From Candidatus Poseidoniaceae archaeon (GTDB taxonomy: Archaea; Thermoplasmatota; Poseidoniia; Poseidoniales; Poseidoniaceae), in contig JASLKG010000006.1 in NCBI GenBank assembly GCA_030747695.1, positions 1 to 64,000 of the forward strand: a DNA stretch of 64,000 bases, read 5' to 3'. The notes beneath the pieces were generated by a model that saw only the letters and a program-made list of their open reading frames with translations, was not told where the DNA came from and did no database searches. The translations under genes were made by a program, and so were the position numbers. This document shows, piece after piece, positions 1 through 64,000 of this stretch (position 1 is the first letter of the stretch; each line of letters begins with the position of its first letter).

Positions 1-451
1 TTTTGCTAAGGATAGTACAGTTGGTTCTTATTGTGGAAATGAAAATGCTTCTGAAAATGAGGAGTGGTGTTTAGAGATGGATCAATACGTTGCTCTTCCT
101 GCTTTCGGACAAGCCCCTAGCCACCCAGTAATGTATAATCCAGATGTATTAGACATGCAAACAAGGACTGCTATTTTGAATGCTTTAATGGACTTGAATA
201 ATGAAATGTATGTTGAAAATTATTCAGTAATGGGTGAAACTTACACCGGTTGTTATGATATTACAACTCATCAAATAGATTCGGATTCTGCAAAGAATAC
301 TTGTGGTAGTGAAATTTTAACTAATGTCCTAAACACTCCAGGACTGGTTAGGGTAAATACTCAAGAGCATTTGGGAAGTTACTCTGCTTTGATTTCTAAT
401 GTTCCAGGAATTGCTGCCTATTATGACGACAAATTCGATATCACTTCTTGA
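1..451 (+). CDS. C-terminal part of a phosphonate/phosphite-type ABC transporter substrate-binding protein (PhnD-like); frame is open to the left window edge
   Basis: ORF 77-451 is open upstream in the same frame to base 2; directly followed by PhnC-like ATPase and PhnE-like permease genes. Confidence 0.6.
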   Translation, partial: FAKDSTVGSYCGNENASENEEWCLEMDQYVALPAFGQAPSHPVMYNPDVLDMQTRTAILNALMDLNNEMYVENYSVMGETYTGCYDITTHQIDSDSAKNTCGSEILTNVLNTPGLVRVNTQEHLGSYSALISNVPGIAAYYDDKFDITS

Positions 452-551
452 TTTGATTTTGTTATTGGATTGTTTTAGAGGTTTATCTGATAAAATCAAA
501 ATAGGGAGAGGTGATGGTTTAATTGTTGAGTAGGTAATACAGCATTCAGGG

Positions 552-1262
552 GTGGGTATTTTGGATGATGGATGTGTGATTTCTCTTGATAATGTGTCGA
601 TTGGATATCAAAAAAATAAACCCTTAATTGAAGGTTTAAATCTACGAGTTAATTCTGGTGAAATTATTGCAATTGTAGGCCCCTCTGGAATTGGGAAGAC
701 TACGTTATTGCGAACTATTGCTGGATTAGTCCCTCCTTTGAAGGGTGGTTTGAAAGTTTGTAGCCAAACGAACCCCGCAAGTCCTCCGCGGGGTGAGTTG
801 GGTTACATTCCTCAACGGCTGGGTTTGGTAAGACACGCTAGTGTGCATCACAATGTGATGTTGGGTGCTTTAGCTGGACACTGTTCTCCTTGGTTACCAT
901 TCTCTTTTGATGCTAGAAAATCCGCTCATAAAGCAATACAAAAGATGGGTTTGGAAGAAAAAAGGCGATCGCTTGTTCGCCGGCTTTCTGGTGGCCAACA
1001 ACGCCGTGTTGCTACTGCAAGGACTCTTGCGCAAAAACCATCTCTAATTCTGGCCGATGAATTTCTTGGAGAATTAGATGAAGAGACTATGCTCATTGTA
1101 ATGGATGCTGTAATTTCTTATGTTGATGAAAAAAATGCTGCTCTGCTTGTTGTTGAGCATGATATCCAAAGGGCTCGGAAAATGGCTGATAGATTACTAT
1201 TGATGAAAAATGGTAAACTTGTGCCATATGTTGAATCTTTAGAACCTGTGGAGGAAGAATAA
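552..1262 (+). CDS. phnC: ABC transporter ATP-binding protein, PhnC-like
   Basis: Walker A GPSGIGKTT, signature LSGGQQRR, Walker B LILADE; GTG start; overlaps the permease gene by 1 nt. Confidence 0.85.
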   Translation: MGILDDGCVISLDNVSIGYQKNKPLIEGLNLRVNSGEIIAIVGPSGIGKTTLLRTIAGLVPPLKGGLKVCSQTNPASPPRGELGYIPQRLGLVRHASVHHNVMLGALAGHCSPWLPFSFDARKSAHKAIQKMGLEEKRRSLVRRLSGGQQRRVATARTLAQKPSLILADEFLGELDEETMLIVMDAVISYVDEKNAALLVVEHDIQRARKMADRLLLMKNGKLVPYVESLEPVEEE

Positions 1263-2200
1263 TGAAGGGCGAAAATGATGATTCTTTTTCAATGAGGGAT
1301 TTTGTAACTGGCGCCTGGTTTTCTTCGCGGTGGGCCTTATTTTTTGTAAGTCTAATATTGCTGTCAATAATTATTGCAAACAGTATGGTAGATGATTGGG
1401 GGCGCTTAGAAAATGGAGGTAGTAATCTAATCATATTTATTGAAGAGTCTCTTTGGCCTCCTGATTGGAGTGTTTTGGAGCCTCAAGATTACCCTGTTTG
1501 CTTAGCTGCTCCGGGTTTTAGTTTTACTTGTTCTACTGCATGGATTGGTTTAATTGAAACTCTAAAGATTGCATTTGTTTCGACCGTCCTTGGAATGATT
1601 ATCTCATTACCAATTTCACTATTTGCTGCTAGAAATTTAAATTCGCCTTGGGTTAGTTACCCTGCTAGGTTTATTCTTGCAGCATCTAGGAGTTTACCTA
1701 GTATTATTTGGGCGATTTTCTTTGTGATTTTAGTAGGTTTGGGGCCTCTTTCTGGAATTCTCGCAATGACTGTTTACACAGTAGGGTATCTAGGTAAATT
1801 ACAATATGAGGCTATTGAAGGAATTTCTCGCTCCCCTCTTGATGCTTCAAGGGCGATGGGGCATAGTTGGATTGAGAGGTCTTTTGGTGTGGTTTTACCA
1901 GAGGCTGCAAATGGCCTAATTTCTCAAGCCATTTTCATGTTTGAATATAACTTTAGACATGGTACAGTTATTGGTATTGTAGGCGCTGGGGGAATTGGAT
2001 ATTACATCAATTTGTATCTAAAATTCTTGCAATACGATAAAGTGATTGCTTACCTTATCATCATTTTTATTGTTGTACTTTTATTAGATTTTATTTCAAT
2101 CAAAGCGAGATCGTATTTCACTGAAGAGAACGATGTAAATGAAAGAGGATGGCTCGGATTTATTTCTCGGATTACTGCACTAAAAAAATCTCCCAAATAG
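1262..2200 (+). CDS. phnE: ABC transporter permease, PhnE-like
   Basis: Multiple TM segments; EAA-loop-like EGISRSPLDASRAMGHSWIERSFGVVLPEA; operonic with PhnC-like ATPase. Confidence 0.8.
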   Translation: MKGENDDSFSMRDFVTGAWFSSRWALFFVSLILLSIIIANSMVDDWGRLENGGSNLIIFIEESLWPPDWSVLEPQDYPVCLAAPGFSFTCSTAWIGLIETLKIAFVSTVLGMIISLPISLFAARNLNSPWVSYPARFILAASRSLPSIIWAIFFVILVGLGPLSGILAMTVYTVGYLGKLQYEAIEGISRSPLDASRAMGHSWIERSFGVVLPEAANGLISQAIFMFEYNFRHGTVIGIVGAGGIGYYINLYLKFLQYDKVIAYLIIIFIVVLLLDFISIKARSYFTEENDVNERGWLGFISRITALKKSPK

Positions 2201-2247
2201 ATAGGGGGGTGTTTTGTAGATGTTTTTCTTATTCGCTGATTTGGAAA

Positions 2248-2331
2248 TGCAGAGGGCAGGATTTGAACCTGCGAACCGTTGAGGACTGGGACCTCATCCC
2301 AGCGCCGTTGACCAAGCTTGGCGACCCCTGC
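2248..2331 (-). tRNA. tRNA-Leu (anticodon GAG)
   Basis: Reverse complement GCAGGGGTCGCCAAGCTTGGTCAACGGCGCTGGGATGAGGTCCCAGTCCTCAACGGTTCGCAGGTTCAAATCCTGCCCTCTGCA: 7-bp acceptor, long variable arm, anticodon loop ATGAGGT, T-loop TTCAAAT; CCA not encoded. Confidence 0.93.
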
Positions 2332-2407
2332 AGCAACTTTGCCAATTTATGCGCGTATATCAAAACGTTTGATGGATATTTATTATAGGAAACAAGATAA
2401 TGGCCTT

Positions 2408-2629
2408 ATGATGTTTGGAAACATTTTGAAGGTGGTTCGTATGTATCCTTATCACAACAAGATAAAACAACGAATTAGAAATAATGAGCTTGTTGGATTT
2501 GAATATGTTGAGCGATATAAGAATATTAGTCCGTGTCTTTTATTATATTTTGAAACGGAACCAAAAATAAGGCCGATTAGAGAATACAGATTTGAAGAGT
2601 ATGCGTCTTTGTTAATTTCATATCAGTGA
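2408..2629 (+). CDS. Small hypothetical protein (73 aa)
   Basis: ORF with protein-like composition starting at ATG 2408; the longer listed ORF overlaps the tRNA. Confidence 0.45.
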   Translation: MMFGNILKVVRMYPYHNKIKQRIRNNELVGFEYVERYKNISPCLLLYFETEPKIRPIREYRFEEYASLLISYQ

Positions 2630-2643
2630 GAGTGATCAATAAT

Positions 2644-3477
2644 TTAATAGAAAATTGAACAACAAGTTGGGGATGCGTCTGCTGCTCTAATTTGGCTCAT
2701 ATCAAGTACAATTGTTTCAAAACCTCTAGATTCTAAAGTTGATTTAACAGTAGGGTAGCCTTCTGCAATGATTACTTTATTCCCTGGAAGGCCGATTGTA
2801 TTGCAACCATATACTTCTCCTTCTGGCATCATAATCACTTCGCATCCATCAGGAAGATCTCCAAATGATTCCGAAGTCAAATATCCTTCAGGAGCAAGGA
2901 TTATTTCATCAGAAGGTGTTGAAGAAATACTTGTTAGATGTAATGCGTGGTTTGGTATGTCCACCACTCTTAATTCGTGGCCAAGATGTTCGATCAAACT
3001 TCTAAGTTCATTAATTCCTGAATCGTTAGTCCTAGTAGATCTACCTACAAAGAAGAGGTTTCCGAGTCTCAAAATATCCCCCCCATCCATCATTGCTGGC
3101 AATTCCATTTTGCAGATATGATGTCCGTGTAGTGCTTTAGAAAGGAATTCTGCGATTGGGGGTTGTTCTCCTCTACGAGATTCGTGCCCTGCTACTGGGA
3201 GAAGTACGTGGCCGTCTATTACTACGGCTTGATCTTCAACAAACACACAATCTGGATGGTTGTTGTCTGCATCCATTATTGTTACTTCAACCCCATTCGA
3301 GGTTAATGCTTCAATGTAAGCTGCGTGTTGACTTCTAGCTGCGCCTATATCTGTTGGGCCCGTACCAAAATAATTAGCCATTGCATTTGAATAAGAATCT
3401 GGTATATTTCTTACAAGCGCTCGCGATTTTTGGTCGAGGCGAACGGTTGCCATCATTGATTCGGGCCGATGGTTCAT
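2644..3477 (-). CDS. Dimethylargininase / arginine deiminase-superfamily amidinotransferase (DDAH-like)
   Basis: Motifs VFVEDQAVV, MDGGDILRLG, HLTSI, C-terminal ADASPTCCSI with catalytic Cys. Confidence 0.85.
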   Translation of the reverse strand: MNHRPESMMATVRLDQKSRALVRNIPDSYSNAMANYFGTGPTDIGAARSQHAAYIEALTSNGVEVTIMDADNNHPDCVFVEDQAVVIDGHVLLPVAGHESRRGEQPPIAEFLSKALHGHHICKMELPAMMDGGDILRLGNLFFVGRSTRTNDSGINELRSLIEHLGHELRVVDIPNHALHLTSISSTPSDEIILAPEGYLTSESFGDLPDGCEVIMMPEGEVYGCNTIGLPGNKVIIAEGYPTVKSTLESRGFETIVLDMSQIRAADASPTCCSIFY

Positions 3478-3553
3478 GTATAATGGTTATCCTCTATGTG
3501 GAAAACACATTCCATACAACGGTAATGGTAATTGAACCATATCATTCAACAAT

Positions 3554-5161
3554 ATGATAGTTGTCGGCAGTGCCATGGGTGCCTTGCGTGCTGTATTAAT
3601 AGCCATGGTAATGTGTCTTGGTTCCTTGTCGGGATGCTTTGGTGAAAGTGACAGTTTAGATGCCCCTAAGGCTAACGATTTGGAGGTTTCACCAACAATT
3701 ATTCCTGGTGGAGAATGGACTACTATCGAGTTGAATGCTAAAGAAGACTTGAGTGTATTCATCCCATACTTCCTTCAAGATCCTGGTTCTATGAGGGCGC
3801 AAAATGGCACTGTTTTAGATATCAAGGCTGGGAAAGGAGTAAGTGTGAATATTTTATTCCCTCCAAGAAATACTGATGTTGTTTTATTGGTTGGAGAATA
3901 TGGTCGTGAAAATTGGCCTATACGAGCGGCTGATGAGTCTTGGTATGCATGGTCTTCGGATATGTCAAACGGAGGTGCCGTCACCACTACTTCGAATGAA
4001 GATAATGGGACATGGCAATGGTTAATTCCTCACAGCGATAGTGGTGGTGATGTTTCAATAAAGATGTTGAAAACTATTAGGGCACAACGATCTGACCTAA
4101 CTGTTGAAAACGGAGTTGGGGCATCTGCCGGCTGGGTTGATGGTAGATCGGTTTATGAGTGGGTTGAATTCATCACAGATGAAACTCCAGACCCTTTAGA
4201 TCCTGCTGATGGTGCTGTTGGATATTTGGATAGGTGGATTGGTAATGGCAACCCTGCATACGAAGATGCAATAACTTATTTTGAAGGGGTAATGAGTGGT
4301 TATGGGTTAAGAACTGAGGTGCATCGATTTCAAAGTGGGACTCTGTGGGCTGCTAATATTTGTGGCTACAAAGATGGGACGATGTTTCCTGATGAATGGT
4401 TAGTATTTGGTGGGCATTTTGATATTGCTCCTTACGCGACCCCGACTTCTTTACTTCCTGGGCTTGAACAAACTGGGTATGGAACTAGAACCGGGGCTTA
4501 TGATAACACGGCCGGTTCTTCGATGGTCCTCACTACTGCTGGTGCTTTAGCAAATTTTGATGCTAGACGGACAATGGTTTTCTGCCTATGGTCAAGTGAA
4601 GAAGAGGGGCTTTGGGGGTCTTCGGCCTTTGCTAATGATTTACCTCCTGGGGTTACGGTTTCGAATTACTTGAATCTTGATATGGCGGGGATAAATTATC
4701 CTGGTAATTATGCTCTATCTGTCTATCTTGGGCCCGATGGTACTGGTGACGTTATTGATCAGCCAGGAATGTATCATATGGCTGAATGGATTGGATCTGA
4801 TGCTCTAGACCTTGCCTACCAAATAGAACGGGGGAGGGAGGAATGGGCTGCTGTTGGTGAAGATCCACTTTGGCAAGTTCAGTATGAAGATATGGTGGCG
4901 ATTTATGAATCCCCTACGGCAAGGAGTGATCATGACCCATTCCAACAAATTGGTGTGGCAACACTTGGATGGAATGGTGTTGTAGATGGGTATCCTTGTT
5001 ATCACAAAACTTGTGATAAATTGTCGGAAATGGAAGGATATATGGCTACAGATAATGCTACAGGTGAGGCAAATTTAGTCCATTCTTGGGATATTGTAAC
5101 TTGGTGGGCTGTATATGCGTTTTTGCATATGGACCAAAATCCCGTCCCAAATGAATTGTGA
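3554..5161 (+). CDS. Secreted lipoprotein, M28-family metallopeptidase
   Basis: Signal peptide with lipobox LSGC; GGHFDIA, GAYDNTAGSS, SSEEEGLWGS, NLDMAG, RSDHDPF. Confidence 0.88.
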   Translation: MIVVGSAMGALRAVLIAMVMCLGSLSGCFGESDSLDAPKANDLEVSPTIIPGGEWTTIELNAKEDLSVFIPYFLQDPGSMRAQNGTVLDIKAGKGVSVNILFPPRNTDVVLLVGEYGRENWPIRAADESWYAWSSDMSNGGAVTTTSNEDNGTWQWLIPHSDSGGDVSIKMLKTIRAQRSDLTVENGVGASAGWVDGRSVYEWVEFITDETPDPLDPADGAVGYLDRWIGNGNPAYEDAITYFEGVMSGYGLRTEVHRFQSGTLWAANICGYKDGTMFPDEWLVFGGHFDIAPYATPTSLLPGLEQTGYGTRTGAYDNTAGSSMVLTTAGALANFDARRTMVFCLWSSEEEGLWGSSAFANDLPPGVTVSNYLNLDMAGINYPGNYALSVYLGPDGTGDVIDQPGMYHMAEWIGSDALDLAYQIERGREEWAAVGEDPLWQVQYEDMVAIYESPTARSDHDPFQQIGVATLGWNGVVDGYPCYHKTCDKLSEMEGYMATDNATGEANLVHSWDIVTWWAVYAFLHMDQNPVPNEL

Positions 5162-5377
5162 TTATCCTTCAATTATTGGCGTCTTGTCTTCTGTTTCTAT
5201 TTTCACCATTTTTGCCCAGAGGTAAGATATTCTTCTTGGGTGTTGCTTGTACACAAGTAGTGCGGTTTCCACCATATTTCTCAATAATAATATCTACCTG
5301 TTCCCTATTGAAACCTTCTATTTCTTGTCTATACTAATAATCGTAGCATTGAGAAGGGGTTGCGGTTACGGGTCATT

Positions 5378-7102
5378 ATGCAGCGGCCGATAATTGCGAG
5401 TCTCCTCGTCCTGTTATTCTGTCTAGCTCCAATTAGTGGCTGCATTGGTAATGATAACGGGGATTCACTTATGTTAGACGATGTTACTATCACACCCAAT
5501 ATACTCTCCGGGGGCGTATTTCAAGGTATGACTATACAAGCAGATGTTGATTTATCGGCTTTCATTCCTTATCTTATTCTAAATCAAGAAACTGGTTTTG
5601 TACAAAATTCAACTATTGTGGATATTAAGGCTGGGAATTCTATTTTGCTAAACGTTCTAGCCCCTCCTAGAACGGATACTGCTGTGGTTTTAGTGGGTGA
5701 TTTTGGCCGTGATAATTGGCCGATTAGAAATTTGGAGGAGTCGTGGAAAACGTGGTATGAAAGAGGAGGATTCGAAAAAAATGACAACCAGGGGATTTCA
5801 AGAGTTTCCAATTCGACACTAGATACTATTGAGGCGTCAAACGAGAATGGCGGGGCCGTTATTGCTGTTAATATTCCAATTGAAAGAGGGATGGCTGCAG
5901 CATATTCTGAGGCAGATGGTGGAAGACATTCTACAGGAATTGTAAATGGTAGAACTACCTATAATTATCTCTCCATGTTCACTGATCAAACATTAGATCC
6001 TACTGATTTATCCGATGGTGCTGTTGGATATCTTGACAGGTGGGCTGGGCAGGGGAATCCTGCGTATGAGGATGGGGCGATGTTCATTATCCAAACGCTC
6101 GAAAGTTTCGGGTTAGAAGTAATGACTCATCGTTTTGAATTTACTGATATTTTTGGTAAGCAAAACCCCGAGGCTTACAATATCTGTGGGTATCGTTGGG
6201 GAGAAGTTGATGCTGATAAATGGATGGTTTTTGGGGCTCATTTTGATGTTGCCCCCCCTGTAAATGCTATACTTCTAGATCCCCATATCACTGGTAGTAG
6301 AACTTACGGAACACGTGTTGGTGCATACGATAATACTGCGGGAACAAGTATGGTGATGACTGTAGCTGAATCAATGGCTGGTTACAAAACCCGGAATACA
6401 ATGGTATTCTGTCTTTGGTCTGGTGAAGAAGGAGGTAAAAGAGGAAGTGATTATTGGACTGACTACTGGGTTAAAGAAGATAATCCGAATGTCGAAGTTA
6501 CCAATTATGTTAATCTCGATATGGCTGGTGTAAATTGGCCGGGCGGCGGCGGCGCACCACACGGTGACCCCGCTACTGCAATTGATCCCGATGGTTACCC
6601 TAAGGATGAGGAAGTTTGGCCAATGCGTGTTTATATTGGTCCAAGTCTAGAGCATGATATTATGAATCAGCCAGGAATGGTTAATCTTGCTTTGTGGATT
6701 GGTTCTGATGCTATTGGGGTCGAGGGGGAAGTGTCGACGTTAATTGGTACTAATTTATCAGCAGATACTTGGAAGGTTGATGATTGGTTGGAAGAAGATA
6801 GGCCTGAGATTATTGTGTATGAAGATACTACTGCTCGTTCTGATCATGCTAGTTTCCAAGATAATCTGGGAACTGTGACGATGGGTTTTGGTGGTTTGGT
6901 TGATGGATATTGGTGTTATCATCAAACCTGTGATACTCTAGAAGAAATGGAAGAATGGATGGATACGACTGGTAAAAATTACGGAGATGAGCAATCGGGA
7001 ACAAGTAATCTCATAGATAGTTTAGATATGATTACGTGGTGGGCTACTTACTCATTCTTCCACCTTGATGAAACGCCTGTAAGAAACGCCTATTTAGATT
7101 AG
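5378..7102 (+). CDS. Secreted lipoprotein, M28-family metallopeptidase (tandem paralog)
   Basis: Lipobox ISGC; GAHFDVA, GAYDNTAGTS, SGEEGGKRGS, NLDMAG, RSDHASF; collinear with the preceding ORF. Confidence 0.88.
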   Translation: MQRPIIASLLVLLFCLAPISGCIGNDNGDSLMLDDVTITPNILSGGVFQGMTIQADVDLSAFIPYLILNQETGFVQNSTIVDIKAGNSILLNVLAPPRTDTAVVLVGDFGRDNWPIRNLEESWKTWYERGGFEKNDNQGISRVSNSTLDTIEASNENGGAVIAVNIPIERGMAAAYSEADGGRHSTGIVNGRTTYNYLSMFTDQTLDPTDLSDGAVGYLDRWAGQGNPAYEDGAMFIIQTLESFGLEVMTHRFEFTDIFGKQNPEAYNICGYRWGEVDADKWMVFGAHFDVAPPVNAILLDPHITGSRTYGTRVGAYDNTAGTSMVMTVAESMAGYKTRNTMVFCLWSGEEGGKRGSDYWTDYWVKEDNPNVEVTNYVNLDMAGVNWPGGGGAPHGDPATAIDPDGYPKDEEVWPMRVYIGPSLEHDIMNQPGMVNLALWIGSDAIGVEGEVSTLIGTNLSADTWKVDDWLEEDRPEIIVYEDTTARSDHASFQDNLGTVTMGFGGLVDGYWCYHQTCDTLEEMEEWMDTTGKNYGDEQSGTSNLIDSLDMITWWATYSFFHLDETPVRNAYLD

Positions 7103-7996
7103 TTCAGCAATTGATATTGCGAGCGACAGTGGACTGAATGCACTTCCTATAAACATTAGATAAATTAAGCCGATAAATACTGCAAATGTTCCAAACCAAA
7201 TTTGTTGGTTCCAATCTATTATTTTCGCACCATCTAAGGGCCCGAATGGTAACATGTTGAATGTTCCCAAAATCAAATTTGCAAATATCCAAAATTCTAC
7301 AACATCAAATAACATTGCTTTGAGATTTAATCCAGAACCCGTAAGATATGCTGAATTTGATGCCGTTTCTGCACTGAATAGCCCTAATAGTAAGCCGCCA
7401 ATTGGTATACCAATAAGAAACAAACTAAGATTTACCAAAGGGCCTGCTATGGCTATGTGTCCGTTTTGTCTTCTAGTAACCATGCCTGCTACCATCACAG
7501 CTCCTGGTGCCATGAAAACTATACCTAAAAATGCAGAAATAATTACTCCAAATTGTAATCCTTTTGGATCCGCTCTAAATTCTGCCCAACAACCATAATG
7601 CTTAGCGACTATTTTGTGGCCTATCTCGTGCAAAATGAATGCTGGGCCAACAGCAAGTAACATTACAGGCATCGATAATAATAGAATTGCTACCCATTGT
7701 GAGAGTGATGTAAATTCGCTTGTGTTGAATAGCCCCCCTACTCTCATTAAGCCTAAAGCAAGGGTGAATGCTGATGTTGCTAAAAATAAATGTCGTATTT
7801 CTTCTTGGCTAAAATGCCAAATTTTACCCTGGTGGTGTTCTATTGCTTTTCTTCCCCTTACTCCGAAAAAACCCCCTCCTGTATCAAAATGAATTGTTCC
7901 GTCTTTTGTCACATTGGCATGGACTCGGTGTATTCTAGGTTGGGTTTGGGGGAAGAGGTCGTCTTCCAGCATATCGGCGCGTGGGTCTCTCGCCAT
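7094..7996 (-). CDS. M50-family site-2-protease-like membrane metallopeptidase
   Basis: HEIGHK zinc motif, LPFGPLDGAK second motif, multiple TMs; converges with and overlaps the M28 gene by 9 bp. Confidence 0.85.
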   Translation of the reverse strand: MARDPRADMLEDDLFPQTQPRIHRVHANVTKDGTIHFDTGGGFFGVRGRKAIEHHQGKIWHFSQEEIRHLFLATSAFTLALGLMRVGGLFNTSEFTSLSQWVAILLLSMPVMLLAVGPAFILHEIGHKIVAKHYGCWAEFRADPKGLQFGVIISAFLGIVFMAPGAVMVAGMVTRRQNGHIAIAGPLVNLSLFLIGIPIGGLLLGLFSAETASNSAYLTGSGLNLKAMLFDVVEFWIFANLILGTFNMLPFGPLDGAKIIDWNQQIWFGTFAVFIGLIYLMFIGSAFSPLSLAISIAELI

Positions 7997-8122
7997 TATG
8001 TGGGCATTAATAGCGGGGGGTTTTGAAGCCTCGCGTGGAAGGCTTCTAATCCGAATTAGATAACGAGAGTATGTAAGGGCTGCATTAACTGTCTCGTCAA
8101 TTTAATGTTTTGAGGGTTTTAA

Positions 8123-8623
8123 ATGGAAAACAAAGAAGATTTAAAATTTAGAGATGTTGTTTTCCTCTATGGTTTAGGCATACCTCCTGAAAAGATTGCA
8201 AAGGCGAAAAAAATCAGTGTTGATGATGTTAATAAATTGATCAATTCACAACAAGATGTCGTCAAAAAAAATAAAATTAACATTGTTCAAGAAATTGCAA
8301 ATCAAAACCCGTGGAAAGATGAAGTGCCTCCGGATGAAATTTTAGAATTAATGGCTGAGCACTTGGAAGCTGAAGATAGACACGATGGGGCCCGGACTAT
8401 TCCAAGTCGGCCGATTCCTAAAGCTGATCGTTCAGAAAGATTGGGGGAAGATAGAGAAATGGTTGATCGAGTTGAAGGTGTTAAGGCTGCTTCTAGTGCA
8501 CCTAAAGTGCTTAGAGAGGTGGTAGAGGCTGCGACTATAGCTAAACGAAGACGAGACCGGGATGATTGGGAAGAAGTTAGAACGGGTGTTTCTGATTTAT
8601 TGGATGATGATTTAGACTTATAG
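8123..8623 (+). CDS. Hypothetical protein with N-terminal HTH-like segment and charged tail
   Basis: 166-aa ORF; FRDVVFLYGLGIPPEKIAKAKKISVDDVNKLI resembles a helix-turn-helix. Confidence 0.65.
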   Translation: MENKEDLKFRDVVFLYGLGIPPEKIAKAKKISVDDVNKLINSQQDVVKKNKINIVQEIANQNPWKDEVPPDEILELMAEHLEAEDRHDGARTIPSRPIPKADRSERLGEDREMVDRVEGVKAASSAPKVLREVVEAATIAKRRRDRDDWEEVRTGVSDLLDDDLDL

Positions 8624-8688
8624 TTTAATTGATAAGTTAATATTATTAACATTACTTGATAGGAGATTAGATATTATTAGGTGTTTTT

Positions 8689-9423
8689 TTATTCACAGCC
8701 TTCTAAAGTATAACTAACTCTTGTTGTTCCTTTACCTTTGTTCTTTTTTCCAATAAATTTCATTTCCCCTATTTCCCCTAATGCCCTTACATGTGTGCCT
8801 GCACAGGGGCAGAGATCTAGATTATCTCCAATTCTTATTACTCTTAATTGCTTGACCGAGATTGGGAGTAAGTCCATATTTGTTCGATCTGGTGGCATAA
8901 TCGAGTTTATCTCATCTCGTGTCATTATGCAATCTGTAACTTGTAAATTGGTTTCCACATATTCATTTGCTTTATTGAAAATGGTCTCTATCATTTCTTC
9001 GTCGAATTTTATTGGGTTAAAATCTATTCTCGACCTATTAGTGTGTATTTGATTTCCCACCGTCCTAGCTCCGTTATACTCCTCGTAAACAATACCGCTT
9101 ACAAGATGTTGTGCGGTGTGCATACGCATGTGTGCATGTCTTCTTTTCCAATCAATCTCTCCTTGAATTGTTTCGCCAGGAGATAGGCCGTGGTCTTGGC
9201 CAACAATATGTTGTACTTCTGAGCGGCCTCGAACTTCAGTTACTTGCAATTCACCTCCATCCCAAGAAATGGTGCCTGTATCCCAATTCTGCCCTCCTCC
9301 TAGTGGGTAGAAAAGGGTTTGATCTAAAATTACTGAGGTTTCATCCACTGCTGTAACCTTTGCTGAAAAATCTGTAAGGTAACAGGCATCGATGCTTTCC
9401 ATATACAATTTATCGCTCGCCAT
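8689..9423 (-). CDS. Alanyl-tRNA editing protein, AlaX-like
   Basis: HMRMHTAQHLVSG and CPCAGTHVRALGEIG metal-binding motifs of the AlaRS editing domain; no catalytic synthetase core. Confidence 0.88.
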   Translation of the reverse strand: MASDKLYMESIDACYLTDFSAKVTAVDETSVILDQTLFYPLGGGQNWDTGTISWDGGELQVTEVRGRSEVQHIVGQDHGLSPGETIQGEIDWKRRHAHMRMHTAQHLVSGIVYEEYNGARTVGNQIHTNRSRIDFNPIKFDEEMIETIFNKANEYVETNLQVTDCIMTRDEINSIMPPDRTNMDLLPISVKQLRVIRIGDNLDLCPCAGTHVRALGEIGEMKFIGKKNKGKGTTRVSYTLEGCE

Positions 9424-9466
9424 GTAGTACAGATGAAGAAGTTACTGAATTTATTATCTTTGTAAT

Positions 9467-10288
9467 TTATAAATTAGATTTAGCATAATTTACTGCGTTT
9501 TGGAATATCTTCATCCCTTCTCCTAATATTTCTTCTTGAATCTCTTTTCGTGTGTGGTGTGGATGTAAAAAGTTCGCATACGCTGCTTCGGGGTGTGGCA
9601 TTAACCCAAATATTAACCCGGTTGGGTCGCAAATTCCTGCAATATTTCTAATACTGCCATTTGGACAAATAGGAAAGGGTAGATCCTCGTTTGTTATTCC
9701 TTTACCGGGTTCTGTGGAAGGGTCAACATAACGTGTCACAATCTGGTGATTTTTCTCTAAAGTGTCCAAGTCTGTAATTGAAGGCATCACAAACCGGCCC
9801 TCTCCATGCCTTACTGGGCATTCAATTCTTGTGATTCCTTTGGTCCAAATGCACTTACTATTAGGGTCGAAATCCAAAGTAATCCATCTATCCTCATAGC
9901 GTCCACTATTGTTGAGGGTTAGGCTTGCACTTTGTTCAAAGTCAGGTTTTTCTCTACCAGGTAATAAACCTGTTTTTACTAATACTTGAAAGCCGTTACA
10001 AATGCCAATAATCGGTTTTCCTGCAGCGACAAATTCGGAAAGTTGTTTCCTCATTGCAAACCTCATTCGGTTACCTAATAGCCTCCCTGAGCCTAAATGG
10101 TCGCCGAATGAAAAGCCGCCTGGTACTGCAAGTATATGGAATTCAGATAGGTCTCTTTCATTATTTACAAAATTATTCACGTGGACTCTTTCGCTTTGTG
10201 CTCCTGCTAATTCAAACACCGCTGCTGTTTCTCTATCACAATTTATTCCGAAACCGAAAAGAACTGCTACTTTTGGAATATTCACCAT
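9467..10288 (-). CDS. purQ: Phosphoribosylformylglycinamidine synthase glutaminase subunit
   Basis: VLFGFGINCDRETA, GICNGFQVL glutaminase nucleophile, MPHPEAAY; start at MVNIPK, 2 nt after the purL stop. Confidence 0.9.
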   Translation of the reverse strand: MVNIPKVAVLFGFGINCDRETAAVFELAGAQSERVHVNNFVNNERDLSEFHILAVPGGFSFGDHLGSGRLLGNRMRFAMRKQLSEFVAAGKPIIGICNGFQVLVKTGLLPGREKPDFEQSASLTLNNSGRYEDRWITLDFDPNSKCIWTKGITRIECPVRHGEGRFVMPSITDLDTLEKNHQIVTRYVDPSTEPGKGITNEDLPFPICPNGSIRNIAGICDPTGLIFGLMPHPEAAYANFLHPHHTRKEIQEEILGEGMKIFQNAVNYAKSNL

Positions 10289-10290
10289 TA

Positions 10291-13200
10291 TTAGTTGCCT
10301 CCAGTCATGTCCAAGCTGTTCTTCCAAACAGAGGCCATCTCCTCTGTATTTGCTTCAATTATTAGTTCATCCCCATCCCATATGAGTAAGTTGTCGCCAT
10401 CTGTAGTTTCTCCCATATATGTTAGGTTGTGGCCTTTCATCATAGCAAGGAATCTTTCACGGTTTTCTTGTTTAACGCCGACAATAATTCGTCCTAACGA
10501 TTCTCCCCATAGTCTTCCCCACAAATCGGCATTTCCGGGCCCATCGATATCTATTTCTGCGCCGCATCTACCCCCGATGCACATTTCTGCAATCGCAATG
10601 GCAACTCCTCCTTCGCTACAATCGTGGGCAGTTCTAATAAGGCCATTTTGTATTGCTTTGGTTAGAGATTTATAGGATGCTAAATTTATTTCAGGATAAG
10701 GAAGTTGTGGGACTGTTCCTCCTATTCCATTAGCTTCGTTCGATTCTTTAAGCATGAATGAAATTTCGCTAGCACCTAATTCTTGTTTAGATTCGCCAAG
10801 GAGATAAATACTCTCCCCTGGTTTGAGGTCGGAGGTTGTGGTGTATCGTACGTCTGGGTGGTTTCCAAATAAAGAAAAGAGAAGTGTTGGAGGAATTGAA
10901 ATTTTATTTTCTCCCGTGCCATAATCGTTTTTCATTGAGTCTTTGCCTGAAATACAAGGAACGAAATATGCTCTACAAATCCGTTCTAATTCTCGGTTAG
11001 CTCGGACTAATTGTGCCAATTTGAATTTGCCATCGGGTGTTTTTGCACTTTCAATAGGATCTGGCCAGCAAAAGTTGTCTAATCCTGCGATTTTAGATAA
11101 GTCTGCTCCCGCGCATACTGCGTTCCTCATCGCCTCATCTACTGCTGCGGCAGCCATTGCTCCAGCATCGATATCACTGTAACGCGGAGATATTCCATTT
11201 GAGACTACAAGACCGCGTGTAGAGCCGTGAATTGGGGCTAGTACTCCTGCGTCACCAGGGCCATCATTTTCAATCCCGACAAAGGGTTTAACTGCTGTTT
11301 GTGCAATTACTTCGTGATCATATTGTCTGACCCATGTTTCCTTTGAAGCAATGTTTGGCCGTGATAGCATTCGCATTAATAGGTCGGTATGTGAGGCGTT
11401 TGAGTGTGGTATAAATTCTTCATGTGTTGGTTTTTTCCACTCACTTTCTAGCCTGAGTTGAGGGACGCCGTCATGAAGGAATTCAATAGGTAATAATGCA
11501 ACAGTGTCATCATCATGAGTAACATGAAAAAGACCCGTATTAGTAAAATCTGCAACCCAAGTCGCTTCAACTTCGTGAAGTTTTGCTAATGCTTCGAATT
11601 TAGTTACGTCTGATTCTTTTACTGCAACCGTCATTCTCTCTTGAGATTCTGAAACTAAAATTTCCCAAGAAGAAAGTCCGGCTTGCTTTAGTGGGACTTT
11701 TCCAAGATCTATTTTGCACCCATTTGTGTATTCTGCCATTTCGCCAATACTTGATGAAAGGCCTCCTGCTCCATTATCTGTAATACATGTGATTAATCCT
11801 ATATCTCTTGCTTCAAGGATCATATCAATCATTTTCTTTTGGGTAATTGGGTCCCCTATTTGCACTGCACTAGAGGGGGATTCTTCTGTTAGTTCAAGTG
11901 ATGAAAAGGTTGCTCCATGGATTCCATCATAGCCCACGCGCCCACCTACCATATACACCCTGTCTCCCGGCTGTGGGTTTTTTTCGTGTGATTCTCGCCC
12001 GTCGGAAAGTTGTCTTGGCATTATACCTATTGTACCACAATAAACAAGTGGTTTTCCAATATAACGGTCATCGAAAACAATTGCTCCGTTAACTGTGGGG
12101 ATTCCGCTTTCATTCCCCCCTACTCTTACTCCAGCATGAACGCCGCGAAGAACTCGTGAAGGGTGAAATAAATTGTCAGGTAAATCTCCTTTCCAAGTTG
12201 GTGGTCCAAAACAAAATACATCTGTATTTGCAATTGGTCTAGCACCTAAACCTGTACCTAATATGTCTCTATTAACTCCAACTATTCCTGTCATTGCTCC
12301 ACCATATGGGTCTAATGCGCTTGGTGAATTGTGTGTCTCTGCTTTCATGCACACTGACCAATTTTCATCCCATGCGATTACTCCAGAATTATCATGAAAT
12401 ACAGAAAGAAGCCAATCGACTTCTTTTTTCATATCAAGTGTTGGAGTCATTATGTGTGTTTTAAAAAGTGAATCTATCTCTGAATTTTCACCTGTCTCTT
12501 TGTCTATATGATTAATGTGTGCCGCGAATATTTTGTGTTTACAATGTTCAGACCAAGTTTGTGCTAGACATTCTAGCTCAACATCAGTAGGGGCGTTTTG
12601 GGGTAAACCCACGGCTTCGCGGGATTTTCTAACATCTAAATTCCTATAATGAGATTGGATTGTTTGCATTTCTTCTAAGTTTAGAGCCAATAATCCTTCA
12701 TCTGATATCTTTAGTAATTCGTCATCCGATACTTCTAGATTTATTGTTGCTGGTTTTGCATAAGAACTAGGTTCTACGGGAGTATATTCTATTTTGGGAG
12801 GGGGTTGTCCTTTTGATGAAATTAAAGCTCTTTCAATCAATCCATTGTGTAGTTGTTTTGAAAGCCAATCTCCTTCAATATTAGAAGGTAGGCCTGTGAA
12901 GCCATAAGTGATGTATGTTGAAATATTGGCTTCGGGTCCTGCGTCTGGGAAAATTGTTCTAAACCCATCTAGTGCTGCTTTACCTGGATTATCGGTAACG
13001 CCTGGTTTAAATCCAATTGTAACAACCATATCTAAGGGATCGGGAAATAAGTTAATGTCATCCAAATGGAGCTTGTTTGTTGTGCTTTCTTCGATTATTG
13101 GATCTGCGAAAACATCGTCTGCTCTCTGGGCTATTTTTTCTGCATCTATTTCACTGAAAATCAAAAACCCCACTATAGAGCGTACGTTACCTATTTTAAT

Positions 13201-13305
13201 TCCGTGATCAGCCAAAAGTTGTCTTTTTACAGAGTCGCCTCGAACGTCCCTCATCCCCTCGCCACGCTTGGGTGTTGTCTCTATTCTGACGACGTTGGTA
13301 GACAT
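10291..13305 (-). CDS. purL: Phosphoribosylformylglycinamidine synthase large subunit with N-terminal PurS-like region(s)
   Basis: SEHCKHK, KAETHNSPSALDPYGGA, GNESGIPTV, ISGKDSMKND; N-terminal ~170 aa PurS-like. Confidence 0.92.
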   Translation of the reverse strand: MSTNVVRIETTPKRGEGMRDVRGDSVKRQLLADHGIKIGNVRSIVGFLIFSEIDAEKIAQRADDVFADPIIEESTTNKLHLDDINLFPDPLDMVVTIGFKPGVTDNPGKAALDGFRTIFPDAGPEANISTYITYGFTGLPSNIEGDWLSKQLHNGLIERALISSKGQPPPKIEYTPVEPSSYAKPATINLEVSDDELLKISDEGLLALNLEEMQTIQSHYRNLDVRKSREAVGLPQNAPTDVELECLAQTWSEHCKHKIFAAHINHIDKETGENSEIDSLFKTHIMTPTLDMKKEVDWLLSVFHDNSGVIAWDENWSVCMKAETHNSPSALDPYGGAMTGIVGVNRDILGTGLGARPIANTDVFCFGPPTWKGDLPDNLFHPSRVLRGVHAGVRVGGNESGIPTVNGAIVFDDRYIGKPLVYCGTIGIMPRQLSDGRESHEKNPQPGDRVYMVGGRVGYDGIHGATFSSLELTEESPSSAVQIGDPITQKKMIDMILEARDIGLITCITDNGAGGLSSSIGEMAEYTNGCKIDLGKVPLKQAGLSSWEILVSESQERMTVAVKESDVTKFEALAKLHEVEATWVADFTNTGLFHVTHDDDTVALLPIEFLHDGVPQLRLESEWKKPTHEEFIPHSNASHTDLLMRMLSRPNIASKETWVRQYDHEVIAQTAVKPFVGIENDGPGDAGVLAPIHGSTRGLVVSNGISPRYSDIDAGAMAAAAVDEAMRNAVCAGADLSKIAGLDNFCWPDPIESAKTPDGKFKLAQLVRANRELERICRAYFVPCISGKDSMKNDYGTGENKISIPPTLLFSLFGNHPDVRYTTTSDLKPGESIYLLGESKQELGASEISFMLKESNEANGIGGTVPQLPYPEINLASYKSLTKAIQNGLIRTAHDCSEGGVAIAIAEMCIGGRCGAEIDIDGPGNADLWGRLWGESLGRIIVGVKQENRERFLAMMKGHNLTYMGETTDGDNLLIWDGDELIIEANTEEMASVWKNSLDMTGGN

Positions 13306-13314
13306 TTGACCCGC

Positions 13315-13333
13315 CTGCCCCCTATGGGGGCAG
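13315..13333 (-). promoter_or_regulatory. Perfect 8-bp hairpin in the purL 5' leader
   Basis: CTGCCCCC-TAT-GGGGGCAG, 9 nt upstream of the purL ATG (13305). Confidence 0.55.
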
Positions 13334-13387
13334 ACCGGCGGCAGCGACTACCGTCCATGAATACTACGCTTCTAAAATAATGATTTT

Positions 13388-16303
13388 TTAATCAAAAAGT
13401 GCATCTTTCAAAAACTGTCCAGTAAAACTTTCATTGATTTGGCTAATTTCCTCAGGGGTTCCTTCTGCAATTAATTCACCACCTCTATCGCCGCCTTCTG
13501 GGCCTAGATCTATTACCCAATCTGCAGATTTTATTACATCGAGGTGGTGTTCGATTACAATAATTGTATGGCCTGTGGTTCTCAATCTAAGAAGTACATC
13601 TATCAATTGTTGAACGTCAGAAAATGAAAGGCCGGTTGTTGGTTCATCAAGAATGTACATCGTATGTTTATGAGGAGGTCTGCGTAATTCGCTAGCAAGT
13701 TTTACTCGTTGTGCCTCGCCACCAGAAAGTGTAGTAGCTGGTTGGCCCAATCGGATATATCCTAAACCCACATCATTAATTGTTGAAAGTGTACGGTGTA
13801 ATTTCCGATGATTTGAAAAAAAGTCTACTGCTTCCGATACCGGCATCTCCAATATATCGTGGATATTTTTCCCCTTCCATGTTACTTCAAGTGTTTCCCT
13901 TGTGTATCTTTTACCGTGACATATATCACAAGTAATCCAAACATCTGGTAAAAAGTTCATCTCTAATTTGATTGAGCCTCCGCCTCTGCATGCTTCACAG
14001 CGCCCTCCTTTGATATTAAATGAAAAATGACCGGGAGTGTATCCTCTCTCTTTGGATAAATTGGTTTCTGAAAATAATTTACGGATTTCATCAAAGGCTT
14101 TAGTATATGTTGCAGGATTTGATCTTGGTGTTCTTCCGATTGGAGATTGGTCGATAACGATCACTTTGTCTACCTTTTCAATTCCTTGGATTTCTTCATA
14201 TGCTCCTTGTTGTGAGTCGTTTCCTGTGAGGTGTCTTTGTAAAGCGGGCGCTAGAATACTAGAAACGAGGGATGATTTTCCTGATCCCGACACTCCCGTT
14301 ACTGCTGTAAGGCACCCTAATGGGAAATTTATGTTGAGGTTTTTTAGGTTGTTTTGTTTGGCTCCCATAACTTTGATGTGCCCTTTTGTTGCAATTGTTC
14401 TATTTTCTGGGACTGGGATTTTTTGTTTGCCTGAAAGATAGGCTCCTGTTATCGATTTTTTTGTTTTCATTGCTATTTTTGGTGGCCCATTTGCAATTAT
14501 TTGTCCCCCTTCTAGGCCAGCTCCGGGTCCCAAATCACAAAGCCAATCTGCTTGTCGTAAAGTTTCTTCATCGTGTTCAACTACAAGTAATGTATTGCCT
14601 AAATCTGATAGTTCCCTAAGTGTGCTTAATAATCGCGCATTGTCTCTCTGATGAAGCCCAATTGATGGTTCGTCTAAAACATACATAACTCCGGTTAATC
14701 GGCTGCCAATTTGTGTCGCTAATCGGATCCTTTGGCTTTCTCCGCCAGACAAGGTGTTTGCTCTTCGATCTAAAGTTAAATAATCCAATCCAACGTCATT
14801 CAAAAACGCAAGTCTTCCTTCGATTTCTTTAAGGATTTCTCGCCCTATGAATAGACTTCTCTCATCGAGTTTTTCTGCAAGATTTCCTTTACCACTCATT
14901 GAATTCATTATTTTTAATGCATCGTGTACACTTGCGGCGCCTATTTCGGGAAGTCGTTTTCCCCCAACAGTAACTTGGCGTGCTGCAGCATTCAGTTTTT
15001 CACCATTACATTCTGAGCAATCTTCGTCATTCATACATGAAATAAGTCGGCTTCGTGTTCTTTCTGATGTTGTATCTGTGTAGGTTTTTTGTAATCTAGC
15101 ATAAACTCCTTCCCAGGGTTTACTATATTTGTACTGAGAGCCTGTTTCTGAGATAAATTCAAAATGTATTATTGTAGAGCCTGAGCCATTCATTAGGATA
15201 TCTTTAGCTTCATCATCTAATTCAAAGAAGGGTACATCTGTGGGAATATTGTAATGTTTTGCGGTTTGTTCCATTAATTTACGATACCAATGTGGAGACA
15301 TAGATCGCCGCCAAGGTAGTATACACCCTTCTGATATTGTCGCTTTGCGATTTACTAACAGCTCCATGCTAAATCTGCGTTGTACCCCCAATCCTTGGCA
15401 AGAGGAGCATGCCCCTAGTGGTGAATTGAATGAAAAGACTCTTGGGCTCATTTCGGGCATGAATGCTCCGTGTTGCGGGCATGCAAATTCCTCCGACCAA
15501 ACCATTATTTGTCCGGTTTTTGTTTGTGTAGATTTTGTTCCTTCACTAAATTCAAAATTTTTCAATGGTTTTTTTATACTCTCAATAGCAACAGTTCCGC
15601 CCCCGATTTGTAGGGCTGACTCTACTCCTTCTGTTAATCTCTGGCGGCGTTCTTTAGTACAATTAAACCGATCTATTCTAACATCTATATCATGTCGTAA
15701 ATTTTTGTCAAGGTTGTGGTCTTTTTCGAAGGATTCTTCTCTGCCATTTATTCGCCCTTCTGTCCATCCCTGTTCGACTAAATTGCGGAATAAATCTGCA
15801 TGTGTACCTTTTTTATTACGGATTGCTGGACTCCATATTGCAATACCGTGTCCTTCCATATTCCACACAATGTCATCTACAATTTCTTGTATTGTTCGTC
15901 GGGCTACTTCAACTCCGCATGTTGGACAATGTGGCTTTCCTATTCTAGCCCACATTAAACGTAAATAATCCATTATTTCTGTTACTGTTGCTACTGTTGA
16001 TCTGGGATTGTGACTTCCTTGTTTTTGGTCTATCGATATAGCAGGAGATAGTCCTTCAATCCCATCACAATCTGCTTTTTTCATTTGTCCAATGAATTGT
16101 CGGGCGTATGAAGAAAGGCTCTCAACATATCTCCTTTGGCCCTCTGCATATAATGTATCAAAGGCTAAAGACGATTTTCCTGAGCCTGATACACCAGATA
16201 TTACAACAAATTTACCCCGGGGTAATTTTACATCGATGTTTTGTAAATTGTGGGTTCGAGCACCTCGAACTTCAATCCACCCGGCATCTCCTGGTTTGCC
16301 CAT
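13388..16303 (-). CDS. uvrA: Excinuclease ABC subunit A
   Basis: [34 protein letters not shown], two ABC signatures, zinc-finger cysteines. Confidence 0.97.
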
Positions 16304-16345
16304 TATTTGTCAGGGGTTAGTCAAGGGTTTTTGAGACCTTGCTTC

Positions 16346-17215
16346 TTATTCTGGCCCAAAGGGGATTGGTGCTTCAAATCTAACTGGGTCATCTGTCCTA
16401 GGATGAAGTAATTCGAGTGATGTTGCGTGTAATGCGATTCTACCAATTGGATTGCCGGTTGCTCCGTGTTGGTTGTCTCCTACTACCGGGTTGCCGATGT
16501 TGCTTAAACCGACTCTTATTTGGTGGCGCCTTCCTGTTTCTATTGTTAGTATTAGTAAACTTGCTATTTCGTCACTATCAACTAAACTCCAATGAGTTAT
16601 TGCTTCCTTAGCTTTAGGGTTTCTTTTGTTTACTGCTTTGACTTTTAAGAACTTGTCTTCTAATAACCATTCGTGTATTGTTCCTTTTTCCTTAGTGGGT
16701 TTTCCTTCAACTAAAGCATGGTAATTTCGATGTATAGATCTGTTTGCAAATTGTTCTTGTAAGTATTTTTTATTGTTTTTATTTTTAGCAAAAAGCATTA
16801 CACCAGATGTTTCCCTATCTAGCCTATGAACAATAAATGCCCATGCTTTTTTTGTGTTGTTTTGTAAGTAATTATTAACTCGTGAGTGTAATGTATCTGG
16901 TTCCATTTTATCCGTTGCGATGGATAACAATCCTGCTTGTTTGTTTACAACGATGATGTCTTCATCTTCAAAAAGAATTTTAATCCTAGAATGAGGGGTT
17001 TTCTGTGATTTTTTGATTGGTTTATCTACAACTTCTTTTTTATTTAATATTGATATTTTACTACCTTTTTTAACAATATATTTTGCTTTATGTATTATCT
17101 TTTTATCAACTAATATGCGGCCCTCTGTAAGCATTTTTCGCAATTTATTACGTTTGGAGTTTGGGAAATGGGAAGCGAGTGCTTCAATTAATTCCATATC
17201 TTCCTTAAATTGCAT
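16346..17215 (-). CDS. RluA-family pseudouridine synthase with S4-like N-terminus
   Basis: HRLDRETSGVMLFAK catalytic motif; GRRHQIRVGLSNIGNPVVGD; N-terminal RNKLRKMLTEGRILVDKKII. Confidence 0.88.
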   Translation of the reverse strand: MQFKEDMELIEALASHFPNSKRNKLRKMLTEGRILVDKKIIHKAKYIVKKGSKISILNKKEVVDKPIKKSQKTPHSRIKILFEDEDIIVVNKQAGLLSIATDKMEPDTLHSRVNNYLQNNTKKAWAFIVHRLDRETSGVMLFAKNKNNKKYLQEQFANRSIHRNYHALVEGKPTKEKGTIHEWLLEDKFLKVKAVNKRNPKAKEAITHWSLVDSDEIASLLILTIETGRRHQIRVGLSNIGNPVVGDNQHGATGNPIGRIALHATSLELLHPRTDDPVRFEAPIPFGPE

Positions 17216-17224
17216 AAATAGCCC

Positions 17225-18430
17225 TCACAAAATTATTACTTCAACTATTTCGCCAATATTGTATTTTTTATTCGGTTTTAATACTACTAAACCCTCACTA
17301 AAACTCATACTTGTTATATTTCCAGAACCCTGGTGAATTTTTTGGTGTGCGAATAATTCTCCTTCTTCGATTATTAATGAAACCCTACGTAGGGTCAAGC
17401 AATCCTTTGAATTTTTTACATTAGTAGCTAATTTCGCAACTGTTCTAAATTCAGTTGGTTCTGTTGATGATGTTGTATTTCTAATCCATGGGGCCACTAG
17501 CATCCTAAATACAATATGTGAACTTACTGGATTTCCAGGGAGTCCGAAAATGGGGGTTTTTTCCCATGTGCCAAAAAGCGGTGGGGAGCCGGGGCGGAGT
17601 TTTATTCTCCAAAAAGAGAGGTTTCCTTCTTCTTCCATTATTTTGCGTACCAGATCCCATTCTCCCATTGAAACACCCCCGCTTGTTAATATTAAATCAC
17701 ACTCTGTTGATGCTTTATTCAGTATTTTACGTAAGTCTTCAATGGTGTCTCCGACAATATTCATTCTCACAGGATTATGTCCTAGCCATTTAACAAGTCC
17801 AGCCAAACCAAAGGAATTTGATTCGTAGATTTCTCCGCGTTTTAGTTTTTCACCAGGGCTTTTTAGTTCGTTTCCTGTTGAAATTATTGCAATATTTAAT
17901 TTTCTTATTACTGGTATTGTTGAATAACCCATGGTTGCACATAAGCTGATTTTAGAAGGAGTTAGATAGGTTCCTAATTTTAATGCTACATCGCCCTTTT
18001 TCAGGTTTTCACCCTTTCTTCTAATGAAATGTTTCATCCCTTCCTGGGATAGTGTTACTAGATTTTTTTTAGTAGTGGTTAATTCAACTTGTAAAATTGA
18101 GTCTGCGCCTTTTGGTATAGGCGCTCCCGTCATTATTCTAACTGCTTGGCCCGATTTTACTGTAATGTTGTCTTCTTGGCCTGTTGCTTGTATTGTGCCT
18201 ATTATTTTCAATGTGGATGGGGGGGATGTTGTATCATAATACTTCATTGCAAAACCGTCCATTGCTGAATTGTCAAATGGGGGGTCGTTTACTTTTGATG
18301 TTAGATCTTTACCTAATATTCTCCCATAGGCTTTGTCCAATGTAATTTCTTCATAGGATTGTTTTATTTTAATTTGTGTCGAAATACGAATTGCTTCTTC
18401 AAGTGTGATGAAGGTGGGTATATCCGACAT
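17225..18430 (-). CDS. moeA: Molybdopterin molybdenumtransferase MoeA
   Basis: PPFDNSAMDGFA, RIMTGAPIPKGADSI, SGGVSMGEWD, GLPGNPVS. Confidence 0.93.
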   Translation of the reverse strand: MSDIPTFITLEEAIRISTQIKIKQSYEEITLDKAYGRILGKDLTSKVNDPPFDNSAMDGFAMKYYDTTSPPSTLKIIGTIQATGQEDNITVKSGQAVRIMTGAPIPKGADSILQVELTTTKKNLVTLSQEGMKHFIRRKGENLKKGDVALKLGTYLTPSKISLCATMGYSTIPVIRKLNIAIISTGNELKSPGEKLKRGEIYESNSFGLAGLVKWLGHNPVRMNIVGDTIEDLRKILNKASTECDLILTSGGVSMGEWDLVRKIMEEEGNLSFWRIKLRPGSPPLFGTWEKTPIFGLPGNPVSSHIVFRMLVAPWIRNTTSSTEPTEFRTVAKLATNVKNSKDCLTLRRVSLIIEEGELFAHQKIHQGSGNITSMSFSEGLVVLKPNKKYNIGEIVEVIIL

Positions 18431-18508
18431 AATACTACCAACAAATGATAGGATTTGATTATCTCTATTGTAGGTAACATAATTTTGTAATTAGTTATAG
18501 GGGGTTTT

Positions 18509-19258
18509 GTGGAATTTGTAATTCTGGGTGCGCTTTGTGTTATTGCCATGCTATATTCTAGTGTGGGACATGGTGGTGCTTCTGGTTATCTTGCGATTCT
18601 TTCTTTGACTGTGTATGGATCTATGGATTCCGCATGGTTAAAACAACATGTTTGGTGTTTAAATTTAGTTGTTGCTGCGATTGCGTTTTATTATTATAAT
18701 AAGGCTGGGTTTCACGTTTTCCGTTTGACTTTTCCGTTTATCGTATCAAGTATTCCTTGTGCAATGATTGGGGGTTACTTAGAGATTAATGGTTCGATTT
18801 ATGATGTGTTGTTATCAATAACATTAGTATGGGCTGCATATAGATTATTTTCAATAAAAGAGAATGGTGTTGGGGATGATGTGAATTTACCCTCGTTTAG
18901 TATTGCATTACCCCTGGGGGGTATTATTGGTTTTATTAGTGGAGTTGTGGGCGTGGGTGGTGGAATTTTCCTTTCCCCTATTTTATTATTAAAAAAATGG
19001 GGTAGTGCTAAGATTGTTGCAGCAACTTCTGCTTTGTTTATTTGGGTTAATTCGATGTCTGGTATAGTTGGTGCTGGTTTGTCGGGGCAACTTATTGTTG
19101 AATTTGAAGTTGTTATTCCTTTTGCTTTTTCAGTATTAGTTGGTGGTATAATAGGATCTAGGTATGGTTCTAAAATAGCTTCTCAATTAACAATAAGGCG
19201 TTTATTGGTTGTTGTATTAATAATAGCTGCAGTTAAAAAAATTATTGAAATTATTTAA
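18509..19258 (+). CDS. TauE/SafE-family sulfite exporter-like permease
   Basis: Multi-TM; GHGGASGYLAIL and SGVVGVGGGIFLSPIL motifs. Confidence 0.83.
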   Translation: MEFVILGALCVIAMLYSSVGHGGASGYLAILSLTVYGSMDSAWLKQHVWCLNLVVAAIAFYYYNKAGFHVFRLTFPFIVSSIPCAMIGGYLEINGSIYDVLLSITLVWAAYRLFSIKENGVGDDVNLPSFSIALPLGGIIGFISGVVGVGGGIFLSPILLLKKWGSAKIVAATSALFIWVNSMSGIVGAGLSGQLIVEFEVVIPFAFSVLVGGIIGSRYGSKIASQLTIRRLLVVVLIIAAVKKIIEII

Positions 19259-19548
19259 CCAAACATTTGAGCGTGCTCACAGTGTGGGCATGTTATTGTA
19301 TAGCGTGATTTTTTAGGTTTTGGTACTTGCATTATAGAGCCGCACATTTCGCATTGGTGTTTTATTTTGTCTGGTGCTTTTGGTTTGGCTTGTTCTTCCA
19401 CTGTTCGTCCAACATCTGTAGACCATCCTAATTGATCTGAATATGAATCTGTTTTTTTCATTTTGGAACTTCTTAAAGATAGGCGCAATTTCCTCTTTTT
19501 CCTCTTGCGAGGTTTTCCACCGGGTGCTTTTGCTGCCATGCCAACCAA
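19255..19548 (-). CDS. Small basic zinc-ribbon protein
   Basis: C-terminal CEMCGSIMQVPKPKKSRYTITCPHCEHAQMFG (CxxC...CxxC). Confidence 0.7.
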   Translation of the reverse strand: MVGMAAKAPGGKPRKRKKRKLRLSLRSSKMKKTDSYSDQLGWSTDVGRTVEEQAKPKAPDKIKHQCEMCGSIMQVPKPKKSRYTITCPHCEHAQMFG

Positions 19549-19591
19549 TTATCCCTTAACGTCACTATATTCAATCGCTTCGCTTGTATTG

Positions 19592-20905
19592 TTATTCGAT
19601 ATATTCTGAAATTCCATTTTCTGGCGTATGTACAATATGTCCGTTAGATTCTAAATCTTTAGCTAATTCTGGTCTTGCATTTGTAGAGTCAGAGTGGTAA
19701 ATAACAACTGTTTCTGCTTCACAATCTTTTGCAAAATTAATTATTTCTGAATGACCAGCGTGTGTTGAAAAGGAAAATTGGTTTATTTCTAATTCAATGT
19801 TTTCATTATTACCCCAAATTGGTATCTTTCCTTTATCTAGTAACATCCTTCCCCCAGAACCCTTTGCTTGGTATCCTGTTAGTAATATTGAATTTTTAAT
19901 ATTGTCTCTTAGTCTATTTAGATACCAAATAGATGGTCCGCCATCTAACATTCCTGATGTTGATACTATACAGTCTGCATTTAGCGCTTTTTTTCTATCT
20001 GATTTTGATGATACTTTTTTGCACCATTTCCAGGCTGACTCTAATGCATTTGGATCCCTTAGTGATTCTGGGTGATTTAATTGAAGTTTTGCTATGTGTT
20101 TTCCCATACCATCAACATGTACATCAAAATCAGGTAGGTATTTGTGTAATGTCATTACAAGATCTTGTGTTCTACCGTTTGCAAAAGAAGGAATTAGTGC
20201 TGTCCCTCCTCTTTCGTTTATCTCAATCAATTTTGATATAAATTTTTCAATTGTTTCTTCTTTGGGTGGATGGTCTCTTCCACCATATGTTCCTTCTACG
20301 AATAAAACATCTGTTTTTATTGGTTTAGCTCCTGATGTTAGGGGGGAGTCTCTTGTATCAAAATCTCCTGTAAAAAGCAATTTATGAGTGTCTGTTTCAA
20401 CATTTAACATTGCTGCTCCTGGTATGTGTCCTGCTTTTTTTAGTTGTAAATTCCAATTGTTTTTGTGCCATTTTTCATCGAATTTATGGGTATTCCAATA
20501 TGACATTGCTTCATCAATATCTCTTTTATCCCAAGCTAATGGGTAACCTTCTATTCTTGATACTTTGTAACAATCATTCCACATCATTCTAGATATTTCA
20601 GATGTTAATTCTGTTCCATGTAAATTAGTTCGGTGATTTGCACAAAGCCATGGGGCCATTCCAAGATGATCTATATGAGAATGTGTAATTACTGCATCTT
20701 TTATTGGTGGTGCTTCGTTTGGGTATTTTGGAGGATCTGTAGGAGCTAATCCATAATCTAGTAACATTTTTGTTCCTTTTGAATCTTCAAAAACACATCC
20801 TACATTCCCAACTTCATTACCTCCTCCAAGATAATGATAACGAATTCCTTTTTCTGGAGGGGTGTTAGGATATGTTGTTGTTCGTCCTGGAGAATACAAG
20901 ACCAT
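19592..20905 (-). CDS. Beta-CASP metallo-beta-lactamase family ribonuclease/exonuclease
   Basis: HSHIDHLG, FTGDFDTRDS, FVEGTYGGRDH, STSGMLDGGP, FSTHAGHSE. Confidence 0.85.
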   Translation of the reverse strand: MVLYSPGRTTTYPNTPPEKGIRYHYLGGGNEVGNVGCVFEDSKGTKMLLDYGLAPTDPPKYPNEAPPIKDAVITHSHIDHLGMAPWLCANHRTNLHGTELTSEISRMMWNDCYKVSRIEGYPLAWDKRDIDEAMSYWNTHKFDEKWHKNNWNLQLKKAGHIPGAAMLNVETDTHKLLFTGDFDTRDSPLTSGAKPIKTDVLFVEGTYGGRDHPPKEETIEKFISKLIEINERGGTALIPSFANGRTQDLVMTLHKYLPDFDVHVDGMGKHIAKLQLNHPESLRDPNALESAWKWCKKVSSKSDRKKALNADCIVSTSGMLDGGPSIWYLNRLRDNIKNSILLTGYQAKGSGGRMLLDKGKIPIWGNNENIELEINQFSFSTHAGHSEIINFAKDCEAETVVIYHSDSTNARPELAKDLESNGHIVHTPENGISEYIE

Positions 20906-20943
20906 GTACTTGCGTTAACTCTCTCATCAATGAACATGTCGCA

Positions 20944-20964
20944 CCCCTTTATTTCCATTGGAAG
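20944..20964 (-). repeat. ORB-like element 1
   Basis: CTTCCAATGGAAATAAAGGGG on the minus strand; close to the archaeal ORB core TTCCAGTGGAAACAAAGGGG as I recall it. Confidence 0.7.
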
Positions 20965-21097
20965 TATATTTTCTCTTTTTTGAAATTAATTTTCATTAGA
21001 GATAGTTAAGGACTTGACGCGATACACAACAATGGGGCTTGCTTCGCACATATTCACCTCACATCATTGATTACTTCACACAATAAGATCAAAATAT

Positions 21098-21118
21098 GTT
21101 CTAATGGAAATAGAGGGG
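21098..21118 (+). repeat. ORB-like element 2, inverted relative to element 1
   Basis: GTTCTAATGGAAATAGAGGGG, 18/21 identical to element 1; both preceded by AAAATAT. Confidence 0.7.
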
Positions 21119-21162
21119 TATGGGTTAGGTATATTGAAAATAAGAAAAAAATAAACAATAAA

Positions 21163-21175
21163 ATTTCCATTAGAA
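21163..21175 (-). repeat. Partial (mini) ORB-like core lacking the G-run
   Basis: TTCTAATGGAAAT on the minus strand, identical to the core of element 2. Confidence 0.45.
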
Positions 21176-21274
21176 AATTATAATCAAGATAATTACTATA
21201 ATTCAAAAATTAATATTAAAAATAAAATCAAATAGCCGAAGCAGCGATTAGTAATAATTTACTGGAACATCTCC

Positions 21275-21472
21275 ATGGGAAATAGTTCTACTGCAGTTTT
21301 CGTGGTGGATGAAGAAACATGTTATGGGTGTGGAGCTTGTATTGCATTGTGCCCAACAAATGCATTATTATTAGAAAATAGATTAGCAATAGTATCACAA
21401 TCAGATTGTACTTTATGTGAACATTGTATACCATCTTGCCCTGTCTTTGCACTTTCAATCAAAGAGGAATAA
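21275..21472 (+). CDS. 4Fe-4S ferredoxin-type protein
   Basis: CYGCGACIALCPTNAL and CTLCEHCIPSCPVFAL motifs, 65 aa. Confidence 0.88.
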   Translation: MGNSSTAVFVVDEETCYGCGACIALCPTNALLLENRLAIVSQSDCTLCEHCIPSCPVFALSIKEE

Positions 21473-21474
21473 TT

Positions 21475-22074
21475 TTGATTTCATTAAATGGCGCAAAAAT
21501 ATCTGGATTAATTTGTGGTATTGAATTAATCGATCAAGGTTTTAATGTTGAAATTTTTGAAAAACGCCAAGAAATCGGCAATCCAATAAATGGACCTGGA
21601 ATAATTAATGAATTATCAAAAGACGAAAAAAGAATATGTACAGCGAGAGAAACAAAAATAGGTTGGGCTCTTAGAAGAGAGTGGTTTGAAAAAAATTTAG
21701 CTAAAAAATTTCTTAATAAAGGAGGAGTAATACACTTAAAATCAAAACCACCTCCAAATTCACACAACACAAACAACATTCACAAAAAAACTTGGTATGG
21801 AGGAGTAACAATCGAAGAAAACAAACCAAATAATTTCATAATTGATTCAATTAATGGTAACAATCTTTGTTTTAAGAGAGGAGATGGGCTGATTGAATGT
21901 TGGTCTGATATAGAATTACCAAATATGAAAAACGGCTGGTTAGAAAAAATTCAAGGAAAACACCCAGAAGATATTAACAAACTAACAATAAATAGGGAGA
22001 TTGATGAAGGCCAATCAATAGCCCAGAAAATCATCAGACTAATAGGAGGTGAAATAAAACATGATTCCAGATGA
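21475..22074 (+). CDS. Shortened geranylgeranyl reductase-like flavoprotein (199 aa, TTG start)
   Basis: VEIFEKRQEIGNPINGPGI and ALRREWFEKNLAKKFLNKGG resemble the GGR N-terminal region; overlaps the GGGP synthase gene by 14 nt. Confidence 0.6.
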   Translation: MISLNGAKISGLICGIELIDQGFNVEIFEKRQEIGNPINGPGIINELSKDEKRICTARETKIGWALRREWFEKNLAKKFLNKGGVIHLKSKPPPNSHNTNNIHKKTWYGGVTIEENKPNNFIIDSINGNNLCFKRGDGLIECWSDIELPNMKNGWLEKIQGKHPEDINKLTINREIDEGQSIAQKIIRLIGGEIKHDSR

Positions 22075-22870
22075 AGGCCTTCTAAATTATATAATAAAAA
22101 GAACCGATGGTTGCCGCCATATTACATTAATAGATCCGGGAAAACAGAGTGCAGAAATTGCAGTTAGAAGAGCAATTACAGCAATAGAAGCAGGATCTAG
22201 GATGATTTTCATTGGAGGTTCTACAAATACACCAAACGAAATAGTTCATACAACTTGTTTAAAAATTCAAGAAGAATTAGAATTAAGAATTTTTGCAGCA
22301 AGCCAAGACCCAACAATTAATGAAGAATATTGGAAGATTCCAATAATTCTTTTCCCAGGAGGATCGCACGCCCTATCTCCTTCTGCAGATGGGATAACCT
22401 TCATGATGTTAATGAATTCAAAAGCCCGTAAATTTTTAATCAATGAGCAATTAAAAGGCGCTTCTTATTTGGAAAAATATAACATCGAAACAATACCTAC
22501 AGGATATCTTGTATTTGCTCCCGGGGGTAAAGTCGGAGAGGTAGGGGAAGCATCATTAATAGAAGAGAACGAATTAGAATTAGTTTATTCATATGCGCTT
22601 ACTGCAAAGATGTTCGGATTTAAAACACTCTATTTAGAAGCGGGAAGCGGCTCGAATAAACAAGTAAACATTAACTGTATTAAAGAAGCAAAAAAAGTTG
22701 ATGAATTATGTTTAATTGTGGGAGGGGGAATTAGAACCCCAGAACAAGCAAAACTTGCAGCTGAAGCAGGAGCAGATTGGATTGTTACAGGTAATTTATG
22801 TGAAGAATTAGAAGATTTAGATAAATTAAGAAAAACCCTAGAGGAGCTAATCACCCCCCTGAATAATTAA
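22061..22870 (+). CDS. Geranylgeranylglyceryl phosphate synthase (GGGPS)
   Basis: TLIDPGKQ, FIGGSTNTP, FPGGSHALSPSADGITFMMLMNS, YLEAGSGSNKQV, VGGGIRTPEQA. Confidence 0.9.
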   Translation: MIPDEGLLNYIIKRTDGCRHITLIDPGKQSAEIAVRRAITAIEAGSRMIFIGGSTNTPNEIVHTTCLKIQEELELRIFAASQDPTINEEYWKIPIILFPGGSHALSPSADGITFMMLMNSKARKFLINEQLKGASYLEKYNIETIPTGYLVFAPGGKVGEVGEASLIEENELELVYSYALTAKMFGFKTLYLEAGSGSNKQVNINCIKEAKKVDELCLIVGGGIRTPEQAKLAAEAGADWIVTGNLCEELEDLDKLRKTLEELITPLNN

Positions 22871-24153
22871 TCCTCTTCGAAAACAACAGGGTCCCCACTA
22901 CCACCGGGAGCATCAGGGCGATCAGTATCAACATCAATACCAGAATCCAACTCTTCTATTTTTTGTTCCAATTCTATTTCTCCACCCTTTGCTAGAGTTT
23001 TCATATCATCCGAGGTCGGAGTCGAAATCTTCCTTTCAACATCTGGAGAATTAGCATACATTTCTTTCTTTAATTCTCTTTCATCATGCCCCCTTACTAA
23101 TGACAACGAATCAGCAAACACCCTTCCGACAACCTCTCTTGTTCTTTCAGAACGCCGAACACCATCTAACTCAGCAGCAGCAACCTCTCTTTGCCCCTCT
23201 AACTCTTTAATTTCAGCAGTCCGATCTGTTAGGGCGGCTTCTAAATCACCAATCGTCAAAGACATTTGTTGTATTCTCTCATCTCTTTCGAATACATCAT
23301 TATGTAATCTCCTCTCCCTTCTCCTCAAAGATTCATATTCTCTATTTCTTTCAAGTAACCGGCGCTTCAACTCTTCAATTTGCTCAACCAGGTAATCATG
23401 TTCAGCAGACACCGAACGCGGCCCCTGCATAACACGTTCCAATTGCTCTTCCAATTCCGCCAATCGCTGGTCGCGTTGATCCAATAAACCACGCAAACGG
23501 TCTGCAATGTCACGCAAACGCTGCCTTTCTTCTTCTAAAGAAAGATTAGCAGCCTTTTCAGCTTCAAGATCGGCAGAAAGAGAATCGGTTTGCACCTTTA
23601 ATGCCCTAACCTCGTCAGCAGTAACACTAGTTAAACCAGCATCAGCAGCTCTTTCTAAAGCATCTACCATTTGAGACATTCTTCCTTCCATTTCAGCAAT
23701 AACATCATCTTGTTGAGTAGTTAGTTCACGTAATTGTGATAACTCGTTTTCTAATACTAAACGCTCTTCAGCAGAAATACTAGATTGATTTAATTCTAAT
23801 TCCTTTTTACTATCTTCTAATAGTCTTTCTAAATGGATTATTTTTGCAGACTTTTCTTCTAATTCAGATTCAGCTTGTTGCAATTGAATCACTTCAGGAG
23901 CAATTTCATCCTTTCTTTCAGCCAAATCTAATTCCAAAACCCGTAATCTTTGTTTTGTTGTAACTAAATCTTCATTTCTATCAGCAAGTTCTTGCCATGC
24001 AATTAAAACCTCATCAACAAGTTGTTCAATCGGATATCCACGCAACATCCCTTCAAGCGCAGCACGCTCATCTTTGGATGAATTACCGATGCGGCGAATG
24101 CCATCAGGTGTAGTCGAGCCGAGAGTCATTGTACCCAATCGCACATCAACCAT
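22867..24153 (-). CDS. Long coiled-coil protein
   Basis: 428 aa, extended heptad-like Glu/Leu/Arg-rich region; downstream of the MamK-like gene on the same strand. Confidence 0.75.
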   Translation of the reverse strand: MVDVRLGTMTLGSTTPDGIRRIGNSSKDERAALEGMLRGYPIEQLVDEVLIAWQELADRNEDLVTTKQRLRVLELDLAERKDEIAPEVIQLQQAESELEEKSAKIIHLERLLEDSKKELELNQSSISAEERLVLENELSQLRELTTQQDDVIAEMEGRMSQMVDALERAADAGLTSVTADEVRALKVQTDSLSADLEAEKAANLSLEEERQRLRDIADRLRGLLDQRDQRLAELEEQLERVMQGPRSVSAEHDYLVEQIEELKRRLLERNREYESLRRRERRLHNDVFERDERIQQMSLTIGDLEAALTDRTAEIKELEGQREVAAAELDGVRRSERTREVVGRVFADSLSLVRGHDERELKKEMYANSPDVERKISTPTSDDMKTLAKGGEIELEQKIEELDSGIDVDTDRPDAPGGSGDPVVFEED

Positions 24154-24203
24154 TATTCAACCTTTCATCTCTTAAGGGGCCCTTCGGGCCCATTATGGGA
24201 CCT

Positions 24204-25208
24204 TTAGTTTATGGCGGTATATTGCTCATCAGGCATATCCTGGGCCAATGCCATAGCTCCAGTGGCAACCTTTTCAATTGGGTCATCAACACAAGTAACT
24301 GTAACATCACCAATATCCCCAATTTCATTAGCGATTGCATCAGCAATTCCACCAATCAACGAACCGCCTCCAGAGAGAATGATATTATTTCTCAGCACTG
24401 GTTGATATTCAGGATCTGCTGTTGCGACAATTGATTTTATTGCGTTACCTACCTTGTTTACAATCATCGAACAAGCCTCTTTAATTAAGTCACCAACATC
24501 AACATCTTGCTTCTTACCTTCTACAGACAATTCAACCATTTGTACACGATCATCCCCATCAACATATGAATGCGCTTCTTTCCATTTACGAACCATGTCT
24601 TTTGTAATTTGAGCACCAGTAAATTTCTTCTTTACTAGATCCATTAATTGCTCATCAATCCAATCCCCAGCTTCTTCAATAGTTAATTGATCTTCTTCGG
24701 CCGGGAAGATACCGTAAAGACGAGCAATATCTGTTGTGCCCGCCCCAATATCAACAACAATTGAACCTGCAATTTCACCAATACCATAAGCGGTTGCAAA
24801 CGGCTCAGTTACAACCATTATTGCATTCACTTGTCCACGAAGTGTAGCAACTAAGTTACTCTTGTCAGTAAATGAAACATGAGAAGGCGAACAAATGACG
24901 CCAAAAACCTCATCATATTCTTCAGGATCTACGGTTTCTACTAAATGTGTTACAAACGCTTTAGCCGCAGCCAAATTCGCCTCATCATCTTGGGCAACAC
25001 CAGCAGCCATTGGCCGATACAAATTACAAGCCAATTTATTCTTTAACGCATCAGCGCCAAACAATACATCCCTTCCAAGAAAATTTCTTGCTACAGGATC
25101 CTTCGGTCTACCTACAACAGTTTCAATAGTTTCCATTGAACCTGAACTTGATGCGATAGTTGATTGATACGTTCCAAGATCAATTCCAACATAGAGTCTT
25201 TCTGCCAT
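24204..25208 (-). CDS. Actin-like ATPase, MamK-like
   Basis: GIDLGTYQST, VVDIGAGTTDIA, ILSGGGSLIGG nucleotide-binding motifs; VVGRPKDPVARNFLG, NLYRPMAAGV and PAEEDQLTIEEAGDWIDEQL parallel MamK; start at MAERL. Confidence 0.85.
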   Translation of the reverse strand: MAERLYVGIDLGTYQSTIASSSGSMETIETVVGRPKDPVARNFLGRDVLFGADALKNKLACNLYRPMAAGVAQDDEANLAAAKAFVTHLVETVDPEEYDEVFGVICSPSHVSFTDKSNLVATLRGQVNAIMVVTEPFATAYGIGEIAGSIVVDIGAGTTDIARLYGIFPAEEDQLTIEEAGDWIDEQLMDLVKKKFTGAQITKDMVRKWKEAHSYVDGDDRVQMVELSVEGKKQDVDVGDLIKEACSMIVNKVGNAIKSIVATADPEYQPVLRNNIILSGGGSLIGGIADAIANEIGDIGDVTVTCVDDPIEKVATGAMALAQDMPDEQYTAIN

Positions 25209-25282
25209 TTTATTCATCACCTTCGTCCTTCGGACGCCCCTGCCACAAAGTTCCATACTTTGAATGTCTCGTCGCGAAAAAA

Positions 25283-27367
25283 CTACTCCTCTTCTTCAAC
25301 AAAAGGAGGAGGTGGAGAATCAAAAACCCACTTTTCATAACGTCTAAATGCAACACTGGCAGCGACTAAAGCCCCAACAATAATCCCTACAACACTCCAC
25401 ATTAACACCCGGTTTTGCCCAGAAGTTGATTGTGAAGGGGTAGAGGGCAAAATACCGTTATTTTCAAACTGCGGATTAATCCACCAAATAGTAAAATTAG
25501 AACTAATAACCGACGAATTCATCGGTAAAGTCCACCCAGAGGAATTATCATCATAAGCTAAAATTTCAATTTTCCAATTTTCACTATTTAGTTGATAAAC
25601 AACCAAATCTGTTGACAAATCAATAGTACAATTCCCACCCCCTACACCTTCAACAATTCTTGCACAATCTACCAAATCAATAGTTTGACTTTCGTTTTGT
25701 AATTTTATTGAAACAACAACACGATCCATCTCCAAATCATTCACATACCATTCTACCTCAATAACATCAGAATTATTTGATGAAGGATGTGGAGAAATAA
25801 TCGTAATTTGCGGGGCAGAATTCTCCTCTCCTAACCAAACCCCACTCGCGGAAAGAGCGAAACCAACCATATCCCCATTAACTCCCAAAAAACCTTCATT
25901 TACTCCCTGTGTAATATTTGCTGCGAAAATTTCAATATCTAACCATTCTACACCAATTAAATCCTCACTAGGAATTCTAATCATAACCGTTGTTTCATTA
26001 CTCGACCCATCTTCATATGGATTGGAAACACTTCCATAATACATTGAACTATAACCCGAAGATAACATAACATCATCAACAAAATAATCACCATTTGGCT
26101 TGTGAACAATTAATCGCAAATCATCAATTTTTCCATTTTGCAGTGGTAGTGCATTATATGACATACTTACTATAACATCTTCATCAATCTTGGGAATTAC
26201 AGGAAGGTGAAAAGACTCACCACTCTTAAGGAATGGGCCCTTTGCATTAGAACCATTCCAAGGGTTTGAAATCAACTGGTCTATTTTTCCACCCCGCGAA
26301 GAAATCACATCTTTCCAATCTTCAGTTTGATATGAATCATACACAACAATTTCACTATTTATATTGTCAATCAAAGGGCGACCATATCCTTGTATATGAT
26401 CGGGCCTCATATCTGTAATATTTTCTGCAGACATAGCAAGAAGGGCCCGAAGCAAAGGACCAGATGGAGTAAAACCAAATTCCACTTCAATCATTTCTTG
26501 TAGTAGCGCTGCAAAAGAAGCAGCTACAGGGGTTGAAACCGAAGTTCCAGTCAATTGATATGAATCATTATTCATAGAATAATTAAGACCATCTGCTTTA
26601 GCTGAAACAATTCCTTCACCGGGCGCACAAATCAAAACACCCCTTCTATTATTCACATCAGGGCCGATTGAGGAAGCGCCCCACATTGAACCATTATATT
26701 CAGAATCACAAGCAGAAACAGCTACAACATTTCTTGCATTCGCAGGTTCCAATAACATGCCCCCATTATTTCCCGGCGCTACAAAAACAAGCGACCAAGG
26801 ATTTTCTAAACTCCACAAATCAATATTATTACTTCTATTTGTATAATTCACAGTATTATCTCCCCAGGACCAACTATTAATTACAGCCCCATGCTGAAAA
26901 CTTTCCTCCAAAAGCTCATTCACAGGAGGGACCGCCCATCCCTCTCCACCAACAACATCCTGGATCAATAATTTAGCACCATTAGATATAGACTTCATAT
27001 CTACACCACCCTCGATAGGATCGCAAGCCAAAATTCCTGCCAAATGAGTTCCATGCTTAAATTGTGTATGGCCTTGATAATCCCCACTATCTATGCTATC
27101 ATTATAATGAATTATTTTACGGTGCTGGGAGCCAAAATCCCCCACCTCTTCTAATTGATTTCTAAAACATGCGTGATCAACATCAACCCCAGTATCTGCA
27201 ATAGCAACAACAACCCCAGATCCATTATATTTTGAATTATTTTGATGGTACAAATACCAATCATCAAAAAAGATCAAATCACCCCCATCTCTTCCAATTT
27301 CATCACGATTAGCAACAACAGGAGAAGCGATAGAAAACAATAACACCCCTACAATTACCCACCGCAT
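25283..27367 (-). CDS. Secreted, C-terminally membrane-anchored S8 subtilisin-like protease
   Basis: Signal peptide; catalytic IADTGVDVDH, HGTHLAGIL, GTSVSTPVAA; C-terminal TM. Confidence 0.9.
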   Translation of the reverse strand: MRWVIVGVLLFSIASPVVANRDEIGRDGGDLIFFDDWYLYHQNNSKYNGSGVVVAIADTGVDVDHACFRNQLEEVGDFGSQHRKIIHYNDSIDSGDYQGHTQFKHGTHLAGILACDPIEGGVDMKSISNGAKLLIQDVVGGEGWAVPPVNELLEESFQHGAVINSWSWGDNTVNYTNRSNNIDLWSLENPWSLVFVAPGNNGGMLLEPANARNVVAVSACDSEYNGSMWGASSIGPDVNNRRGVLICAPGEGIVSAKADGLNYSMNNDSYQLTGTSVSTPVAASFAALLQEMIEVEFGFTPSGPLLRALLAMSAENITDMRPDHIQGYGRPLIDNINSEIVVYDSYQTEDWKDVISSRGGKIDQLISNPWNGSNAKGPFLKSGESFHLPVIPKIDEDVIVSMSYNALPLQNGKIDDLRLIVHKPNGDYFVDDVMLSSGYSSMYYGSVSNPYEDGSSNETTVMIRIPSEDLIGVEWLDIEIFAANITQGVNEGFLGVNGDMVGFALSASGVWLGEENSAPQITIISPHPSSNNSDVIEVEWYVNDLEMDRVVVSIKLQNESQTIDLVDCARIVEGVGGGNCTIDLSTDLVVYQLNSENWKIEILAYDDNSSGWTLPMNSSVISSNFTIWWINPQFENNGILPSTPSQSTSGQNRVLMWSVVGIIVGALVAASVAFRRYEKWVFDSPPPPFVEEEE

Positions 27368-27457
27368 AATCTACGACAAACACCTCTTACAGTTGAAACT
27401 TCACCAATTTAGTGTCGCGCCAGCGCGTTTAAGAAACATCCACAGGTCGGCCAACCC

Positions 27458-27727
27458 ATGCAAGCATTCCGCACAACCGGTACTGCGCTGTTTGGTAGAA
27501 CCTCACAACCCTTCTCACTCGACTTAGTTGCTACAGATGCAGCAGACGCCGAACACAGGTGTTATTCGATAATCGGATCAAGACATAAAGTAGGGCGCAG
27601 ATTTATTGAAATAGAATCCACTTCTAAAATAGACCCGAAGACTTCAAACGAAGCTAGAGTATTACACTTCTTTAGAGATCAAATAGAAGCAGAAGGCGGC
27701 AGAATAGCACCCGCCGAAGAAGAATAA
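27458..27727 (+). CDS. rpl18a: 50S ribosomal protein L18a/LX (eL20 family)
   Basis: YSIIGSRHKVGRRFIEIESTSKI; archaeal L18a-pfdA-ftsY gene order. Confidence 0.83.
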   Translation: MQAFRTTGTALFGRTSQPFSLDLVATDAADAEHRCYSIIGSRHKVGRRFIEIESTSKIDPKTSNEARVLHFFRDQIEAEGGRIAPAEEE

Positions 27728-27777
27728 AACAATCGCCGGGTTCATCATGGGGGAACCCGTCCCCTTAAGTGGTCGAC

Positions 27778-28284
27778 ATGGTTGAGAATAACGAATTACA
27801 AAACATGGCGCGCCTCATTGATATGAATCGCGAACGACTAGAAGAAATTCAAACCCAAATAAAAAGAATAGAATCTGTGCAACACGAACACGAAGATGCG
27901 CACCAAGCATTAGCTGCACTATCAAGCGGAGAAAAAGGGCACATTCCAATTGGGGCTGGAGTAATGATACCAACTTCAAAAATTTCCACTACATTGGTTG
28001 ATTTGGGTACTGGGATTTACGGGGAGAGAACAACAACAGAAACCTCAAAATTAGTTAGAAAAAGAACAGAAGAATTGGATTCTCTAAAAAATCAATTTGT
28101 TGAAGAATCTAAGGAAATAAATTCTCGTATAGAAGATCTTGCAATAGCCTTTGAAAAAGCAGCAAAAAACATCACAAAGAAACCCGTACAAGAATCAACA
28201 ACAAATATCGAAAAACAAGACACATCTTCTAAATCACAAAGAAGGCGCCGTGGTATGAGTTCTGAACTTACACTTGACGATTAA
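27778..28284 (+). CDS. pfdA: Prefoldin subunit alpha
   Basis: IPIGAGVMIPTSKISTTLVDLGTGIYGERT central hairpins flanked by coiled coils; between L18a and FtsY. Confidence 0.85.
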   Translation: MVENNELQNMARLIDMNRERLEEIQTQIKRIESVQHEHEDAHQALAALSSGEKGHIPIGAGVMIPTSKISTTLVDLGTGIYGERTTTETSKLVRKRTEELDSLKNQFVEESKEINSRIEDLAIAFEKAAKNITKKPVQESTTNIEKQDTSSKSQRRRRGMSSELTLDD

Positions 28285-28293
28285 GGTGATATA

Positions 28294-29703
28294 ATGGGGC
28301 TATTTGATAAATTTAGGAAAAAAGTCCACGACGCAGTATCCGAAGTTGACATAAATACAATTTCTTCCGAAGAAACATCCAATCCAAATAAAGAGGCTAC
28401 ATCTCTAACAAAGGAAGAGTTCGGAGAACAAATTCCGAATTTTGACGGAGAGGACTACTACTGGGGTAAAAATGAGGAAGACGAGGAAGAATTTGATGAA
28501 GAAGAGGAAACAACTCACGAAACCCAAGATGATGATTGGGAAGAGTGGGATGATGAAGAAATAAATTACAAATTACCTACTAAATTATCTCGAAAAGAAC
28601 GAAAAATACTAGCTAGGGAAAACAAAAAACACCAACGGCTTGAAAAAACACGAAAGAAGGAACTTAAACGAAGAAAAGGAGTTGAAGTCGAAAAATTAGC
28701 TGGCTCAAAAGTAAATCTCAATATGATGCGAACAACAACAGGAAGGCAACTTGTGAAAGTTAAAGAAAGCCCAACCGGAAGCGCCGGGGCAAAACAAACC
28801 GACGGCATGTCCATTGATCTTGGCGGCGGAATTGTTGAAAAAGGCGGCAGAATTGTCAAAGAAAACGAAGCACTAACTAATTTATTAGAAGAACTAGAAT
28901 GGATAATGTTAGAATCTGATATTTCTTCTGATGCAGTAACTAGTATTATTACAGCATTAAAAACAAATTTAGTAGGACAAAGATTACGTAAAGGCGCAAA
29001 TTTATCTAAAGTATTAGAGGCAAGCCTAAAAAGAGCCCTCCGCTCAATTTTAAAGGCAGGATATTGGGATTTTGATGCAACAATAAAAAAATATATTGAC
29101 GAGAGGGATAAACCAGTTGTCGTAATGTTTGTTGGAGTTAATGGAACCGGTAAAACAACAACCGCAGCAAAAATAGCTCATAGATTAAAGCAATCAGGAC
29201 ACACAGTAATAGCTGCAGCTGGAGACACATTTAGGGCCGGAGCAATTGAACAATTAGAAAGCCACTGTAAAAAATTGGAAATAAAATGCATATCATCCCA
29301 AAGAGGAGGCGACTCAGCAGCGATAGCTAGAGATGCGATAGAATCTGCAAAATCAAAAGATATAGATGTTGTATTAGTGGATACAGCAGGTAGAATGCAG
29401 AATAAAGCAAATTTAATGGCAGAATTAGAGAAGGTTAGGAGGGTTGCAAATCCACACCTAACTCTATTCGTAGGTGATGCTTTAGCAGGAAATGACGCTG
29501 TAGATCAAGCAAAGAGCTTCCAAGAAATGTTGAAGTTCGACGGGGCGATATTAACAAAATTAGATACAGATGCGAAAGGAGGGGCCGGCCTTTCTATTGC
29601 ACATACAACAGGAAGGCCAATCGTATTATGTGGAATGGGCCAAGGCTATGACGATTTAATTCAATTCGATCCAGATTGGTTATTGAATCAATTATTCGAT
29701 TAA
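28294..29703 (+). CDS. ftsY: Signal recognition particle receptor FtsY
   Basis: GVNGTGKTTTAAKIAHRL, DTFRAGAIEQLE, DTAGRMQNKANLM, TKLDTDAKGGAGLS; acidic N-terminus. Confidence 0.95.
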   Translation: MGLFDKFRKKVHDAVSEVDINTISSEETSNPNKEATSLTKEEFGEQIPNFDGEDYYWGKNEEDEEEFDEEEETTHETQDDDWEEWDDEEINYKLPTKLSRKERKILARENKKHQRLEKTRKKELKRRKGVEVEKLAGSKVNLNMMRTTTGRQLVKVKESPTGSAGAKQTDGMSIDLGGGIVEKGGRIVKENEALTNLLEELEWIMLESDISSDAVTSIITALKTNLVGQRLRKGANLSKVLEASLKRALRSILKAGYWDFDATIKKYIDERDKPVVVMFVGVNGTGKTTTAAKIAHRLKQSGHTVIAAAGDTFRAGAIEQLESHCKKLEIKCISSQRGGDSAAIARDAIESAKSKDIDVVLVDTAGRMQNKANLMAELEKVRRVANPHLTLFVGDALAGNDAVDQAKSFQEMLKFDGAILTKLDTDAKGGAGLSIAHTTGRPIVLCGMGQGYDDLIQFDPDWLLNQLFD

Positions 29704-29712
29704 GGTGAGAGC

Positions 29713-30084
29713 ATGACTACAGAATTCTTTGATGATGAAATTAGTACAGAATTTTTTCAATTGGTGCACATGATACAACGCTCAGCAATGATGAATATGG
29801 GAATGTTTCAGGATTCAGACGGTCGTTTACATTTTAATTTAGCAGAAACAAAAGCAGCAATAGATTCATTGATGATGTTACAAAACAAGACCAAGGGAAA
29901 CCTTTCTCCTAAAGAATTTACAATGCTAAATGGAATTGTTAGCGAACTACAATTACAATTTACAAAAGCCCCCTCGCGCCAAAGAGACCTAGAAGAGCAG
30001 GTTGCAACCCAAGAAGCAATAAAAGAAACATTTACAGATCCAAAAAACGCACCGTCTGAATTGATTATAGATGAAGAAGAATGA
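29713..30084 (+). CDS. DUF1844-like protein
   Basis: AAIDSLMMLQNKTKGNLSPKE resembles the DUF1844 core; follows ftsY. Confidence 0.65.
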   Translation: MTTEFFDDEISTEFFQLVHMIQRSAMMNMGMFQDSDGRLHFNLAETKAAIDSLMMLQNKTKGNLSPKEFTMLNGIVSELQLQFTKAPSRQRDLEEQVATQEAIKETFTDPKNAPSELIIDEEE

Positions 30085-30104
30085 GGACAACCAATTAACA
30101 AGAT

Positions 30105-30152
30105 GCGGTTGTTTGATGAATAGTAAAGAATTGGACCAAGTGAGTGAGATGA
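30105..30152 (+). repeat. Direct repeat copy A spanning the start of the DUF2892-like gene
   Basis: gcggttgtttgatgaatagtaaagaattggaccaagtgagtgagatga. Confidence 0.95.
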
Positions 30153-30379
30153 TTACAAGAAACGTAGGGTCCGTAGATCGTATGGCTCGTGCAATCGGTG
30201 GCGGCGGACTTGCAATTGTCGAACTAACAGGAAATCTAGGTGATATTGAGCAATATTTCCATTATTTCGCTATAGCTACATCCATTTGGTTGGTCGCCAC
30301 AGCAACATCTGGAAAATGCCCAGCATACTCACTAATGAAAGTATCAACATGCTCTGCTGGACCCATTGAAGAAGAATAA
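30116..30379 (+). CDS. DUF2892-like small membrane protein
   Basis: RNVGSVDRMARAIGGG, TM segment, GKCPAYSLMKVSTC. Confidence 0.78.
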   Translation: MNSKELDQVSEMITRNVGSVDRMARAIGGGGLAIVELTGNLGDIEQYFHYFAIATSIWLVATATSGKCPAYSLMKVSTCSAGPIEEE

Positions 30380-30395
30380 GAGGAATTAATATCCA

Positions 30396-30443
30396 GCGGT
30401 TGTTTGATGAATAGTAAAGAATTGGCCTAAGTGATTGGGATGA
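30396..30443 (+). repeat. Direct repeat copy B spanning the start of the receiver-like gene
   Basis: gcggttgtttgatgaatagtaaagaattggcctaagtgattgggatga: first 30 nt identical to copy A, 44/48 overall. Confidence 0.95.
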
Positions 30444-31078
30444 CCAGGGTAAAGGATATCGATGACCCCGAAGCACCAATTGTGCTCATAGTTGACAACA
30501 ATCAAATGTCAACCCATAGGTTGTCAGGAATATTTCGGCAAAAAGGATTCCAAATAGAGATTTGCGATGATGGTGATAAAGCAGTAGATGAATACATCAG
30601 GTTAGATCCAGAGCTAGTTGTTATGGCTTTAGACATACCTTCGTTGGACGGCCATCTTGCAGCACTTGAAATGAGAGAGCACGGAGGAGATTGTCGGCTA
30701 GTATTCATGGCACCAAAACGCCAAGCCCGACTTGCCCACGACGCCACCCATTCAGCAGGAGCACTAGCCTGGATTGAAAAACCAGTCACCGCATCATCAT
30801 TCGAATTAATTTGGAAAAAGATACTGGGCCCAATACCAGAGGCTCCAGGATTACAAGATCTTGACAATATTCATCCAGTGGAAGAGTTAATCGAAGTAGA
30901 GCCCGACGAAACCCCCCTCCCTCTTCCAACAAATTTACCCCCTCTACCAGTAATTACCCAACCCACTAAGAAAAAAAGTACAGTCAAAAAAAGATTGGTG
31001 ATTGTGTTAATACTTTTTACTGCACTGGGGGCCGGTGGATGGGGACTGCTCTCACATCTTGGTTACCTGCCTGTTTAG
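30431..31078 (+). CDS. Membrane-anchored receiver-like (pseudo-receiver) protein
   Basis: IVLIVDNNQ, VVMALDIPSLDG, AWIEKPV align to the CheY fold; C-terminal TM VIVLILFTALGAGGWGLL. Confidence 0.78.
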   Translation: MIGMTRVKDIDDPEAPIVLIVDNNQMSTHRLSGIFRQKGFQIEICDDGDKAVDEYIRLDPELVVMALDIPSLDGHLAALEMREHGGDCRLVFMAPKRQARLAHDATHSAGALAWIEKPVTASSFELIWKKILGPIPEAPGLQDLDNIHPVEELIEVEPDETPLPLPTNLPPLPVITQPTKKKSTVKKRLVIVLILFTALGAGGWGLLSHLGYLPV

Positions 31079-31364
31079 TATTATCCGGCACCATTACCAT
31101 TCTACCATCTGGCAAATACATAGGGATCATTCGTTGTACTGTTGTGTTTTGAATAACAACCTGAGCAATGTTATTTACTACACTTCCTTGAGGGGCTTGA
31201 ATAACTTCAGTAATACCAAATTGATCAGAAGATAATAAATTAAAATCACAATCACGAAGGCGACCTTCAAGATTATTTGTTGACCACCATCTTCTCCAAA
31301 CCATCCAACCACATGCAATCAATACAGGTATAGTAAGAACCCAAAGGGCCACATCATCAGTCAT
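31017..31364 (-). CDS. Hypothetical protein with N-terminal TM segment
   Basis: 115-aa ORF starting with a TM helix; abuts pyrF; converges with the receiver gene (62 bp overlap). Confidence 0.6.
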   Translation of the reverse strand: MTDDVALWVLTIPVLIACGWMVWRRWWSTNNLEGRLRDCDFNLLSSDQFGITEVIQAPQGSVVNNIAQVVIQNTTVQRMIPMYLPDGRMVMVPDNTKQAGNQDVRAVPIHRPPVQ

Positions 31365-32158
31365 GAAACCCTCTCACACAAAGCATCCCAAGATACGCGT
31401 GCATATTCCATTGCGGAATTAACAGGTGAATCAGATTGATGAATTCCACTTCCAACAATTATACAATCAGAACCAGCTAGAATAGCCTCTCTTGGATCGC
31501 CATATCTTTGTCCTAATTCCCCCTCTCCTATTGCGAGATTAACTCCTGGCGTCCAAATCATTTTTCCACCACCAACAACTTCACGTAAAACTGCCAAATC
31601 CTTTGAATTACTACCATTGCCAATGAAGCCAACAACACCTGGGTGTTTGTTACCTAATGAAACAACTGAATTTGTATAATCTTCTAAAAGCAAATTACCC
31701 CTACTAGACATCTGTGCTAATAATAAAACTGCGCCCTCATTTCCAACACCTTTCCAGGCATTACATAAACCATCAACAATATCTGGCCCACTAATTAAAT
31801 GTGCAGTGACTAAATCTGCCCAAGATTGAACATCGTAAATCCCTCCCATTTGCTTGTTACTTATTTTACCAATATCAGCAAATTTCCTATCTTCAAAAAT
31901 TAACAGATCAGCAGATTTTGCAATACTACACAATTCAACCCATCCCTCTTGCGTCCAATCTTCTATCAAATCCACGTGAGTTTTCAAGACAGCAATATAT
32001 GGGCCAACATCTTCAATCAATTCTAACAAACCACCCATAGTTTTTCTATCAGCAGCAAGGCAAACCAACGTCTTTTTTCTACATGCTATTTCCATATATT
32101 TACGCGCCATATTGTTATCACAGAGAGACCACCTCTCTCCCCAAGAATCTTCTGGCAT
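31361..32158 (-). CDS. pyrF: Orotidine 5'-phosphate decarboxylase, eukaryotic URA3-like type
   Basis: LLIFEDRKFADIGKISNKQMGGIY, VLKTHVDLIEDW, TPGVNLAIGEGELGQRYGDPREAILAGSDCIIVGSGI. Confidence 0.92.
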   Translation of the reverse strand: MPEDSWGERWSLCDNNMARKYMEIACRKKTLVCLAADRKTMGGLLELIEDVGPYIAVLKTHVDLIEDWTQEGWVELCSIAKSADLLIFEDRKFADIGKISNKQMGGIYDVQSWADLVTAHLISGPDIVDGLCNAWKGVGNEGAVLLLAQMSSRGNLLLEDYTNSVVSLGNKHPGVVGFIGNGSNSKDLAVLREVVGGGKMIWTPGVNLAIGEGELGQRYGDPREAILAGSDCIIVGSGIHQSDSPVNSAMEYARVSWDALCERVS

Positions 32159-32191
32159 CAGAGTAGCGGGTGACTAAGCCCCGTGTCAACC

Positions 32192-33133
32192 TTACGCCTT
32201 AAGAGAAGAAAATCCATCCTTCAAAGTCTTCTCATCATTTGTTTTTTCAATACAAAGAACTTCAAAAGAATTTCCAACATCATATTCAACAACACTACCC
32301 AAATTAGATTTCAAATCCTTCCAAGATAATTTTGGATGGAGAAGTGAAATAATGAATGCTAAAAACCGCGGTAGTGTTGGCCAATTTCGATTTAATACAC
32401 AACCAATTTCATTAAACCATAAACTCTTGTTATGAATCAAAAAACGACCTCCGTTTTCTCCTAAATCAAGCGCATTTACATGCGCCTTTGCAACATCTCT
32501 AACATCAACAAAATTGACTTGAATATCTAATACAAACGGAAGTTTACCAGTAAAATGTTTTAGATAAGACATAGACCCCTCTGAATGTCTTTTGTGTAGA
32601 ATAGGCCCAAAAACAACAGATGGGTGTATAGTGACCAAACGAACATCTCTTTCTTCAGCCCACCTTCTTATTTTTCTTTCAGCTTCAACCTTTGCCAAAC
32701 CATAAGGATTAGTTTCAATAGTTGCATCATTACACCAATCATCTACACTAAACACCTGCCCATTTTCATAAGTAGTTGTTCTAATTGCGGCAACAGAAGA
32801 GGTGTGTATTATTCGTTTAACCCCTTCCATAACAGAGCATAAATTATCTACTCCGATTACCGAGGGATCTACAACCTCTTTTTGAACATCCTTAGCTCCA
32901 ACATATAATGCAGCAGCACAATGTATTATGTCATCACAACCTGAAACAGCAGCGCGCAAAGAATCAACATCAAACAAATCAGCAACTACAATCTCTAATT
33001 TTTCAGATTTGGGAAAAATAGTTGCTAATTTTTCATCACGCAACATAGCTTTAACCGTAAAACCCCGTTCCAATAATTCCATTACAACATGAGCACCAAT
33101 AAAACCACTCGCGCCTGTAACTAAAACAGTCAA
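32192..33133 (-). CDS. NAD-dependent epimerase/dehydratase (extended SDR)
   Basis: VTGASGFIGAHVV, NPYGLAKVEAE, HPSVVFGP. Confidence 0.88.
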   Translation of the reverse strand: MTVLVTGASGFIGAHVVMELLERGFTVKAMLRDEKLATIFPKSEKLEIVVADLFDVDSLRAAVSGCDDIIHCAAALYVGAKDVQKEVVDPSVIGVDNLCSVMEGVKRIIHTSSVAAIRTTTYENGQVFSVDDWCNDATIETNPYGLAKVEAERKIRRWAEERDVRLVTIHPSVVFGPILHKRHSEGSMSYLKHFTGKLPFVLDIQVNFVDVRDVAKAHVNALDLGENGGRFLIHNKSLWFNEIGCVLNRNWPTLPRFLAFIISLLHPKLSWKDLKSNLGSVVEYDVGNSFEVLCIEKTNDEKTLKDGFSSLKA

Positions 33134-33191
33134 AAACCACTCCTCCCATTAGAGGGGCACCTTCTTGCTGTATAGGTGCTACGGACAAATA

Positions 33192-34988
33192 ATGCGAACC
33201 GCTATGATGTTGGCACTACTAATTATCACAACATCTCTTTCTGGTTGTTTTGGTGCAGAAGAAACCACTCAAAAAACCACAGTCGATTTATATCCGGACA
33301 TATATGATCGTCACAATTTGGATTGGAACTGGACAGGATCTTATTCTATGGTTCTTGAAGAAGGGCCCTACATTCCATTGGAAGTACAAGAAACAATCAT
33401 CGAAGTAGATACTACAGGGGTATGGGAAGGGGGACCAAATTCTGCAGAAGTACATCTCTCTTATTGGCTACCTTCTAATACAGAACGAGGGGAAAAAGTC
33501 CCCGTTATTGCAGTAATCAGCCCATATTTTTCTTACGGCCAACCTGGAGATGAATCAACCCCTACAAATGTAGTAGGAGCGGGTCGCGGAGAATTTATTT
33601 ATGACAATTTTATTCCCCATGGATATGCTTTTGCCCAAGTTGCAGTATTTGCGACCGAAGAAAGCACAGGATGTTTTGATTACAGGGGTGATGGAGAAGG
33701 CCTAAGCATCCATACAGCAGTAGAATGGATGGGAACTCAAAACTGGAGCAATGGAAATGTTGCAATTTATGGAAAGTCCTACGAAGGCGCGACCGCATGG
33801 GAAGCAGCAGCACAGGGCAGCCCCCATTTGAAAACAATAGTGCCAATTTCAGGAACAACTGCATTGGGGCCACTACTGTACAAAAACGGAAGCGCAGAAG
33901 CAAGAAGCCTTGTCATGCATTCAAATTATGGAGGTAGCATACTCGACTATGATGACGAGGATCTTGATAATATGTGCGCAGATGTCGCCGAAGGTTTTTT
34001 TGCAGGCCCCACACGATATGGCCTTGGTGAAGCAGATCCCTATATGGAAAATTATTACAATGAACGTAGCCATATCGATAAAGCACTTGGAAAGTATAAT
34101 GGTAGCATATATTGGGTACAAGGGTTACAAGATTGGAATGTAGACCCCCACCAAGTCTTTGGGGGCCCCCCTGGTGTAAATTGGTATCAAGAATATATTG
34201 ACAAAGGATATGATGTTGCAGGAATGATAGGACAATGGGAGCACAACTATCCAGATCAATGGACTAAACATAACAACCAAGACCCGGGATATGGCGCAGA
34301 AGCTATACACAATATGACTCGGTGGGATTGGGCTCAAGACTTGTTTGAATGGATGGAATATTATCTCAAAGGAATAGGCCCAAAACCAAACTTACACACA
34401 CAAATTCAACGCAATGATGGGGAATGGAGAATTGAAGAAACATGGCCCCCTTTAGATGTGGAAAAATATACACTACAACTCAATGATTGTAGTAATGATG
34501 GAGCATTTGTAGGAGGAGGAGCCTCAGTTGTAGGAGGAGGACAAACAATCACATTAGAATGCCCCGCTATTAATGAAACAACAAACATTCACATTTCAGG
34601 ATTAGCAACCTTTCATTTGTCTGCAATACCCTCGTTTGACGGAGGACAAATCTTTGTTGAAATGCAAGATTCTGTAACGGGACTTCGTCTAGGACACGCA
34701 ACAATGGACATTAGATACCACGAAGGGGGTTATGATGCCAAAACCGTAATCCCCGGCCAAACCGTAATTATGAAAATGGAATTTCAAGCAATAGACGCAT
34801 TACTTCCAGCAGGGCACGGATTGAAATTCATTCTCAGCGATACAGGTGAAGACTATCTTGCACCGGCTTGCGGAAATTCTTGCACAATACACGCATTACC
34901 TTCTATGTCAATAGCCGAATTACCAATAATATACCGTACAGGAGAGGTACTAATCACCCCGCAATCTTCTGAAGCAGCAAATAGCTAA
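33192..34988 (+). CDS. Secreted lipoprotein, CocE/NonD or X-Pro dipeptidyl-peptidase-like (S15) hydrolase
   Basis: Lipobox LSGC; IYGKSYEGATAWEAA nucleophile elbow; C-terminal beta-rich domain. Confidence 0.8.
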   Translation: MRTAMMLALLIITTSLSGCFGAEETTQKTTVDLYPDIYDRHNLDWNWTGSYSMVLEEGPYIPLEVQETIIEVDTTGVWEGGPNSAEVHLSYWLPSNTERGEKVPVIAVISPYFSYGQPGDESTPTNVVGAGRGEFIYDNFIPHGYAFAQVAVFATEESTGCFDYRGDGEGLSIHTAVEWMGTQNWSNGNVAIYGKSYEGATAWEAAAQGSPHLKTIVPISGTTALGPLLYKNGSAEARSLVMHSNYGGSILDYDDEDLDNMCADVAEGFFAGPTRYGLGEADPYMENYYNERSHIDKALGKYNGSIYWVQGLQDWNVDPHQVFGGPPGVNWYQEYIDKGYDVAGMIGQWEHNYPDQWTKHNNQDPGYGAEAIHNMTRWDWAQDLFEWMEYYLKGIGPKPNLHTQIQRNDGEWRIEETWPPLDVEKYTLQLNDCSNDGAFVGGGASVVGGGQTITLECPAINETTNIHISGLATFHLSAIPSFDGGQIFVEMQDSVTGLRLGHATMDIRYHEGGYDAKTVIPGQTVIMKMEFQAIDALLPAGHGLKFILSDTGEDYLAPACGNSCTIHALPSMSIAELPIIYRTGEVLITPQSSEAANS

Positions 34989-34999
34989 AAAACCAAAAA

Positions 35000-35055
35000 T
35001 TGAACGAATATTCAAAGAACGCGCTTTACATTATTCATTTGAATATCAAACGAAT
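35000..35055. promoter_or_regulatory. Palindromic sites upstream of the GSII glutamine synthetase gene
   Basis: 35000-35015 TTGAAcgaataTTCAA; 35033-35055 ATTCATTTGA-ATA-TCAAACGAAT. Confidence 0.45.
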
Positions 35056-35172
35056 AAAATTAGAACGTAAAAATCACACAAACGAGCAACAAATAACTTA
35101 TTTATTGGTTATTTTCAAAATATTATTTGATAATATTGGGCGATTGTATAATATACCGTATTCAAAACCCCC

Positions 35173-36186
35173 GTGACGATACCAATGTGGGCAAAATTAG
35201 AGTACATATGGCTCGATGGAACAGAGCCAACACAAAGTATGCGGAGCAAGACAATGATTAGACATGATTTTTCAGGAGAATTAGATGAATGCCCAATGTG
35301 GTGTTTTGATGGCTCTTCTACAAATCAAGCCGAAGGAGGCTCCTCTGATTGTTTGCTGAAACCCGTTGCTATTTACCCAGACCCAGATCGAAACTCAGGC
35401 TATCTTGTAATGTGTGAGGTATTGAATGCTGATAGCACACCACATGCTACAAATGGGCGAGCAACAATTCAAGAAGATGATGATGATTTCTGGTTTGGTT
35501 TTGAACAAGAATACTTTCTTTGGGATCCAGAAACAAATTTACCATATGGTTTCCCTCGCGATCAAACCCCACAAGGCCAATTTTATTGTTCTGTAGGCGC
35601 AATGAATGCTTTTGGGAGAGATGTAATTGAAGATCACTTTGACCAATGCCTGGAAGCGGGGTTAAATGTCGAAGGAATTAATGCTGAAGTAGCAGCAGGA
35701 CAATGGGAATACCAAATATTCGCTAAAGGCGCGAAGAGCGCAGGAGATCAGATTTGGGTATCAAGATATTTAGCTGAACGCAATGCAGAAAAATATGGAT
35801 TACGCATAGATTGGCACCCAAAACCACTCGGAGCAACAGATTGGAATGGTAGCGGAATGCATGCAAATTTTTCAGATGGCAGAATGCGAGATGAAGGAGG
35901 AGAGGCACTAATGAGCCAAATCTGCGAGGCCTTTGGTAAAAACATCAAGAAACATATGGATGTTTATGGGGCTCACAACGAACAACGATTAACAGGACTA
36001 CATGAAACACAATCAATCCATGAATTTTCATATGGAGTATCAGACAGAGGAGCATCCATTAGAATCCCTATTGGTACAATTGAAGATGGCTGGAAGGGCA
36101 GATTAGAAGATCGTAGACCTTCATCTAATGGCGACCCGTATAAAATTGCAGCAGCAATAATCACTACCACCAAATCTTCGTATTGA
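35173..36186 (+). CDS. glnA: Glutamine synthetase, eukaryotic-type GSII
   Basis: MWCFDGSSTNQAEG, WFGFEQEYFLWD, GINAEVAAGQWEYQIF, LEDRRPSSNGDPYKI; 337 aa as in GSII. Confidence 0.93.
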   Translation: MTIPMWAKLEYIWLDGTEPTQSMRSKTMIRHDFSGELDECPMWCFDGSSTNQAEGGSSDCLLKPVAIYPDPDRNSGYLVMCEVLNADSTPHATNGRATIQEDDDDFWFGFEQEYFLWDPETNLPYGFPRDQTPQGQFYCSVGAMNAFGRDVIEDHFDQCLEAGLNVEGINAEVAAGQWEYQIFAKGAKSAGDQIWVSRYLAERNAEKYGLRIDWHPKPLGATDWNGSGMHANFSDGRMRDEGGEALMSQICEAFGKNIKKHMDVYGAHNEQRLTGLHETQSIHEFSYGVSDRGASIRIPIGTIEDGWKGRLEDRRPSSNGDPYKIAAAIITTTKSSY

Positions 36187-36453
36187 TTATTGACGCCGCA
36201 ACCTAATGACACCAATAATTACGGTGAAAATAGCGCCCAACGTCATTATATTCGCAATAATCATTGCAACAGACTTAATCAAGATACCATATAGTAACCA
36301 AAGACCAAGAGCAATTGTAACTATACTGAAAGTTACGAGAGAGATCCCCTCGTGACGTTTGTTAACCCACACTTCTTTAATTTGCGGAGCCCAGGCAACA
36401 ATTCCTAACACTCCTGCAAAAAGACCGATAGCTTCAATCCATGCATCAGCCAT
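36187..36453 (-). CDS. SemiSWEET/PQ-loop-like small transporter
   Basis: 88 aa, 3 TM, GIVAWAPQIKEVW PQ-loop motif. Confidence 0.82.
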   Translation of the reverse strand: MADAWIEAIGLFAGVLGIVAWAPQIKEVWVNKRHEGISLVTFSIVTIALGLWLLYGILIKSVAMIIANIMTLGAIFTVIIGVIRLRRQ

Positions 36454-36555
36454 ATCAAACCCTGTTTGGTTTTGGGTTTGAACCCTTGCAAATTTTCAAA
36501 TCAAATCAAATTTTTATCTGGGAATTGTTTATTGCTTTGAAGTAGTGCACAGGAT

Positions 36556-36807
36556 ATGGCAAGTAGTGATGCACTTGAGAAATTAAAGGACGCAATGAAA
36601 GATGATAACAAATCAGTAGAAGATTTGTTTAAGGAAATTGATACTGATAAAGATGGCACAATCAACGGACCTGAACTGTATAAAGGAATCAAATCTATAG
36701 CAGGCGAGGCATTGACTCCAGATCAAATCTCTAACATTATTAAATCACTTGATACAGATGGCGACAACAGAATAGATGTAATGGAATTAAGAAATGCATT
36801 GGGCTAA
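36556..36807 (+). CDS. EF-hand calcium-binding protein
   Basis: Two EF-hand loops DTDKDGTINGPE and DTDGDNRIDVME in 83 aa. Confidence 0.9.
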   Translation: MASSDALEKLKDAMKDDNKSVEDLFKEIDTDKDGTINGPELYKGIKSIAGEALTPDQISNIIKSLDTDGDNRIDVMELRNALG

Positions 36808-37628
36808 CCCCATTCAGCCTTTGGATTACTAAATTCAATTTTTGAAATGTGGGCGAAAGGAATTGTTCGAGAACCCTTTTCTCCAACAACAGATACAAGA
36901 GGCCCAGACAAATCATTAACCAACTCCCCATTAGAAATTGTACTTTTAGGCCCCAATAAAAGCCCCAACAAACCACTATTTTTTACTTCACAATCACTCC
37001 TTTCAAAGGGATAATCAATAATGTCTCCATGCAAGGTTTTTCCACCATTTAAGTGAATAGTGTCCCAGGTGCCAAAACCCTGCAACGTCTCCCTTAAATT
37101 TTCAGAAGGAGGCAAACGCTCCAAACCTTCAAGCATATTTACAAATCCTATTTCATCGTAAGCTTCAGCACCAGAATTGTTCGGCAAAGATTCCCATTCT
37201 AAATTTTGATTTGAAAAAACAAGAATCGTTTTACTAGGGGGGCAAACTTCCCCGGTTCTTTCTTTATGCAAATCACACAAGATTTTCCCCTTTCTTGCAG
37301 TCCACGCAATTATATCCTTATGTTCTAAATATGAACCATTTTTTCTTTTTTGGAGAAATTTACCATTTTCTTGAATTGTAAAAGACCCAGACCAATGTTT
37401 CTGTTCAACAAATAACAAAGAATCCTTCGTTGCAACAATCATATCAATTTCTCTTCGCCCCCCCTCTTCCGGATCCGGAATTCTAATTCCTTCCAAAACC
37501 AACGAATCTCCAGAGACAGCCCTTGCTAATTTAAACAATCTATATTCTGCTAATCTTCCCGAAACAACATGCCCTTCTGGAGGAAACTTTTTCCTTCTTT
37601 GAATCCATTGATTCAAACGACCCAACAT
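36804..37628 (-). CDS. NERD (nuclease-related) domain protein
   Basis: REIDMIVATKDSLLFVEQKHWSG (D...ExK nuclease-like core). Confidence 0.72.
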   Translation of the reverse strand: MLGRLNQWIQRRKKFPPEGHVVSGRLAEYRLFKLARAVSGDSLVLEGIRIPDPEEGGRREIDMIVATKDSLLFVEQKHWSGSFTIQENGKFLQKRKNGSYLEHKDIIAWTARKGKILCDLHKERTGEVCPPSKTILVFSNQNLEWESLPNNSGAEAYDEIGFVNMLEGLERLPPSENLRETLQGFGTWDTIHLNGGKTLHGDIIDYPFERSDCEVKNSGLLGLLLGPKSTISNGELVNDLSGPLVSVVGEKGSRTIPFAHISKIEFSNPKAEWG

Positions 37629-37629
37629 C

Positions 37630-38409
37630 TCACCTCAATAATTCATCTACAGAACCAACGATAAGATTAGGCAAGCTTCCAATACCGCGCTCCACATCCT
37701 CTCTGGTCGCTTCTCCGGAAAGCACAAGGATGGAAAAACACCCTGCCCTAGCAGCCATTTCAATATCAGTGTACAGCCTATCTCCAACCATTGCACATCG
37801 GGCAGGATTCAGGCCCAAAGCCTCTATTTTATGCAGAATCATTCCTGGATTCGGCTTCCCACATATGTGCACAGGATCAACATTTGTTGTTGCCTTTAAC
37901 ATAGCCAAATAGGCACCAACATCAGGCAACCCTCCATTAGGAGAGGGGCAGACCATATCAGGGTGGCTTGCAACCAACGGGACTCCCTGGTGGAGGAAAA
38001 CCGATCCCTTTGCAATTTTCTCATAATTAATTTCAGTATCATAACCTAAAACAACAAATTCAGGATTATCCGCCTTTGTATCAATTCCAACATCAGACAT
38101 CATTTGACACATACCTTTTGTGGCTATAGCCCACGTTTTTGTTATCTTATTTTCAGTTAACCAGGAAATCAAATCATGGGTGGAAAGTAAGATATCGTCG
38201 TTAGTTGCCGGGATACCTAATTTCAATAATTTTGCTAAGTATTCATCAACCGATTTAGAAGAATTATTAGACAGGAAAAAACGTTTAATACCCCTTTCAT
38301 CACAGCGCTTTAAGAAATCAATAGACCCTGAAATTAAATTATCTCCCAGATAAATCGTACCATCTAAATCAAGGAAAATCGCATCAATATTATCTAGTTC
38401 AGTATCCAT
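37630..38409 (-). CDS. HAD-superfamily hydrolase, NagD/PGP-like subfamily IIA
   Basis: DLDGTIYLGD, FLSNNSSKS, KPNPGMILHKIE, MVGDRLYTDIEMAARAG. Confidence 0.9.
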   Translation of the reverse strand: MDTELDNIDAIFLDLDGTIYLGDNLISGSIDFLKRCDERGIKRFFLSNNSSKSVDEYLAKLLKLGIPATNDDILLSTHDLISWLTENKITKTWAIATKGMCQMMSDVGIDTKADNPEFVVLGYDTEINYEKIAKGSVFLHQGVPLVASHPDMVCPSPNGGLPDVGAYLAMLKATTNVDPVHICGKPNPGMILHKIEALGLNPARCAMVGDRLYTDIEMAARAGCFSILVLSGEATREDVERGIGSLPNLIVGSVDELLR

Positions 38410-38418
38410 ATATTCCCC

Positions 38419-39768
38419 TCAAAAAAGTAAAGTTTTCAAAATAAACCATTTCGAATGTAAATTTCCTTGAGCTTCTTTACTCGCAATCATTTCAGTCATC
38501 ATTTCTTGGATCGCAGGCTTCTTCCCCGCTTTACGGACGAACCAATTCAGTAGCCACTTTCGCTTACTTGTTTGTTGCATTTTATACGAATTAGTTAATT
38601 CAGGACCGAGTAACCCCCAAAGCTCTTCTTGATATTCAACCCCACCTCTATTTTCAATAATATGCCTTGAAGCCATTTCACCACTAACTAAAGCATTTCC
38701 AATCCCTTCTCCTGAAAAAGGGTCTACCAAACTAGCAGCATCTCCTACAAGTAAAGCACCCGCTGCAAAAACCCTTCTTGGCTGCATATTTTTCCCTTTA
38801 CGAGGACTTCCAAATGGCAATTGCCAACCTTTACCACTACCTTTTATGAATTCAGCATCTACAAAACGCTGCTTGAATAAAGGATGATTAGAAATAACAT
38901 CTTCTTGTAATGCTTTCAACTTTTTTTTCTGTTTATCCATCTCTCCCAGCACCATTCCAATCCCAACATTTACAACTCCTCCTCCAAGAGGAAAGAGCCA
39001 AAAATATCCCGGATTAACAGTATCTACAAAATGAATCTCGATGCTCCCAGAATCTCCTTCGCATCCTTTAACTCCCTTCCAATATTGTCTAAAGCCTGCA
39101 CAATAATGCATACGATCGACCATATTTTCATTATTTAGGCCTTCAACTACGGTTTTTGCAACTGGGCACCGATAACCCCCTGCCCCCACAGTCCACGGCG
39201 CTGAATAAGAATTTACAATTCCACTCCGTTTCCCAATTTCAACTTCAACACCTTCGATAACACCATCATGATGGATTATATTTTTTACATTTCCATCTTG
39301 AATTACAGATCCTCCACTTTCAATAACCAAATCCTTTACTCTATCAAATAGTAACCAATCAAATTGCACTCTAGGCAAGGCATAACCCGCTTCTAGTTTA
39401 GCAATATCTTCTTCTGGTAGAGGAACGTTAACTTCGGCCCCATTCGGAGAAGAAAATGTAATCCCATTAACTCGGAAATGAGGTGTCTCTTCTAATTTTG
39501 CTTTAACCCCTAAAGCAGCTACATGGCCAAGAGACTTTCCACCAACAGCGTCCCCACAAACTTTGTCTCGTGGCCAAACCCCCTTTTCAATCAAAAGCAC
39601 CTTTTTCTGGGCCATAGCAAGATATCCAGCAGCAGCAGCGCCCCCTGGCCCCCCACCTACAATTATGGCATCAAAGGCAGAACCATCTTCAGGCACAGGG
39701 CCAGTATCAATCCCCCCCTCCCAAAAAGAACCTTCGCCCATAACCAATCCTATTTCAACGCGGCTCAA
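38419..39768 (-). CDS. Geranylgeranyl reductase-family FAD-dependent oxidoreductase
   Basis: IIVGGGPGGAAAAGYLA, KVCGDAVGG, LVGDAASLVDPFSGEGIGNAL. Confidence 0.88.
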   Translation of the reverse strand: MSRVEIGLVMGEGSFWEGGIDTGPVPEDGSAFDAIIVGGGPGGAAAAGYLAMAQKKVLLIEKGVWPRDKVCGDAVGGKSLGHVAALGVKAKLEETPHFRVNGITFSSPNGAEVNVPLPEEDIAKLEAGYALPRVQFDWLLFDRVKDLVIESGGSVIQDGNVKNIIHHDGVIEGVEVEIGKRSGIVNSYSAPWTVGAGGYRCPVAKTVVEGLNNENMVDRMHYCAGFRQYWKGVKGCEGDSGSIEIHFVDTVNPGYFWLFPLGGGVVNVGIGMVLGEMDKQKKKLKALQEDVISNHPLFKQRFVDAEFIKGSGKGWQLPFGSPRKGKNMQPRRVFAAGALLVGDAASLVDPFSGEGIGNALVSGEMASRHIIENRGGVEYQEELWGLLGPELTNSYKMQQTSKRKWLLNWFVRKAGKKPAIQEMMTEMIASKEAQGNLHSKWFILKTLLF

Positions 39769-39862
39769 GAGTATTGGCCTTTATTTGGCTAAATTATAAT
39801 TGTTAGTCTAAATCAACATCTCGACCATCAGGATGAAAAAGTCGGTTATATTGAGGTAAATT

Positions 39863-40795
39863 ATGGTGACCCGCCGCCAAGCCATAATCGGATTACTTGG
39901 CGTAACTTTACTTTGGGGCGGAACATTTGTTTGGATGAAACAAATATTGAATAATTTGGATGCAGAAATTATAGAATTTGGAAAGACAAGCATAATCTCT
40001 ACTATGGTTGCGGCGCGTTTTATAATCGCCTTTGTATTATTACTATTATTTTCAAAAAGAGCAAGAAAAGCATTACAATCTAAAGAAGCCTGGGAAGGGG
40101 GAGCAATCCTTGGAACGCTTATGTTTGCAGGTTATTTATTACAAATGATAGGTATAAACTCAGTATCACCTTCAGTATCTGCCTTTCTTACTTCCTTGTA
40201 TGTTGTATTTACAGCTATTCTGAGTACAAAAATTAGCGAACGCAAACCAACAAGAATGATGCTTACAGGAGTAATATTAGCAACCATCGGCGCCGGGTTT
40301 ATTGATGGCCCCCCACACATTGTTTGGGGTATAGGGGAAATTCTAACAGTAATTTGCGCCCTCTTTTTTGCTCTACACATTATCTATACAGATAAAATCA
40401 CAAAGAAAACAGATCCAATTTCAGTAACATCAACCTCTTTTGCAATATTAATAATCGAAGCATCAATTGTTAGTTTATTTTCAAGCAAAGACCTTTCAAT
40501 AATTCAAACTACCTGGAAAAGCGAAATAATAATTCCTCTTTTATTATTGGGAATTTTCGGATCATTATTTTGTATATTGATTCTTAATTTATTTCAAAAA
40601 CACCTCAATCCAACCCATGCAGCAATCATCTATTCCTTTGAACCAGTTTGGGCAACATTGTATGGTTGGTTTGAAGAATTAGTATCCATAACTCCTTGGC
40701 TTGGAATGGGATTATTGCTTTTAATTGGAAATATAATTGTAGAGCTTGACGAATCAAAATTATCTTATCGTAACGAGGAAGCAGGCCCAGAATAA
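39863..40795 (+). CDS. EamA/DMT-family transporter
   Basis: ~10 TM; LLGVTLLWGGTFVWMK; AAIIYSFEPVWATLYGW. Confidence 0.85.
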   Translation: MVTRRQAIIGLLGVTLLWGGTFVWMKQILNNLDAEIIEFGKTSIISTMVAARFIIAFVLLLLFSKRARKALQSKEAWEGGAILGTLMFAGYLLQMIGINSVSPSVSAFLTSLYVVFTAILSTKISERKPTRMMLTGVILATIGAGFIDGPPHIVWGIGEILTVICALFFALHIIYTDKITKKTDPISVTSTSFAILIIEASIVSLFSSKDLSIIQTTWKSEIIIPLLLLGIFGSLFCILILNLFQKHLNPTHAAIIYSFEPVWATLYGWFEELVSITPWLGMGLLLLIGNIIVELDESKLSYRNEEAGPE

Positions 40796-41220
40796 TCATA
40801 GAAAGAAACCATTGTTTGAGTGCTTGCAATTCCTCCAACTTTCGACAAACCATCCAATATTGCGTCGCCCAATGAATCCATAGAAGGGCTAACAACTTCG
40901 ATTAATAAATCCCAATCTCCCGCAACTACATTACATCTAACGACATATGGTAAGCTACAGATTTTTTGAGCAACATCTCTTCGATCTACATCACCTGTAT
41001 CACATCTAGCAAAGATAAAAGCACGTAATTCATAACCCCAGGCCCTAGCATCAATATCTACAGTATATCTACGAATGATACCTTCGCGTTTTAATTTAAC
41101 CATCCTATCATGAGTAGTTACTCTTGCAATTCCCATAGCTTCAGCCAATGAGGTAACAGACGCCCTACAATCTTCCTTTAACAATTCAATTAGTTTCAAA
41201 TCGTTAGAATCTAGTTTCAT
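40765..41220 (-). CDS. Lrp/AsnC-family transcriptional regulator
   Basis: N-terminal HTH DLKLIELLKEDCRASVTSLAEAMGIARVTTHDRMVKLKREGIIRRY plus RAM-like domain. Confidence 0.88.
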   Translation of the reverse strand: MKLDSNDLKLIELLKEDCRASVTSLAEAMGIARVTTHDRMVKLKREGIIRRYTVDIDARAWGYELRAFIFARCDTGDVDRRDVAQKICSLPYVVRCNVVAGDWDLLIEVVSPSMDSLGDAILDGLSKVGGIASTQTMVSFYDYSGPASSLR

Positions 41221-41368
41221 TATTTGGCCGAATAGAAGTTACATTATGAAAGATTCCGTCATATTGACGGATAAATAACACTATTTACCCCTATTTTCCG
41301 ACATCCGTCTAAAATATTAAGCGAATTGTTGATGTACGTAACCATCATACCGTTGTTTGGAGATATAT

Positions 41369-42538
41369 ATGTCCGACAAAAGGAGATTTTCAACAAACGC
41401 CGTACACGCTGGCACACAACACATCGAAGGAGCAGTAAATACTCCGATTTTCCAATCATCTACATACTATCTCACCGATGAAAGATACGCGGGATGGGCA
41501 GCAGGCGCCCAACACACCCTCCTCTATGCGCGCCTTTCCAGCGTTAATTCAGAGGCCGTAGTCCAGAAAATTTGCGCACTTGAAGGAGCCGAAGATGGAG
41601 AATTATTCGCTAGCGGAATGGCAGCAGTTTCCACCACATTGATGGGATTATTATCACAAGGCGATCATATTGTAGCTAGTTCTGACGTATATGGGGGCAC
41701 ATATGGTCTTATGACAGAAGAATTACCCAGATTTGGAATCTCTACAACGATGGCGGATATGCAAGACCCTGCATCATACGAAGCAGCCATTCAAGAAAAT
41801 ACCAAAATATTGTATATTGAAACAATTACAAATCCAGTGATTAAAATATGTGATGTTGAGGCAATGTCAGAAATTGCAAAGCGCCACGAATTATTGCTAG
41901 TTATTGACAACACATTCGCCTCCCCGTGGGGTTGCCAACCAATTTCAATGGGTGCCGATCTAGTAATCCATTCAACAACAAAATATCTTGGAGGGCATTC
42001 AGATATAGTTGGTGGAGCGGTGGTGGGAAGAGCAGAATTAATCGCTAAAATGTTCATTAAAAAAGTGCACTTTGGGGGCTCACCAGACCCACATAATTGC
42101 TATTTACTCGAACGTGGAATCCGTACACTTTCAGTACGTATGCCAAAACATTGTACTAATGCAGCAGAAATTGCAAAACGCCTCCAATCTCATAATTCGA
42201 TTGAAATAGTACACCACCCCTCTCTTCCTTCTCATCCTGATTATGAATTAGCAAAGCGTATAATTCCTAAAGGCACTGGTATGATTGCATTCACAGTAAA
42301 AGGAGGCGATAGCGCAGCATTAAAATTTATGAGAGGCTTAGATATAATATTTGAAGCAACAAGCCTAGGTGGGGTAGAAAGCCTTGTGGAATGCCCATTT
42401 AATTCGAGCCATATGTTTATTCCAGAAGAAGTTAGATATGCGGCAGGGCTTGGACCAGGATTTGTTAGGATTTCAATCGGCATTGAAGACATAGAAGATT
42501 TATGGGACGACATTTCACAAGCCCTCGCTAATGTTTAG
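41369..42538 (+). CDS. PLP-dependent trans-sulfuration enzyme (cystathionine gamma-synthase/lyase family)
   Basis: STTKYLGGHSDIVGG PLP-lysine motif; YARLSSVN; ATSLGGVESLVECP. Confidence 0.92.
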   Translation: MSDKRRFSTNAVHAGTQHIEGAVNTPIFQSSTYYLTDERYAGWAAGAQHTLLYARLSSVNSEAVVQKICALEGAEDGELFASGMAAVSTTLMGLLSQGDHIVASSDVYGGTYGLMTEELPRFGISTTMADMQDPASYEAAIQENTKILYIETITNPVIKICDVEAMSEIAKRHELLLVIDNTFASPWGCQPISMGADLVIHSTTKYLGGHSDIVGGAVVGRAELIAKMFIKKVHFGGSPDPHNCYLLERGIRTLSVRMPKHCTNAAEIAKRLQSHNSIEIVHHPSLPSHPDYELAKRIIPKGTGMIAFTVKGGDSAALKFMRGLDIIFEATSLGGVESLVECPFNSSHMFIPEEVRYAAGLGPGFVRISIGIEDIEDLWDDISQALANV

Positions 42539-42609
42539 TGAGGAATATCTTCAATAAAATAGCGCGCTTGAGACACGCAATAATAAGATTTAGACGTAAA
42601 TAAATTGAA

Positions 42610-44301
42610 TTACAACAAGTCATTTATTTGTCCACAAGATGAAATAAACGCCTTTAAAGCCGATTTATAATCGGCCTTTTCCCCATTTATCAAATCGTTA
42701 CCTGCCTGCCATACATCTTTTGCAGCAATACTCCAAGCATTTCCCTTATCTCTCGCATTAGGAGAAAATTGCCATTCTTGCCCTGAAGATCGATTAACCG
42801 AAACTAACCACGCCCATGCCGCAGCTTCCATTTCAATATCTTGTGTTTTTGTTAATGCTGTTTTTTCAGCTTTACCCACGCCTTCTACTAATCCAGTAAT
42901 TGTGAGGTCGTTAATCAATCCAACTGGACCATCAAGCTCTTCTTTTCGATATGGGAATAATTTAACCAACGATGTTTTTTCACGTTGTTTTTCTAAATTC
43001 TTTAAAAATTTACCAAAAGCACGCTTATTTTCGGATTGATCTTTCCACAACTCTTCAGCCTCAGCATCTCCTAAACCCATCGAAACCAAACCACTCATTC
43101 CATGGTCATCCCAAAGCGCAGAAAGAACATCATTACAAGAAGAGGCAGCAATTTCCAAAGCAGCACCGTCTCTTTCCACAATTTCCCCCTTTGCAGAAAT
43201 TCGCAAACCACTGCCTTCAGCACTCATCATTAACTCTAGAGCCAATTCCTTTTCAGCCTTTGAACCATTTAACTCTTGAACAGCATCATTGGCACTCTGA
43301 AACCACTTCTGCCCTACGATAAAACCTTCATCAAGGTGATGCAACACAGCTCCTTTCACACTATTTGCCACAAAACCTTCATTCAACGTTAAACCCATCC
43401 ACGCATCCAATATTCTATCCAATTGTTCTTGAGACGAATGCTCTTTGACACCATCAGGCAACCATACGGCTGTAGGCTTCATAATAGTTGATAGATTTGG
43501 AGGAAGCATCGATAAAGCCATTTCATGTGCAAAAGACGTTTTGCCTTTTATTGAATTTAAATCATCAAAACCAATCGCAACTTTGTCTCCATTAGTAAAA
43601 TTAAGCAACAGATAACCTTCCTCAGCCATTTCCTCATCATTAATTAGGCTATGATCCAACCCCTTAGTGCACCAAACCCCATCCTTTTCAGTAAAATCAA
43701 ATCTGGATTTATCTAATATTGATTCCAACCACCCATCAGGGATATCCGCTTTAGGCCCAGTACAAACAAAACCACCATGCCAGGAGAAAAAGAAATAACC
43801 TTTCCTAGCATGATCTTCCCAAGGAAGCATTCGTAACTTTGGCATATTGTGATTTTGAAGACCTGCTTGATATGCAACCTTGGCATCACCACGTCTAACA
43901 TAGGAAGCATTTCCAAATGAAGGAGATTTGTAATTTCCAACAGTAGTAATATCGGTTTCATGGGCAGCACGTAAGGAACCAGCTAAAGCCTTCCCAACCG
44001 GGTCCCCTCGTTTAGCCATCATACGTTTAGATAGCCATGCAACATCGTGCCGTTTGGCGAGAATTTTACTCAATTCTTTCAGGGTTTTTGTTACTGGATC
44101 GGTACGACCCCAACTTAATTTCCCAGTCCATAACATTCCAGGTAGTAATTTCTCTCCCTCCTCTAACAAACGGTCCAAATTTTTTCGAAGACGCTTTTGT
44201 GTGTATTCATCAGCCTGCTTTGTTCCACGCATACGCATACGCTGGCGTTTTTTCCCGGGAAACTCAACTTGGGCAGGCCTCGCCATATTATATCGCGACA
44301 C
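42610..44301 (-). CDS. Uncharacterised 563-aa protein
   Basis: Long ORF with coherent codon usage; basic N-terminus GKKRQRMRMRGTK; no recognised domain. Confidence 0.75.
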   Translation of the reverse strand: MSRYNMARPAQVEFPGKKRQRMRMRGTKQADEYTQKRLRKNLDRLLEEGEKLLPGMLWTGKLSWGRTDPVTKTLKELSKILAKRHDVAWLSKRMMAKRGDPVGKALAGSLRAAHETDITTVGNYKSPSFGNASYVRRGDAKVAYQAGLQNHNMPKLRMLPWEDHARKGYFFFSWHGGFVCTGPKADIPDGWLESILDKSRFDFTEKDGVWCTKGLDHSLINDEEMAEEGYLLLNFTNGDKVAIGFDDLNSIKGKTSFAHEMALSMLPPNLSTIMKPTAVWLPDGVKEHSSQEQLDRILDAWMGLTLNEGFVANSVKGAVLHHLDEGFIVGQKWFQSANDAVQELNGSKAEKELALELMMSAEGSGLRISAKGEIVERDGAALEIAASSCNDVLSALWDDHGMSGLVSMGLGDAEAEELWKDQSENKRAFGKFLKNLEKQREKTSLVKLFPYRKEELDGPVGLINDLTITGLVEGVGKAEKTALTKTQDIEMEAAAWAWLVSVNRSSGQEWQFSPNARDKGNAWSIAAKDVWQAGNDLINGEKADYKSALKAFISSCGQINDLL

Positions 44302-44316
44302 ACAACTCCTTGTTCA

Positions 44317-45162
44317 TTACTTCGTCCATCTATGTAGGGCCGCTTTCTCAGTATCTGTTAGTTTGGATGGTATAATGAGGCAATGTAATCGCCCTTCTTT
44401 TGCTGAATGCAAATCCTTTAATTTCAGGTAAGTTATAGATTGATCATCCGTTCCCATATCAGTGCATAAAATGACAGGTAAATTTGTAATATCAGAGCAC
44501 ACTTCTTTAAACGCCCCAATTTCCATATTCCATAGAGCATCACTTATTTCCCAACTGTCAATATTCTCCATTATTTTTTCTGACATTAACATAACAGCAT
44601 CAGCAGCATCGGCTGGTTGCATAGGACACTGCTCCCCAACTCCTTCACCTGTAGGATCTAAATCTAACAAAACAAGAGTATGTAATCCCTGACACCTATT
44701 CATTGCTATTGTTTCTAAAGGAGACGTAGGAACCCATCCTCTATATGGATAAGTAATTGTGGTTTGCCTCCCAAATTTGTAATTTGAAAGACCAACTGCT
44801 CCAGTCACAACTCCAGTAATTGAAATCCCATGAATTACCTTACAATCAATTCCAGCATCTTGCGCTTGCAATTGTAAATCAACATGCGTTGTAGCTTGCA
44901 AAGGATCCCCTACAACCAATAGTGCAACTACACATTCCTTAGCCAAATTTAGCAATTCAACCGGTTCTTCAACATCTGGACGCATGACTTTATCGATGTC
45001 TCCAACTTCCTTTTCTAATTCCACAAAATGTTCTGCAGACCAAAGTGCAGTATATCCCTCAAACTTCCTAATATCAGCAGATTTTGCAGCACTTAATGCT
45101 TCCATCGTCATATTGGAAACACCCCCAAGACCGATACCAACCAATACCAAACCAGCCGCCAT
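44317..45162 (-). CDS. dph5: Diphthine synthase
   Basis: GLVLVGIGLGGVSNMTMEAL, VVGDPLQATTH, HGISITGVVTGAVGLSNYKFG, TITYPYRGWVPTSP. Confidence 0.93.
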   Translation of the reverse strand: MAAGLVLVGIGLGGVSNMTMEALSAAKSADIRKFEGYTALWSAEHFVELEKEVGDIDKVMRPDVEEPVELLNLAKECVVALLVVGDPLQATTHVDLQLQAQDAGIDCKVIHGISITGVVTGAVGLSNYKFGRQTTITYPYRGWVPTSPLETIAMNRCQGLHTLVLLDLDPTGEGVGEQCPMQPADAADAVMLMSEKIMENIDSWEISDALWNMEIGAFKEVCSDITNLPVILCTDMGTDDQSITYLKLKDLHSAKEGRLHCLIIPSKLTDTEKAALHRWTK

Positions 45163-45199
45163 ACTCAAACCACCGACGCGTGTGCCCCTTCCGAGCAAC

Positions 45200-46231
45200 A
45201 TGCGACATTTGAGCGTGCCGAGCAAGAAAACAGCATCTGTAAGGGAGTATTTAACCACCCAAGGATGGCTTGCAGAAGGTTACGGAATTCAAAGTATAGG
45301 AGATAATCGAGCAATACCTCTGAATGACAAAGCACCACAATCAATTAAGAAGTATAAACAAATCACATTATCACCCTTGTCTCCACCTCCTAAACATTGG
45401 ACAGAAAGACTAGATCTAGAGCTCTTTACCGAATACAAAGAGTATTGGCCAATGAGTCATGATCAAATTGGAGACATCATAATTTTGAAATTACCTAGTG
45501 AAATTATAGATTTTGGAAATACAATAGGGGAGGCAATATTGCAACAATTTCCCAATATGCGAGTAGTTTGCGCGGATAAAGGAGTAACGGGCAAATTCCG
45601 CGTTAGAGACTTACAAATACTTTCGTCAAGAAATAAACAAACAACGGAGACAATAGTTCGGGAGAATGGAAATGAAATGATAGTTAACCCTAGTGTTGCG
45701 TATTATTCTCCACGATTAGCAAATGAACGACTCTTAACTGTAGAATCAGCTAAGAAATTAAAGAATCGTTTAGGTAGGCCATTAGATGTGTGTGATCCTT
45801 ATGCAGGAGTTGGACCATCATTAGTTACTTTACTTTCTGAAAAAGGATTGACAAACAAAATATACGGAAGCGATCTAAATCCTGCTGCAGTACCAATTCT
45901 CAAACAAAACATCGGAAACCACTGGGCTGAATGTAGAGATGCCAGAGATTTATCAAAGGAACACCCACAGTGTGCCGATTTATTATTAGTTAATTTACCC
46001 CATGAAAGCATCAACCACTTGTCAAAATTAATTGGATTATTGAAAAAAAACCAAGAGACAGTAATTAGAGGCTGGGCGATAATCGATAATGAATCAATAG
46101 ATACGACTAAACAAAAACTTGAAAAAATATTAGATGAATATATAATAAACGACATAACAATTTCACCTTCAAAATCTTATTCCCCAAAGGAATCATACGC
46201 TTCATTTGAAATTTCTTTAACCATCAATTAA
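45200..46231 (+). CDS. Trm5/TYW2-family tRNA methyltransferase
   Basis: QIGDIIILKLP, KFRVRDLQIL, NPSVAYYSPRLANER, CDPYAGVGP, SDLNPAAV, LLLVNLPHESI. Confidence 0.83.
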   Translation: MRHLSVPSKKTASVREYLTTQGWLAEGYGIQSIGDNRAIPLNDKAPQSIKKYKQITLSPLSPPPKHWTERLDLELFTEYKEYWPMSHDQIGDIIILKLPSEIIDFGNTIGEAILQQFPNMRVVCADKGVTGKFRVRDLQILSSRNKQTTETIVRENGNEMIVNPSVAYYSPRLANERLLTVESAKKLKNRLGRPLDVCDPYAGVGPSLVTLLSEKGLTNKIYGSDLNPAAVPILKQNIGNHWAECRDARDLSKEHPQCADLLLVNLPHESINHLSKLIGLLKKNQETVIRGWAIIDNESIDTTKQKLEKILDEYIINDITISPSKSYSPKESYASFEISLTIN

Positions 46232-46271
46232 TGGGCGGCACAATCATCTATTGTTTCTTCTTGGGCACTCC

Positions 46272-46394
46272 ATGCTCGGACGTGTAAAGTGTGATTGCGG
46301 AGCCGAAATAGATATCTCGGGAGCAATTCCTCGTAAAAAGGGGATAAATGTTTACTGCAAAGTATGTGGAACGGTTTCAAATCACAACGAATAA
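46272..46394 (+). CDS. 40-aa zinc-ribbon microprotein (absent from the ORF track)
   Basis: ATG...TAA encodes MLGRVKCDCGAEIDISGAIPRKKGINVYCKVCGTVSNHNE with CxC/CxxC pairs. Confidence 0.65.
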   Translation: MLGRVKCDCGAEIDISGAIPRKKGINVYCKVCGTVSNHNE

Positions 46395-46398
46395 GTCA

Positions 46399-47400
46399 TT
46401 AGTCGCGTTTGAATAATGCAACAACAAAACAAATCAGCATTATTTCAACCACACCTAACGGGTAGGGCAAAGAACCATCATCGTCATTTTCGTTAAGTGA
46501 CACCCCAGTTTCTTCAATATAATCATCATCCATTATCATAAACCAATCCAAATCTCTTGGCAAATCCCCAGTTAGGAATTCATGTCCGTCTTGATTAATC
46601 AAGAAATCATCTTCTATCCTAATACCAAACCAACCATCATGGTAAATCCCAGGCTCTACTGTAACAGCATCATATGCCATTAACAATTGCTGATTGTAAG
46701 AGAGTCCAAACAAAGGATCAGACGAGCCAGAAGAAAGTAGCGGGGGTTCATGAACACATACACCAAAACCATGTCCTAAACTATGGATAAATTTGTCACC
46801 ATAACCTTGCTCTTCAATATGTGTTCTCGCAATATCATCCGGAACCCATGCAGGGGTTCCAGCTTCAATTACTGGAAAAGTAAGATTTTGAGCATCATAT
46901 ACGGCCATATATGACGAGATAATTGTATCATTCGTAGTTCCTCCAATCACATAAGTTCGTGTAACATCACTTACCCAATCGTTCACTCGCGCACCCAAAT
47001 CAACAACAACAACATCTCCAATTTCTACAATTTTAGGCCCAGCGCCTTTATTTTCAGGGTCGCCATGAGGAATAGCTCCATTGGAACCTGATGCAATAAT
47101 TGTATCAAAAGAAGGCCAATTAGGATTAGAACCATTTTCAATCATTGCCCGATCAACTTCGTCAGCGATTTCGCGTTCAGTTAGGTTTTCTCCCATCAAT
47201 ACTTTCCATAACATGTGCCTTGCAGTCTCTTGTCCAATACCAGCCAATCTCGTTGATTCGCGAATAGATTCATCTTTATCGGGAGAAATACCAGTTGGTG
47301 AGGGGAAGTAACCATTCAACGCCCTTGCAACCTCCGTTTCGCATGCAATTGCCATGGGGCAGAGCATGATGATTACGAAACCCCATGCAATAACGCGCAT
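46399..47400 (-). CDS. Secreted, C-terminally anchored M24-family Xaa-Pro aminopeptidase-like protein
   Basis: Signal peptide MRVIAWGFVIIMLCPMAIA; VVVDLGARVNDWVSDVTRTY, HSLGHGFGVCVHEPP, TVEPGIY; C-terminal TM then KRD. Confidence 0.88.
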   Translation of the reverse strand: MRVIAWGFVIIMLCPMAIACETEVARALNGYFPSPTGISPDKDESIRESTRLAGIGQETARHMLWKVLMGENLTEREIADEVDRAMIENGSNPNWPSFDTIIASGSNGAIPHGDPENKGAGPKIVEIGDVVVVDLGARVNDWVSDVTRTYVIGGTTNDTIISSYMAVYDAQNLTFPVIEAGTPAWVPDDIARTHIEEQGYGDKFIHSLGHGFGVCVHEPPLLSSGSSDPLFGLSYNQQLLMAYDAVTVEPGIYHDGWFGIRIEDDFLINQDGHEFLTGDLPRDLDWFMIMDDDYIEETGVSLNENDDDGSLPYPLGVVEIMLICFVVALFKRD

Positions 47401-47470
47401 ATTACCCCCTAACAGCCACCCCTCAAGAACCATTCGTGCAATAATAAATACGAGTAAAAGGGCAATAGAG

Positions 47471-47542
47471 CGCCCGCGCCGGGAATCGAACCCGGGTCGA
47501 GGGATCGACAACCCCTCATGATAACCGCTACACCACGCGGGC
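47471..47542 (-). tRNA. tRNA-Asp (anticodon GTC)
   Basis: Reverse complement GCCCGCGTGGTGTAGCGGTTATCATGAGGGGTTGTCGATCCCTCGACCCGGGTTCGATTCCCGGCGCGGGCG, 72 nt, anticodon loop TTGTCGA. Confidence 0.96.
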
Positions 47543-47604
47543 AGCAGGTCGCCGAGCGGTAACCGCTATTTAAGCCGCACTCAGTGGCCTCTCCGGTGGG
47601 ACAT

Positions 47605-49005
47605 ATGCCGGGGCCGAAAACATCAGCAAAAAAGGCACGAGAGGAAGCCAATCAGGCCGCAGCAGACAACATGTTTGGCGGCGCGTTTGGAGACATTGAG
47701 GAAATATCCTCCCCGGAACCAGAAATTATAACAGAAACCCCAGAAGAAACCCAAGAAGAATCCGCGGAAGAACTTACAGAAGAAGAATCTTCTGAAGAAG
47801 AATCTACAGAAGAACCCGAAGAAGAACCTTCTGAAAAATCAAAATCCCTCTCTGGCCCTCCGCCAGGCCCATCATCAGGACCACCATCAGGACCACCATC
47901 AGGACCACCATCAGGGCCACCATCAGGACCACCATCAGGACCACCATCAGGACCACCATCAGGACCACCATCAGGACCACCATCAGGACCACCATCAGGA
48001 CCACCATCAGGACCCCCTTCAGAATCAAAACAAGAAAACAAATCTGAATCAGCCGAAGAAGAACCCGAAGAAGAACCTGAAGAAAAACCTGAAGAAGAAC
48101 CTGCAGAAGAACCCGAAGAAAAACCTACAGAAGAACCTACAGAAGAACCTGAAGAAGCACCTGAAGAAGAACCTGAAGAAGAACCTGCAGAAGAACCTGA
48201 AGAAGAACCTGAAGAAGAACCTGCAGAAGAACCCGAAGAAGAATCCCAAACAAAAGACAAACCAAATCTTGCAAAGGCTGCACAAAAAGAAGTTGCCCGC
48301 CTTTCCGGAGAAGTAGCAAGTTTGAGAAAATCCTTAGCGGGCGCCGCTGAAGTGATAGAGGAATTAGAAGAACAACCAATGCCTCCTGCAGTATTTGCAG
48401 ACATAGTTGTTCCAGACCATTTGGTTGCAGATATAGCCCGTCTTGCCCGCCAACTAGATCGGGAACTTTTGATTCGAGCAAACATGGGCTCCATTACGAT
48501 GTTACATCCAGGCATGCCTGGTGTAATGATTGGAACGCGAGAGGGCTGTTTACTTCCGAGATTAAATGAAAGAGATCTGATTGGTGGTAGATTAGGACAA
48601 GGCGCGCCAGAAGGCGCCCCTCCAGATTGGAGAGTCCTAGAAGTTCTTTTAGCCTCAATTTCTTTGGAAACCGGAGGCCCAGCAGCTTGTATTCACATGC
48701 AAGGAGCATTCACTACAGCAGCCAGTTGTGAAAAGGACCTGGTTTTGTGCACTCCAATTGATGAAGCAGGTAAAAAGCACTTAGGCAAGATAATAATTGT
48801 AGATCCTGACGACGACAATCCTGACGATTTCTTAAGACAAACGGCTGAGGCTTTGAAAATGGGAGGCAATAAATGTGTAGTAATTAGAGGTCATGGCGCA
48901 TATTGCGTAGGATCCGATTTAGATGATGCATGGGCAATCACTGCAATGTTGGAACATAGTATGAAAATAGTATTACTAGCACGACAAGCAAATCTGAAAG
49001 TATGA
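47605..49005 (+). CDS. Low-complexity (GPPS)n/(EEP)n protein with C-terminal class II aldolase/adducin-like domain
   Basis: C-terminal region with GSITMLHPGMPGVMIGTREGCLLPRLNERDLIGG, ACIHMQGAFTTA, VVIRGHGAYCVGSDLDDAWAITAMLEHSMKI; tandem repeats in the N-terminal half. Confidence 0.75.
   Translation: MPGPKTSAKKAREEANQAAADNMFGGAFGDIEEISSPEPEIITETPEETQEESAEELTEEESSEEESTEEPEEEPSEKSKSLSGPPPGPSSGPPSGPPSGPPSGPPSGPPSGPPSGPPSGPPSGPPSGPPSGPPSGPPSESKQENKSESAEEEPEEEPEEKPEEEPAEEPEEKPTEEPTEEPEEAPEEEPEEEPAEEPEEEPEEEPAEEPEEESQTKDKPNLAKAAQKEVARLSGEVASLRKSLAGAAEVIEELEEQPMPPAVFADIVVPDHLVADIARLARQLDRELLIRANMGSITMLHPGMPGVMIGTREGCLLPRLNERDLIGGRLGQGAPEGAPPDWRVLEVLLASISLETGGPAACIHMQGAFTTAASCEKDLVLCTPIDEAGKKHLGKIIIVDPDDDNPDDFLRQTAEALKMGGNKCVVIRGHGAYCVGSDLDDAWAITAMLEHSMKIVLLARQANLKV
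47878..48021 (+). repeat. 12-bp tandem repeat ggaccaccatca (about 12 units) encoding GPPS
   Basis: 11 near-identical units at 47878-48009 plus a diverged 12th (ggacccccttca). Confidence 0.97.
48052..48246 (+). repeat. Glu/Pro repeat region (EEPEEEPAEEP type)
   Basis: Repeated gaagaacct/gaagaagaacct units. Confidence 0.92.
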
Positions 49006-49009
49006 ATTA

Positions 49010-49600
49010 TTATTCTGATTTAGCATTTCTACATATTTCAACAAAGTTTTCAAACATTTCTTTACCAAATTCAGAATCATTAACTTCTGGATGAAATTGT
49101 AGACCAAACCGATCTCCAGCATTATTTTCCATGCCCTGTACCTCACATGAAGAACTTGAAGCAGTAATAAAGAAATTATCAGGTACGATATGCACCTCGT
49201 CGTTATGACTTTCCCAGACAATTTGATTTTCAGCAGTTCTAGCAAAAATCTTACCACCTCCATTTCGCAATGTTATGTTCATTGCACCAAATTCTGGCTT
49301 TGGAGCTTCTCGAGCATCCCCCCCATAATATCGAGCCATAAATTGATGTCCAGCACAAATCCCCAATATAGGAATGTTAAGTTTAAGAAATTCTGCACAA
49401 TTCCCTAATTCTCCAGTAAGGCCAACGCGAGCAGCCCCTCCAGACAAGATTAAACCGTCCAGATTCCGCAGATTTTCAATAGGGGTATTATTTTCTACAA
49501 TTTTAGTATCAACACCAAGATACCTTAGCATACGCCATTCGCGATGGGTCCATTGCCCTCCATTATCAATTACATCGATAATCAAAGGTGAAACTCCCAT
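49010..49600 (-). CDS. guaAA: GMP synthase glutamine amidotransferase subunit
   Basis: ILGICAGHQFMARYYGG, SHNDEV, GLQFHPEV; amidotransferase domain only. Confidence 0.9.
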   Translation of the reverse strand: MGVSPLIIDVIDNGGQWTHREWRMLRYLGVDTKIVENNTPIENLRNLDGLILSGGAARVGLTGELGNCAEFLKLNIPILGICAGHQFMARYYGGDAREAPKPEFGAMNITLRNGGGKIFARTAENQIVWESHNDEVHIVPDNFFITASSSSCEVQGMENNAGDRFGLQFHPEVNDSEFGKEMFENFVEICRNAKSE

Positions 49601-49695
49601 AATTTTCTCTCACCGCGCGCCACTCATGAACATTGCTTGTTAGAAAGGACACCTTCAAAGAGGAGAGGACGGTCGCGGGGGCAGGAGCGAGAACT

Positions 49696-49863
49696 ATGGC
49701 TGACAATACAGTTGACTATAAGTGCGCAAATTGCGGACAAATTCAGAACTTCACACGTGATCGTGACGGTAAGTGGCAGCCGGCAATGACGTGCAAAATC
49801 TGCGGGACTCGCATTTTCGTAAAACTACGAAGAACCTCTCATAAGATTCTTGATGCAGAGTAA
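49696..49863 (+). CDS. rpoP: DNA-directed RNA polymerase subunit P (Rpb12-like)
   Basis: YKCANCGQIQNF...MTCKICGTRIFVKLRRTSHKILDAE, 55 aa. Confidence 0.82.
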   Translation: MADNTVDYKCANCGQIQNFTRDRDGKWQPAMTCKICGTRIFVKLRRTSHKILDAE

Positions 49864-49914
49864 TTGAAAATCAAACCGTGTGGTTGAAAGACCGCATGTT
49901 GGTTACTAAGTTCA

Positions 49915-51051
49915 ATGGCGAGTTGGCTTGAATCATATTCCCCTCGCCGATTCGATGAATTGGCAATACCAGAAGCAACACTCAAAGCCTTAGAAAAAGC
50001 AGCAACACAAGCAAACCCCCCCCATCTAATAATTGCAGGACCTCCAGGCGTAGGTAAAACAGCAGCTTGGAAACTAGTTGCAAGACAAATTCTAGGCCCC
50101 TCATGGGAGTCAACAACACATGTACTACAAGCAAGAGACATTTCAAGGCAATCCGGAGCCATGTCAAAATTTGAAGAGTTTTTGAGACCCGGTGGCAGCA
50201 GTTCAAAAGACACGCTCGCTAGCAGAGCGAGCCTCGACTCATTTGACTCGAATATTACAATAGCAAAAAAAGGAGATGTAGCCCCTGCAGGAATGGAAAA
50301 TAGAGAATTAATCGATGGAGAAATAATGCCAATATCCCGACTAATAGTAATCGAAGACGCAGACCATCTAGGGCCGACAAGACAACCCTATTTACGAAGG
50401 ATGATGGAAACAAACTCCCTAACCTCCAGATTTATATTCACCGCACGCTCTCCATCAAGAATTATCGATGCATTAAGATCTAGATCTCAGCAAATAAGAA
50501 TTCCTTCAACAGACAAACAACAAGTAGTTACATGCTTAGAACATATTTCAAGTAAAGAATCAATAATTCCAGTTCGTGGAATTATAGGAGACATAGCGCA
50601 TATCTCAAACGGTAATTTACGAAAAGCAGTATTCACTATGGAATTACTTGCAAAAAGAAACCAACTCAATAATCGACAAAACCTCCAAACTTTAGTAGCA
50701 TCGACTTCATTAGTCGGAATTCAACAAATTTTCGAAGAAGCAATGAGGGGGCGCGTTTACGATTTCCGTTGGGAGAAGGTAGGAAATAAAAACAAAAGAG
50801 TATTGAAAGGAGCTCTTGGAATCATGGATCGATTAATGGATGAACATACACTTGAAGCAGAAGACATAGTTCATCACATGCACAAATTATTGACAACAGG
50901 ACGACTTCTTTTGGACGACGAATTACTCTGTGAATTACTTACTGCACTTGCTGAATGCGATACTAATTTACAAAAATCAATGCATGGCCGAATACAATTA
51001 GAAGAATTCCTACATAGAGTAAAGGAGATATCAAAACCTACTCCGATTTGA
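49915..51051 (+). CDS. rfcS: Replication factor C small subunit
   Basis: YSPRRFDELAIPEATLKAL, AGPPGVGKTAAW, VIEDADHLGPTRQPYLRRMME, SLTSRFIFTARSPSRII. Confidence 0.88.
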   Translation: MASWLESYSPRRFDELAIPEATLKALEKAATQANPPHLIIAGPPGVGKTAAWKLVARQILGPSWESTTHVLQARDISRQSGAMSKFEEFLRPGGSSSKDTLASRASLDSFDSNITIAKKGDVAPAGMENRELIDGEIMPISRLIVIEDADHLGPTRQPYLRRMMETNSLTSRFIFTARSPSRIIDALRSRSQQIRIPSTDKQQVVTCLEHISSKESIIPVRGIIGDIAHISNGNLRKAVFTMELLAKRNQLNNRQNLQTLVASTSLVGIQQIFEEAMRGRVYDFRWEKVGNKNKRVLKGALGIMDRLMDEHTLEAEDIVHHMHKLLTTGRLLLDDELLCELLTALAECDTNLQKSMHGRIQLEEFLHRVKEISKPTPI

Positions 51052-51054
51052 TGG

Positions 51055-51128
51055 CGGACACGGCAGGATTTGAACCCGCGATCTGCGGCTTAGGAGGCCG
51101 CCGCCTTATCCAGCTGGGCCACGTGTCC
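51055..51128 (-). tRNA. tRNA-Arg (anticodon CCT); CCA appears encoded at 51052-51054
   Basis: Reverse complement GGACACGTGGCCCAGCTGGATAAGGCGGCGGCCTCCTAAGCCGCAGATCGCGGGTTCAAATCCTGCCGTGTCCG followed by CCA; loop CTCCTAA. Confidence 0.95.
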
Positions 51129-51232
51129 AAAGTTCCCGTGCAAGGCCTCCTTCAACAAACCATCGCTCAAAGTTAATTCCTAACATAATTAAACAGCCAC
51201 GGTTTTGAAGAAGTTGTTGCTTTCGGATAACC

Positions 51233-52078
51233 ATGGCCGACCGCGTTTGCATTGTCACAGGAGGCAACTCAGGAATCGGATTTGAATTATGCCGGGGGAT
51301 GGCAGCGGCAGGATATCACGTCGTGATGGTCAGCCGAGGAATTAAGCGAGGGCAAAAAGCACTCAATAAATTACAGATGGAATTTGGCAATAATGTGGAA
51401 ATGATGTTATGTGATATGAGCGATTTAAGAAATATCACAAAATTATATTCTGAATTTATCAATAAGTTTGACAGATTAGATGTTTTACTAAACAATGCGG
51501 GGGCGCTGTGGGGTAAAAAACTCAGAACGACCCAGGGGCAAGAAATGACATTTGGTGTAAATCATTTAGGATACTTTGTTATGACACAGACATTTTTACC
51601 AATATTAAAAACCACAGAAAATAGTAGAATTATCAATACTGCATCAGAAGCGCATAAGATGTCCCGCCTCAATTTAGAAGATTTAAATTTTGAAAATCGC
51701 CGATATAGCCAATGGTTAACATATTCAAATTCAAAACTGTGTAACATCCTATTTACTCGTGAATTAGCACGAAGGCTGGAAGGAACTAATGTCATTACAC
51801 ATTGCTTTCATCCAGGTGTTGTGCGAACAAGGTTTGCGGAAGACGCGAGTGGCCCTATGCGCTTATTTTGGCCCTTAGTACGTATATTTATGATCGGATC
51901 AAAACGTGGTGCAAAAACCGGATTACACCTTGCCTTAAGTAATGAAGCAGGTAAATCGTCTGGCCAATATTGGATAAATAAAAAACGGCGTAGAGGTAAC
52001 CGCGCTGCCCGAAACGATGACAATGCAACCAAGTTGTGGATAAGAACGGAGGAGATACTAGATGGGCACCAAATCTAG
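51233..52078 (+). CDS. Short-chain dehydrogenase/reductase (retinol dehydrogenase-like)
   Basis: VTGGNSGIGFELC, LNNAGALWG, YSNSKLCNILF. Confidence 0.92.
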   Translation: MADRVCIVTGGNSGIGFELCRGMAAAGYHVVMVSRGIKRGQKALNKLQMEFGNNVEMMLCDMSDLRNITKLYSEFINKFDRLDVLLNNAGALWGKKLRTTQGQEMTFGVNHLGYFVMTQTFLPILKTTENSRIINTASEAHKMSRLNLEDLNFENRRYSQWLTYSNSKLCNILFTRELARRLEGTNVITHCFHPGVVRTRFAEDASGPMRLFWPLVRIFMIGSKRGAKTGLHLALSNEAGKSSGQYWINKKRRRGNRAARNDDNATKLWIRTEEILDGHQI

Positions 52079-53615
52079 AGGCATAGAGAGAGCAGTTCCT
52101 GGCGCTACTCGGGGTTTTCCTTCGCCACAAGGTGAAAACTGGAACAACACCGTGGACACAATAGAATCGAGTTTAAACGCCCTTCACCAATCTAATAAAA
52201 GCCGAATAAAGTATGGGAAAATCGCGAATAGAAATATAATAATTTCACTTAGAATAATTACTGGGATGTTGATGGCACTTTCAGCACTTTCAGGAGTAAT
52301 CGCACCAGGAATTATATTTGCAACGCCATCTTTAACCGTATTATTTTGGATACCAATGCTCTTTCTAAGCATCACTCCAGCATTTGTATCTGCAGAAAAA
52401 GCATCTAGTGCACTAATTTTAAGATCAGCTTTGTGGAAGCAAGGGGAAATTCAAAAAGGAATAAAGCGAGATATGATGGCTGAACCTGGAATGGATCGGA
52501 TAAAAACAGGAATTAATGATGTAAGAATAAGCAATGGAATTTCATCAATATTAGCAGCAACAGCAGTACTATTATTATTGGCAGCAGGAGGATTAGAACC
52601 AAACACATTAGCATATAATATGCTTTTACTAATAGCAATGGCGTTTTCCCTTTCCCTTTCTTTTCATGCAATATTTATTACAGACCACATCTTAAAATTA
52701 GGCGATGAAATGCCCTATCTTATCTTGCATTCTCCAACTCACCACCCAACCCAACTTGATACTATAATGGGAGATATAATCCTCTCTCATTTAGATCCCG
52801 ACTTAGTTGCACAATGGGGCGATTGGGAAAAAAAATTAGCAAACTCATTGTTACCCGGTGTCGACTCCCGCCAAGCAAGAGAAAGAATCCTGTATTTGAT
52901 GCATCTTAATTTGAGGGGCAACTTATCAGATTTGGAAACAATAGATGAGCTAAAAGAATTCATAAAATATACATCAATATCAGACTTATTATTGAACCCA
53001 AAGGGCATGATAAATTGGAGAACAATTCAACGATTAATTAGACACGCCAAATCTTGGCGCGAAGATGTTTTTAATTTGCTTGACAGATTACAAAACGACT
53101 TAATGGCAGGGGCTTCAACCATTACAGAATCTGAATGGAGAATGGACATAGCCCTTTCGCCTTACTGCGGTGGCGGGGCTGGAGATTTATTCATCGCATT
53201 GAATAACCAAACATCAAAGAATCGACATATGCGAGTAGAGGTAATTGTTCCCGGGGGAAAACCCCAATCTCATACACACAGGTTAGAACTTTCAGCATGT
53301 CCAGCGCCATCAGGCCCTCTTAAGATCACGGACCCATTAGTTGATGATGCATTAGATTGGATGCCAAGGTATCTCGAAAAAGGCATCATTCTATGGATAG
53401 GAGTTTGCTGGGAGAAAACAATTAGGGGTGAAAGAAACGTCCAGATAATTCTCCGTGACGATGAGGGAATAGTGGTCGACTCACGAGTAATTAGAACAAC
53501 AGTTACTGCAAGAGACAACTATCTTAATTCACGCCGACTAAATGGAATGTTAAAAGCAAGAACAATCGGAGAATCTCCCATTCCTATTATTGAAGATATG
53601 ACTCTTTCAGCATAA
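52062..53615 (+). CDS. Uncharacterised membrane protein (517 aa)
   Basis: Several predicted TM helices in the first half, soluble C-terminal half; start overlaps the SDR gene end. Confidence 0.7.
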   Translation: MGTKSRGIERAVPGATRGFPSPQGENWNNTVDTIESSLNALHQSNKSRIKYGKIANRNIIISLRIITGMLMALSALSGVIAPGIIFATPSLTVLFWIPMLFLSITPAFVSAEKASSALILRSALWKQGEIQKGIKRDMMAEPGMDRIKTGINDVRISNGISSILAATAVLLLLAAGGLEPNTLAYNMLLLIAMAFSLSLSFHAIFITDHILKLGDEMPYLILHSPTHHPTQLDTIMGDIILSHLDPDLVAQWGDWEKKLANSLLPGVDSRQARERILYLMHLNLRGNLSDLETIDELKEFIKYTSISDLLLNPKGMINWRTIQRLIRHAKSWREDVFNLLDRLQNDLMAGASTITESEWRMDIALSPYCGGGAGDLFIALNNQTSKNRHMRVEVIVPGGKPQSHTHRLELSACPAPSGPLKITDPLVDDALDWMPRYLEKGIILWIGVCWEKTIRGERNVQIILRDDEGIVVDSRVIRTTVTARDNYLNSRRLNGMLKARTIGESPIPIIEDMTLSA

Positions 53616-53676
53616 CCCGCGAAGCGCTGTACTTATGGCGTGACTACACTTGGGATAATCTAACGGAGAGGAGAAC

Positions 53677-55308
53677 ATGGAGGCATGGGATACTATCGTT
53701 ATTGGAGATGGCCCCGCAGCATTACGTGCTGCTGCTAGTGCAGCTAAGGCCGGAGCAAGTACATTATTAGTTTCAGCAAACAGTCTTGGTACACCAGACA
53801 CGGTTGCTTTGGATGGCATTGCAGCTCCTCTAAAAGAAAGCACCACAAAATCACACAGAGACGATACCATTAGAGCAGGGGCGTTTTTGTGCGATCAAGA
53901 TATAGTCTCTACCCGTATTTCCCAAGCAATTAGACAAGTGGATTTGCTAGAACGCTGGGGAGTAATCTTTCGCAGAGACTCAGATGGCATACCACTAGTC
54001 CGCCGTGCTGCAGGCCACAGCCTTCCCCGATTATCAGGGGCAGGCGATGCAATGGTTAGGGAAACACAACAAGTTCTCGAAGAACAATGCATGAAGCACG
54101 GAGTAACCCGAAGAGGTGACCAAATCCCATTACAATTAGTACATACAGACCAATCTGTAAATGGGATTATTTCATTGGACATGACAACAGGACAAGTGAA
54201 CGCTTTACAAGCTAAAACAGTGATTATTGCTGATGGAGGTTATGAAGGGGCATGGAATGGAAGCCCAATCGGATTAGGTTTAGATCTCGCAATGAAAGCA
54301 AACATCCCAGTACGTAATATGGAATTTATTACATGGACCCCCCTGGCAGTTCCAGGGACAAATGTAGTATTACCAATGGGAATGCTTGCTGATGGTGCAA
54401 CAATCTTAAATTTAGACGGAAGCCCAATTGATGCAGAAGAATATTCAGACCAAAATGCTCTTGCCCAAGCAATCATGATGTCAGACACAATAGTATTAGA
54501 TGCTCGAAAACTTGACACTTCAAGCGAGTGGTGGGCACAAACTTCAGAATTAATTTCAACCCGTTTAGGAATTAATATGAAAAAGCAAACAATCCCAATA
54601 AAACCTCAAGTTTCAACAACTTTAGGAGGAATTGTCACAGATGAACATGGCAGGGCAATTGTAGAAAAATGGTCTAGATGGTTTACAGGACTTTATGCAG
54701 CAGGGGATGCGGCTTGCTCTGGTGTACACGGGGCTGGCATGATTACAGGAAATAGATTACTTGACGCATTATCAGGCGGTGCAGCAGCAGGAGAACATGC
54801 AGCAGGATTTGCAGAAAAAACCTCATATTCAGGAATATCAGAATTAGAAACACAACTTGGTGCAGTAGAGGCAGACCTTGATATTGATTTGGCAGCAACA
54901 GAAGAGGGGACTGTACAACGCGCAGGCCCCTTACTAACAAAATTAAAGACAATAATGAATAGCCAAGTAAATTATTTGCGAGACGCTTCAGGATTAGAAT
55001 CAGCGATTTCGTTACTTGAAGAATTAGAAACCGAGGCTGAAAATCTATACGTTGATGATAAAAATAGATTGTACAATACGAATCTATTGGATACATTACG
55101 CCTAAAAGCCGGAATTAGACTAGCAATTGCAACAGCAAAAAGCGCATTGGCGCGAACCGAAAGCAGAGGAACACATCAACGTAACGACTTCGCCGAAACT
55201 GACGACTCACAATTACATCATACATTAGTTGATAATAACGGTAAAATCTCAACACTTGCGGTTAGAAAAGGAACGTCAGGATCTTGGACCCTGCCTCCTA
55301 ATTCATAA
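53677..55308 (+). CDS. Succinate dehydrogenase/fumarate reductase flavoprotein-like subunit
   Basis: VIGDGPAALRAAASAAKAG, HSLPRLSGAGDAM, TTLGGIVTDEHGRAI, GLYAAGDAACSGVHGAGMITGNRLLDALSGG. Confidence 0.82.
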   Translation: MEAWDTIVIGDGPAALRAAASAAKAGASTLLVSANSLGTPDTVALDGIAAPLKESTTKSHRDDTIRAGAFLCDQDIVSTRISQAIRQVDLLERWGVIFRRDSDGIPLVRRAAGHSLPRLSGAGDAMVRETQQVLEEQCMKHGVTRRGDQIPLQLVHTDQSVNGIISLDMTTGQVNALQAKTVIIADGGYEGAWNGSPIGLGLDLAMKANIPVRNMEFITWTPLAVPGTNVVLPMGMLADGATILNLDGSPIDAEEYSDQNALAQAIMMSDTIVLDARKLDTSSEWWAQTSELISTRLGINMKKQTIPIKPQVSTTLGGIVTDEHGRAIVEKWSRWFTGLYAAGDAACSGVHGAGMITGNRLLDALSGGAAAGEHAAGFAEKTSYSGISELETQLGAVEADLDIDLAATEEGTVQRAGPLLTKLKTIMNSQVNYLRDASGLESAISLLEELETEAENLYVDDKNRLYNTNLLDTLRLKAGIRLAIATAKSALARTESRGTHQRNDFAETDDSQLHHTLVDNNGKISTLAVRKGTSGSWTLPPNS

Positions 55309-55335
55309 ATCGACTTAGTATATTGAGGACCTGAG

Positions 55336-55785
55336 GTGTTGAACCAAATGACTGAATCGACACTCTTCGAAAAAATACTTTCAGGTAAAATCCCAGCAAA
55401 TTTTATTGCAAAAGGCGAAACGTGGGGGGCGTTTCTCGATGTATTCCCAAGAAGAGAAGGACACACTCTGGTAGTGCCCCGAAATCCTGTTAAACACTTA
55501 TCACAACTCCCGCAATTAGAAATTAATGAATTGATGCAAGGAGTTCAACAAACACAAAAAATACTTTCAAAGTATTTCAGAACTAAAGATTTTACAATAT
55601 TAATCCATGATGGACCAATAGCAGGACAAGAAATACCCCACATGCACATACACATAATACCCCGAACAGAAGGAGACGGAGGAAAAACAATCACATCTCT
55701 ATTTCCCGAAACAGTGACCCCACAAACTCCAGATTTTGAATCACTTTCACTTCTGCACAATAAAATAATGGAGGCATCCTCATGA
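55336..55785 (+). CDS. HIT-family (histidine triad) hydrolase
   Basis: HMHIHIIPR triad; PRREGHTLVVPR. Confidence 0.93.
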   Translation: MLNQMTESTLFEKILSGKIPANFIAKGETWGAFLDVFPRREGHTLVVPRNPVKHLSQLPQLEINELMQGVQQTQKILSKYFRTKDFTILIHDGPIAGQEIPHMHIHIIPRTEGDGGKTITSLFPETVTPQTPDFESLSLLHNKIMEASS

Positions 55786-57323
55786 AATCAGGACAAGATG
55801 GAGCAGTTGACCAACACGGCGAACTACTACCCATACTGTCTCAATCAGCAACTAAAATGAATTATGAGGGATTGTTGAATACGCCTCTGCCAAAATTCGA
55901 AGGAAAATACCCCGGCTCACCCTTTTGGATGAATGTAGCATACTTCATGTTACGTAGAACATACAATTCTATTTTTAGGACAATAGAAATTACTGGTATC
56001 GAAAAAATACCTACAGACAGGGGCACATTGTGCGCTGCATGGCACACAAATGGGCTAATAGACCCCTTTTCAATAATATTGTCACATCCAAAATATTTCG
56101 TTGTCGGGGGCAGACATGATTTAGTAACTCGGCCATTGCTTGGATTTTGGGCAAGAAAATTTGCAACACAACCCGTTGTACGTAAAGCAGAATTGTTGAG
56201 AGGAGGATGTACAGAAGAAGAAGCGATTGCTATGAACGGGCGCTCTTTGCTAAATCTAGCAACAGGCATTTCCTATGGATATGGGTGTGCTTTATTCCCG
56301 GAAGGAACAAGCCATTCAGAAAGCCACCTTATCCGTACCAAAACAGGGCCAATGCGAACAGTATTGGCTGCAGCCGCCCATGCAAAAGCAAATGGTAAAG
56401 AAATACCAGTCATAATGCCAATAGGGCTACATTTTCGTAAACGCCACCTCTTTAGAACTGATTGTTGGATAGAATATTCAGATCCAATAGAAGTCCCAGC
56501 TGAGAATTTGCCAAACGAATTAGTTGATGCTGTTGCAAAAGAAAAATGGAAAGAGCCCCCAGTGGATGATGTAAATGCACTGAGAGAGGCTGTGACAGAA
56601 CGCCTGACCAATTTAACCCCAAATAGAAAGAATTGGTCAGAATATTACCGAGATCAACTAATTTCTCACATCCGCAATAGGAAAAAAGGACTTGGAACAT
56701 TAACTTGGAGAGAAGAAGTATTGGCTACAAGAGCAATGACCAATCAAAAAATCAATTCTAAAACATCTGAATTAGCAGAAAAAATCGCAGTGGAATTAGA
56801 TAGTAACAAACTCAACGGACAAGATCTAAACTCTAAAGGTAATGGAATACGAATGACAACCCCGTTTGCAATGGCAACAAACTCAATCAAAATTGCATTA
56901 TTTTTGTTAGTATTGCCTACTCTAATTTATGGAACAGGATTACAAATTGCCTTAGGTCGTGTATTAGGCGATAATACCGACGAAGGAGAAGATGCTAGGG
57001 TCTCCTATCAATTTTTAACAGCAATGTTCGGGTCGATGTTCTTCTGGCCAATATTGTCCGTAATTTTAATCATAATTTTAACCTTTGAACCTAATGGAAT
57101 ATTACCATCATTAATTGAAACACACATTGGAACAACATTACTTGCAACAATGGCAGGAGCCCTAATTACATGGGTATTATTCGTATTATTGTTTTATATT
57201 TCAGCCAAGACATATTCAATTACTTGGGATGCAGTTGATGATTTCTTTCGTTTCTTTAGACGCATTAAATTAAAAAGGAAAATTGACATTAAACTACAAG
57301 AGTTGTATGAATTATTAGACTGA
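55782..57323 (+). CDS. PlsC-like glycerolipid acyltransferase (GPAT/Sct1-like) with C-terminal TM region
   Basis: AAWHTNGLIDPFSI (H-x5-D), LFPEGTSHSE, ATQPVVRKAE; three C-terminal TMs. Confidence 0.83.
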   Translation: MKSGQDGAVDQHGELLPILSQSATKMNYEGLLNTPLPKFEGKYPGSPFWMNVAYFMLRRTYNSIFRTIEITGIEKIPTDRGTLCAAWHTNGLIDPFSIILSHPKYFVVGGRHDLVTRPLLGFWARKFATQPVVRKAELLRGGCTEEEAIAMNGRSLLNLATGISYGYGCALFPEGTSHSESHLIRTKTGPMRTVLAAAAHAKANGKEIPVIMPIGLHFRKRHLFRTDCWIEYSDPIEVPAENLPNELVDAVAKEKWKEPPVDDVNALREAVTERLTNLTPNRKNWSEYYRDQLISHIRNRKKGLGTLTWREEVLATRAMTNQKINSKTSELAEKIAVELDSNKLNGQDLNSKGNGIRMTTPFAMATNSIKIALFLLVLPTLIYGTGLQIALGRVLGDNTDEGEDARVSYQFLTAMFGSMFFWPILSVILIIILTFEPNGILPSLIETHIGTTLLATMAGALITWVLFVLLFYISAKTYSITWDAVDDFFRFFRRIKLKRKIDIKLQELYELLD

Positions 57324-57356
57324 ACTATTGAAGTGAGACAACACCTCGCCCCAAGC

Positions 57357-57989
57357 ATGTCGTCCGAAGAAATCGAGCCAAAGGTTCGCGAGTGGCTTAT
57401 TTCTGAAAGAATAGAAATGCAAGATCAACAAGACGATAGAGCACTAATGCACACATTGATCAGATACCCCGTAGGGAAAAATGGGCACATGTTCGCGATT
57501 ATTATTCCCAAAGGCAGAGATCTAGTCGCAATATCTTCAATGACAAGAGTAGATGCAGGACAGCAAGATCTAATGAGAAAAATGGCAAAAACAGAATTAG
57601 ACGAGTGGAAATCTTGGATGCATGAATGCCGAATGCAACTAATGGCTTCGGGAGTTGATTGGGCTGTACATGTTGGACATGATGATAATCGAACCACAGG
57701 CCCTCTTCAAGCATTTAATGTAAGCGAACCAATTTGGTTTGATGGCTTAACAAAAAACGAGTTGATGCAAACATTACGGCGCCTTTGGTTAGCTAAATTG
57801 GGAATGATTCATGAAATAAAATATACATTTGGAAAGGGCACAGGAGCCCCTGGCCCTGTTGATGATTGGAATGAGAAAAAGAGCCGAAGTAAGAAAACGA
57901 ATAAGCCACAAAAAGCGGCAGAACAAGAAGTTCATATCGACGATTCAATGTCATTTGGAAATGGATTTGACCCCGATGACTGGGTATGA
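57357..57989 (+). CDS. Conserved hypothetical protein (possibly DUF2299-like)
   Basis: 210-aa ORF, coherent codon usage; family assignment tentative. Confidence 0.6.
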   Translation: MSSEEIEPKVREWLISERIEMQDQQDDRALMHTLIRYPVGKNGHMFAIIIPKGRDLVAISSMTRVDAGQQDLMRKMAKTELDEWKSWMHECRMQLMASGVDWAVHVGHDDNRTTGPLQAFNVSEPIWFDGLTKNELMQTLRRLWLAKLGMIHEIKYTFGKGTGAPGPVDDWNEKKSRSKKTNKPQKAAEQEVHIDDSMSFGNGFDPDDWV

Positions 57990-58085
57990 ATTAGAGAGAT
58001 TACGCCAACCTGCATTTTGACCCGAAAGGGACGCGGTTAAGTAGGAAGAAGGTAGCGTTAAGTTTGTCTTAGAGTAGGTGTTAGT

Positions 58086-61000
58086 ATGGGGCAGAGAATA
58101 AAATCAATTAGTTTAGTAGCAATAATGGTAATGTCAGTAATGTCAACAATGCTTGTTGCAGCACCAGCTGCAGCAACACAAGTAGTGATTACAGAAGCCA
58201 TTCAAGTTGCAGATGGAGGTTCCGCCGCAGACCGTATGGCGGCAGTCGCATCTGATTCAGAAGGAAACGTTCACGTTGTATGGAGCCGTAATACCCAACA
58301 CCTGTATTACTCGATGGTATCTCCACGTGGAGAAACTCTAATTGACGCAACACAAATAACAAACTCCGGTTTACACAAAATTTACCATCCTGACATGGTG
58401 ATAGATGAGGATAACAAAGTACACATCGTTTGGGCAGATCATTCTGGGCAACACAAAATTATGTATACCGCATTAAATCCATTTAACACACCTATGGATG
58501 GAACATCATTACTAGATGGCGATATATCTGCAATAGACGATTACATAGTTGCACAGCACTCAAATGATCGAGATTGGCCTGCAATCGACGTAGATAGTAA
58601 AGGAAATATTCACATCGTTTGGCAAGATAATTATGATGCACTGGACATCTTTTTCCAACAACCACAAATTTACTACAAGATGCTAGAGCCAGATTACTCT
58701 ATACAAAATGTAGTTGTATTATTTGATAACACATTATTGACTCCAATCATTGGTCACAAGGGCCACCCTGATATTGTAGTAGATGCTAATGATTACGTTC
58801 AGATTGCATGGGATGATACACGTGGAGGAAAAGTAGAGTTAGTGTTCGTAGTAGATACTTCAGGATCCATGTATTCAGAGTGGGCGGACGTATGCACAGT
58901 AATTTATGGTGGAAACTTTGCATCTGGAGGATATTTCGCTGGAATAAAACCCATGTTAGAAGAAGGTAATATGACAGTATACGAAACCATATATGGCCTA
59001 GGCAACACTCTACCTGGTGCAGCAAGCTCAGGAAATTGCGCTTCGCATAATAAAAACTCAGGGCCGCGTAGTACACCGCTAGGGCAAGTCCCAGGGGACG
59101 ACTCTGGAGGACTCAGAACTCTACCGGGAACTGTGTACAACGGGGCAACATACTCTGGATATTCAGGTGAAGATTGGGGCCCAGGGTCTAATTGGGCCTG
59201 CCTTTCTTGGAAAGACGCAGTAGGAAACGTCCCAGGCAACCCCCCAACCTCTTCTGACCACAGATGGAATCCCAACGCAACGAAGATAGTAATTCCAATA
59301 TCTGATGAAGGACCAAAAGATGGAGATCCTTCACAACAAGCAGATGATACTACTTCAATAAACGAAGCCCACGACAGTTGTATCAATGCAGGAGTCATTC
59401 CTGTAGGATTATATGGACAATCTTATGGTGGTGCAAATAACATTCAATCTCACATGAAGGATTTAGCTCAATGTCCAAACGGAGTCGTTTCAACTGCAGC
59501 TAGAAATTGCCCAGGAAATTCTGTACGAGGAACAGATGCAGGCGGCCAAACATACGAGTTCCCATCAGGAACTGGCGGAGCTAGCCAAATGCAATTATTG
59601 GTAGAAGCTATGGTTTATATTTCAACAAACAACTCAAGAGAAATTTACATGACAGTACTTGACCCATATGGGAAGATGGACAACGATCAACAATGGGTCC
59701 CAGGACAACCAGGACACATAACAAACGCCCAAACTTATTCTGAAGATTTAGGTAGAGGGAGCGAAGGACATTTAGTTGTAGTCAATGACACACGAGTAAC
59801 TATCGATGATGCCTTTTCATTCCATCCTTCTATTGGAGTTGATATGCAAGGAAATACGCACATTGCATGGATGGATGCTAGAGATTATGGATTCGAAAAA
59901 GGGATTCCATATGAAGTATATTATACAAAATTACGATTACAAGGAGCAGGAGAATGGGACGGCGTATCAGCTGGCCTCTCTACTTATGCAATAAAGAGAA
60001 TAGATGACACGCCAATTTCTACAGTGGAGGGTTGGGGCGGCATGCCAAATGGAGCCAGCCAATTATCTGCTTATCCAGCCTTACTTACAGATCCACAAAA
60101 TAACGTACATATCGCGTGGCACGATTTTGGTAATGCTAGTGCTGGAGAAGAAATCCTCTATGTGAGACTTAATGCAACAGATTTGACAGGCCCAGGCAGT
60201 ACAGCTTTGGATTCTTGGAACTCGACAGCAATTACTAGTTGGAACTCATTCAAACTCGGCCCCAACCAATTATCAAAACCATCACTAGGAATGCCTCCAG
60301 CATTTGCTAATGATTTAGGTAGCGGGGCACATGTTGCATGGTCTGATACTAACAAATGTTCAGATGAAAGCAATGGTAACAGATGGACAATTTGTTACTC
60401 ACACGTACTTACAGGACAAGTAGATATTGAATTTGATGACGGAGAAACATATTACCACGTAATTGAACCGGGAGAACAAACAATATACAATTTAACAATA
60501 AATAATACAACACCGGGGCCAAAGGATTTAGTCGCAGACACATACAATTTGAATCTTTCAGGAATCCCGGAAAACTGGACTGCGAATTTGTATTTCTCAA
60601 ATAACCATACAGCAATATTCCCAGACACGCCAATATTCTTGGAAGGCGGAGAATTAGCTAGAATATATCTAAGAGTAAGAGCACCTTCAATTTATCAAGC
60701 AAACGAAGACCAATTGGCTGCAGTAATGGTAAACGCAATCAGCCAAAAAGATCCTGCAATACGCTCTGAACGTTTAACACTGACTTTGATGGATGTAGTC
60801 CACGGAATCGACTTGGATACTAGCCATCGAATGGCAGATGTAGAACAAGGACAAACAGCGATCTTCTCAATTACGATTACTAACACTGGTAACGTTCACG
60901 ACTCATTTGCTTTCTATGATCCAAATAGCCTAGAAGGCCAACAAGAATGGTTACTACCCTTTGGCTGGCAAGTAGTCTTCCCTATGCAGGTTTCTCTTGA

Positions 61001-63077
61001 TCCCGGCCAGTCAGTTACGAAAAATTTGGAAATTTCAGTCCCAACTAGTCAAGACCCCGGAACTTTCGTAATTTATGTTAAGGGCTGGTCAGAAGGAGAG
61101 CCTTTGAAATCTCTTGAGAAGGGCACGTACGATGTACTTGAATTATGGATTAACGTTTCAATTAGATCAGTGGGTAATATTGTATTCGAAATTTATGATA
61201 CAAGTGAAATTATTTTACCAGGAGAATGTGCAACATACGATGTAAATGTCATTAAGAATTATGAACAAGGTTACTTGATATTTAGTACACCGGGAGCCCC
61301 TGAAGCCAAACCGGATGAAATCGATATTAATACTTGGAGACAAGACCATTGGACAGTAGACCTTGACTTTTCAAACGCACCAGGTCCAAGAGATCCTGGA
61401 GACCCAACAAGTCCAAGATTATGGCCAATAGAAACAACATATACTGTAGTCGCATCAGTTTGCGCCCCATATAATGCAAATGCAGGATTAGGGCCAGCAG
61501 TTACAGTGAAGGCTTACTTGGAAGGCTATCCTAGAGTCGCAGACTCAGTAATTCTGTCAACAAATGTAATCCATGTATTTTCATTGGAGACTGAAATGGA
61601 AACGACGACTCTTACTGCAAACCCCGGAGACTCATGGGTAATTCCTACAACTGTAACAAATACAGGCAACGGCCCTGATAGGTATGATCTACGACTAGGA
61701 CGTGTTTACGATTCGCAAGGTATTGACGTATTGTGGGATATCGAAATCCCACGAGGATTATTGTCTGAATTATCTCGAGATAGTTCTCAAACGGTTGACA
61801 TAATAGTAAATGTCCCAACACAAGTTCCAGCAGGAGATTACACAGTAATCATTCAATCATTTAGCGAAGAAGATTATCCTGATGACACAGGGCATAGGAC
61901 AAGATTGCGTGAGGAAATTGCAATTTCGGTTGTCGTGAATGAATTCTATGATATGCAAATTACTATGGATTCTAATGTTGACAACCAAGTTAAAACTAGT
62001 GCGCCTGGAAGAATTGTTGAATTTGTTGTTAATATTACAAATGCAGGGAACGTAGTAGATACGCCTTCATTACATAACCACACCTCGCAAAAAGATCCAT
62101 CAACCGGTACAATTCTATGGAATACGATGCCCGGAATGGGACAATTAACTGGATGGAGCGTAGATTGGGAAATGGTCTATTATATCGGAGCAGAACTTGA
62201 AGTTCGAACACCTTGTACAGAGGCCACATCACTAGATTCAGAATTCCCTGATTTTACCTGTGTTTATCTTACTGATATTGGTGAATGGCGAATGCCCCAA
62301 ATGGATCCATATACCACCCATACAATGATTGCAACAGTGAACATAGCAACAGGTGCAAAATTAGATACCAGATATATTGGTTTGAAAGTAACTAGTATGG
62401 CTGGAGGAATGGACGTAGATGGAGATCACGACGATAGTTTACAATGGGACGGAGAGGACTTAGATACCAATGAACTGATACTTACTTTACGTTTAAGAGC
62501 TCCAAATCTAAGAATCCAAGAGGTTTCAGTAGATACTACTAGCAATGAAGTAGATAACACAATTCCAGTGCGTGTAGTATTACAAAACACAGGAAACGTC
62601 CATGCAACAGATATTGAAGTTGTTCTTTGCGAGTTTTCAAGTGTTGACGATGAAGTTATGAAGGATATAAGGGATAATGGATGCCCTGAAGATAGTATTG
62701 TAATGCGCCAAACAATTGGTGCATTATTACCGCCCGACGACTCTGAAACGGCAAAGGAAATCGAGTTATATCTTCTATACCCAGTTTCTGCAGGAAGCCA
62801 TGAAGTAGTAGTTGTAGTAGATCCACAAAATACTATTGTTGAAGTTTCAGAAAGCGATAATACAAAATTGATTGGCGAGGAATTATCTTCAGACTCTCCA
62901 TTCCTTGATGTTGCTGGTGAAATTGTTAGCGAATGGGCATTACCATTTGGTGTACTTCTATTGACCTTTTCACTCTTTGGAGTACTTTACCTTGTAGGGA
63001 AAGGACGCCGAACAGATGTTAAGAATAGATTAGCAGAACAAAGTAGCCTAATTACTGTATTACAGGATGAAAATTGA
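58086..63077 (+). CDS. Giant cell-surface protein (1663 aa): propeller-like repeats, VWA domain, beta-sandwich/CARDB-like repeats, C-terminal TM
   Basis: Signal peptide; GNVHVVW/NKVHIVW/GNIHIVW/DYVQIAW/GNTHIAW/NNVHIAW repeats; MIDAS DTSGS; TM ALPFGVLLLTFSLFGVLYLVG then basic tail. Confidence 0.85.
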   Translation: MGQRIKSISLVAIMVMSVMSTMLVAAPAAATQVVITEAIQVADGGSAADRMAAVASDSEGNVHVVWSRNTQHLYYSMVSPRGETLIDATQITNSGLHKIYHPDMVIDEDNKVHIVWADHSGQHKIMYTALNPFNTPMDGTSLLDGDISAIDDYIVAQHSNDRDWPAIDVDSKGNIHIVWQDNYDALDIFFQQPQIYYKMLEPDYSIQNVVVLFDNTLLTPIIGHKGHPDIVVDANDYVQIAWDDTRGGKVELVFVVDTSGSMYSEWADVCTVIYGGNFASGGYFAGIKPMLEEGNMTVYETIYGLGNTLPGAASSGNCASHNKNSGPRSTPLGQVPGDDSGGLRTLPGTVYNGATYSGYSGEDWGPGSNWACLSWKDAVGNVPGNPPTSSDHRWNPNATKIVIPISDEGPKDGDPSQQADDTTSINEAHDSCINAGVIPVGLYGQSYGGANNIQSHMKDLAQCPNGVVSTAARNCPGNSVRGTDAGGQTYEFPSGTGGASQMQLLVEAMVYISTNNSREIYMTVLDPYGKMDNDQQWVPGQPGHITNAQTYSEDLGRGSEGHLVVVNDTRVTIDDAFSFHPSIGVDMQGNTHIAWMDARDYGFEKGIPYEVYYTKLRLQGAGEWDGVSAGLSTYAIKRIDDTPISTVEGWGGMPNGASQLSAYPALLTDPQNNVHIAWHDFGNASAGEEILYVRLNATDLTGPGSTALDSWNSTAITSWNSFKLGPNQLSKPSLGMPPAFANDLGSGAHVAWSDTNKCSDESNGNRWTICYSHVLTGQVDIEFDDGETYYHVIEPGEQTIYNLTINNTTPGPKDLVADTYNLNLSGIPENWTANLYFSNNHTAIFPDTPIFLEGGELARIYLRVRAPSIYQANEDQLAAVMVNAISQKDPAIRSERLTLTLMDVVHGIDLDTSHRMADVEQGQTAIFSITITNTGNVHDSFAFYDPNSLEGQQEWLLPFGWQVVFPMQVSLDPGQSVTKNLEISVPTSQDPGTFVIYVKGWSEGEPLKSLEKGTYDVLELWINVSIRSVGNIVFEIYDTSEIILPGECATYDVNVIKNYEQGYLIFSTPGAPEAKPDEIDINTWRQDHWTVDLDFSNAPGPRDPGDPTSPRLWPIETTYTVVASVCAPYNANAGLGPAVTVKAYLEGYPRVADSVILSTNVIHVFSLETEMETTTLTANPGDSWVIPTTVTNTGNGPDRYDLRLGRVYDSQGIDVLWDIEIPRGLLSELSRDSSQTVDIIVNVPTQVPAGDYTVIIQSFSEEDYPDDTGHRTRLREEIAISVVVNEFYDMQITMDSNVDNQVKTSAPGRIVEFVVNITNAGNVVDTPSLHNHTSQKDPSTGTILWNTMPGMGQLTGWSVDWEMVYYIGAELEVRTPCTEATSLDSEFPDFTCVYLTDIGEWRMPQMDPYTTHTMIATVNIATGAKLDTRYIGLKVTSMAGGMDVDGDHDDSLQWDGEDLDTNELILTLRLRAPNLRIQEVSVDTTSNEVDNTIPVRVVLQNTGNVHATDIEVVLCEFSSVDDEVMKDIRDNGCPEDSIVMRQTIGALLPPDDSETAKEIELYLLYPVSAGSHEVVVVVDPQNTIVEVSESDNTKLIGEELSSDSPFLDVAGEIVSEWALPFGVLLLTFSLFGVLYLVGKGRRTDVKNRLAEQSSLITVLQDEN

Positions 63078-63087
63078 TAATTTTCAT

Positions 63088-63843
63088 TTAGACTGGGGGA
63101 TCCATCCCAAGAGCGGCCCACCATGGCAATTCAATTGATTGTGGTGCTGCAATAAACCCCCCAGATCGTTCAGCTAATTGTCTTGTCATACGTGTTCTAA
63201 CTTCATCCATTAATCGGTCTGTAGCATCACTACCAAGCTGCAATTCTTTTGCAAACGCCTTGAAATCAAATTTTGAGCCCGGCGCTTCGAGAATATTATG
63301 AACAACAAGACGTTGTTCGTAGGAATCAAAATCAGAATCAACGGTTGCTGAGATCCGTTGTTTTATTTGTTGGTGTAAAGCGATTAATGCATCTCTTTCT
63401 CTGTCAATGGCGTCAATAGCGTTAGCAATTTTCGACAGATGATGTGCACCTTCACCTACACCGATTCGTTTTCGCCCACTCACAACTTCCGCAATTGGAA
63501 CAACCTCTCCTTTCAATTTATTTGAAAGCTTTAGAGGACCGCCAGGAGGCAAACTCCGTTGTTCACATTGAAACAAATCCGGCCCTAAATCAATTCTAAT
63601 TGAAATTGCTTGTTTTACAGTGTAAATGTTTTTTGGTGGGCCGCCTTTATTGCTTGCAGCCTTTACTTTTACAACAAAACCAGAATTTTCTAAAATCTTT
63701 AGGTGCTTCATTACAGCTTGTTGTGAAATACCAATTTGTTTTGCTAATTGCAATGGATAATGAGGCTCCCTAACTAATCGTTCTAAAATCGCTCTCCGAG
63801 CCTTATTTTGCAATACAGCCAGCGCAGCATCTAGGTCGGCCAT
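63088..63843 (-). CDS. HTH (ArsR-like) transcriptional regulator
   Basis: N-terminal ARRAILERLVREPHYPLQLAKQIGISQQAVMKHLKILENSGFV winged helix. Confidence 0.82.
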   Translation of the reverse strand: MADLDAALAVLQNKARRAILERLVREPHYPLQLAKQIGISQQAVMKHLKILENSGFVVKVKAASNKGGPPKNIYTVKQAISIRIDLGPDLFQCEQRSLPPGGPLKLSNKLKGEVVPIAEVVSGRKRIGVGEGAHHLSKIANAIDAIDRERDALIALHQQIKQRISATVDSDFDSYEQRLVVHNILEAPGSKFDFKAFAKELQLGSDATDRLMDEVRTRMTRQLAERSGGFIAAPQSIELPWWAALGMDPPV

Positions 63844-63900
63844 TACTTCACAACCGGAGGTTAACTACCAAAGGACCCCTATGAATGCGTCGATAATTAG

Positions 63901-64000
63901 TCAAGCATCATCCCATTTCTTCCAGGCATCATCTTTAGGCGGGTTAGAATGAGTATATTCTGAAGGCGAATTAATCGATCCACTCTTATTTACGACATTT
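63901..64000 (-). CDS. Possible C-terminus of a protein truncated by the window edge
   Basis: Minus-strand frame open from the edge to TGA at 63901-63903: NVVNKSGSINSPSEYTHSNPPKDDAWKKWDDA*. Confidence 0.35.
   Translation of the reverse strand, partial: NVVNKSGSINSPSEYTHSNPPKDDAWKKWDDA

Follow-up and report, generated by a model that had tools for sequence, protein, structure and literature searches.

What would an actin related to MamK, the filament protein of magnetosomes, do in a marine archaeon, and does the long coiled-coil protein encoded beside it belong to the same system? The question is raised by a stretch of 64,000 nucleotides (hereafter the window; bases 1-64000 of contig C6) from a genome of 11 contigs and 1.79 Mb, which belongs to the Poseidoniales (Marine Group II), a group of abundant marine archaea, and there to the family Poseidoniaceae. 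An earlier note, made from the letters of the window alone, had pointed to the two genes as a candidate cytoskeletal module, and both open reading frames were found where it had placed them, on the minus strand: the MamK-related actin (A, 334 aa; 24204..25208), recognized from its reading frame, the MamK profile, PDB matches and an AlphaFold model, and the coiled-coil protein (CC, 428 aa as called; 22867..24153). The mechanical start of the A frame is 25256, and orthologue comparison supports the conserved start at 25208 that the note had given, most orthologues being 334-336 aa long when counted from the Met at this position. CC indeed follows downstream on the same strand, but the gap of 50 nt reported for it probably needs correction: since orthologues begin at its second Met, the real start of CC is probably 24129 (giving 420 aa), so that the distance between the genes would be about 74 nt. 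Both genes are under purifying selection, with pN/pS of about 0.10 for A and 0.2 for CC. Downstream of CC and convergent with it lies a PcrB-family gene (22061..22870, plus strand), which we take to encode geranylgeranylglyceryl phosphate synthase; it stands outside the module and serves as the syntenic anchor for comparison of the locus. Upstream of A lies a subtilase gene (Peptidase_S8; 25283..27367, minus strand), whose membership of the module is uncertain; of the genomes examined, most of those with the actin have it next to A, whereas those without the actin do not have it at this place. Among relatives, the length of this subtilase ranges from 694 to 1136 aa.

The likeness to MamK is borne out by profile, structure-database and model comparisons, and the assignment as an actin lies far beyond chance. 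A matches the NCBIfam MamK profile over its full length (333 bits, E = 1.6e-99), followed by BeeR (212 bits), MreB (81 bits) and salactin (44.6 bits), and scores above the cut-off of the Pfam family MreB_Mbl (E = 7e-23); the best solved chains in PDB are those of MamK (5e-61) and then BeeR. The AlphaFold model, computed with 24 window and public sequences as input (pLDDT 90, pTM 0.87; fold starting at residue 4), finds its best structural match in the MamK filament subunit 5ljv (TM 0.92, rmsd 1.8 A). A combines the two-domain actin fold with the nucleotide-binding motifs of the actin superfamily, namely the phosphate-1 loop GIDLGT, connect-1 EPF (E135), phosphate-2 DIGAGTTD (D153/D160) and the adenosine loop GGG (280-282), and all actin motifs quoted in the earlier note are present in its product. 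Identity to MamK proteins is 32-42%, with the same motifs, and equivalents of the MamK catalytic residues Glu143 and Asp161 are retained in all copies of A and of its paralogue B (described below) with a called base. Given the profile ranks, the fit of the model and the kept catalytic residues, A is a full-length actin-fold ATPase of the MamK/MreB side.

The NCBIfam definition of MamK does not include A, because its score falls below the curated cut-off of 400 bits; the B copies, at up to 376 bits, are also below. Nor does A belong to BeeR (cut-off 530 bits), MreB (NCBIfam cut-off 293 bits, only the broad Pfam family being passed) or salactin (cut-off 400 bits). When distant outgroups were left out, the tree resolved A (100/100), B (100/99) and bacterial MamK (100/99) as three separate clades, the last of which takes in sequences from the archaeon G364 and a phage; addition of MreB and BeeR produced very long branches and an unreliable root. 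Tree and profile scores, a check that had been proposed with the original observation, place A beside MamK and away from Hsp70/Ppx. A is MamK-related, in a separate clade next to bacterial MamK: with MamK (NF040964; PDB 5ljv, 5jyg) it shares the full-length profile match, motifs and fold, whereas it differs in its score, its clade, its archaeal host and the lack of detectable MamB and MamE. Indeed, profiles found neither MamB nor full MamE in four Poseidoniales genomes (G000, G041, G050 and G033), whereas both exceeded the cut-off in a magnetotactic control (G536), in agreement with the earlier remark that no magnetosome genes are visible; a magnetosome origin was rejected on these grounds. 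An argument from residue 278 was dropped as well: substitution A278D stops MamK polymerising (title of PDB 5ljw) and B carries D/N at this position, but so do MamK proteins of Desulfamplus, and therefore nothing follows for B.

CC is a genuine coiled coil, with 32% of its residues heptad-like, compared to 2% in shuffled sequences; profile searches found no recognised DNA-binding domain in it. The most conserved segment, residues 241-300 (VMQGPRSVSAEHDYLVEQIEELKRRLLERNREYE...; 23254..23433, minus strand), which may be the actin-binding segment, agrees with the window residue at 91-98% identity throughout the set (78-90% for the two Thalassarchaeaceae), and a second conserved block of the same, actin-linked half covers residues 338-355 (RTREVVGRVFADSLSLVR; 23089..23142, minus strand). 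Directly 5' of the probable CC start lies a leader element, GAARGTTSAANNRTRGTT...CGAT (24130..24166, minus strand), recognized by its sequence conservation in relatives: six relatives drawn from both families each contain a single copy of the pattern, in every case ahead of CC, the actin-less genome G034 contains none, and a reversed control pattern never occurs. The window itself carries a variant missed by the strict pattern. No Rfam family matches the element, and a leader hairpin is only weakly supported, its covariation score being reached by 1 of 500 shuffles, but only 57% of cells pairing and RNAalifold predicting none. Another hairpin, GC-rich and situated in the window between the two genes, was discarded for lack of conservation in relatives.

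A survey of 341 Thermoplasmatota genomes with the MamK profile (E up to 1e-20) recovered the A and B copies of Poseidoniales, the protein of archaeon G364 and a weak match in the MreB range in G494, and nothing else. Among 293 Poseidoniales genomes, A and/or B are present in nearly all Poseidoniaceae and, within Thalassarchaeaceae, in genera g5, g7, g9 and g22, with one weak match in g3. In a set of 146 genomes, thirteen Thalassarchaeaceae carry these genes (G032, G033, G040, G061, G067, G084, G090, G094, G098, G129, G142, G150 and G162), the last of them, 75% complete, with B and its partner only. CC is present in every A-bearing Thalassarchaeaceae genome of this set. In both families, almost every actin-bearing genome has CC directly after A, so that the coiled-coil neighbour suggested as a plausible filament partner is conserved beside the actin, which was the second check proposed for the locus. 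In G004, a 3.7 kb gene separates A from a full-length CC, and in G163, CC is located about 60 kb from A with its C-terminal half fully kept. Judged from gene order and conservation, the A-CC pairing is real.

The paralogue B (C4:27754-28740), 45% identical to A, resides in a different, conserved gene setting, consisting of a thiolase, a zinc-ribbon protein, B itself, a membrane protein and a gene that we read as CoaBC-like. The zinc-ribbon protein, found wherever B occurs in the Thalassarchaeaceae of the 146-genome set, is the partner of B; it carries invariant cysteine pairs near each end, which flank an unassigned middle part, and a search with its medium-confidence model (pLDDT 76) returned weak, low-TM fold matches only, none of them convincing. 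In one single-contig Poseidoniaceae genome (G041:C1:1175447-1176441), B is split into two adjacent reading frames, by either a frameshift or a sequencing error. A 45-aa stretch of the B partner, TerB-like in our own reading (there is no Pfam hit), recurs in reading frames of about 150 aa that lie some 6-10 kb away from genes for archaellins (G000:C8:77082-77222 and comparable loci in relatives).

The loss of these genes bears on the role of CC. In a clade of actin-less Thalassarchaeaceae, A, B, the B partner and the C-terminal half of CC are all missing, and at the place of CC, beside the synthase gene and usually also a beta-CASP nuclease gene, there is a stub of 132-166 aa, which aligns with CC residues about 30-168 (23650..24066, minus strand) and stops there, without the most conserved segment. 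A profile of the N-terminal part of CC recovers stubs in four genomes held out from it (G025, G027, G078 and G104), whereas matches to a profile of residues 169-360 are limited to actin-bearing genomes. In a tree of neighbouring genes, the actin-less genera form one clade (98/98), and in the simplest history the ancestor would have had the full set, which Poseidoniaceae and some of the Thalassarchaeaceae retained and which was lost a single time. G028 and G086, two genomes inside an actin-bearing genus that have neither of the actins, nor CC, nor the B partner, may represent a second joint loss, although only tentatively, since the contig of G028 ends at the locus. The joint loss appears to be mainly one event, and the clade concerned has smaller genomes, so that general gene loss could have removed unrelated genes together. 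Could CC, then, be an unrelated gene that merely adjoins A? Survival of the stub in actin-less genomes speaks in favour of this explanation and implies that part of CC works without actin; we nevertheless consider it improbable, because it is exactly the C-terminal half that goes with A and because full CC is kept even where it has moved away from the actin (G163) or is split from it by another gene (G004).

We therefore lean, with modest confidence, towards a two-gene cytoskeletal module of Poseidoniales in which A forms filaments and CC acts as a dedicated adaptor. From its fold, motifs and kinship, A is expected to bind ATP and polymerise into MamK-like filaments. The C-terminal half of CC (about residues 169-360, above all 241-300) would bind these filaments, whereas the N-terminal half would retain an older, actin-independent activity, probably the binding of some cargo or cellular site that is present in actin-less cells as well, and this division between the halves would make CC an adaptor. 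The A filament may thereby position or anchor the ligand of the N-terminal half, in the way that MamK and coiled-coil proteins do with magnetosomes, and B, inherited together with A, probably forms a second or a mixed filament.

One possible target is the archaellum or the chemotaxis apparatus, which A might position at the pole with CC as the link. Archaellins are encoded in almost all Poseidoniaceae and in the actin-bearing genera g5 and g9, and the TerB-like stretch of the B partner recurs close to archaellin genes. However, the archaellin survey gives exceptions in both directions: genus g7 possesses A, B, CC and the B partner and yielded no archaellin match in the genomes checked, whereas genera g4 and g21 and genome G028 carry archaellins without actin. 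Motility genes are likewise reported from every MGIIa but only some MGIIb subclades, a few in number (Tully, PMC6336850). The archaellum link fits poorly and is, in our judgement, unlikely.

Equally unlikely, we believe, is that A determines cell shape, as do MreB or volactin. The match of A to Pfam MreB_Mbl, a weak match of B to Volactin and the fact that a search with A as query found no other actin-like protein in the genome would be compatible with such a role, but no MreC/RodA-type neighbours were seen, and MGIIa and MGIIb cells are reported to be alike, both being cocci of <1 um (PMC6864105), though much of MGIIb is without the genes. Rod-shape control, in particular, fits the evidence poorly. 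Segregation of chromosomal DNA in the manner of ParM or salactin, with CC as DNA adaptor, has a similarly low probability: there are weak matches to a PHROG 'partition protein' and to salactin, which is reported to be closest to MamK (PMC10746226), but A reaches only E=0.001 with the ParM profile, CC is devoid of a recognised DNA-binding domain, and the locus is chromosomal and old, with the whole set dispensable in a large clade. Finally, a non-polymerising actin-fold ATPase (Hsp70-, FtsA- or Ppx-like), suggested by a marginal Pfam HSP70 match (22.3 bits against a cut-off of 20.6), is very improbable, considering that the MamK, BeeR and MreB scores are all far higher, that A has 334 aa without a substrate-binding domain, and that its model is closest to filament structures.

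The module of filament and adaptor that we favour has partial counterparts in several known systems. Crenactin with its arcadins likewise combines an archaeal actin and a partner protein in one conserved gene cluster, but crenactin is a eukaryote-type actin, whereas A is of the MamK/MreB type. The haloarchaeal salactin and volactin are, like A, archaeal actins of bacterial type, but A reaches only about 45 bits with the salactin profile, against its cut-off of 400. BeeR of Verrucomicrobiota (PDB 8r2n), which showed that MamK relatives occur in bacteria without magnetosomes (PMC11929497), has a disordered N-terminal extension of 30-50 aa that A lacks. The closest working parallel is found in deep-branching magnetotactic bacteria, which use MamK, Mad28 and coiled-coil Mad proteins: in Desulfovibrio magneticus, MamK, the second actin Mad28 and the coiled-coil proteins Mad20, Mad23, Mad25 and Mad26 interact to organise magnetosomes (PMC12748827). 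As in the Poseidoniales set, two actin-like proteins are accompanied by coiled-coil partners; the parallel drawn here is one of arrangement rather than of sequence between CC and Mad proteins, and the Poseidoniales set comes without a magnetosome.

MamK-like genes were also observed elsewhere. Thermoplasmata archaeon SG225.bin14 (G364; L131/L111), with a genome of 5 Mb, encodes a MamK-like protein scoring 435 bits, above the NCBIfam cut-off, on a contig that carries genes for an archaeal-type RNA polymerase and diphthamide synthase and is hence archaeal. The next gene downstream, in the same orientation, encodes a 618-aa protein with abundant long charged helix, which parallels A-CC, and profile searches of this genome found no MamE and only a MamB match below the cut-off. 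On a viral contig (L211:4989-6029; IMGVR_UViG_3300009370_000045), a MamK-like actin (359 bits) that groups with MamK-like proteins of Planctomycetota is encoded between the major head protein and the terminase large subunit. In Planctomycetota (L132, L160, L162 and L190), the neighbours downstream of the MamK-like genes are non-magnetosomal (recombinase, kinase, anchor-domain protein and an unassigned one). Archaea, Planctomycetota (beside genes of other kinds) and a phage contig all harbour MamK-type actins in the absence of the magnetosome genes tested.

In the library of papers searched, we found no paper that joins MamK with Marine Group II, and among the papers naming actin together with Marine Group II, judged by title, none is about these proteins. 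What emerges is an archaeal family of MamK-related actins that has a coiled-coil partner dedicated to it, and the evidence points to a new, two-part archaeal cytoskeleton. The contrast between the stub and full CC is a natural truncation experiment, which shows which half should be tested for actin binding. More tentatively, and with rather less confidence than for the A-CC module itself, Marine Group II archaea might possess two filaments of MamK type, with one dedicated partner apiece, that organise an as yet unseen internal structure, in which case organelle-type MamK actins would be older and wider in distribution than magnetosomes. An old, conserved pair of actins with dedicated partners would give Marine Group II cells a cytoskeleton to study.
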